Positions 1-35,537 of a stretch of DNA of 35,537 nt are shown here, piece after piece. Source of the stretch: Candidatus Zhuqueibacterota bacterium. Its GTDB lineage: Bacteria; Zhuqueibacterota; QNDG01; JABMRT01. The notes under the pieces were generated by a model. That model had not been told where the DNA came from. It did no database searches and saw nothing but the letters and a program-made list of their open reading frames with translations. The stretch is taken from assembly GCA_013202295.1 (NCBI GenBank), contig JABMRT010000303.1, positions 1 through 35,537 of the forward strand. Reading direction: 5' to 3'. The translations under genes were made by a program, and so were the position numbers. The first letter of the stretch is position 1. Every line of letters starts with the position of its first letter.

Positions 1-479
1 CGGACCATGAAAACCTTACACTCAAGGCCGAGCAATGCACATGCAAAACTCAAAGCGCTTCCCCATTGGCCTGCGCCTGTTTCAGTAGTCAAGCGTTCAA
101 TTCCAAATTCTTTATTATAATACGCTTGCGCAACAGCCGTATTGGGTTTATGACTTCCAGCAGGGCTCACACCTTCGTTCTTATAATAAATTTTTGCAGG
201 TGTGCCCAAAGCCTCTTCAAGTCTCCTGGCGCGGTACAAAGGTGAAGGACGCCACATACTATATATTTCAAGGATTTTTTCAGGAATATCAATCCAGCGT
301 TCTGTACTCACTTCCTGTTCAATAAGATTCATTGGGAAAACAGGTGCAAGCATATCCGGTGATACAGGATTTCCATCCGGTCCCAAAGGCGGAAGAGGAG
401 GATGTGGCAAATCAGCTGCAAGATTGTACCATTGCCTTGGCATATCCTTTTCTGTTAGAAAGATTTTTGTGTCGCCCAT
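1..479 (-). CDS. trpB: Tryptophan synthase beta chain, TrpB2 type (C-terminus cut off by window edge)
   Basis: The reverse strand translates from ATG at 479 for 159 codons and runs off the left edge, so about a third of a typical 420-450 residue TrpB2 is present. TrpB condenses indole (or indole-3-glycerol-phosphate-derived indole) with serine to make tryptophan, using PLP. The PLP-lysine motif GSHKPN is visible with K111, followed by the TETGAGQWG segment carrying the conserved catalytic glutamate (about E133). The long N-terminal extension with many prolines and the GSHK form point to the TrpB2 subfamily rather than the TrpA-bound TrpB1. A perfect AGGAGG (485-490) sits 5 bases before the start. 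It lies 33 bases downstream of the trpR-like gene on the same strand, so both are probably one tryptophan-responsive transcript. No trpA is visible. Confidence 0.93.
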
Positions 480-512
480 AAATGCCTCCTAATAAAGTAA
501 ATGGATGAACTA

Positions 513-797
513 CTATATTGAGTTGTTTTCAGATGATTTATTGTTCAATATCCGACTGGATATGGAGTTCTTGTCTTTCAGGATTTTTGACCCACGTGTG
601 ATTTTACATAAACTGATACCCAGCTCAGATGCAATTCCTCTTTGGGATTGTCCCTCATAAAGCCTCTTCATGAGATCCCATCTGAGTTGAATTGTCTCGC
701 GTTCAGAGGGTGTAAGAATTTCATTAAAAAAGTGCCGCATTGTTTTTACATCATGGATCTCAGCAAAAATATCTATTACATCATCAGTGTTAGACAT
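513..797 (-). CDS. trpR: Trp repressor (TrpR) family DNA-binding protein
   Basis: A 94-residue protein whose core, LTPSERETIQLRW followed by QSQRGIASELG and ITRGSKILK, aligns by eye with E. coli TrpR (LTPDEREALGTR, SQRELKNELG, ITRGSNSLK). The arginines that contact L-tryptophan and the helix-turn-helix are therefore kept; this is closer to true TrpR than to the YerC/YecD paralogues. I chose ATG 797 because it has an AGAGGA ribosome-binding site at 804-809. The longer reading from 842 has none and would start upstream of the predicted promoter -10 element. It is followed by trpB2 after 33 bases. In characterised bacteria TrpR represses trp genes and itself when tryptophan is plentiful; here autoregulation is an inference from the promoter layout. 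Confidence 0.88.
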   Translation of the reverse strand: MSNTDDVIDIFAEIHDVKTMRHFFNEILTPSERETIQLRWDLMKRLYEGQSQRGIASELGISLCKITRGSKILKDKNSISSRILNNKSSENNSI

Positions 798-822
798 AGT
801 AAATCCTCTGTTACTTCGAGTA

Positions 823-853
823 GAATCAATATACAATAGCATGACATTGATTC
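823..853. promoter_or_regulatory. Inverted repeat overlapping the trpR promoter, candidate TrpR operator
   Basis: GAATCAAT (823-830) and ATTGATTC (846-853) form a perfect 8-base inverted repeat with a 15-base spacer. One arm overlaps the -35 box and the other overlaps the -10 box. The half-sites are about 23 bp centre to centre, roughly two helical turns. This is a typical layout for a repressor operator; the bound protein is inferred to be the adjacent TrpR. The arms do not resemble the E. coli ACTAGT core. Confidence 0.45.
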
Positions 854-856
854 CAA
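828..856 (-). promoter_or_regulatory. Sigma-70-type promoter of trpR-trpB
   Basis: On the minus strand TTGGAA (851-856) and TATATT (828-833) are separated by exactly 17 bases. This places the transcription start near 820 and leaves a leader of about 24 bases before ATG 797. Confidence 0.6.
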
Positions 857-943
857 ATTATTTTTATTGAATTATCATGCATAAACAATCAGAGGATGTT
901 AACTTTCAACAATACAATCAAAACATTAATTCAAGGAGTAAAG

Positions 944-1063
944 ATGGACTATAATAAAAGGAAATGGTTATGTACAAAAAAAGGGTCATTCATATTCATG
1001 AATGACCCTTTGGTAATTTTATTGTTTTCGATTTATTGCATCTTGGTCATCTTCTTGATTTGA
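944..1063 (+). CDS. Possible 39-residue single-pass membrane microprotein
   Basis: An ATG at 944 is preceded by AAGGAG (933-938) at an ideal 5-base spacing and opens a 39-codon frame ending in TGA at 1061-1063. The predicted peptide has a basic start (KRK, then KK at residues 12-13) followed from about residue 22 by an uninterrupted hydrophobic stretch long enough for one membrane helix. This is the usual inside-positive order. It is divergent from trpR. It contains the terminator palindrome of the facing gene and overlaps that gene's 3' end antisense by 31 bases. The hydrophobicity could partly be an accident of reading a lysine-rich coding end backwards. I do not recognise a family. Confidence 0.28.
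   Translation: MDYNKRKWLCTKKGSFIFMNDPLVILLFSIYCILVIFLI
976..1011 (-). terminator. Rho-independent terminator of the sorting-domain protein gene
   Basis: A 14-bp perfect stem (980-993 with 998-1011, loop ATTC) is followed on the minus strand by a T-run (complement of 976-982). It lies about 20 bases after the stop codon at 1033. Confidence 0.88.
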
Positions 1064-2199
1064 ACATGGTCACCAGCGATTAATTTGTAAAAGTAGATGC
1101 CGGATGCAAGATTTCTACCCGTTGCATCTTGACCATTCCACTGGACCGTATAAACACCTTCAGGTTGAATACCATCAGAAAGTGTATATACTTCTTCACC
1201 AAGTAGATTATAGATTTTCAGAGAAACTGCTGTTTGCTCAGAGAGGTAATATCGTATCTGAGTTTCCGGATTAAACGGATTTGGATAATTCTGTGACAGT
1301 CCGAATGTAGATGGCGTTTTATCCGTACTCACACCGATCGGACCGAAATATGCTTTGCTGTCTTCACCCGCTTCAAGGGTAAGTTCATGAATCATATAAA
1401 AATATGATTTACCCCATTCTGCTGAATGATCCACAAATTTATAATCTTGATAATCTGATGAATTACCCTGTCCTGGGATCATTGCTGTAGTCACTTTTGA
1501 AAATTCACCGTTCGCGCGATCTGCTCTCAGAATATTGAATCCAAGACAGTTCGTTTCACTGGCAGTCGTCCAGTTGAGTTCAACACCCATTTCAGGAGCA
1601 TACGCTGCAGTGAATGCGCTCATCTGCACTGGCAATGATAAATCTTTCATATCATCACGTGTTTCAGCGCGGAAGCCGGTGACATCGGCATCATCATACT
1701 GGACAACTTTGTATGGGAATGCTCCTGGAATTGTATCCGGCATCCAGAAAACAGAATCATTTGCTGCAGGCGCTGAATTATAAAGTATTTTTACTCTAGC
1801 AATTTTTTTCCAACTCGTACCAACCGAAACACGACTACCAGGTGGCACATCAAAAATATCCATATATTTAAATTTGATCATGGCATTAGCACTATCATAG
1901 ATTTCAATTGGATAGTACAAATGATGAGCATAGGTTTCACTGTTCGGGAAGAGGACATCTGTAAACAGGACCGTATCTACAATAGCATTAAGCGCTAATC
2001 CCAATCCAATGGTATTGTGATATTCCTGAATCGTCACATTCCCTGTAAAACAAATGGCTTCGACATCAACAATAACAGTATCCGTTGTGCCCGTTTGAAT
2101 ATTTTCAACCAGTGTCAGCTGTGAATGCACCTGGGTCTGGCCGAACACAAACCCGGCAGCCATCATACTGATCATCAACCCTAATAACAAACGTTTCAT
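1033..2199 (-). CDS. Secreted protein with C-terminal T9SS-type (Por/FlgD-like) sorting domain
   Basis: The 388-residue protein begins with a clear Sec signal peptide (MKRLLLGLMISMMAAGFVFG, cleavage after about residue 20). Residues about 25-190 look like a beta-rich domain I cannot assign. Residues about 200-290 contain a fibronectin-III-like stretch (VELNWTTASETNCLGF and ILRADRANGEF) seen in many surface proteins of this group. The last 90 residues start with FGLSQNYPNPFNPET and continue through IYNLLGEEV and NLASGIYFYKL, the classic FCB-group C-terminal sorting or anchoring domain. It is therefore expected at the cell surface or outside the cell. It has its own promoter, a GGGAGGG ribosome-binding site (2207-2213) and a terminator, so it is a single-gene unit. 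Its substrate or partner is unknown. Confidence 0.9.
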   Translation of the reverse strand: MKRLLLGLMISMMAAGFVFGQTQVHSQLTLVENIQTGTTDTVIVDVEAICFTGNVTIQEYHNTIGLGLALNAIVDTVLFTDVLFPNSETYAHHLYYPIEIYDSANAMIKFKYMDIFDVPPGSRVSVGTSWKKIARVKILYNSAPAANDSVFWMPDTIPGAFPYKVVQYDDADVTGFRAETRDDMKDLSLPVQMSAFTAAYAPEMGVELNWTTASETNCLGFNILRADRANGEFSKVTTAMIPGQGNSSDYQDYKFVDHSAEWGKSYFYMIHELTLEAGEDSKAYFGPIGVSTDKTPSTFGLSQNYPNPFNPETQIRYYLSEQTAVSLKIYNLLGEEVYTLSDGIQPEGVYTVQWNGQDATGRNLASGIYFYKLIAGDHVQIKKMTKMQ

Positions 2200-2273
2200 C
2201 TGAAAACCCTCCCTCTTTATCTAAGGCATTAATTATTATTCAATACGATGTATTAGTTTGTCTGTGTTGTCAT

Positions 2274-2302
2274 ATTCTAAATATTATTTTTTCTAAAAAC
2301 AA
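2274..2302 (-). promoter_or_regulatory. Candidate promoter of the sorting-domain protein gene
   Basis: On the minus strand TTGTTT (2297-2302) and TAGAAT (2274-2279) are 17 bases apart, leaving a leader of roughly 70 bases before ATG 2199. The region is very AT-rich, so chance matches are possible. Confidence 0.38.
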
Positions 2303-2550
2303 GCATTAAATAGTAAAAATCTTATTAATGAAAATTCTCAACATTACTTCGCAATAATCGAACCAAAAGAGGAATAGATTGACAATCATAAAATTATAAT
2401 TATGCTTAATTACTGTTATTAATAGTTTTAATTATGTTTTTGTATAAAAGTACAAAGCAAATGACTCATTGTAAACTGCATTATATTGAATCACTTTGAA
2501 ACAGTCGAATGGATATAAATTCCTCTTGTGAACTCAGACTATGTGGTAAA
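2303..2550. other. AT-rich intergenic stretch without a recognisable gene
   Basis: Together with 2200-2302 this makes a 351-base gap between the dut stop and the next gene. I see no coding frame with a ribosome-binding site, no tRNA and no convincing terminator hairpin. A plus-strand TTGACA (2379-2384) and TATGCT (2401-2406) with a 16-base spacer looks like a promoter, but nothing readable follows it. Confidence 0.5.
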
Positions 2551-3000
2551 TTACTGGTCTGTCGATCCAAAACCACCAGAATTTCTTTTTGTTTGCTCTA
2601 ATTTATTTTCAATTTTAAATTCAGCCTTCAATACTGGCTGAATTACCAATTGTGCAATTCGGTCTCCACGATGAATAATAAATGATTCTTTACTGTGGTT
2701 AATCAAAATAACACCGACATTACCTCGATAATCCGCATCAATGGTTCCTGGTGAGTTTAATACGCCAATTCCAGATTTTATGGCCAGCCCACTTCTTGGT
2801 CGCACCTGGGCTTCATACCCGATCGGAAGTTCAATACGTATCCCCGTTGGAATAAGCTGATAATCTCCTGGCTCAAGTGTCACAGGTTGAGTCACTGCTG
2901 CAATAAGATCCATTCCTGAAGCATGTTCGGTTTGGTATTTCGGAAGAGACAGATCTTCACATCCTGGTTCGATTTGAATTTTAATTTGTACTTTTTGCAC
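2551..3000 (-). CDS. dut: dUTP diphosphatase (trimeric dUTPase)
   Basis: A 149-residue protein, the normal length for homotrimeric dUTPase, which hydrolyses dUTP to dUMP and pyrophosphate. This keeps uracil out of DNA and feeds thymidylate synthesis. All five family motifs are visible in order: ASGMDLIAA (I), PRSGLA (II), [13 protein letters not shown] (III, with the catalytic aspartate and the uracil-contacting hairpin), GDRIAQLVI (IV) and the C-terminal [11 protein letters not shown] (V, the mobile arm that closes on the phosphates). The start is GTG at 3000, with AAGGTG 7 bases upstream. It is last in a four-gene run (DUF2953, YtfJ-like, 70-residue protein, dut) with an 11-base gap to the preceding gene. 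Confidence 0.97.
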
Positions 3001-3011
3001 TGATGATCACC

Positions 3012-3224
3012 TTAAACTAATTCATTCTCACTTAAATTATCACTCTCAACCAATTGCCGAATAAGACTGGCTTGCTCATCCGCCATTGTCTTGGCAGCTG
3101 AAAAATCCTTTTTTTTGATTGATTTTGAAATCAGCGAGTCAAGGTCCTTGACTCTTTGACGCATGGTTTCCGGCTCAGAAATACCAAATAGATCACCTTG
3201 ATGATGATTTTTAATCTTTTTCAT
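3012..3224 (-). CDS. Small helical protein with UVR-like motif
   Basis: A 70-residue charged protein, mostly alpha-helical by composition. The segment from about residue 27 (LDSLISKSIKKKDFSAAKTM, continuing ADEQASLIRQL) follows the spacing of the UVR helical-hairpin motif found in UvrB, UvrC and ClpC/McsA-type proteins: a leading helix, D-F-x-x-A, then a second helix. Whether it binds a UvrA/UvrC-like or Clp partner is unknown. Its ATG overlaps the stop of the YtfJ-like gene by four bases (ATGA), so its translation is probably coupled. Position between ytfJ and dut, plus that overlap, argues that it is a real gene despite its size. Confidence 0.7.
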   Translation of the reverse strand: MKKIKNHHQGDLFGISEPETMRQRVKDLDSLISKSIKKKDFSAAKTMADEQASLIRQLVESDNLSENELV

Positions 3225-3604
3225 GACGATCCTTTTTTCTGATTGGACGGTTTACTTTTCTTATTCTCAGTTGGACTTTTGAATTTTTGTGCAATTTGAG
3301 GAACGAGATCGATTATCTTGCTTAAATCAGATTTACTCTCTCTTAAAGAAATTAATTCAACACGATTCTCCTGGATCACAATGAATGCAATCGGCTCAAC
3401 CGACACACCGCCTCCTGTGCCTTCCCCATCCTTTTTCTTTCCCTCACTGAGCTTTCCACCCATGGCCCCAAATCCAACAGATATTTTTGAAACAGGAATC
3501 AATGTGGTATCATCTACTTTAATAGGTTTGCCGATCACTGTTTCAGTCTGAATCATATCCTTAATTTGCTTGAGTAAAGATTGTACAAGTTCATCGAGTG
3601 ACAT
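3221..3604 (-). CDS. ytfJ: YtfJ/GerW family protein
   Basis: A 127-residue protein matching the YtfJ (GerW, Spore_YtfJ) family. It has an N-terminal helix (SLDELVQSLLKQIKDMI), the segment TVIGKPIKVDDTTLIPVSKI, a glycine-rich turn (VGFGAMGGKL and GTGGGVSVEP) and the strand PIAFIVIQENRVELISL. In Bacillus the homologue is needed for normal spore germination, but family members occur widely in non-sporulating bacteria, where their role is not known. The upstream DUF2953-type membrane protein repeats the ytfI-ytfJ pairing of Firmicutes, suggesting that the two act together at the membrane. A lysine-rich tail (from about residue 110) ends the protein, and its stop overlaps the next gene's start. 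Confidence 0.87.
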   Translation of the reverse strand: MSLDELVQSLLKQIKDMIQTETVIGKPIKVDDTTLIPVSKISVGFGAMGGKLSEGKKKDGEGTGGGVSVEPIAFIVIQENRVELISLRESKSDLSKIIDLVPQIAQKFKSPTENKKSKPSNQKKGSS

Positions 3605-3640
3605 ACTTACACCTCATTGTTTGTTTTACGCATGCAGGGT

Positions 3641-4207
3641 TTACAAAAGCCCGAATACAGGTCGCACCAGCGCCGCTCCGATAAAATGAACTCTGCAATA
3701 TCCATTAAAGGATAACACTTCATTTTCAAAGGTTGGATAAAAGGACATCTCAATTCTTTGAGAGAACAAAGAGGACAATAACGGGAGAAATCCTGACAAT
3801 AACCCCGTCTTGTATGGATCGTCCAATCCACCTCTCATCTGTATTGATATATCATCAATTGTGAACTTTAATAACAATTCTTTGATCCAAATTAAAATAT
3901 CAGTTTTATGTCCTGACCGCCTTTTTCTTGTTGAGCTTTTTCGGTTTTCACTTGGTTTGTGATTTGATAAGCTTGATTTCTGAAAACATAATAATCGCTT
4001 GAATAATCGAACAGAAATTAAAGTCTCCTCTGTTGAAAAGGATATCATCATATTTATTATTTGTCCAACAGAAAATAGATTTAAATGGCAAGACAAACGC
4101 TCTTCACATTTGATAATTATAGTAATCGTCCATTTTAGCAGAATTAATAAAATGGAAAAAAATATGATTACAGTCAACAATACAATTAAAGTGTAATAAA
4201 CTGGCAT
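3641..4207 (-). CDS. DUF2953-like membrane-anchored protein (YtfI type)
   Basis: A 188-residue protein with one strong N-terminal membrane segment (about residues 4-32), a basic linker (about 80-97) and the signature GGLDDPYKTGLLSGFLPLL (about 125-143), followed by FYPTFENEVLSFNG. This matches DUF2953 proteins, which neighbour ytfJ in Bacillus. Function is unknown. The ATG at 4207 has no good ribosome-binding site, so the precise start is uncertain. A possible promoter (TAAAAT-type -10) lies within the rpsT promoter region, making 4208-4281 a compact divergent regulatory segment. A competing cysteine-rich frame at 3607-3831 overlaps the conserved part and is judged a shadow. Confidence 0.72.
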   Translation of the reverse strand: MPVYYTLIVLLTVIIFFSILLILLKWTITIIIKCEERLSCHLNLFSVGQIINMMISFSTEETLISVRLFKRLLCFQKSSLSNHKPSENRKSSTRKRRSGHKTDILIWIKELLLKFTIDDISIQMRGGLDDPYKTGLLSGFLPLLSSLFSQRIEMSFYPTFENEVLSFNGYCRVHFIGAALVRPVFGLL

Positions 4208-4214
4208 GATTAGC

Positions 4215-4243
4215 TTGACTTGTACCTTGATTTTTTGTATATT
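4215..4243 (+). promoter_or_regulatory. Sigma-70-type promoter of rpsT
   Basis: TTGACT (4215-4220) and TATATT (4238-4243) are separated by 17 bases, about 40 bases before the rpsT start. This is among the best promoter matches in the window, as expected for a ribosomal protein gene. Confidence 0.7.
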
Positions 4244-4281
4244 TTATCCGCTTTATTTATCTGGATAAACAAGGGGATAAG

Positions 4282-4533
4282 ATGCCGCAACATAAATCAG
4301 CAGAAAAACGAGTCCGTCAGTCAGAGAAAAGACGTCAACGAAATGTTCAGGATCGCTCACAATTGAAAAGCGCCATTAAAAAGGTCAGAACCGCTCCCGA
4401 TGCCGAGACAGCTTCGAATGAATTAAAGGGCACCGTATCACTTCTTGATAAATTGGCCGGTAAGGGAATCATCCACAAGAACAAAGCAGCCAACCTGAAA
4501 TCAAAATTAACCCGTACCGCAACCGTAAAATAG
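4282..4533 (+). CDS. rpsT: 30S ribosomal protein S20
   Basis: An 83-residue, very basic helical protein that binds 16S rRNA early in small-subunit assembly. The start MPQHKSAEKRVRQSEKRRQRN and the ending KGIIHKNKAANLKSKLTRT are diagnostic of S20. AAGGGG (4271-4276) lies 5 bases before ATG. It is monocistronic, on the plus strand between two minus-strand groups, with its own promoter (4215-4243) and terminator (4559-4606). Confidence 0.98.
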   Translation: MPQHKSAEKRVRQSEKRRQRNVQDRSQLKSAIKKVRTAPDAETASNELKGTVSLLDKLAGKGIIHKNKAANLKSKLTRTATVK

Positions 4534-4558
4534 AACAATCCATATATCATTGATTTTT

Positions 4559-4604
4559 AACCGGAATGATCTCTCATTTTATGTGGAGAGGTTTTTCCGG
4601 TTTT

Positions 4605-4606
<2 letters not shown>
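4559..4606 (+). terminator. Rho-independent terminator of rpsT
   Basis: AACCGGAA (4559-4566) pairs with TTCCGGTT (4595-4602), with an inner CTCT/AGAG stem, and runs into six T residues (4601-4606). It touches the last bases of the convergent guaB gene. No T-run follows on the minus strand, so it works in the rpsT direction only. Confidence 0.85.
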
Positions 4607-6092
<1,486 letters not shown>

Positions 6093-6131
6093 TCAGTCTG
6101 AATGGAAATCGAATCTTGGTCTATAATTTAA

Positions 6132-8870
6132 TCATTGTTCTGTGTGAAACCAAGTGTTGATTGCATCAAAAAGTTCATTTTCTGTGGAAAATATTCGGGA
6201 TTGCACAGGCAAAGAATCAAGAATCAACCGGCCATAATGATTTTTCAGAACTCTCATATCCAGTAACAGCATCAATCCACGATCTTGAGAGGATCGAATT
6301 AAACGGCCAAAACCCTGACGAAGCCGGATAATCGCTTCGGGCAAAGTGTAATTAATAAAACCATTTCCAGTCATTTTCTGCACATATTCTGTTCGCGCCT
6401 GCACAATGGGATCCGTGGGAACATCAAACGGGATTCGTGTAATAATCAGTGTTTCAAGTGCAGCACCCGGCACATCAATCCCCTCCCAAAAACTGCTTGT
6501 TCCAAAAAGAATCGAATTCTGATCGGTTCTGAACCGGTTCAGCAATTGGTCCCGGTTGCCATCTATCCCCTGGGCCATGAGCAGATGATCAATATTTGCG
6601 ATGGATTCCTTCACACGCGTATAGGTAGATCGCAGCATGGCATTCGACGTAAAAAGCACAAGCGTTCCCCTGGGATGCACTTCAAGTATTTCTTTAATTA
6701 AATCTGATGCAGCGTTTATATAATTAGACTCTTTAGGGGATGGAATAAATGTGGGAATGCCCATAAGAACTTGTTCGTTATAAAGAAAAGGGGATTCGAA
6801 TAAACGGGTGGACAAACATTCCGGATCGATTTGATCCAATCCGAGTTGACGCACAAGATAATCAAACTCTCCAGCGACGGAAAGTGTAGCACTTGTGAAA
6901 AGACAGCGTGATAACTTGGGATACAATTTCTCCGCCAGAATCTGGCCGATCTGGAGCGGCACGGATTGCAGTATCACATCACGGTCATCCCGTTCTGAAT
7001 TCGTTTCCTGCCAGATGATATACTCTTCATAATCCGCATTTAGGAAATGTCTCAGTATGTTTTTTATTTGTTCAACCTGATCCATCAATCTTCCACATTC
7101 AAATACGATGTCATCTAACGTACGGAAGGATTCATCCTGTATCCATTTTGCACATTGAGAAATTGTCCACTCAAGAGAACACAGATTTTCATCTAGAGCT
7201 TCATAAGATTCAAGGAGGGACTCGTTAAAAGGGGATTGTGTCAAACGTACTTTGGTATTTGCCGATTCTGATTCTTCGATAATCACGATCTTAAGCTGAT
7301 TAAATAATAGATTGGAACATTGCTGTACAGTCTCGGCGTGGTGCTGAATAGTATGAATAAACTTCTCAAGTTTCTGAAACGCATCTTCCTGCAATTCAGC
7401 AGCTTTGGAATGGAAAATTGAAAACAGGTTCTTCTGTGTGCCTCGTGCCGGCGCACATGATTGAACAAGATCTTTGAAAAGTCTGGGTTGCAGTCTCACT
7501 CCCAGATGGTTCGAGGCCACCTTTTCGATCTGATGCGCCTCATCCATGATCAGGGATGAATAAGGACCGATAATCGATCCGGATGAAACCATGTCAGAGA
7601 ACAGCAACGCATGGTTGACCACGACCAAATCCGCTTGTTTGGCGGCCTTGCGAATGCGCTGTAAAAAGCAGACCGATTCATGGGGACATCGTGACCGATC
7701 GCAATCTGGAGAATCCGCATTCAACTTTCTCCATAGTGAATAGTGCAAATCAGATGCATAGGAAGGGTGCATATCGATATCACCATCCCCTGTCTCATCT
7801 GCCCAGATAACGAGCGGCAACAGATGTCTCTTCTCGGATTGCGAAAGGCTGCTTTCGGGATATTGTGTAATCGTTTCCCATCGTTTTAAACACAGATAAT
7901 TGGACCGCCCCTTCAGTAACACCGCATAAAATGGATTGGGCAATACTTTCTCAAGAAAAGGAAGTTCTTTGGAGAAGAGCTGTTGCTGCAATGTTTTTGT
8001 GTGGGTGGTTATAATCATCTTCTGACCAGGATTTTCAGTCAGCCAGGACAAGCCAGGTAGTAAATATGCCAGCGATTTTCCGATACCGGTTCCGGCTTCA
8101 GCAACGAGGAACTCCTGACGATTGAAAGCCTTGGCAACTGCCTTGGCCATTTCCTCCTGCCCTTTTCGATGTTCATATTGACTGAAATGTTGACTGCAAA
8201 TGCCATTCGATTTAAAAAATTGATGACAAATATCGGGATCAAGCGACCGCTCCTTTTCTAAAGGAACACTCAATCCGGGTTCACCTATCATATTCTTTGG
8301 TCTTTTCCGCCGGAGATTCTTGCTCAGAGAACTTTTTTGATCCATCAAATCATTCAGGTTTTGAAAAAATATACTGAGTCCATCCTGAAAATCTTTTGAC
8401 AATCTTTGAAGTGTTTTTGTGGTTTGGCTGGAAAGCCCAAGCGCTTCCTCAATACATAGATGGAATGCCTTGGCTATGAATGAATCCGGATTTATGGAGT
8501 CGGAATCGCGCTGCTCTATCGTATGTTTAAGCGGATGCTCCTCAAATGGAAGGAGAATTCGGGAAAGTTCTCGAACATCTATTTTCGGTTCATATTTTAA
8601 AAGAATCTGATACCATTCTTTAAAAGGTTCGAGCGTCTTGAGCAATTCGTCCAGACCATACACAAGCAGGAAATCGTTTTTGGGCAGGACATCAATGAAA
8701 TCCACATCTGGATGAAATACCTGACAATCCTTTTTTATCACCTTATTGTTTTTGAATGGAATCAGTGAAATTTGTAACATTGAAACAGAGTTTTCAACGA
8801 TTTCATGTGTATTGATAATTTTGTAGGTGGACAATCCAAGCGCTTGATATGTTTCTACGGAGATTGCCAT
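6132..8870 (-). CDS. dinG: DinG-type XPD-like superfamily 2 DNA helicase with degenerate N-terminal exonuclease-like domain
   Basis: A 912-residue helicase. Walker A lies at about residues 257-266 (AEAGTGIGKS), followed by motif Ia (ITTHTKTLQQQL), four cysteines for an iron-sulfur cluster (NYLCLKR, then CDRSRCPHESVC), the DEAH box (LIMDEAHQIEK), and C-terminal motifs FTSATLS, LFTSNAMLRS, FWEGIDVPG and RLRQGFGRLIRS. DinG enzymes unwind R-loops, D-loops and G-quadruplexes in repair. The first 200 residues have the layout of the DnaQ-like exonuclease domain of Firmicute DinG (for example VDVRELSRILLPFEEHPL), but the DEDDh acidic residues are not visible (NTHEIVE replaces the D-x-E motif). The domain therefore appears inactive. 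It lies in a row with rlmH, dinB and guaB. Confidence 0.92.
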   Translation of the reverse strand: MAISVETYQALGLSTYKIINTHEIVENSVSMLQISLIPFKNNKVIKKDCQVFHPDVDFIDVLPKNDFLLVYGLDELLKTLEPFKEWYQILLKYEPKIDVRELSRILLPFEEHPLKHTIEQRDSDSINPDSFIAKAFHLCIEEALGLSSQTTKTLQRLSKDFQDGLSIFFQNLNDLMDQKSSLSKNLRRKRPKNMIGEPGLSVPLEKERSLDPDICHQFFKSNGICSQHFSQYEHRKGQEEMAKAVAKAFNRQEFLVAEAGTGIGKSLAYLLPGLSWLTENPGQKMIITTHTKTLQQQLFSKELPFLEKVLPNPFYAVLLKGRSNYLCLKRWETITQYPESSLSQSEKRHLLPLVIWADETGDGDIDMHPSYASDLHYSLWRKLNADSPDCDRSRCPHESVCFLQRIRKAAKQADLVVVNHALLFSDMVSSGSIIGPYSSLIMDEAHQIEKVASNHLGVRLQPRLFKDLVQSCAPARGTQKNLFSIFHSKAAELQEDAFQKLEKFIHTIQHHAETVQQCSNLLFNQLKIVIIEESESANTKVRLTQSPFNESLLESYEALDENLCSLEWTISQCAKWIQDESFRTLDDIVFECGRLMDQVEQIKNILRHFLNADYEEYIIWQETNSERDDRDVILQSVPLQIGQILAEKLYPKLSRCLFTSATLSVAGEFDYLVRQLGLDQIDPECLSTRLFESPFLYNEQVLMGIPTFIPSPKESNYINAASDLIKEILEVHPRGTLVLFTSNAMLRSTYTRVKESIANIDHLLMAQGIDGNRDQLLNRFRTDQNSILFGTSSFWEGIDVPGAALETLIITRIPFDVPTDPIVQARTEYVQKMTGNGFINYTLPEAIIRLRQGFGRLIRSSQDRGLMLLLDMRVLKNHYGRLILDSLPVQSRIFSTENELFDAINTWFHTEQ

Positions 8871-8913
8871 TTTGGATAATTTCTCAGGAATGATAGAAAC
8901 CTCAAAACCAGTT

Positions 8914-10125
8914 TTAGAATGAGTGTGGAGAATATTTCTTTGTATTGGATTCAGATTGGGATGATATCGTTCCTCCCCTTTTGATCATCCGCTTTCCGAA
9001 TCTCTGTTTTATCAAATCCATCGCTTGCTGGGCACGAGTTGTCTTGTCGGACTCGCCCTCAAACAAGCTGACCTGACAATTCTCTGAATCCATAAATTGA
9101 GAAATTCCAACGCCTACCAATCTAACTTTCCTGCTATTTAAATCGAGTGACTGTAACATCAATAACACAGTCTCATAAATATCATGATCCAGACAAGTCG
9201 AATCTTCCAAAGTCTGGGATCGAGTGTGCGTATCAAAACCTTCGAATCGTATCTTTAATTGAATCGTTCGCCCCCGCAGATTTTTTTCTCGAAGTCTAAA
9301 TCCCACTTTTTCAGAGAGCGATAGCAAAGTGTTTCTAATTATTTCCTGAGAATCCTCATCCCGATTAAAGGTCACTTCATTGCTAATCGATTTAACGGAC
9401 CGTTCCTCATGCACAAGATTTTCATCCAATCCCTTTGCATGATGGCAGAGAATTTCACCCATCTTACCAAATCGATCGATAAGTACATCTTTATTCAGAC
9501 GTGCCAGATCACCAATGGATTCAACACCCAACATTATGAGTTGTTTTTGAGTCTGAGGACCCACACCCCACAATTTCTTCACTGAAAGATTCTCAAGAAA
9601 TTCTTGAATATTTGACTCGGGTACGGATACAAATCCATCCGGTTTATCGAGGTCTGATGCAATCTTGGCGATCAGTTTATTGGGCCCGATCCCCACTGAA
9701 GCGGTAAGATGAAGATCCCTTTGAATTTGATCTTTTATCTTACGGGCCGTATTCTCAACGTCTCCCCATAATCGTTCTGTTCCGGTCAAATCAAGAAATG
9801 CTTCATCCAGGCTGATCGGTTCAACCTTGGGTGTGTATTTATAAAATATTTCCATGATGCTGCTGCTAATTTCAACATAGCGTTTTCCTCTTCCCCTTAC
9901 AAAAACACCATCGGGACACAAGCGATAGGCTTTCGAAATTGGTAAAGCGGAATGAATGCCGTATTTACGTGCTTCATAAGAAGCAGCCGCCACCACGCCC
10001 CGTCCGCTTCCCTTTTTCGGATCAGACCCCACAATCACAGGCTTTCCTCGGTATTCAGGATGATCAAGCTGCTCAACCGAAGCGTAAAATGCATCCATGT
10101 CAATGTGAATGATCTTTCGACTCAT
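8914..10125 (-). CDS. dinB: DNA polymerase IV
   Basis: A 403-residue Y-family polymerase that copies past damaged bases with low fidelity. The catalytic palm motifs are intact: IHIDMDAFYASVE near the start (metal-binding aspartates at about residues 8 and 10) and SLDEAFLDLTGT (about 103-114). YEARKYGIHSALP and the thumb helix-hairpin-helix region (KLWGVGPQTQKQL) are present. QVSLFEGE near the C-terminus matches the beta-clamp-binding motif of Pol IV. Its ATG overlaps the rlmH stop (ATGA), so it is translationally coupled to a ribosome-modifying gene. dinG follows after 43 bases, giving a small repair pair. I do not see a LexA-type box by eye. Confidence 0.97.
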   Translation of the reverse strand: MSRKIIHIDMDAFYASVEQLDHPEYRGKPVIVGSDPKKGSGRGVVAAASYEARKYGIHSALPISKAYRLCPDGVFVRGRGKRYVEISSSIMEIFYKYTPKVEPISLDEAFLDLTGTERLWGDVENTARKIKDQIQRDLHLTASVGIGPNKLIAKIASDLDKPDGFVSVPESNIQEFLENLSVKKLWGVGPQTQKQLIMLGVESIGDLARLNKDVLIDRFGKMGEILCHHAKGLDENLVHEERSVKSISNEVTFNRDEDSQEIIRNTLLSLSEKVGFRLREKNLRGRTIQLKIRFEGFDTHTRSQTLEDSTCLDHDIYETVLLMLQSLDLNSRKVRLVGVGISQFMDSENCQVSLFEGESDKTTRAQQAMDLIKQRFGKRMIKRGGTISSQSESNTKKYSPHSF

Positions 10126-10592
10126 TTATGATATTTCTCGCCACGTAAAATCGTATGGGCGCGATAAATCTGCTCTAGCAAAACCAGACGCACCATATCA
10201 TGTGTAAATGTCATTCTGGAGAGGGACATAATCAGATCTGCCTGTTTGAGAATTGTGGAATGAAGACCAAGTGGTCCGCCTATTACAAAAAGGATTTCCC
10301 GCTTCCCCTGAACTTGCCAGTTGGATATTTTTTCAGCGAACATTTCGGATGAGAACTCTTTCCCTTTACTGTCCAACGTTACAATAAAACTGGATACTGT
10401 AATCTTCTGGCGTAATAAATCAGATTCATCTTTCAGGATCTGCGCCTCTGATTTTGATTTATTGTGTCTGACAGGACGAATCTGTTCGATCCGGATTTGT
10501 GTGTAATGTTTCAACCGGTTCATATAATCTTTCTCGCCCTCTTTGAGATAAGACGCCTTGGATTCACCGATACACAATACACTAATATGCAT
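10122..10592 (-). CDS. rlmH: 23S rRNA (pseudouridine-1915-N3)-methyltransferase RlmH
   Basis: A 156-residue SPOUT methyltransferase that methylates pseudouridine 1915 in helix 69 of 23S rRNA on assembled ribosomes, using SAM. The family motifs LDSKGKEFSSEMFA, FVIGGPLGLH, LSLSRMTFTHDMVRLVLLEQ (written here as seen, beginning MSLSRM) and YRAHTILRGEKYHK at the C-terminus are all present. I chose ATG 10592 because MHISVLCIGES aligns with the start of known RlmH. The longer frame to 10670 adds 26 residues without similarity and reaches into the pheA promoter region. It is the first gene of the rlmH-dinB-dinG-guaB run and divergent from pheA. Confidence 0.95.
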   Translation of the reverse strand: MHISVLCIGESKASYLKEGEKDYMNRLKHYTQIRIEQIRPVRHNKSKSEAQILKDESDLLRQKITVSSFIVTLDSKGKEFSSEMFAEKISNWQVQGKREILFVIGGPLGLHSTILKQADLIMSLSRMTFTHDMVRLVLLEQIYRAHTILRGEKYHK

Positions 10593-10631
10593 AAAATAAT
10601 CCGATGGATATTCTCTGGTCAGGAAAAACGT

Positions 10632-10688
10632 TTGGAATCTTATGAAAACAGGATTAAATTGTTTAACCAAATCCTTTAATTGTATAAG
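10632..10688 (+). promoter_or_regulatory. Candidate promoter region of pheA
   Basis: Two overlapping possibilities are visible: TTGGAA (10632-10637) with TAAATT (10655-10660) at 17 bases, and TTGTTT (10659-10664) with TATAAG (10683-10688) at 18 bases. Between them is a dyad, GG(A)TTAAA, TTG, TTTAACC (10651-10668). I cannot choose between the two by eye. Confidence 0.3.
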
Positions 10689-10708
10689 ATACCGCGAGTA
10701 AAGTTAAG

Positions 10709-11536
10709 ATGAAAAAGATTGCATTCCAAGGAGAAAAAGGCGCGTTCAGTGAAGATGCAGCCTATCATTTTTTCAGTAACAACATCAACCCTGTTCCTCA
10801 TAAAACATTTAAAGAAGTGTTTGATGCGGTGGCTTCGGGCACCGCGGAATATGGCATGATTCCCATCGAAAATTCTTTCACAGGCTCGATTCATCAGAAC
10901 ATGGATTTGTTGTTAGAATTTGATGTGTCTGTAATCGGTGAAATTATTTTACGCATACATCACAATCTGCTTGCCCCCAAAGGCATTCCAATCGGTGAGA
11001 TTCGCAGAGTATATTCACACCCGCAGGCCCTCGGCCAATGTTCGATTTTTTTGGATTCCATGGAAAACGTGGAAATCATTCCGATGTATGATACAGCAGG
11101 ATCAGCAAAACGAATCAGTGAACAATCCGAAGAAAATGCCGCTTCTATTGCGAGCATTCGCGCTGCCAAGGATTATGGCCTTCACGTATTGAAAAAGGGC
11201 ATCGAAAACAACGATCAGAATTTCACCCGTTTTCTCGTTATATCACAAAATTCAATCCTTCCTGAGAAACATGCAAAAACATCCATCGTCTTTAGTGCCA
11301 AAGACATTCCTGGTGCACTGTTTAAATCACTCAGTGTCTTTGCATTAAGGGATATTAATTTATTGAAGATTGAATCCCGTCCGCTCAGAAAAGGGAAATG
11401 GACCTACTGGTTTTATCTGGATTTTGAAGGCAGTCTCAAAGATGAGGCGTGTCAAAATGCCATGAATCATTTGAGTGAAATCACGTCTTTTCTGAAGGTA
11501 TTGGGTTCTTATGAAACGGGAAAAGTGGTCAAGTAG
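10709..11536 (+). CDS. pheA: Prephenate dehydratase with ACT regulatory domain
   Basis: A 275-residue monofunctional enzyme that converts prephenate to phenylpyruvate in phenylalanine synthesis. The catalytic domain (about residues 1-180) shows IAFQGEKGAFSEDAA, IPIENSFTGSI, VYSHPQALGQC and the substrate-binding NFTRFLVI. The ACT domain (about 190-275) has the phenylalanine-binding ESRP motif (KIESRPLRKGKWTYWFYLD), so feedback inhibition by phenylalanine is expected. No chorismate mutase domain is fused. It stands alone on the plus strand and its 3' end overlaps the convergent MerR-like gene by 8 bases. The ribosome-binding site is weak. Confidence 0.97.
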   Translation: MKKIAFQGEKGAFSEDAAYHFFSNNINPVPHKTFKEVFDAVASGTAEYGMIPIENSFTGSIHQNMDLLLEFDVSVIGEIILRIHHNLLAPKGIPIGEIRRVYSHPQALGQCSIFLDSMENVEIIPMYDTAGSAKRISEQSEENAASIASIRAAKDYGLHVLKKGIENNDQNFTRFLVISQNSILPEKHAKTSIVFSAKDIPGALFKSLSVFALRDINLLKIESRPLRKGKWTYWFYLDFEGSLKDEACQNAMNHLSEITSFLKVLGSYETGKVVK

Positions 11537-11906
11537 AAGCAGAACGTTTTGTATCAGTGGTTGAATCGATCAGCGATAGGATGTCTTTTAATTCATTTTT
11601 TATACCGTTGATAATCTTTTTGGTGGGGGGACTTTTTTCAGGCGTGTTTGTATCGATATGCTGCAATTGTGGCCATAGTATGGATGCTATCTTTTCATCT
11701 GTATACCCAGCTTCTTTATACTGCTTTAGACGCAATATTAATTTCAGATCACTCGGTTTATAAAGTTTTCGCCCGGATTGACTACGTGCCGGTTTGAATT
11801 GAGGAAATTTGTGTTCCCAATTTCTAAGTGCAACCTGGGAAATTCCAAGTCTTGAACAAACCTCACGTGCTGAATAGTACAACCGCCTGATTTTGGGACC
11901 CGACAT
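11529..11906 (-). CDS. MerR-family HTH protein, small, without effector domain
   Basis: A 125-residue protein with an N-terminal MerR-type winged helix: YYSAREVCSRLGISQVALRN, then WEHKFP, RKLYKPSDLKLILRLKQYKEAGYTDEKIASIL (about residues 10-80). The remaining 45 residues are polar and lack cysteines or a ligand-binding fold, so this is not a metal sensor. FCB genomes commonly carry such short MerR-like proteins; targets are unknown. It is the last gene of the long minus-strand operon, 35 bases after the deacetylase, and converges with pheA with an 8-base overlap. Confidence 0.88.
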   Translation of the reverse strand: MSGPKIRRLYYSAREVCSRLGISQVALRNWEHKFPQFKPARSQSGRKLYKPSDLKLILRLKQYKEAGYTDEKIASILWPQLQHIDTNTPEKSPPTKKIINGIKNELKDILSLIDSTTDTKRSAST

Positions 11907-11941
11907 AATAATCCTCCGGGACTAGTGTATCCACAGAGAGT

Positions 11942-12763
11942 TCAGGATGCAGGTTTTACAAGTGAAGTACCATGCGAACAGAAATTAATGATTCTAAGTT
12001 TGGCTACTTCACAATGCGTCCAGAAATTACAACCCAGCTTTGCCTTCAAATTCCATAATGTATCAAAAAGATAATAAGCCTTTCGCTCAAAAACAAATGA
12101 TTCATCGGAATTTTTCAGTGAATTCCAGAATGCGCACGCATGCACATAACCGATTTCCTTTGCTTTTTGAACAATCTTCTCATTATATCGACCAAACGGA
12201 AACGATATAAACGGAACTTTTTCACCAAGTCGTTCTTCAAGGATTTTCTTGGAATATTCAAGTTCCCGTTCAATCCTCTCATCCGAAACGCGTGTTAAAT
12301 CAGGATGCCGGTGGGTATGCGATCCGAATTCAATTCCATTCTTTTTCATTTCGAGGATCTGATCCCAATTAAGGTGGCGGAAGGTGAGCCATCCCAGATT
12401 AATATCCCATCGATTCAAGGCACCAATATAATCCGTAATGATAAAAATAGTGCCGGTAAATCCAAATTCCATCATAGCCGGATAGGCGTGCGCATACACA
12501 CTTTCATAAGAGTCATCAAAAGTGAGAACAACCGGTTTTGCCGGCAGCGGATGACTCGGATCCGACAAATCCTGCAAGGAAACGGTTTGATATCCAGTCG
12601 TTTTCAGATAATTGAGAATGCGTCGAAATTGCTGCGGCGTGGTGCGGGTCACCCCCCACTCAAATCGGGGATCCACTTTGTGAAACGCAAGAATCGGCAC
12701 ATGCGGTCGCTGACTGTTTCTCTCGGCATAGGGGGAATTGCTTTTTATTTCAGATGCATTCAA
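11942..12763 (-). CDS. Polysaccharide deacetylase (NodB/CE4 domain)
   Basis: A carbohydrate esterase 4 protein: VPILAFHKVD, the metal-binding VVLTFDDSYESV (DD pair) and FGSHTHRHPDLT (HxxxH), then ISFPFGRYNEKIV. CE4 enzymes remove N-acetyl groups from peptidoglycan or other amino-sugar polymers. The start is uncertain. The only in-frame ATG (12889) would overlap the M16 gene by over 100 bases. I therefore prefer TTG at 12763, 8 bases after ACGGA and about 20 bases after the M16 stop. GTG at about 12700 is a further option. No signal peptide is visible with either start. B. subtilis also has a deacetylase (ylxY) and an M16 peptidase right after pnpA, in the opposite order. Confidence 0.85.
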   Translation of the reverse strand: MNASEIKSNSPYAERNSQRPHVPILAFHKVDPRFEWGVTRTTPQQFRRILNYLKTTGYQTVSLQDLSDPSHPLPAKPVVLTFDDSYESVYAHAYPAMMEFGFTGTIFIITDYIGALNRWDINLGWLTFRHLNWDQILEMKKNGIEFGSHTHRHPDLTRVSDERIERELEYSKKILEERLGEKVPFISFPFGRYNEKIVQKAKEIGYVHACAFWNSLKNSDESFVFERKAYYLFDTLWNLKAKLGCNFWTHCEVAKLRIINFCSHGTSLVKPAS

Positions 12764-12782
12764 GAAATCATTCCGTTGGAAT

Positions 12783-14024
12783 TTAAATTGTCCTTGGTTG
12801 AAGAAGCACGCTGTATTGCTGATCCTGATTAAATACCTTTTTTGCGGTTGCTTCAATATCCTCAGGTTGAACCGTATATACCTTTTCAAGCATTGTTTCG
12901 ACAGTAAGGTAGGATCCTGTGTATCCTTCCATTTTGGCCATACGGCTCATACGAACCTGTGTGTCTTCATTTGAAAGAATCAAATTACCTTTCAATTGTT
13001 CCTTGACCCAGGCAAGTTCTTCCTGGGGGATACCCGCTTTTTTCAATTGATCAATTTCGACTTGAATCATATTTTGCGCTTCTGTCATCCGTTCCGGATT
13101 CGTTCCCGCATAAATGCCAAACAATCCACAATCAGACCAATAATCTGTGAACGAATAGACTGAATAGGCCAGTCCTTTTAATTCACGCACGGTTTGAAAT
13201 AATCTCGAACTCATTCCGGCACCCAAATAGGTATTCAAAATGACAAGCGCGTATTTATTCGCGTCATAGTAGGACAATCCCGGATTTCCCACGCAGACAT
13301 GACTCTGAGAAATTGGATAAGAGATTTTTTTTTGAAAATCCTGACCATAGGCAAAGGGTGTAAAATCGGGTTTTGTCCCGGATGGCAGCGATGAAAAAGC
13401 ATCCTTAATTTGATCATAGAATTTATCAGGAATGAAATTTCCCGCGCAGGACAGGATCATCGCTTTACCGATATATTGCTTTTTCCAAAAAGCAATTATA
13501 TCATCAAGCGTAATGGCCTTGAGGGTTTCTTCTGTTCCCAGAATGGATTCCCCCAGCATACTCTTGTGAAAGACAGAATTGATAAACAGATCATGGATGT
13601 AATCATCCGGCGTGTCTATCAAATTATGAATCTCTTCAAGAATAACCTGCTTTTCATTGATAAAATCATCTACCTCAAATCTGGGATTCAGGACAAGATC
13701 AGAGAGAACGTCAATTGCAATTGAAAGATACTCATCCAAAACAGTAATATAAAAGCAGGTGTATTCTTTCTCGGTGAAGGCATTCAGATGACCGCCCACT
13801 TTTTCAATAGCCGTAGCGATTTCATAAGCCGTACGGTTCATTGTCCCTTTAAATAGCATATGTTCCAGAAGATGGGACATGCCTGTTTTTCCGGGCGGAT
13901 CGCATCGTGAACCACCAAAAAGCCAGACTCCGATTGTCACAGCACGGGTCTGGCTCATGGGTTCGACAACGATGCGGAGTCCGTTTTCAAGTTGACTTTT
14001 TTGAAATCGGTTTTTTTCTCGCAT
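12783..14024 (-). CDS. M16 family zinc metallopeptidase (processing-peptidase-like)
   Basis: A 413-residue single-subunit M16B peptidase. The inverted zinc motif HLLEH (H51, E54, H55) and the downstream ligand region INEKQVILEEIHN are present. GLAYSVYSFTDYW and NPERM mark the inactive second half. These peptidases cut short peptides or leader sequences in a closed chamber; the B. subtilis neighbour in the same position is mlpA. The N-terminus resembles cytosolic members and has no signal peptide. It follows pnp by 30 bases in the same direction. Confidence 0.95.
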   Translation of the reverse strand: MREKNRFQKSQLENGLRIVVEPMSQTRAVTIGVWLFGGSRCDPPGKTGMSHLLEHMLFKGTMNRTAYEIATAIEKVGGHLNAFTEKEYTCFYITVLDEYLSIAIDVLSDLVLNPRFEVDDFINEKQVILEEIHNLIDTPDDYIHDLFINSVFHKSMLGESILGTEETLKAITLDDIIAFWKKQYIGKAMILSCAGNFIPDKFYDQIKDAFSSLPSGTKPDFTPFAYGQDFQKKISYPISQSHVCVGNPGLSYYDANKYALVILNTYLGAGMSSRLFQTVRELKGLAYSVYSFTDYWSDCGLFGIYAGTNPERMTEAQNMIQVEIDQLKKAGIPQEELAWVKEQLKGNLILSNEDTQVRMSRMAKMEGYTGSYLTVETMLEKVYTVQPEDIEATAKKVFNQDQQYSVLLQPRTI

Positions 14025-14054
14025 ATTAATTTTGGAATAATCTCTGTAAGATGA

Positions 14055-16130
14055 CTACTCCTTCAATAAGGCCTTTCGACTCAAGTCATATTTTCCGTCA
14101 GGTGTAACCTTCATCAATTTCACTTCGACGATATCACCCAATTTTAGATGATCTTCGACACGATTTACCCGTTCGACAGCGATTTCTGAAATATGGAGTA
14201 AACCTTCTTTACCGGGAAGAAATTCTACAAAGGCGCCGAAATTCATGATCTTTTTTACTTTGGCCTGATAGACAGTGCCTGGTTCAGGTCTTTTCGTCAG
14301 ATTGTCGATCATGGTCTTTGCCTTCATGCAGGATTCCTCATCCACTGCCGAAATTTGAACCACACCATCATCTTCAATATTAATCTCTGCTCCGGTGGTT
14401 TCGACAATCTCGCGAATCATCTTTCCACCCGGACCAATTACCATACCGATATCATCTACAGCAATTTGGATTGCCAATATATGCGGTGCATAAGGTGAAA
14501 TCTCACTCTTTGGTTCAGAAATTGTCTGATCCATATTGTCTAAAATACTGAATCGTGCAGTCTTTGCTTTATCAAGCGCATCCTTCAGGATTGCTGAAGA
14601 CAGACCAGTAATTTTAATATCCATTTGAAATGCAGTAACACCCTTCCGAGTTCCGGTGACCTTGAAATCCATGTCGCCGAGATGATCTTCGTCACCGAGG
14701 ATGTCTGTAAGAATTGCGATCCTGTCATCTTCTTTAATCAAACCCATGGCAATTCCAGCCACTGGAGATTTGATAGGCACACCAGCGTCCATGAGAGAAA
14801 GCGATCCTGCACAGACAGATGCCATGGATGAAGATCCATTGGATTCAAGAATATCTGAGACGATCCGGATGGTGTAGGGAAAGGCCAGTTCATTGGGCAG
14901 GATCGGTTTTAAAGCGCGTTCAGCGAGATTGCCATGACCGATTTCACGACGGCCCGGTCCGCGGAATGGACGTACTTCGCCGACACTGAAGGAAGGGAAA
15001 TTATAATGCAGCATGTAGCTCTTCCAGGATGAACCGTCAAGTCCTTCGACCTTCTGCTCATCAACCTTGGTTCCAAGTGTCGCTACTGCTAAACTCTGAG
15101 TCTCACCCCGTGTGAATAGGGCCGATCCATGGGTTCGCGGCAGCACGCCGATCTCTGAAGTGATATTACGGATGTCATAATATCCTCGTCCATCAATTCG
15201 CTTCTTTTTATCCAGAATCATGTTGCGTACAAGGTTCTTCTGAACATCATGGAAAATCGATGAAATCGTCCTTTCTTGTTCAGGATAGGTTTCCGCCAGC
15301 TCTTCCTTAATGGAATCCATTACTGCGTCTACCGCATTGTATCGATCCCGTTTCACTTTAATCGTAATCGCATCCGGTAACAATTTGAGTGCTTTATCTT
15401 CAACCGCTTTCTTTAGTTCTGCATCAATTTCAACAGGTTCGACAACCATCTTCTCATTTCCACACTCTTTCACCAGCTCTTGCTGGAGTTGAGTGATTTT
15501 TTTGATGGCTTCATGCCCGAATTCAAGGGCAGCGATCATATCCTCTTCGGACACTTCATGCGCTTCACCTTCGACCATGGCAATGGCTTCTTCAGACGCA
15601 GCCAGCACCACATTCATATCTGAAGATTCAAGCTGGCTGAAAGTTGGATTCAATATGAATTCACCATCAATCCGTCCAACCCTAACTGAGCCAATCGCAG
15701 CCTCAAATGGAATATTTGATATCACAAGGGCGGTGGAAGCACCAATCGTTCCGAGCACATCCGCATCATTTTCTTTATCGGACGAAAGCACGGTGATAGA
15801 AATCTGCACTTCATGCATATACCCATCAGGGAAAAGTGGACGAATCGGCCGATCAATCAGACGCGCGCTGAGAATTTCTTTCTCACTCGGGCGTCCCTCG
15901 CGTTTGAAAAAGCCGCCTGGAATTTTACCCGCAGCATAGGCTCTCTCTCTATAATCTACAGACAAGGGAAAAAAGCCCCTGTTTTCGACTGGTTTTTTTG
16001 TGGCGACAGCTACAGCCAGAATCACTGTCTCACCATATTGGACAATTACGGCACCATTTGCCTGTTTTGCCATACGTCCTGTTTCGATGGACAGCGTTCT
16101 ACCGCCCAATTCCACACTTTTCACTACCAT
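14055..16130 (-). CDS. pnp: Polyribonucleotide nucleotidyltransferase (PNPase)
   Basis: A 691-residue PNPase with all expected domains: two RNase PH folds (about 1-220 and 300-540), the linking helical domain, a KH domain (PGGKMIREIVETTGAEINIE) and a C-terminal S1 domain (GTVYQAKVKKIMNFGAFVEF to the end). The second RNase PH core shows FRGPGRREIGHG, SNGSSSMASVC and MDFKVTGTRKGVTAFQMD with the catalytic aspartates. It degrades RNA 3'-5' with phosphate, or adds tails in reverse. It lacks an RNase E-binding tail, ending soon after S1. It follows rpsO; a hairpin lies in the 40-base gap (16149-16169), as is usual where PNPase controls its own mRNA. Confidence 0.98.
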   Translation of the reverse strand: MVVKSVELGGRTLSIETGRMAKQANGAVIVQYGETVILAVAVATKKPVENRGFFPLSVDYRERAYAAGKIPGGFFKREGRPSEKEILSARLIDRPIRPLFPDGYMHEVQISITVLSSDKENDADVLGTIGASTALVISNIPFEAAIGSVRVGRIDGEFILNPTFSQLESSDMNVVLAASEEAIAMVEGEAHEVSEEDMIAALEFGHEAIKKITQLQQELVKECGNEKMVVEPVEIDAELKKAVEDKALKLLPDAITIKVKRDRYNAVDAVMDSIKEELAETYPEQERTISSIFHDVQKNLVRNMILDKKKRIDGRGYYDIRNITSEIGVLPRTHGSALFTRGETQSLAVATLGTKVDEQKVEGLDGSSWKSYMLHYNFPSFSVGEVRPFRGPGRREIGHGNLAERALKPILPNELAFPYTIRIVSDILESNGSSSMASVCAGSLSLMDAGVPIKSPVAGIAMGLIKEDDRIAILTDILGDEDHLGDMDFKVTGTRKGVTAFQMDIKITGLSSAILKDALDKAKTARFSILDNMDQTISEPKSEISPYAPHILAIQIAVDDIGMVIGPGGKMIREIVETTGAEINIEDDGVVQISAVDEESCMKAKTMIDNLTKRPEPGTVYQAKVKKIMNFGAFVEFLPGKEGLLHISEIAVERVNRVEDHLKLGDIVEVKLMKVTPDGKYDLSRKALLKE

Positions 16131-16148
16131 TCTTATCTCCTAAAATCT

Positions 16149-16169
16149 CCCGATTCGGTTGAATGCGGG
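16149..16169 (-). promoter_or_regulatory. Hairpin between rpsO and pnp
   Basis: On the minus strand CCCG, a bulged C, ATTC, loop AACC, GAAT, CGGG form an 8-bp stem just after the rpsO stop and before the pnp ribosome-binding site. The following T-run is short, so it may be a processing or attenuation hairpin rather than a full terminator. Confidence 0.5.
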
Positions 16170-16170
16170 T

Positions 16171-16440
16171 TTATCTTCTGATACCGAGCTCTTTAATAAG
16201 ATTGCGATATCCGTCAAGGTCGGTCTGAATCATATAATCCAGCAATCTGCGCCGCTGACCTACCAATTTTAAAAGACCACGTCTTGAGTGATGGTCTTTT
16301 TTGTGAATTTTAAAATGCTCGGTAAGCTCTTTGATCCGATCTGTAAGAATCGAAATCTGAACGGATGTATTGCCAGTATCCTGAGCTGTTTTACCGTATG
16401 TTTGTGCGAGTTCTGCTTTTCTTTCTTTTGTGATTGTCAC
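16171..16440 (-). CDS. rpsO: 30S ribosomal protein S15
   Basis: An 89-residue S15, the primary binder of the 16S rRNA central-domain three-way junction. Diagnostic motifs are [43 protein letters not shown] and the C-terminal [12 protein letters not shown]. The start is GTG at 16440 with GGAGG at 16446-16450; that ribosome-binding site overlaps the ribF stop codon. It is located between ribF and pnp as in many bacteria. Confidence 0.98.
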
Positions 16441-16449
16441 AATAACCTC

Positions 16450-17379
16450 CTATAAGGATTGCAATAATATTCTTTCCGAGTTCTGTTTATCTATTTTCAT
16501 TTGATGAATCAGCTCATCAACGGAATTAAATTTAATCTCATCGCGAAGACGGTCGACAAACTGAATCGTTAAATGCTTACCGTATAAATCTCCTGTATAA
16601 TTATGCAAATAAATCTCTATTTCTCTCTTCTCATCTTTAATCGTCGGCGCAAAACCAATGTTACATGTTCCGGAAAATTGCTCTTGTGCCAAAACTGCCT
16701 GAACAGCATAAACCCCATCTGCGGGGATAACCTTGTCTGGATGTTCAACCTCTAAATTGGCCGTCGGAAATCCGAGTTTTTCACCAACCTGCCTACCCCG
16801 AACCACACGGCCGGAGAGCTGATAATTTCGGCCAAGCAGTTGGCTTGCATGTCGGACATTTCCCTCATTCAGCAAAGAACGGATTTGAGAGCTGCTGACC
16901 AAAAGATCATCTTTGTAGACTGGTTCCACGATTTTCAGATGGAAACCGTGATTATCGGCCAGAGTCTGGAGAAAATCTCTAGTACCCTCTTTGTCTTTCC
17001 CGAAGGCGTGATTGAATCCAGCGAACAACCAGGACAATCCAATTTTCTTGATCATGTATTTCTGGATAAATTCTTCCGGAAGCATACATGCCAGCTCCAG
17101 TGTGAACGGAATTACAAAAAGAAGATCAAGTCCGGTCTGGTCGAGCTGCACGATCTTCTCCTCTTCGGTCGTGAGCCGAATCGTCTGGCTTCCTTTCAAA
17201 ACAGTCTGGGGATAAGGTTCAAATGTCAAAAGAACACTGCGGCCGTTTTCCTGCTTCGCTTTCAGTGTTAAAGCATGGATGAGGGCCTGATGACCCAGAT
17301 GCACACCGTCAAATGTGCCCAATGAAACGCAAGATAGCGAATCATTGTGGATCTCATTGAGCGATCTGACGATCTTCAT
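16450..17379 (-). CDS. ribF: Bifunctional riboflavin kinase / FAD synthetase
   Basis: A 309-residue RibF that phosphorylates riboflavin to FMN and adenylates it to FAD. The N-terminal nucleotidyltransferase half shows LGTFDGVHLGHQALI, FEPYP and SSSQIRSLLNEGNV. The C-terminal kinase half shows GRVVRGRQVGEKLGFPTANL and NIGFAPTI, with the catalytic glutamate-region EIYLHNYTGDLYG. ATG 17379 (MKIVRSLNEI) is preferred over a TTG at 17409 because of the GAGAGAG upstream and the family's usual start. It overlaps the end of truB by 26 bases. The truB-ribF-rpsO order is conserved in many phyla. Confidence 0.96.
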   Translation of the reverse strand: MKIVRSLNEIHNDSLSCVSLGTFDGVHLGHQALIHALTLKAKQENGRSVLLTFEPYPQTVLKGSQTIRLTTEEEKIVQLDQTGLDLLFVIPFTLELACMLPEEFIQKYMIKKIGLSWLFAGFNHAFGKDKEGTRDFLQTLADNHGFHLKIVEPVYKDDLLVSSSQIRSLLNEGNVRHASQLLGRNYQLSGRVVRGRQVGEKLGFPTANLEVEHPDKVIPADGVYAVQAVLAQEQFSGTCNIGFAPTIKDEKREIEIYLHNYTGDLYGKHLTIQFVDRLRDEIKFNSVDELIHQMKIDKQNSERILLQSL

Positions 17380-18055
17380 CTGATAGTATACTCTCTCGTA
17401 ATGAATCAAGGGACATTGCTGTATCCGTGCTGTATTGCCCGATTCGGGTTCGAATTAAGGATTTTAAAAATCCTCCCACCCCGAGCTTGTCTCCCACATC
17501 GCGTGCAATGGCCCTGATATAAGTTCCGCGAGAACAGGTCACTTCAATTTCGATATTCGGGTGTTTCCACTGTATCAACCGGATCTCTTTAATAAAAACC
17601 GATCTCGGTTGCATTTCAACTTTCTTGCCTTTTCGCGCCAGCCGATACGCGGGTTGTCCCTGGATTTTCAAGGCAGAGTAAATTGGAGGTGTCTGCTCTA
17701 TCTCACCTTCAAACTGTTTGAGGACAGAAAGAATCTCTTCTTCTGCGAATTCAGGAACTGATTTCGTAAAAATCACTTTTCCTTCGGAGTCATCAGTATC
17801 GGTCTGTTTGCCCAGCTCGATCACACCCTGATATACTTTTTCAAGCGTCACAAGCTGATCAAACTGCTTGGTTGCTTTTCCTGTACATATTAAAAGCAAT
17901 CCTGTTGCTTTTGGATCAAGGGTGCCTGTATGCCCCACCTTCCTGCATTGCGTCCATTTTCTAACTTGCCGCACCACATCGAATGAAGTTAAACCTTCTG
18001 GTTTAATCACCGGAAGAATCAGTCCTTCATTGAAATCTGCGTTTTTTAAATCCAT
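17354..18055 (-). CDS. truB: tRNA pseudouridine-55 synthase
   Basis: A 233-residue TruB that makes the universal pseudouridine 55 in the tRNA T-loop. The catalytic motif VGHTGTLDPKATGLL has D47 as nucleophile. KVYQGVIELGKQTDTDDSEG, TPPIYSALKIQGQPAYRLAR and CSRGTYIRAIARDVG follow in the expected order. It is shorter than E. coli TruB and lacks the C-terminal PUA domain, as is common. ATG 18055 shares its first base with the stop of nrnA (TGATG), so translation is coupled; a TTG one codon earlier is possible but unnecessary. Confidence 0.97.
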   Translation of the reverse strand: MDLKNADFNEGLILPVIKPEGLTSFDVVRQVRKWTQCRKVGHTGTLDPKATGLLLICTGKATKQFDQLVTLEKVYQGVIELGKQTDTDDSEGKVIFTKSVPEFAEEEILSVLKQFEGEIEQTPPIYSALKIQGQPAYRLARKGKKVEMQPRSVFIKEIRLIQWKHPNIEIEVTCSRGTYIRAIARDVGDKLGVGGFLKSLIRTRIGQYSTDTAMSLDSLRESILSDEDRQIAQ

Positions 18056-19050
18056 CAAAGTACCGACTCGAAATACGGGGTAAGCTTCTCAACGACTTGA
18101 CGTCTCACATTACTCAGACTGCCTTCAATAAAACAGCCGGCTGCCGTGGCATGTCCCCCGCCTTTAAACTGGCTGGCGATTTTATTGACATCCACATCAC
18201 ATCTTGAACGAAAGCTCACTCTGTGACAGTTAGGTGCGACTTCTTTTACGAAGTATTGGACTTGCGTATCCTGAATCATGAGAAGGTAATTGACAAATCC
18301 TTCTGTATCTGTGGATGGATAATCCCGCAAATCATTCTGATTTAAAGACATACCCACCACACGCTCATTAAAGTCAAATTCAATACGTGAGAATGCTCTG
18401 CCCAATGCCCTTAATGTGTGATCCGAATGCTGGTTCTGTAGTTGACCGATAATTTTTGATGGAACAGCACCAAGCCGTACCATTTCGGCACTGACTTCAA
18501 GAGATTGCGCATTCGTATTGCTATATCTAAAACAGCCTGTATCACATACGATACCCGTATAAATCAACTCTGCTATCTGCAAGTTCAATGGCAATTCAAA
18601 AATCTGATAGAGTTGATGCACCAGCTCGACTGTACTGCTCTGATCGGGATCAATATAAAAGAACTCACCAAACTCTGTATTGCCAGGATGATGGTCAATA
18701 TTGATGACCCTTGTATTCTCTTGGATATAACTTTTTGTATCTCCAATACGATCAAGATTTGATGCATCCAGGACAACAACATTTTTATAGACCTTATCCA
18801 TCCCCAGCTTTTCCATGGTCAATACTTTTTCAATATCGGGCAGGAATTGAAACTTCACCGGGATGGGATCATCAAGTACAACCGTGTAGATCTTGTTTAA
18901 TTGCCGAAGAATTGAAGCAAAAACCAGAATAGATGTCAGGGAATCACCATCGGGATTGATATGTGTGGTAATGAGAAACTCGTCTTCCTGCATGATATAC
19001 TGGACGATTTCCTCGAGTGTATGCGAATGTCTAACTGAAGAGTCTGTCAT
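18055..19050 (-). CDS. nrnA: DHH/DHHA1 phosphoesterase, NrnA-type oligoribonuclease / pAp phosphatase
   Basis: A 331-residue protein with the DHH domain (about residues 15-200) and DHHA1 domain (about 235-331). Metal ligands appear in THINPDGDS, VVLDASNLDRIG, INIDHHPGN and GIVCDTGCFRYSNT; the substrate-binding GGGHATAAG is near the C-terminus. NrnA enzymes degrade 2-5 nucleotide RNAs and dephosphorylate pAp. Its ATG overlaps the rbfA stop (ATGA) and its stop overlaps truB's start. The rbfA-nrnA-truB order is common outside Proteobacteria. Confidence 0.95.
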   Translation of the reverse strand: MTDSSVRHSHTLEEIVQYIMQEDEFLITTHINPDGDSLTSILVFASILRQLNKIYTVVLDDPIPVKFQFLPDIEKVLTMEKLGMDKVYKNVVVLDASNLDRIGDTKSYIQENTRVINIDHHPGNTEFGEFFYIDPDQSSTVELVHQLYQIFELPLNLQIAELIYTGIVCDTGCFRYSNTNAQSLEVSAEMVRLGAVPSKIIGQLQNQHSDHTLRALGRAFSRIEFDFNERVVGMSLNQNDLRDYPSTDTEGFVNYLLMIQDTQVQYFVKEVAPNCHRVSFRSRCDVDVNKIASQFKGGGHATAAGCFIEGSLSNVRRQVVEKLTPYFESVL

Positions 19051-19430
19051 TCCTTTTCATTTTCATTTGAATCTAGATGGCCTTCCTCTTCCTGTTCAAT
19101 CTGATGGAGAAGCTCATCCACGCGGGCACTTGTTTTCCAGCTTATATCCAGGTGAAAACTGAGTATGGGGATATACCGAAGACGCACAACCTGACTCAAT
19201 TCTTTCTGAATAAACGGTCTTGCCCTATCCAATCCTTTAATTGCGTTTTGTTCTTTTTCGTCATCCCCCAAAACGCTTATAAATACTTTTGCATACTTCA
19301 TGTCTCTGGCAACTTCAACATCCGTCACAGTAATAAAACCTATGAGAGGATCATTCAAACGGGTCTGAATAATCCGACCGATTTCTGCTTTAAGAAGGAT
19401 GCCAATTTGTTTACAGCGTCTGATTTGCAT
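19047..19430 (-). CDS. rbfA: Ribosome-binding factor A
   Basis: A 127-residue KH-like protein that matures the 5' end of 16S rRNA and the small subunit. It has the family segments LLKAEIGRIIQTRLNDPLIG, FITVTDVEVARDMKYAKVFI and the closing LDISWKTSARVDELLHQI. The acidic tail (EEEGHLDSNENEKE) is dispensable-looking. It starts 38 bases after the DUF503 gene and overlaps nrnA by four bases. Confidence 0.96.
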   Translation of the reverse strand: MQIRRCKQIGILLKAEIGRIIQTRLNDPLIGFITVTDVEVARDMKYAKVFISVLGDDEKEQNAIKGLDRARPFIQKELSQVVRLRYIPILSFHLDISWKTSARVDELLHQIEQEEEGHLDSNENEKE

Positions 19431-19468
19431 ATTATATTTAAATACCGTAGATGGACATCAAAATATGA

Positions 19469-19753
19469 TTAGAGTATTTCTATCAGTTGATCGAGAATCT
19501 GAACGCGATCTTCCCGCTCAATAAAATGAATAACCTTCTCCAGTATTTCTTCAGCATGTTTTTTCTTGTTTGACACACTAACAATCCCAATGAGAGTTCT
19601 CTGCCATTTATCAAGATAATCAATTTCAGAGACAGAGACATTGAACTTGTTGTGTAATCTTGTCTTAATACTTTTTAAAACAATCCGCTTCTCTTTCAAT
19701 GAACTGCAACCGGGGATTAAGAGTTCCACCTGTAGAGATCCTATCACAAACAT
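19469..19753 (-). CDS. ylxP: DUF503 family protein (YlxP)
   Basis: A 94-residue protein of the DUF503/YlxP family: VIGSLQVELLIPGCSSLKEK, then RIVLKSIKTRLHNKFNVSVSEIDYLDKWQRTLIGIV. Members sit between infB and rbfA in many genomes, including B. subtilis. Function is unproven, but the invariant location implies a part in ribosome assembly or RNA handling. Its start shares one base with the infB stop (TAATG). Confidence 0.93.
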   Translation of the reverse strand: MFVIGSLQVELLIPGCSSLKEKRIVLKSIKTRLHNKFNVSVSEIDYLDKWQRTLIGIVSVSNKKKHAEEILEKVIHFIEREDRVQILDQLIEIL

Positions 19754-22389
19754 TATTCAAGCGTTCTCTCTGTTTCAATCAGGTGATACACTTCGACGAT
19801 ATCGCCCTCTTTGATATCACTGTATTTATCAAGAGTCAGGCCGCATTCAAACCCGGCAGCGACCTCTTTTGCATCATCTTTAAATCTTTTAAGTGTCGAT
19901 ATCTTGCCTTCATAAATTGGTATACCGTCTCGGATGAGACGCGCCATGCCGTTTCGTGTGACCTTTCCGGTTTGTACATAACATCCCGCGATTTTACCCA
20001 CTTTTGACGCTTTAAATACACCACGAATTTCAACTTCACCGAGGATTTCTTCACTGATCTCGGGTTCAAGCAATCCGGAGAGTGCAAGTTTAATATCATT
20101 CACAACATCATAAATCACTTTATAGAGTCGAATATCCACTTCTTCTCGCGCTGCTTCTTCCTTCGCCTTGGATGTCGGTACAATATGAAATCCGACAATG
20201 ACAGCTTGTGAGGCAGCAGCAAGGATGACATCGCTTTCTGTAATCGCACCTACACCCTTGTGTATAATTCGGATGGCAACATCTTCATTGGTCAATTTCA
20301 TTAATGAATCGGCCAATACTTCAACAGATCCATCCACGTCGGCTTTCAGAATAATGGACAGCTCTTTGACTTCGCCTTCAGCGATCTGCTTTGAAATCTG
20401 GTCCAGGGTCAACCGTCTTACCTGACGAAATCCCTGCTCACGCTTGAGTTGCTGGCGTTTCACACTGATCTCACGTGCCTCTTGCTCGGAAGAGACGACC
20501 ACTATATGATCGCCTGCCTGGGGTGCGCCTCCAAATCCAAGTACCTGCACTGGCGTGGACGGCGGCGCTTCATTAATTTTATGAAACCGTTCATCCATCA
20601 TGGCGCGAACACGACCGCTGAACTGGCCTGCTACAAATATATCACCTGTGTGCAGTGTGCCGCGTTGGACGAGAACCGTACCTACAATACCTTTGCCCTT
20701 ATCCATTTTGGTCTCAATGAGCACACCACGTGCAGCTGCATGCGGATTTGCTTTGAGTTCAAGTATTTCAGATTCAAGAAGAATGAGGTCAAGAAGTTTC
20801 TCAATGCCCTCACCTGTCTTCGCAGAAACTTCAGCCGCCTGCACCTTACCACCCCAGTCTTCAACAAGCACATCTTTATTAGACAATTGTTTCTTTATAT
20901 TTTCTGAATTGGCATTGGGTTTATCCATTTTATTGATTGCTACAACCAACGGTACACCGGCAGCCTTGGCATGGTTAATTGCTTCTATAGTTTGAGGCAT
21001 GACACTGTCATCCGCAGCTACAACCAGAACCACAATATCTGTGGCCTGTGCTCCTCGAGCGCGCATCGCTGTAAAAGCTTCATGACCGGGTGTATCCAAA
21101 AATGTAATCATTTTATCTTTGAATTGGACCTCATATGCACCAATATGCTGGGTAATCCCGCCTGCTTCTCCGGCAATAATATTACTTTCACGAAGGTGAT
21201 CGAGCAGAGATGTCTTGCCATGATCCACGTGCCCCATAATGGTTACAACTGGGGGTCTGGGCTCAAGTAGTTCCGGATCATCTACTTCCTCAAATACCTC
21301 TTCTACATGATCTTCGCCATATTCACTCAGGAAATTGACTTCATAATCAAATTCATCAGCCACCATGAGTATGGTATCTTTTTCAAGGCGTTGATTGATG
21401 GATACCATTAATCCCAATCCAATACAAGCCTGAATAACTTCGCTGGATTCCACGTCCATCAAATTGGCGAGTTCGGCAACGGAACAGAATTCTGTAGTAT
21501 GAACAATGTTCGTTTCATCAACTTCAACATCATCGACATCACGTTCTTTACGATGTTTTCGACGTTTGGGCGAATCGCTCATTTTCGCGAGTGTTTCTTT
21601 GATCGAAGCTTCGATTTCCTTCTCATCTATCTTTACAGCTGTTTTTTTACGTTTTTTCTTGCGTCTCTTTTTCTTTAGTCCGGCAGCGGTCTCCGAAGAT
21701 TCACTGGTTTGAGTACTCTGGGGCTGGGGCTTACCTCGCTTCCTACCTCCCGGTCTATCTTCAACAACACCGGCTTCATCTACTTTTGGAAGACGTTTTA
21801 AATGACGTTTGGGTTTTTCGCTACTATCGTCTTCAGATTTTGCATCGGTTTTCTTAATATCTTTTATCTTATGGGGTTTAATCGCTTCAATCTTTTTAGA
21901 TTCGTCTTCACCCTGTTTTGCGCTTTTAATGTCATCTTCATTTACAGAATCGGATAGATTTTCTTGCTTTACAGCTACCTCAATCGGCTTCTCTTTTTTA
22001 TCCTGTTTTTCAGCAATTTTGGATACCGGTTCCGGTTTTTCCTGTACTTCAGATGCAGGTGCTATTTCCGGCAAAGGTGCTTTTGAAAGCTCCAGCATCT
22101 CATCTATTTCATGCCGGATGGCTTCTTTTCTCGCTTCTTCTTCTTTGTGCTTCTCTTGTATTTTTTTCCTAAAATCTGGTTCCTTATCTATCTCAGCCTC
22201 AGAAATATGAAAATGCTGACAAACAGCTTCATGCATTTCTTCCGATAAAGGAGACATATGATTGCGCACCTTGAACTTTTTTTCAGTCAGGAAATCAATC
22301 AGTGCTTCATTTGAAACACTGAAATCTTTCGCGACCTTATAGATCCGCATTTTCTTTACTTCAGGTGCTTTTTTATTATCCGAATGCAA
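19753..22389 (-). CDS. infB: Translation initiation factor IF-2
   Basis: A GTPase of about 878 residues that places initiator tRNA on the ribosome. An N-terminal IF2_N module (MRIYKVAKDFSVSNEALIDF) is followed by a long charged linker with basic runs (residues about 60-290), a second IF2_N-like module, the G domain (GHVDHGKTSL about 386, DTPGHEAF, NKMDKPNA), and domains II-IV. The start is ambiguous. TTG 22389 has AGGAG 5 bases upstream and is preferred. GTG 22416 abuts the nusA stop but lacks a good site. ATG 22350 begins exactly at the conserved module but also lacks one. Its stop overlaps ylxP by one base. Confidence 0.97.
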   Translation of the reverse strand: MHSDNKKAPEVKKMRIYKVAKDFSVSNEALIDFLTEKKFKVRNHMSPLSEEMHEAVCQHFHISEAEIDKEPDFRKKIQEKHKEEEARKEAIRHEIDEMLELSKAPLPEIAPASEVQEKPEPVSKIAEKQDKKEKPIEVAVKQENLSDSVNEDDIKSAKQGEDESKKIEAIKPHKIKDIKKTDAKSEDDSSEKPKRHLKRLPKVDEAGVVEDRPGGRKRGKPQPQSTQTSESSETAAGLKKKRRKKKRKKTAVKIDEKEIEASIKETLAKMSDSPKRRKHRKERDVDDVEVDETNIVHTTEFCSVAELANLMDVESSEVIQACIGLGLMVSINQRLEKDTILMVADEFDYEVNFLSEYGEDHVEEVFEEVDDPELLEPRPPVVTIMGHVDHGKTSLLDHLRESNIIAGEAGGITQHIGAYEVQFKDKMITFLDTPGHEAFTAMRARGAQATDIVVLVVAADDSVMPQTIEAINHAKAAGVPLVVAINKMDKPNANSENIKKQLSNKDVLVEDWGGKVQAAEVSAKTGEGIEKLLDLILLESEILELKANPHAAARGVLIETKMDKGKGIVGTVLVQRGTLHTGDIFVAGQFSGRVRAMMDERFHKINEAPPSTPVQVLGFGGAPQAGDHIVVVSSEQEAREISVKRQQLKREQGFRQVRRLTLDQISKQIAEGEVKELSIILKADVDGSVEVLADSLMKLTNEDVAIRIIHKGVGAITESDVILAAASQAVIVGFHIVPTSKAKEEAAREEVDIRLYKVIYDVVNDIKLALSGLLEPEISEEILGEVEIRGVFKASKVGKIAGCYVQTGKVTRNGMARLIRDGIPIYEGKISTLKRFKDDAKEVAAGFECGLTLDKYSDIKEGDIVEVYHLIETERTLE

Positions 22390-22416
22390 TGCTTCTCCTG
22401 TCTGCCTGGTCAGCAC

Positions 22417-23706
22417 TTATTCTTCAGAACTTTGCTCGGGGTGTTCTTTATTGCCCGTCTCTTCAGAATCGACTTCATAATAGCTGTTTAAAACTTCAAA
22501 TATCTTTTCAACGGTTTTCTTGCCCAGTCCTTTCATCTCAAGAATCGTAGCTTCACCCACATCAAGAACCTCATCTGCCGTATCAAATCCGGCGTCTGTT
22601 AACTTCTCTTTAATCAAGCTTGATAATTCGGGAATATCCATGAGATGCAGTTTTTCTTCTTTCAGACTGTCCTTTTCCCATTCTGACTCTTTTACTGTTT
22701 GGATTTCATATCCAGTCAGTTTGGAAGCCAGTTGTCTGTTCTGGCCACCCTTGCCAATGGCTAGCGAAATCTGATCATCATCGATTATCGCAACAGCTGT
22801 TTTATTCTCAGTATTCATGATAATTCGATTCGGTTTTGCAGGACTCAAGGAGCGCATGATGAAGATTTCTGACTCACTGCTCCAGTTAATGACATCAATC
22901 TTTTCATTATTGAGCTCTTTTACAATGGCCTGGATGCGAACACCCTTTAAACCCACACATGCACCAACAGCATCGATACGCTTATCATTGGAATAGACCG
23001 CCACCTTGGCACGGTCTCCAGGTGACCTGGCTACACTTTTTATTTCGATGATTCCATCATATATTTCAGGCACTTCAATCTCAAAAAGTCGAATTAAAAA
23101 CTCGGGATCAGTTCGTGAAATCGCGACTTCAGGGCCACGATTGGTCTGTGCAACCAGTTTAATCACTGCACGAAGCGTATCTCCGCGGCGAAATCGTTCG
23201 TTGTAAATCTGATCAGATCGCTTAAGAACCACTTCCATATTTTCTACGGAAACGATAATTTCTTCACGGTTAATTTGGCGCACATCACCCACAATGATCT
23301 CGCCGATACGATCCTTGAATTCTTCAAACAGCACTTCTTTCTCTGCTTCACGAATCTTCTGAGTCAAGCCCTGTTTGGCGGAAGTAATTAACCGTCGACC
23401 AAAACTTGCTGGATCGACAATTTCCATATACTCATCACCAAGTTCCAGATCCGGTTCGAGAGCAATAGCCTGTTCCAAACCAATTTCTGTGATAGGATCC
23501 TCAACAACCTCAACGATTGTTTTGGCTTGATAAATTTCTACTTCGCCTTTGTCCATATTGACAAAGACATCAAAATTGTCAATGGTTCCATATTTTCTTT
23601 TGATAATACTGAGAAAAATATTTTCGATAATTTCGCTTAAAACCTCGCGATTAATATTTCTCTCTTTTGCAATCTGTGATACAGCTTCAACAATGTCAAT
23701 ATTCAT
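22417..23706 (-). CDS. nusA: Transcription termination/antitermination factor NusA
   Basis: A 429-residue NusA that binds RNA polymerase and RNA and modulates pausing, intrinsic termination and antitermination. Domains in order: the polymerase-binding N-terminal domain (about 1-125), S1 (about 130-200, GEIIVGDVRQINREEIIV), KH1 (VGACVGLKGVRIQAIVKEL) and KH2 (AIGKGGQNRQLASKLTGY). Then comes one helix-hairpin-helix-type repeat (ILEMKGLGKKTVEKIFEVL) and an acidic tail. The ylxR and ribosomal L7Ae-like genes that separate nusA and infB in Firmicutes are absent. A purine-rich ribosome-binding site precedes ATG 23706, 15 bases after rimP. Confidence 0.97.
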   Translation of the reverse strand: MNIDIVEAVSQIAKERNINREVLSEIIENIFLSIIKRKYGTIDNFDVFVNMDKGEVEIYQAKTIVEVVEDPITEIGLEQAIALEPDLELGDEYMEIVDPASFGRRLITSAKQGLTQKIREAEKEVLFEEFKDRIGEIIVGDVRQINREEIIVSVENMEVVLKRSDQIYNERFRRGDTLRAVIKLVAQTNRGPEVAISRTDPEFLIRLFEIEVPEIYDGIIEIKSVARSPGDRAKVAVYSNDKRIDAVGACVGLKGVRIQAIVKELNNEKIDVINWSSESEIFIMRSLSPAKPNRIIMNTENKTAVAIIDDDQISLAIGKGGQNRQLASKLTGYEIQTVKESEWEKDSLKEEKLHLMDIPELSSLIKEKLTDAGFDTADEVLDVGEATILEMKGLGKKTVEKIFEVLNSYYEVDSEETGNKEHPEQSSEE

Positions 23707-23721
23707 GGCAGGTTTCCCTCT

Positions 23722-24159
23722 CTACCATTTCAGCTTAATTTTAGCTTTTTGAATCGATCCGATGGCAACAGAAATCTGGTCATCTCCATCGACTAGAATT
23801 ACATTATGATCACACACAGCTTCAATGTTACCTGTCACGCTCTTATTATTCCCACTTTCAGTATAATATATTTTAACCATTTGGCCCACGTGGCGAGTAA
23901 AATCTTTTTCTGTTTTCAAGTGTCTGTCCAGGCCGGGTGAAGAGACTTCGAGGCGATAATTGTTCAGGGCGTTCATTTCACGATCGATAACTTCACTCAA
24001 TTTACGACTTAATTCCGTGCAGAGCTTTACAGTCACTCCTTCTGGGTGATCAACAAACAATTGAATCTGAGGACTGTTTGGATGTCCACTCACGATCAGA
24101 TCAACCAATTCAACGCCTCGTTCAGATACTTCCTGATTTATTATTGTTTCAAGCTTGAT
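23722..24159 (-). CDS. rimP: Ribosome maturation factor RimP, with no canonical start at the expected place
   Basis: RimP assists 30S maturation. The family core is clear: PQIQLFVDHPEGVTVKLCTELSRKL, then LEVSSPGLDRHLKTEKDFTRHVG and IQKAKIKL. The first available canonical start is TTG 24108, giving 128 residues. But the same frame continues upstream as IKLETIINQEVSERGVELVD, which fits the first helix and strand of RimP. It is open only to ATC 24157-24159, directly after an in-frame TAA (24160-24162). A full-length protein of about 145 residues therefore needs an ATC/ATA start, suppression of the TAA, or a sequence error. I give the extended limit; 24108 is the conservative alternative. It heads the nusA-infB operon. 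Confidence 0.85.
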   Translation of the reverse strand: MKLETIINQEVSERGVELVDLIVSGHPNSPQIQLFVDHPEGVTVKLCTELSRKLSEVIDREMNALNNYRLEVSSPGLDRHLKTEKDFTRHVGQMVKIYYTESGNNKSVTGNIEAVCDHNVILVDGDDQISVAIGSIQKAKIKLKW

Positions 24160-24195
24160 TTAAATTATTCCATCCATTAAATTTACCCACATACG

Positions 24196-24223
24196 AAAAA
24201 AAGTGGGTTGGAGACCCACTTTT
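24196..24223 (-). terminator. Terminator-like hairpin in front of rimP
   Basis: On the minus strand a 10-bp stem (24214-24223 with 24199-24208, 5-base loop CTCCA) is followed by a seven-T run (complement of 24196-24202). It can end transcripts of the TPR gene (stop at 24299). It also lies just downstream of the predicted rimP-nusA promoter, so it may act as an attenuator. Confidence 0.85.
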
Positions 24224-24231
24224 CGATCTAA

Positions 24232-24260
24232 AATATAGCGAATAGTTAATTGTTTTGCAA
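24232..24260 (-). promoter_or_regulatory. Candidate promoter of the rimP-nusA-infB operon
   Basis: TTGCAA (24255-24260) and TATATT (24232-24237) on the minus strand are separated by 17 bases. Transcription would start near 24225, essentially at the first base of the hairpin at 24196-24223. Confidence 0.5.
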
Positions 24261-24298
24261 GTAAAATAAATAATTCTGATGTTATAATCCTGATTTGT

Positions 24299-24967
24299 TT
24301 ACAGTGTTTCCACAAGCACTTCAATCTCACTTGCAAACGATGCATCAGGAGACATCGCCAGAACGCTTTCATAAGCCAATTTGGCTTTCTCAGGTTCTCC
24401 AGCCTTTACATAGCATCGCGCAGCGCTTTTCAGATTAAAGGGCGCAGATGAAAGTTTATTGTATTGAATGCCTGCTTGTTCATAATGTTGAGCTGCACTC
24501 AGCCATTCCATCCGATTTTCCATACATGCCGCAATACCCGTCAGGCTGGCGGCAGAAAATAAATCCACATGATTATAATCATCCACATACATATTATAAT
24601 AGGTTTCCGCGCTCTGGTAATCCCCATTCTCGAAATATGAATTTGCTAGAAAAATACAGGCCCTTCCGGCAGACTTTGTTCCTGCATAGCTATCAACAAT
24701 TCGTTCGAGACCTTCAATCGCACGGTCAAATTGGCGATAATAATAATATTGTTCAATCACGCCCATTTGACCCTCGGCAGAGAGCTCAGCCTGATTCTTA
24801 CTCCGCCCCATAAAGACTCCAATGACAACAACAGCAAGTACCGCAATGAGTGCGATATTGATATATTTTTGATACAATTGAATCCATTTCTGCGTCTTCG
24901 CATAAGCAGTAACGAGAGGATCTTCTTTAATCTCCCGCTTGGTCATTCTTTTTCTTGGCTGTAGCAT
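24299..24967 (-). CDS. Membrane-anchored tetratricopeptide repeat protein (YfgM-like architecture)
   Basis: A 222-residue protein: a basic cytoplasmic start (KRMTKREIKEDP), one membrane helix at about residues 36-53 (INIALIAVLAVVVIGVF), then an outside region made of TPR-like helical repeats. Examples are FDRAIEGLERIVDSYAGTKS, ARACIFLANSYFENGDYQSA-type units and AARCYVKAGEPEKAKLAYES. The layout resembles YfgM and other periplasmic chaperone or scaffold proteins linked to secretion, but sequence identity is too low to name it. It follows the receiver protein by 30 bases and is terminated by the hairpin at 24196-24223. Confidence 0.8.
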   Translation of the reverse strand: MLQPRKRMTKREIKEDPLVTAYAKTQKWIQLYQKYINIALIAVLAVVVIGVFMGRSKNQAELSAEGQMGVIEQYYYYRQFDRAIEGLERIVDSYAGTKSAGRACIFLANSYFENGDYQSAETYYNMYVDDYNHVDLFSAASLTGIAACMENRMEWLSAAQHYEQAGIQYNKLSSAPFNLKSAARCYVKAGEPEKAKLAYESVLAMSPDASFASEIEVLVETL

Positions 24968-24997
24968 AATTCTTCGATATCATCCTTTCAGGGTTGT

Positions 24998-25372
24998 TTA
25001 GGAAAATGTTCCTTCCAGAACTTCCGATACAATTTTTGAAACAGTCGTTTGAAGATCGGCGGGTTTAGTGAAGAATGGAAAACCATGGCTCTTTTGCTGC
25101 TCAAGGACTTCCGCTTCATCCGCATATCCAGTCATCAATATAACTTTTTGCTCAGGATTCTTTTTTCGTAAGGCATTGGCCAACTCAAAGCCGCTCATTT
25201 TCGGCATTCGAATGTCACTGACCACAAGATCTGGCTTAAAGCGTTCCCAGACATCCAGGGCTTCCATGCCATTAAAAGCGATTCTCACCTCATATCCTTC
25301 TCTTTCCAGAAATCGAGCATAGACGCGCGCGATTGTATCCACATCGTCTACTACCAAAATTTTAGCCTTCAT
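24998..25372 (-). CDS. Single-domain response regulator (CheY-like receiver)
   Basis: A 124-residue receiver domain and nothing else. The acidic pair is in ILVVDDVDT, the phospho-acceptor aspartate is about D53 (DLVVSDIRMPKMSG), the switch threonine is in VILMTGYAD and the conserved lysine is in FFTKPADL. It has no DNA-binding output, so it must act by protein contact or phosphorelay. AGGAGG lies 5 bases before ATG. No histidine kinase is in the window. Its companion gene is the TPR membrane protein. Confidence 0.95.
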   Translation of the reverse strand: MKAKILVVDDVDTIARVYARFLEREGYEVRIAFNGMEALDVWERFKPDLVVSDIRMPKMSGFELANALRKKNPEQKVILMTGYADEAEVLEQQKSHGFPFFTKPADLQTTVSKIVSEVLEGTFS

Positions 25373-25507
25373 TAAAACCTCCTCAACGGGTCACCAAATT
25401 TCGATATTTTATCCCGATCTTTCCCGGCCGGATGCGGTTAATTCTGCCCAAGATGCCCTGATTGCCATATTCAAGAGTTTTACTAATCTTGATCTCTTTT
25501 CGGGAAG
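25373..25507. other. Spacer between tRNA-Arg and the receiver gene
   Basis: This 135-base stretch has no gene with a usable start. One minus-strand frame is open throughout, from within the tRNA to a TGA just before the receiver gene's ribosome-binding site, but lacks ATG or GTG near its beginning. Confidence 0.5.
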
Positions 25508-25580
25508 TACCCCAGGCAGGAGTCGAACCTGCGACCAACGGTTTAGGAAACCGCTGCTCTCTCCTCTGAGCTACTGGGGC
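25508..25580 (-). tRNA. tRNA-Arg (anticodon CCT)
   Basis: The 73-base reverse-strand sequence folds into a complete cloverleaf: acceptor GCCCCAG with CTGGGGT, D-stem GCTC/GAGC, and anticodon stem GCGGT/ACCGT with loop TTCCTAA (anticodon CCT). There is a five-base variable loop, and T-stem GCAGG/CCTGC with loop TTCGACT. The discriminator is A and CCA is not encoded. It reads AGG arginine codons. Confidence 0.96.
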
Positions 25581-25592
25581 ATATGTCTTTCG

Positions 25593-25621
25593 AATCTATT
25601 AAAATCTCCTTTAAAAGGCAA
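25593..25621 (-). promoter_or_regulatory. Promoter of tRNA-Arg
   Basis: TTGCCT (25616-25621) and TAGATT (25593-25598) on the minus strand have 17-base spacing. The -10 box ends 12 bases before the mature tRNA 5' end, giving a leader of only about 5 bases. Confidence 0.5.
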
Positions 25622-25659
25622 GTCTTTTTTCTTTTACACTTTAGCAACTGATAAAGCGC

Positions 25660-25688
25660 TTGTATGTAAATAATATCTTTATTATCAT
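25660..25688 (+). promoter_or_regulatory. Possible promoter of the M20-epmA-tldD-tldE operon
   Basis: TTGTAT (25660-25665) and TATCAT (25683-25688) with 17-base spacing, about 40 bases before ATG 25728. The region is AT-rich and the -10 match is moderate. Confidence 0.3.
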
Positions 25689-25727
25689 AAATAAAATTAG
25701 ATAACAATTTAATATCTCGGAGTAAAA

Positions 25728-26969
25728 ATGTCTTCATCAATTTTACAAAATCTTCAGCAAAAAATTGACAGCTACAAAGAGGATGTCTTCTCAATGCAAC
25801 AAACACTGACAGCCATTCCAGCGATCGCACCGGATAACGGGGGAACAGGCGAGATCAAGAAAGCTGAATTGATCAAGACATATTTAGAAAATTTGAGAAT
25901 GGATGATTTTCAAGAAATTCACGCTCCGGATAACCGTGTTCCAGAAGGCTATCGTACCAATCTGTTTGCGCGATGGAACGGCAAATCTGATGCACGTACG
26001 GTGTGGATAATGGCACACATGGACGTCGTACCTCCAGGAGATATTGAGCTGTGGGATCATGACCCTTTCGACGTGATAGAGAAGGATGGCAAATTATACG
26101 GCCGGGGCACAGAGGACAATCAACAGGCGATTGTTTCGGCCCTGCTCGCAGTCAAAGCAATCCGTGAACTTGATTTGGAACCTGAATCCGGGATTGGGTT
26201 GGCAATCGTCTCGGATGAGGAAAATGGTTCGAAGTATGGGATTGAATATGTGTTGAACAACCACTCTGATATTTTTGGGAAGGATGATCTCATTCTGATC
26301 CCGGATGCCGGGGATGAAAAAGGGATCACCATTGAGATTGCGGAGAAATCTATTCTATGGATGCGCGTTGAAACCAAAGGCATTCAAACCCATGGGTCTA
26401 CGCCGGAAAAAGGAGCGAATGCTTATAAAGCAGCAGCCCATCTCATCGTAAAGATGGAGGAACTATACTCCCTTTATGACCAATCGGAATCCCTTTACGA
26501 GCCCCCGATCTCCACATTTGAACCCACGAAAAAGGAATCCAACGTGGACAATGTGAACACCATCCCAGGCTCTGATGTCTTTTATTTTGACTGCCGGATT
26601 TTACCTGAATATAATTTAACAGAAATCCTTTCTCAAGTCAGAACATGGGCCGATGAAATTGAAGCAAAATTCCATGTTCAGATCTCTATCACAACTCCGC
26701 AGAATGCATCAGCCCCGCCCCCCACTTCACCAGACGCACCGGTTGTGCATGCGCTGAAGAAAGCGATAAAAGAAGTGACCGGACAGGATGCACTAACCAT
26801 TGGAATTGGTGGAGGCACGGTCGCTGCCGAATTCCGCAAAGTTGGTCTGCCTGCGGTTTGCTGGTGTACTTTGGATGATACCCTGCATGGCCCGAATGAA
26901 TATAGCGTCATCGAAAATACGCTGACCGATGCAAAGGTCTTCGCTCACCTTTTCTTGCAGAAGTCTTAA
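25728..26969 (+). CDS. M20 family metallopeptidase
   Basis: A 413-residue di-zinc peptidase of the ArgE/DapE/carboxypeptidase G2 superfamily, cytoplasmic (no signal peptide). Metal ligands and the catalytic pair are visible: MAHMDVVPPGD (H, D), YGRGTEDNQQA (bridging D), SDEENGSKYG (catalytic EE) and PDAGDEKG. The dimerisation lid contains GIQTHGSTPEKGANA, and the last ligand is in DDTLHGPNEY. Such enzymes release C-terminal residues or hydrolyse dipeptides or N-acyl amino acids; the substrate cannot be read from sequence. GGAG precedes ATG 25728. It is the first gene of an apparent operon with epmA, tldD and tldE; the next gene begins within 20 bases of its stop. Confidence 0.94.
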   Translation: MSSSILQNLQQKIDSYKEDVFSMQQTLTAIPAIAPDNGGTGEIKKAELIKTYLENLRMDDFQEIHAPDNRVPEGYRTNLFARWNGKSDARTVWIMAHMDVVPPGDIELWDHDPFDVIEKDGKLYGRGTEDNQQAIVSALLAVKAIRELDLEPESGIGLAIVSDEENGSKYGIEYVLNNHSDIFGKDDLILIPDAGDEKGITIEIAEKSILWMRVETKGIQTHGSTPEKGANAYKAAAHLIVKMEELYSLYDQSESLYEPPISTFEPTKKESNVDNVNTIPGSDVFYFDCRILPEYNLTEILSQVRTWADEIEAKFHVQISITTPQNASAPPPTSPDAPVVHALKKAIKEVTGQDALTIGIGGGTVAAEFRKVGLPAVCWCTLDDTLHGPNEYSVIENTLTDAKVFAHLFLQKS

Positions 26970-26987
26970 TCTCTGTTGGAAGGTATA

Positions 26988-28028
26988 TTGAAACCGAACT
27001 GGAAAAGGCTGCGAGACGGTCAGCTGGATTGGGAAATTTTCCAACTCCGAAGTCAAGTGCTCTCTGCAATTCGCCAATTTTTCCACGATCGCAATTATCT
27101 CGAAATCGAAAGTCCGCTGCTCACTCCCTATCCCACGTTGGATGCCAACATCCAATCTGTTTCGGTATCGGTAGAAGATCATCTCGGATCATCGTACTCA
27201 TGCTTTCTCCACACCAGTCCCGAACATGCTATGAAAAAGCTGGTCGCTGCTGGAGCGAAAAAGATCTATTATCTTGGAAAGGTCTTTCGCAATCAGGAAA
27301 TCTCCCTACTTCACAATCCCGAGTTCTCGATGCTGGAATGGTACCAAACTGACGCGGATTACCACACCATCCAGGATGAAACAGAAGCGCTGGTAGGTTA
27401 TATCGCACAATCCGTCCTGGATACGTTTCAATTGAATCAGAATGTACGAATATTGGATCTTACACCTTCGTGGGATCGCATCCCCCTGCGTCAGCTCTTT
27501 CTTGAGAGGACCGGTACGGATCTGGCCGATTGTTTGACTCTTCCATCAATTCAAAAAGTGGCTTCAGATAATGATATCCAAATTTGTGAAGAAGATGACT
27601 TGGAATCCGTTTTCTTCAAGATTTATCTGGATAAAATGGAGACGAATCTGGGATTCCCCAAACCCGTATTCATTGAGGACTATCCTCTTTGCATGGGCAT
27701 GATGGCCAAACCCAAAGATTCTGATCCGGGTTGGGTGGAACGTACTGAACTTTACGTCGGCGGAATTGAGCTTGCCAATGGATACAGCGAACTGACAGAT
27801 CCGGATGAGCAGCGTAGACGTTTTCTTCACGATCTTACTGTAAAGAATAAACCTGAACATCTTCTAGACGGAGAGCTTATTGAGGCGCTCCGATCCGGTC
27901 TGCCCCCCACTGCGGGCATTGCCTTGGGTGTAGATCGATTGATTATGCTACTTGCCAATAAGTCGGATATCCGGGATGTGCTTTTATTCCCTTTTCATCA
28001 AATAATCGAAAAAACGAGAAATCATTAA
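26988..28028 (+). CDS. epmA: EpmA/GenX-type lysyl-tRNA synthetase paralogue (EF-P lysine ligase family)
   Basis: A class II synthetase catalytic core of about 346 residues without the anticodon-binding domain of LysRS, as in EpmA (GenX, PoxA). Motif 1 region YLEIESPLLTPYPTLDANI, motif 2 GKVFRNQEISLLHNPEFSML and motif 3 GIALGVDRLIMLL are all kept. In E. coli EpmA attaches (R)-beta-lysine to elongation factor P. The start is TTG 26988 with GGAAGG 4 bases upstream; TTG 26976 is possible. Neither efp nor epmB is nearby, so its target may be EF-P elsewhere or another protein. It is co-directional with the M20 gene and tldDE. Confidence 0.92.
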   Translation: MKPNWKRLRDGQLDWEIFQLRSQVLSAIRQFFHDRNYLEIESPLLTPYPTLDANIQSVSVSVEDHLGSSYSCFLHTSPEHAMKKLVAAGAKKIYYLGKVFRNQEISLLHNPEFSMLEWYQTDADYHTIQDETEALVGYIAQSVLDTFQLNQNVRILDLTPSWDRIPLRQLFLERTGTDLADCLTLPSIQKVASDNDIQICEEDDLESVFFKIYLDKMETNLGFPKPVFIEDYPLCMGMMAKPKDSDPGWVERTELYVGGIELANGYSELTDPDEQRRRFLHDLTVKNKPEHLLDGELIEALRSGLPPTAGIALGVDRLIMLLANKSDIRDVLLFPFHQIIEKTRNH

Positions 28029-28104
28029 ATCCGAAACAGGAGGTCGATTTCTTTCGTATGTTAAATGATAATTTTTTTATTGATCAACTCAAGGAGGGTA
28101 TGCT

Positions 28105-29637
28105 TTGTCATCACTCAACAGAAGGCAGTTTCTTCAGAAGAGCGGAACTGGCGTAATGGCAGCCACGGCAACTGGCGGACTGTGGAATCATCTTCTCTAT
28201 GCGGGAGGTAATGGCACTGGTTCAACCACACTTTTCGAATCGAAATTCGGTGTAGCAAGGGAATCCATGCAAAAAATCCTGCAGATCGCTTTATCTAAAG
28301 GCGGAGATTTTTCAGAGCTCTTTTTTGAATACCGGATTGCCAATCTCGTACGCATGGAAGAGGGCATTATCAAAGATTCATCGGAGCGGATCAGTCTGGG
28401 TGTAGGTATTCGCGTGCTCAATGGAGAGCAAACCGGGTATGGTTACACCAATGATCTGTCGTTCGAGAAAATGAAACAAAGTGCACTCACAGCAGCTGCG
28501 ATCGCGTCAAGCGGCAAGACGATGAAGATCGCAAATTTATCTGAAGTGACTCGAGATCATAAAATGTATGATCTGATAAATCCCGTTCATGAACTGGAAT
28601 TAACTTCAAAGATCGATGCAATTGAAAGAGCTCATGACGCGGCATTAAAATATGATTCGCGCATTCAAAAAGTTCAGGTACGTCTTTCGGATGAAATTCG
28701 GTTTGTCACCATCGTCAATAGCGAAGGCCTGCTCATTTCGGATGCTCGTCCACAAGTTCGCTTGATGGTGAATGCTACAGCTGAGGATAAAGGCGAATTG
28801 AGTACCTCCAGTTGGGCCAATGATGGCGGCCGGGTCGGCATGAATTTTTATAAGGATAAAACACATCCTGAAGAACTGGGAAAACGCGCCGCAGAAGAAG
28901 CAATACTGCTCCTCTCCGCAGTAAACGCACAAGCAGGTGAGCAACCGGTTGTACTGGGGAAAGATCAATCCGGTGTCATGATTCACGAGGCAGTTGGGCA
29001 TCCGCTTGAAGCGGACAGCAACCGTAAAAAAGAATCCATCATGTGGGATAAAATGCATCAAATGGTCGCCAATCCCATTGTAACAATTTACGATGATCCC
29101 ACCATTCCATTCATGCGCGGTACACACGCAATTGATGATGAAGGGACATTCACGCAAAAGAAGATGCTCATCGAAAAGGGCAAGCTTGTTGGATTTTTAC
29201 AGGATCGCCTTTCGGCCAGGCTCATGGGCGATGAACCCGATGGCCATGGCCGTCGTGAAAATTATCAGTGCATTCCCATCCCGCGTATGGCCAATACAGT
29301 GCTGGAGCGCGGCGATTCCAATCCGGATGATATTATCGGCTCTGTAAAAAAAGGATTCTATGCGAAGACCTATCAGGGAGGCATGGTTCAGCCATCCGGA
29401 AAGTTCACTTTCTCTGTGAACATGGGCTACTTGATTGAGGATGGAAAACTGACCCAACCTATTAAGAACGCGACACTCATCGGCACCAACGTTCAAATTC
29501 TGAACGAAGTCGAAATGATCGGCAATGATATGGGATTTTTCCTCGGCACTTGCGGTAAGGACGGACAAAGTGCACCCTGTACGGCCGGGACACCCACCTT
29601 GAAAATTCGGTCAATGACTGTAGGAGGCCAGGCATGA
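28105..29637 (+). CDS. tldD: TldD-family metalloprotease subunit with twin-arginine signal
   Basis: A 510-residue TldD. The zinc motif HEAVGH (HExxxH) is in the sequence GVMIHEAVGHPLEAD at about residues 295-300; the late cysteine region GTCGKDGQSAPC is present. Start TTG 28105 has AAGGAGGG 6 bases upstream; the nearby ATG 28100 is out of frame. Unlike E. coli TldD, the N-terminus carries a Tat-type signal (NRRQFLQKSG, then an alanine/glycine-rich region to about residue 35), suggesting export in folded form. TldD pairs with TldE to form a protease that matures microcin B17 and degrades the CcdA antitoxin in E. coli. Its stop overlaps the tldE start (ATGA). Confidence 0.93.
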   Translation: MSSLNRRQFLQKSGTGVMAATATGGLWNHLLYAGGNGTGSTTLFESKFGVARESMQKILQIALSKGGDFSELFFEYRIANLVRMEEGIIKDSSERISLGVGIRVLNGEQTGYGYTNDLSFEKMKQSALTAAAIASSGKTMKIANLSEVTRDHKMYDLINPVHELELTSKIDAIERAHDAALKYDSRIQKVQVRLSDEIRFVTIVNSEGLLISDARPQVRLMVNATAEDKGELSTSSWANDGGRVGMNFYKDKTHPEELGKRAAEEAILLLSAVNAQAGEQPVVLGKDQSGVMIHEAVGHPLEADSNRKKESIMWDKMHQMVANPIVTIYDDPTIPFMRGTHAIDDEGTFTQKKMLIEKGKLVGFLQDRLSARLMGDEPDGHGRRENYQCIPIPRMANTVLERGDSNPDDIIGSVKKGFYAKTYQGGMVQPSGKFTFSVNMGYLIEDGKLTQPIKNATLIGTNVQILNEVEMIGNDMGFFLGTCGKDGQSAPCTAGTPTLKIRSMTVGGQA

Positions 29638-30962
29638 AAAATGTGGATAAACAATTGACAGGATTGGCCGAATCCATGGTCGCCTACGGTAAAAAGCAAG
29701 GTGCGGATGAAGTCCAGATTACCATTTCAGAAGGAAGCGAACTCTCCATTGATGTGCGCATGGGAAACATCGAAAAACTGGTCGAAGCCGGATCCAAACG
29801 GCTCTCGGTTAAAGTCATTAAGGATTCAAAAGTCGCGACTGCATCATCTTCGGATCTATCCAAAGAGACGTTGAATAAATTGATGGATCATGCAATCCAA
29901 CGGGCCGAACTCGCGAGTGCGGATGAATTTTCGAGTTTACCGGAAAGTCAAAAAATCACCGCGGATCTTGAAGCACTTCAAATTTATGATGGTTCCATCA
30001 CAGAATTGGCTGTAGAAAAAAAGATTGAGTTCGCCAAAAAAACCGAATCCATCTGCCTTGCAGATGAGCGGGTGAAAAAATCCTACGGCGCTTCGTATGG
30101 ATCTTTTGAAGGCACCTTTTATCTCGCCAATTCGAATGGAGTCTCACTGGCATATCCCAGAACCAGCTGCTCCTGCTCCATTTATCTACAGTCAGGTGAC
30201 GGAGACAATCTGTTCGACGATGGCTGGGGAGACGCCACCCGTAATCTCAGCGACCTGATGACACCGGAGGACATCGCGAAAACTGCCATTCATCGTGTCA
30301 CGCGGTTGATTGGTGCAAAGAAAATCGAAACCCAGAACGTGCCTGTTATAATGGAGCCTGCGATGACTTCGAGTCTGCTGCGTTTCTTGCAGCAATGCAT
30401 CACTGGCCGAAGCATCTATTTGAAGCAATCCTTTCTGACGGACAAATTATGTCAGCAGATCGCTGGTAAAAATATTTCTATTGTGGATGACGGTCTTCTT
30501 CCACGGGGGATTGGTTCGCGGCCCTTTGACAGCGAAGGTGTCCCCTCCCAGAAAACCAGCTTAATTGAGCAGGGTGTGCTAAAGAATTATCTGTTGGATA
30601 CATACGCATCAAAAAAATTGGGGCTGCCTTCAACGGGAAATGCCGGTGGCTCAACCAATTTCTATATGGAGGCCGGAATACACTCTCAGGAAGAGATCAT
30701 TAAATCCGTGGATAAGGGTTTATACCTGGCGGACATGATCGGGCAAGGTACAGTCCCCACCACCGGTGACATCTCACGCGGCGCCTTTGGTCTGTGGATC
30801 GATAATGGAGAACTAACCTACCCAGTTGCGGAGATCACCATTTCCGGAAATTTGGGTACCATTCTCAATCAAATCGAAATGGTTGGCAATGACCTTGAGC
30901 ATAAAGACAGCATTGAGGGTCCGACTATAAAAATCGCTGAAATGACAATCGGCGGGAAATAA
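29634..30962 (+). CDS. tldE: TldE (PmbA)-family partner of TldD
   Basis: A 442-residue TldE/PmbA homologue. It shares the TldD fold (KIAEMTIGGK at the C-terminus, PFDSEGVPSQKTSLIEQGVLKNYLLDTYASKKLG, STGNAGGSTNFYME) but lacks the HExxxH motif, as expected for the non-catalytic partner. There is no signal peptide or Tat motif; the protein begins directly with a helical, charged region. It is translationally coupled to tldD through ATGA and closed by a strong terminator 12 bases after its stop. Confidence 0.93.
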   Translation: MKNVDKQLTGLAESMVAYGKKQGADEVQITISEGSELSIDVRMGNIEKLVEAGSKRLSVKVIKDSKVATASSSDLSKETLNKLMDHAIQRAELASADEFSSLPESQKITADLEALQIYDGSITELAVEKKIEFAKKTESICLADERVKKSYGASYGSFEGTFYLANSNGVSLAYPRTSCSCSIYLQSGDGDNLFDDGWGDATRNLSDLMTPEDIAKTAIHRVTRLIGAKKIETQNVPVIMEPAMTSSLLRFLQQCITGRSIYLKQSFLTDKLCQQIAGKNISIVDDGLLPRGIGSRPFDSEGVPSQKTSLIEQGVLKNYLLDTYASKKLGLPSTGNAGGSTNFYMEAGIHSQEEIIKSVDKGLYLADMIGQGTVPTTGDISRGAFGLWIDNGELTYPVAEITISGNLGTILNQIEMVGNDLEHKDSIEGPTIKIAEMTIGGK

Positions 30963-30972
30963 AATATTCAAA

Positions 30973-31005
30973 GTCCCCGGTTAAAAAATTAGCCGGGGCC
31001 TTTTT
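30973..31005 (+). terminator. Rho-independent terminator of the M20-epmA-tldDE operon
   Basis: CCCCGGTTAA (30975-30984) pairs with TTAGCCGGGG (30989-30998, one G-T pair) around a four-base loop, followed by a T-run at 31001-31005. Confidence 0.92.
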
Positions 31006-31076
31006 ATTACAATTTTTTACTTGCGATTCATCCTACCTCACTTTAAGTTCAGTTATAACCTATACACTTTAGACAG

Positions 31077-31104
31077 CTCCAAATACTGTACTAGATATTT
31101 GGAG
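31077..31104. promoter_or_regulatory. Operator-like inverted repeat before the keto-sugar cassette
   Basis: CTCCAAATA (31077-31085) and TATTTGGAG (31096-31104) are a perfect 9-base inverted repeat with a 10-base spacer, centred about 55 bases before the start of the oxidoreductase gene. The loop is too AT-rich and no T-run follows, so a protein-binding site is more likely than a terminator. Confidence 0.5.
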
Positions 31105-31145
31105 TATTATTCACATCAACACTCCTAATGAAGAGGAGGGAATCC

Positions 31146-32450
31146 ATGAGTCCGACACGCCGTGAATTTATGCAAACATCTTTGGCTGCAGCTGTTGCGG
31201 TCCCAGCAGTGCTGTCCGCATCTAGCAAGCCGAGCGAAACGCTCGTGATTGGTTTAATTGGGTGCAAGGGCATGGGGTGGGCAGATCTGAAAGATTTTTT
31301 GGATGAGCCCAATGTTCGCTGTGCCGCGCTTTGTGATATCGACGATAAATATTTAAATGAGCGGGCAGAGAACGTTCTGGAAAAACAGGGGAAAAAACCG
31401 AAACTGTACAAGGATTATCGTAAATTTTTGGAAAGAAAAGACCTGGATGCCGTGATTATCGGCACACCGGATCACTGGCACTGCCTTCCCACGATTGAAG
31501 CTTGCGAAGCGGGAAAAGATGTTTATGTTGAAAAGCCTTTGGCCAACACAATTGAAGAATGTGATGTGATGCTGCAGGCCGCGCGACGATACAATCGCGT
31601 GGTGACTGTCGGTATGCAACAGCGCAGCGGAAAACATTGGCAGGAAGCCATTCAATTCGTACGTGATGGAAATCTGGGTATAATTCGTCAAGTCAAGTTC
31701 TGGGCGAACTTCAACTACGGCGGAGGCAGTCCTGCAATTCCTGATGAGCCTGTGCCTGGAGGTGTGGACTATGAGATGTGGCTCGGTCCGGCGCCCAACC
31801 GACCCTTTAACCAAAAACGATTTCATGGCAGCTGGCGAATGTTCTGGGATTACGGTGGCGGCCTCCAGACCGACTGGGGTGTGCACTTGATTGACATGGG
31901 AATCTGGGGAATGAATATCCAGGGCCCACCAAAATCAACGCGCGCAACGGGTGGTAATTTTGCCAGTTATAGTAATGCGACTGAAATGTCGGATACACAG
32001 AACGTCCTTTATGAGTTTGATGATTTTTCCATGATTTGGGAACACAACGGTGGCATCCAATCCGGTCCCTGGGGACGGAATTATGGGGTAGCATTCCTTG
32101 GAACCAATGGCACATTGATCGCAGATCGGGACAATTGGGAAGTTATCGGTGAAGGCTGGGGAGATGATAAGCGGATGGTGGATGTACCACAGCAAAAGTC
32201 CGATCAAATGTCGCATGTGAACCATGTTCGTAATTTCATCCAATGCGTAAAGACACGGAAGAAGCCAGCCTGCGACATTGAGATTGCACGACTTGCCGCA
32301 CTTTACGCACATCTAGGCAATATAGCCTATCGAACTGGAGACGTTATAGTATGGGACGATGCAAATCGCTCGTTTGTGAATAATCCTAAAGCTGACAAAT
32401 TGGCGATGGCACATTATCGAAAACCCTGGTCATTACCCACTCTTTCATAA
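31146..32450 (+). CDS. Gfo/Idh/MocA family NAD(P)-dependent oxidoreductase, Tat-exported
   Basis: A 434-residue protein with a twin-arginine signal at its N-terminus (SPTRREFMQTS followed by AAAVAVPAVLSAS). The Rossmann domain has VIGLIGCKGMGWADL, LCDIDDKYL and GTPDHWHC. The catalytic lysine is in the family motif YVEKPLA, and the DWGVHLIDMG segment supplies the histidine and aspartate. Zymomonas glucose-fructose oxidoreductase, a relative, is exported by Tat with its cofactor already bound, so a periplasmic redox role is plausible. I chose ATG 31146 because GAGGAGGG lies 5 bases upstream and the Tat motif then sits at the terminus; ATG 31128 adds six residues. It is first in a three-gene operon. 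Confidence 0.92.
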   Translation: MSPTRREFMQTSLAAAVAVPAVLSASSKPSETLVIGLIGCKGMGWADLKDFLDEPNVRCAALCDIDDKYLNERAENVLEKQGKKPKLYKDYRKFLERKDLDAVIIGTPDHWHCLPTIEACEAGKDVYVEKPLANTIEECDVMLQAARRYNRVVTVGMQQRSGKHWQEAIQFVRDGNLGIIRQVKFWANFNYGGGSPAIPDEPVPGGVDYEMWLGPAPNRPFNQKRFHGSWRMFWDYGGGLQTDWGVHLIDMGIWGMNIQGPPKSTRATGGNFASYSNATEMSDTQNVLYEFDDFSMIWEHNGGIQSGPWGRNYGVAFLGTNGTLIADRDNWEVIGEGWGDDKRMVDVPQQKSDQMSHVNHVRNFIQCVKTRKKPACDIEIARLAALYAHLGNIAYRTGDVIVWDDANRSFVNNPKADKLAMAHYRKPWSLPTLS

Positions 32451-32473
32451 ATCACTTAAGACAGGAGCGAAAA

Positions 32474-33235
32474 ATGAATTCACGCACAATCATAGTCGTA
32501 ATACTTGGATTTTTAGTACTATCAGCAACACTTTTGCTTGCACAAGATGATGCTGAGGATAATCTACCCAAACCTGAAGAAACCGAATTCTGGGAACCGG
32601 TCCCCCCTGTCGTAACACCTGGGTTGAATACAGCGCCACCTTCTGATGCAATCGTCCTATTTAACGGAACGGATTTTTCCTCATGGGAACCGACTAAGGG
32701 TGATACAATTAAGTGGATATTGGAGGATGGTACCATGACGGTCGGGAAAAAAGCCGGTGACATTAAAACGAAACAGGGTTTCGATGATTGCCAGCTGCAT
32801 GTGGAGTTCAGAACACCAAGAAAGGTTGTAGGCAAGAGCCAAGGCCGTGGCAATAGCGGTATTTTCCTTCAAGAACATTATGAAGTACAGATCCTTGATT
32901 GTTATGACAATGCCACCTATGTCAATGGCATGATCGGTTCGATTTACAAACAGTATGTGCCTTTGGTCAATGCTTGCAGAAAGCCGGGCGAGTGGCAGAC
33001 CTATGACATCATTTTCACGGCTCCCCGGTTTGACATGGATGGGTCTGTACTGAAGCCAGCATACTTTACTGTATTTCTGAATGGAATCCTAGTCCAGTAT
33101 CATGTTGAAGTCAAGGGAAACACGGTCTGGCGCGGACAACCATTCTATAAGAAGCATGGATTTAAAGAATCCATTCGTCTTCAGGATCACAACAATCCAA
33201 CAAGCTTCCGCAATATCTGGATTCGGGAGTTATAA
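32474..33235 (+). CDS. DUF1080 (3-keto-disaccharide hydrolase domain) secreted protein
   Basis: A 253-residue protein with a Sec signal peptide (about residues 1-23, ending LLLAQ), an acidic/proline-rich linker, and a concanavalin-like DUF1080 domain from about residue 67 to the end. Family hallmarks are ALFNGTDFSSW-type IVLFNGTDFSSW, LHVEFRTP, GNSGIFLQEHYEVQILD, KPGEWQTYDIIF and the closing IRLQDHNNPTSFRNIWI. Characterised members cleave 3-keto-glycosides made by Gfo/Idh/MocA enzymes, which fits the upstream neighbour. It starts 23 bases after the oxidoreductase stop and its stop overlaps the next start by one base (TAATG). Confidence 0.92.
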   Translation: MNSRTIIVVILGFLVLSATLLLAQDDAEDNLPKPEETEFWEPVPPVVTPGLNTAPPSDAIVLFNGTDFSSWEPTKGDTIKWILEDGTMTVGKKAGDIKTKQGFDDCQLHVEFRTPRKVVGKSQGRGNSGIFLQEHYEVQILDCYDNATYVNGMIGSIYKQYVPLVNACRKPGEWQTYDIIFTAPRFDMDGSVLKPAYFTVFLNGILVQYHVEVKGNTVWRGQPFYKKHGFKESIRLQDHNNPTSFRNIWIREL

Positions 33236-34113
33236 TGAAAGAGGATGACATGATTGGAAATAAAATAGTATCCAGGCGAAAATTTATCCAGCAATCAACT
33301 ACCGGATTGGCCGGTCTTTCCATCCTCAGCAGGTGTAGTACGCCATCCAAGCGGAAGCTGGATGAGATCGGGCTACAGCTCAGTACGATCCGAAAACCAC
33401 TTGAAGATGATTGGAAGAAAGCGTTCCAACGAGTTGCCGAAATTGGATATAAAACAATCGAGGGCGGCGGCCCCAGGGGTGGCTTATCCGTGGAGGAGTT
33501 CAAAACGTTTCTTAAAGAAATCGGCCTTAATCCCCTGTCAACAGGTACATCCATGCAGGACATAGTGGAGAATCTGGATCAATCACTCGAACAGGCTATA
33601 AACATGGGACAAAAGTGGTTTATCTGCTTCTGGCCATGGACGGGTTCCAGTGAAGATAAAAAGCTGGATGATTGGAAAGAAGTGGCCGAACGGTTGAACA
33701 AGGCGGGTGAAAAAGTTAAGGCAGCAGGACTTGGATTTGCTTATCATAACCATGATATTGAGTTTGCTCTTACTGAAGAGCAAATCCCTTTCGACATACT
33801 CCTGGATGAAACGGATGCTAATTTAGTCGACATAGAGATCGATTTATACTGGATTGCAAAGGGTGGGCAGGATCCAATCCCCTATTTCAAGAAATACCCC
33901 GGTCGATTTCCCTTATGGCATATTAAAGACATGGATGATACTGAAGAACAATCCTTCGCGTGTGTAGGAAGCGGCATTCTTGATTTTTCGAACATATTTA
34001 AGCATGCAGATATCGCAGGAATGAAGCACGTCTTTGTTGAACATGACCGACCGGAAGATCCGATGGCATGCATTCAATCCAGCTATGATTATTTAAATGG
34101 ATTGCGATATTAA
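33235..34113 (+). CDS. TIM-barrel sugar isomerase/epimerase (xylose isomerase-like), Tat-exported
   Basis: A 292-residue AP-endonuclease-2-type TIM barrel. The N-terminus has a twin-arginine motif (SRRKFIQQS) and hydrophobic stretch ending SILSRC, so it may be exported and possibly lipidated, although the residue before the cysteine is not ideal. Metal-site residues appear in IEGGGPRGG, FAYHNHDIEF, VDIEIDLYWIAKGG and the C-terminal FVEHDRP. Members isomerise, epimerise or dehydrate sugars and keto-sugars. Both ATG 33235 (GGAG 5 bases upstream) and ATG 33250 (AGAGG upstream) are usable; either keeps the Tat motif. It is the last gene of the cassette, converging with the Sel1 protein. Confidence 0.9.
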   Translation: MKEDDMIGNKIVSRRKFIQQSTTGLAGLSILSRCSTPSKRKLDEIGLQLSTIRKPLEDDWKKAFQRVAEIGYKTIEGGGPRGGLSVEEFKTFLKEIGLNPLSTGTSMQDIVENLDQSLEQAINMGQKWFICFWPWTGSSEDKKLDDWKEVAERLNKAGEKVKAAGLGFAYHNHDIEFALTEEQIPFDILLDETDANLVDIEIDLYWIAKGGQDPIPYFKKYPGRFPLWHIKDMDDTEEQSFACVGSGILDFSNIFKHADIAGMKHVFVEHDRPEDPMACIQSSYDYLNGLRY

Positions 34114-34146
34114 TTTTTTAGCATAAGAGATTTAAATTACTGTGGC

Positions 34147-35427
34147 TTAATGATGGCCTAACTCATTCCAGTATCGATAGGCTTCTCGTTGGGCTTTAAG
34201 CACATCTGGCAAAAGCATGGTTTTTTGTAACTCACCCATGATTTCTTTCGCTTTGAAACGGATAGGCTCATTATTCCCTGCGGCTGCTAAAGTGGCCCAT
34301 GTATACGCCTTGATGCAATCACTGCGCAATCTAAAACCGGACATGTATATTTTCGCAAGTGCGAGATGCGCTTCTGGAACACCCTGTGCAGCAGCCTTCT
34401 GATAACACTGAACCGATTCTCTGAGACTCTCTGTGGACCCACTGTTTTCCTGGAATAATTCGCCAAGATAATAATAAGCACTGGCATCCCCTTTTTCGGC
34501 TGCTTGTTTAAACCATGAAATGGCCTCAGCCCGGTTTTGCTGTACACCTCTGCCCAACCAGTACATCGACCCTAGTAAGAGTTGTGCGTCACAGTCCTCT
34601 TTTTGTGCGGCCAGAACAAGCCATTTCAAACCAGTTTCTGAATTGACAGGAATTCCATCACCATAGACATACATCGATCCCAAAGCATATTGCGCAATAG
34701 GATGGCCTTGAAAAGCGGCCTTCTTTAAATACAATACGGCAGCGAGTGGATCACGCGGTACACCGTTGCCTTGCAGATAAATGGAGCCCAACATCACAAG
34801 GGCGTCTTTATGCCCTTGATCGGCGGCTATTTTATACCAACATCTCGCGGCCCGATTATTCTCTGTCAGTCCCAATCCAGCATCGTACAACAATCCGAGC
34901 CAAAATTGTGCGTCTACATGCCCCTGATCTGCGGCACGACCGAACCAGACTGCAGCACGTAAATAATCCGGCTTCCATTTGGGATTTGAAAAGATCTTTC
35001 CGATATGATACTGTGCGTCCGCATCCCCGTCCATGGCAGCCTGGCATAGCCATGAAATATTGTGATCATCTGCGAGGTCGTCATAAGCAAATATTCTAAT
35101 GGACGCAATATCCTCCTCTGTCATCCGGGACTCTACCCATTCGATTAATCGCCCGGTCTCGGTATAATACACGGATTCCGCTCGCAACAACCACTTGTAT
35201 CCCAATGAAAAATTCACAGGAACACCCTTTCCCATCAAATAGAGAATCCCCACCCACAATTGCGCTTTAGCATCTCCTTTTTCGGCCAGGGGCCCTAATA
35301 TCTCCCATGCCTTTTCATATTGCATCTGATTGTATGCTTCAATACCGGCATGGAAGTCAGAACCGCTGGAGGGCAAAGAAGTCAGACAAATGAGAAGTAT
35401 TAAAATTTTAGACATAAATCTAAGCAT
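34147..35427 (-). CDS. Secreted Sel1-like repeat protein
   Basis: A 426-residue protein with a short signal peptide (MSKILILLICLTSLPSSG, cleaved around residue 22) followed by about nine Sel1-type repeats of roughly 36 residues. Typical repeats are AQFWLGLLYDAGLGLTENN-, ALVMLGSIYLQGNGVPRDP- and AQYALGSMYVYGDGIPVNS-type units alternating with AAxQG turns. Sel1 arrays form helical solenoids that bind proteins; no enzyme domain is present. ATG 35427 has AAGG upstream; ATG 35415 is an alternative. A weakly matched second repeat (IFSNPKWKPDYLRAAV) lacks the usual glycines. It stands alone, convergent to the sugar cassette. Partner unknown. Confidence 0.9.
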   Translation of the reverse strand: MLRFMSKILILLICLTSLPSSGSDFHAGIEAYNQMQYEKAWEILGPLAEKGDAKAQLWVGILYLMGKGVPVNFSLGYKWLLRAESVYYTETGRLIEWVESRMTEEDIASIRIFAYDDLADDHNISWLCQAAMDGDADAQYHIGKIFSNPKWKPDYLRAAVWFGRAADQGHVDAQFWLGLLYDAGLGLTENNRAARCWYKIAADQGHKDALVMLGSIYLQGNGVPRDPLAAVLYLKKAAFQGHPIAQYALGSMYVYGDGIPVNSETGLKWLVLAAQKEDCDAQLLLGSMYWLGRGVQQNRAEAISWFKQAAEKGDASAYYYLGELFQENSGSTESLRESVQCYQKAAAQGVPEAHLALAKIYMSGFRLRSDCIKAYTWATLAAAGNNEPIRFKAKEIMGELQKTMLLPDVLKAQREAYRYWNELGHH

Positions 35428-35537
35428 TTAATATACCTTGATTTATCTCTTGGTTATTTGACAAGGGAAAATACCTGTCCATTCACAAAATATAAATAAT
35501 ATGCTAAATCATTTTTAAAATATAACATCAAAATACA
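35428..35537. other. AT-rich right end of the window
   Basis: The last 110 bases hold no gene I can see. They should contain the promoter of the Sel1 protein on the minus strand, but I could not pick a box pair with correct spacing. Confidence 0.4.

Follow-up and report, generated by a model that had tools for sequence, protein, structure and literature searches.

A TldD/TldE metalloprotease pair with a Tat signal on TldD only, likely exported as a heterodimer

TldD and TldE (PmbA) of Escherichia coli form a microcin-processing metalloprotease (MEROPS M103; PDB: 5nj5). TldE is required for activity, and the heterodimer, which is ~65 Å across, is the stable and preferred form (PMC5810440). These proteins are encoded in ~60% of bacterial genomes (PMC10885120), and the functional literature that we found treats them as an intracellular peptide-processing enzyme. 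As for export, the twin-arginine (Tat) system carries cargo of up to 150 kDa (PMC6708511), and hitchhiker export, in which a signal-bearing subunit takes a signal-less one with it, is established for HybOC and PaoABC (PMC4273604).

The window analyzed here, a stretch of 35,537 nucleotides from a Candidatus Zhuqueibacterota bacterium (contig JABMRT010000303.1), contains a tldD-tldE pair (Table 1) which, by domain content and alignment, is a member of the M103 family of heterodimeric TldD/TldE metalloproteases. Each protein contains PmbA_TldD domains 1–3, all over the curated Pfam cut-offs. The NCBIfam models PRK10735 (TldD; E = 9e-116, 387 bits) and PRK11040 (PmbA; E = 2e-85, 287 bits) match TldD and TldE, respectively, below their equivalog cut-offs of 513 and 438 bits: the pair belongs to the same family, and is not called the identical protein. 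With phmmer, TldD matches 5nj5_A (E = 6e-103) in an alignment that begins only at residue 53 of the window protein; TldE matches 5nj5_B (E = 2e-69), and here the E. coli PmbA chain covers nearly all of the sequence. AF2 models of the two subunits reproduce the corresponding E. coli chains with TM-scores (by target) of 0.93 for TldD and 0.94 for TldE. The residues H294, E295, H299 and C483 are invariant across 39 aligned TldDs, and on this alignment the window protein is a complete HExxxH/Cys TldD. There is no HExxxH motif in the window TldE; among 212 TldE-type frames, one has it.

The two genes are tightly packed: the ATG of tldE overlaps the tldD stop codon (ATGA). There is no in-frame start codon further upstream in the tldE open frame, so the start is unique and there is no room for an N-terminal signal on TldE. 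A terminator-like hairpin 3' of tldE may close the two-gene unit, bearing in mind that the region's eight such hairpins, against 5.4 expected, do not greatly exceed shuffled sequence, although this one has a stem of 10 pairs. Just 5' of tldD (26976–28028) is an EpmA/GenX-type EF-P lysine ligase gene (TIGR00462 above cut-off). Downstream (31128–34113) there is a run that looks, from its predicted products, like an exported 3-keto-glycoside pathway: it encodes a Gfo/Idh-type oxidoreductase with a Tat signal (SPTRREFMQTSL; the Tat models score below their own cut-offs), a protein in which a 3-keto-disaccharide hydrolase domain is combined with a Sec-like start, and a xylose-isomerase-like TIM barrel protein whose Tat-like start ends in a lipobox-like Cys (SRRKFIQQSTTGLAGLSILSRC). 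Elsewhere in the window (1033–2199) is a gene for a protein with a C-terminal Por_Secre_tail/type IX sorting domain. The flanking genes differ among close relatives (L038–L042): the neighborhood is not conserved and offers no clue to the substrate.

Table 1. Features of the tldD-tldE locus (window coordinates)
Feature	Position	Strand	Details and basis
Shine-Dalgarno AAGGAGG for the tldD TTG	28091..28097	+	7 nt before the start; direct sequence reading
tldD	28105..29637	+	510 aa, TTG start at 28105; open reading frame coordinates
Predicted Tat signal peptide, TldD residues 1–33, MSSLNRRQFLQKSGTGVMAATATGGLWNHLLYA	28105..28203	+	TIGR01409
Twin arginine codons R6-R7	28120..28125	+	sequence; kept in all three copies in the genome
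TldD Pfam domains PF01523/PF19290/PF19289			first begins only at residue 71
HEAVGH metal-binding/catalytic motif (H294, E295, H299)	28984..29001	+	aligned to E. coli HEAVGH
C483, counterpart of Cys454, the third metal ligand in E. coli	29551..29553	+	alignment; ligand role from PMC5810440
tldE/pmbA, non-catalytic partner without signal	29634..30962	+	442 aa, ATG start at 29634
Intrinsic-terminator-like hairpin with T-rich tail, 3' of tldE	30975..30998	+	consensus match only; 10-pair stem

The additional N-terminus of TldD, of ~45 residues, is a Tat signal (SLNRRQFLQKSG) that includes a hydrophobic stretch. Its motif, N-R-R-Q-F-L-Q-K, is of the (S/T)RRxFLK-like type, and the Tat-signal model TIGR01409 gives it 18.2 bits, above the cut-off of 16.7. 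In the AF2 model, pLDDT falls below 50 over residues 14–38, which is expected of an added signal. The signal is probably cleaved after ~A33, where a possible signal peptidase site follows LYA, and the genome encodes TatC (G000:C73, E = 4.9e-68). The first-pass annotation had noticed NRRQFLQKSG and a Tat-like hydrophobic region on TldD, and no signal on TldE; the above-cut-off match to TIGR01409 and the single possible start of TldE bear out both observations.

The arrangement recurs within the same genome, which contains three tldD-tldE pairs: all three TldDs carry a Tat signal (the N-termini of the other two are SISRRDFLGTSAALGTAAAL and SINRRDFIKRSSQTMIAAAA), and none of the three TldEs does. 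For a wider survey we collected 190 distinct TldDs, from searches of relatives, the phylum, GTDB contigs and the surroundings of genomes of three other groups, and scored as Tat-TldD any with a start codon, an RRx motif and a hydrophobic stretch. By this test 87 of the 190 carry a signal (86 by script; L009, from the same family, was added as the 87th), a count which is not a frequency, since the loci were gathered by similarity to Tat-bearing queries. The trait is widespread, a point that the first-pass annotation had not seen. Shuffled N-termini pass the test at a rate of 2%, and unrelated neighboring frames at 9%, the latter including real Tat proteins as well as spurious frames; the test is lenient for a single protein, but the conservation of the TldD signal is not due to chance. 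Explaining the Tat label on a tree of mature TldD domains takes 11 changes of state (8 of them forced by well-supported branches), as compared to 59 for shuffled labels, and the Tat-TldDs fall in several separate clades. The window TldD and five others form an all-Tat set (starred on the tree). Absence of the motif from close relatives was to have counted against the original proposal: all six of the closest tree rows have RR-x-F with a hydrophobic stretch. TIGR01409 has hits in 18 of the 39 TldDs aligned and in no TldE out of 40.

An independent sign of export comes from a Cys that in 24 of 86 Tat-TldDs lies 12–37 residues past the first Arg; in all 24 it is at position 23–28, the place expected for the lipobox of a Tat lipoprotein. 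The contexts are mostly lipobox-like (SLLSC, SSLSSC, WWQAC, LSNC, LLSGC). These 24 proteins are kin rather than 24 independent events, and are spread over several clades; TldD is probably lipid-anchored through this residue in several other lineages.

TatC was detected in 79 of the 82 genomes of the phylum, which renders its presence uninformative as a cross-genome correlate of Tat-TldD. Of the three genomes in which TatC was undetected, two carry a Tat-TldD (G065, 85% complete; G067, 56% complete), a point against export. Tat-TldD is sparse around G083 in the Bacteroidota, where only 2 of 118 genomes surveyed reach the cut-off. Two of the signal-less exceptions, L146 (G068:C177) and L199 (G238), have a recognizable Tat signal in which a stop or frameshift, either within the RR motif or immediately after it, breaks the frame: a decaying signal or an assembly error. 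Three genomes hold both Tat-bearing and signal-less TldD genes, each with its own TldE: G010 (L010/L031/L150), G088 (L162/L172/L234) and G089 (L048/L173). These are natural systems in which to compare exported with internal pairs. Four signal-less TldDE loci (L044, L046, L047, L050) lie close to a gene with a Tat-like start (e.g., LNRREFIKGSMIGLACLPN), and an LPG_synthase_TM protein adjoins tldD in L044 and L048.

We turn to the signal-less partner. An overlooked TldE signal, hidden by a wrongly placed start, is ruled out: besides the unique start in the window, none of the TldE partners in 80 complete Tat pairs has an N-terminal extension of >20 residues. The few RR matches found in TldE by regular expression (L183, L210 and L207 among the Tat partners; L215 earlier) are internal helix residues or lie in frame upstream of the real start. 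It is nevertheless conceivable that TldD alone is exported and acts outside as a homodimer, leaving TldE in the cytoplasm in another role, a reading consistent with the lack of a TldE signal and with the reported activity of a Sulfolobus TldD homodimer (discussed in PMC5810440), which also counts against export of the heterodimer. We consider lone export of TldD unlikely on several grounds. First, TldE adjoins tldD in nearly all complete loci and diverges in step with its own TldD (r = 0.91 between TldD and TldE distances overall, 0.92 when only Tat pairs are counted; permutations reached at most 0.10), which is the behavior of a dedicated partner. Second, the E/D divergence ratio is 1.67 for Tat pairs and 1.57 for non-Tat pairs: TldE in Tat pairs is under the same degree of constraint as its signal-less-pair counterparts, and is no decaying leftover. 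Third, a signal-less TldD is absent from 29 of the 31 phylum genomes that have a Tat-TldD (a tally across incomplete genomes), so a TldE retained in the cytoplasm would there have no catalytic partner. Differences in amino-acid content between the TldEs of Tat pairs and those of non-Tat pairs (e.g., fewer Cys, 2.2 vs 2.7) were set aside as confounded by lineage and base composition.

The N-terminus of TldD could instead be Tat-like yet unused, with the pair cytoplasmic like its E. coli counterpart and translation perhaps frequently starting at an in-frame ATG at codon 18 (28156). That ATG, the TTG start, and a window signal of low hydrophobicity (1.0, as compared to a median of 1.66) all favor this reading and are points against export. 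We nevertheless judge it very improbable: the TTG has a strong Shine-Dalgarno, TIGR01409 is above its cut-off, RR-x-F and the hydrophobic stretch are kept in the closest relatives and elsewhere, and 24 relatives carry the lipobox-like Cys at a fixed distance. We give very little credence to dual location, in which alternative starts or inefficient export would leave part of the pair inside: the codon-18 ATG could be the source of a signal-less form, and the retention of both kinds of TldD gene by G010, G088 and G089 implies an enzyme usable in both compartments, but no clear Shine-Dalgarno precedes 28156 (read by eye).

Weighing these readings, we favor as quite likely that the window pair is an exported heterodimeric metalloprotease: it would pair in the cytoplasm and leave through the Tat system by virtue of the TldD signal, with TldE carried along. 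Of the cytoplasmic assembly and joint export that the first-pass annotation had proposed, predicted Tat export of TldD is well supported, by conservation across lineages, by the lipobox-bearing variants and by the TatC gene in the genome; for TldE, hitchhiker co-export accounts best for the data, and so far stands as an inference. It is favored by a dedicated, co-diverging and signal-less TldE in every pair, a subunit that in E. coli is needed and yet non-catalytic. We envisage that the two-gene unit yields TldD and TldE, which would fold and pair in the cytoplasm, where TldD would presumably also take up its metal; the Tat signal of TldD would then carry the folded heterodimer over the inner membrane, TldE traveling as a hitchhiker as do the signal-less subunits of HybOC and PaoABC. 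Outside the cytoplasm, if it acts like its E. coli counterpart, the hollow heterodimer may trim unfolded peptides or protein N-termini. One further feature counts against export: the Cys metal ligand is retained in TldD, and might be prone to oxidation outside the cytoplasm. On the broader scale, we lean towards the view that a whole TldD/TldE branch, in several phyla, is exported by Tat hitchhiking as a pre-assembled hollow heterodimer, with a lipoprotein anchor in some lineages, which would place a compartmentalized, processive peptidase at the cell surface or within the periplasm.

While the family itself has been described before, its predicted exported form is, as far as we found, new. 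No mention of TldD or TldE export turned up in our searches of the open-access literature, although one may exist in a subscription journal, and the TldD signal may already be marked by automatic annotation. The exported branch, if confirmed, would be a self-compartmentalized protease outside the cytoplasm and would extend the known hitchhiker cargo of the Tat system to a protease; moreover, direct comparison of exported with internal pairs, sometimes within one genome, offers a way to ask what purpose TldD/E serves.

How, then, does this pair compare with the systems described? With E. coli TldD/TldE (5nj5) it shares both subunits, the three-domain fold, the HExxxH and remote Cys confined to TldD, and a non-catalytic TldE. 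It differs in that its TldD has the added N-terminal Tat signal and its TldE is N-terminally shorter; furthermore, the window genes lie side by side and overlap, both proteins score under their NCBIfam equivalog cut-offs, and the predicted location of the pair is outside the cytoplasm. Acidobacteriota, Aminicenantes and part of the phylum to which the window belongs have signal-less TldD/TldE pairs of the same family (43–61% identity, with tldE nearby); unlike the window protein, the TldD of these pairs starts directly at the mature domain, without a Tat signal. Finally, the pair resembles the hitchhiker Tat substrates of E. coli, HybOC (hydrogenase 2) and PaoABC, in being a metal-containing complex with a Tat signal on one subunit (PMC4273604). 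In contrast to these redox enzymes, it is a protease, its signal is on the catalytic subunit, and its co-export is predicted.
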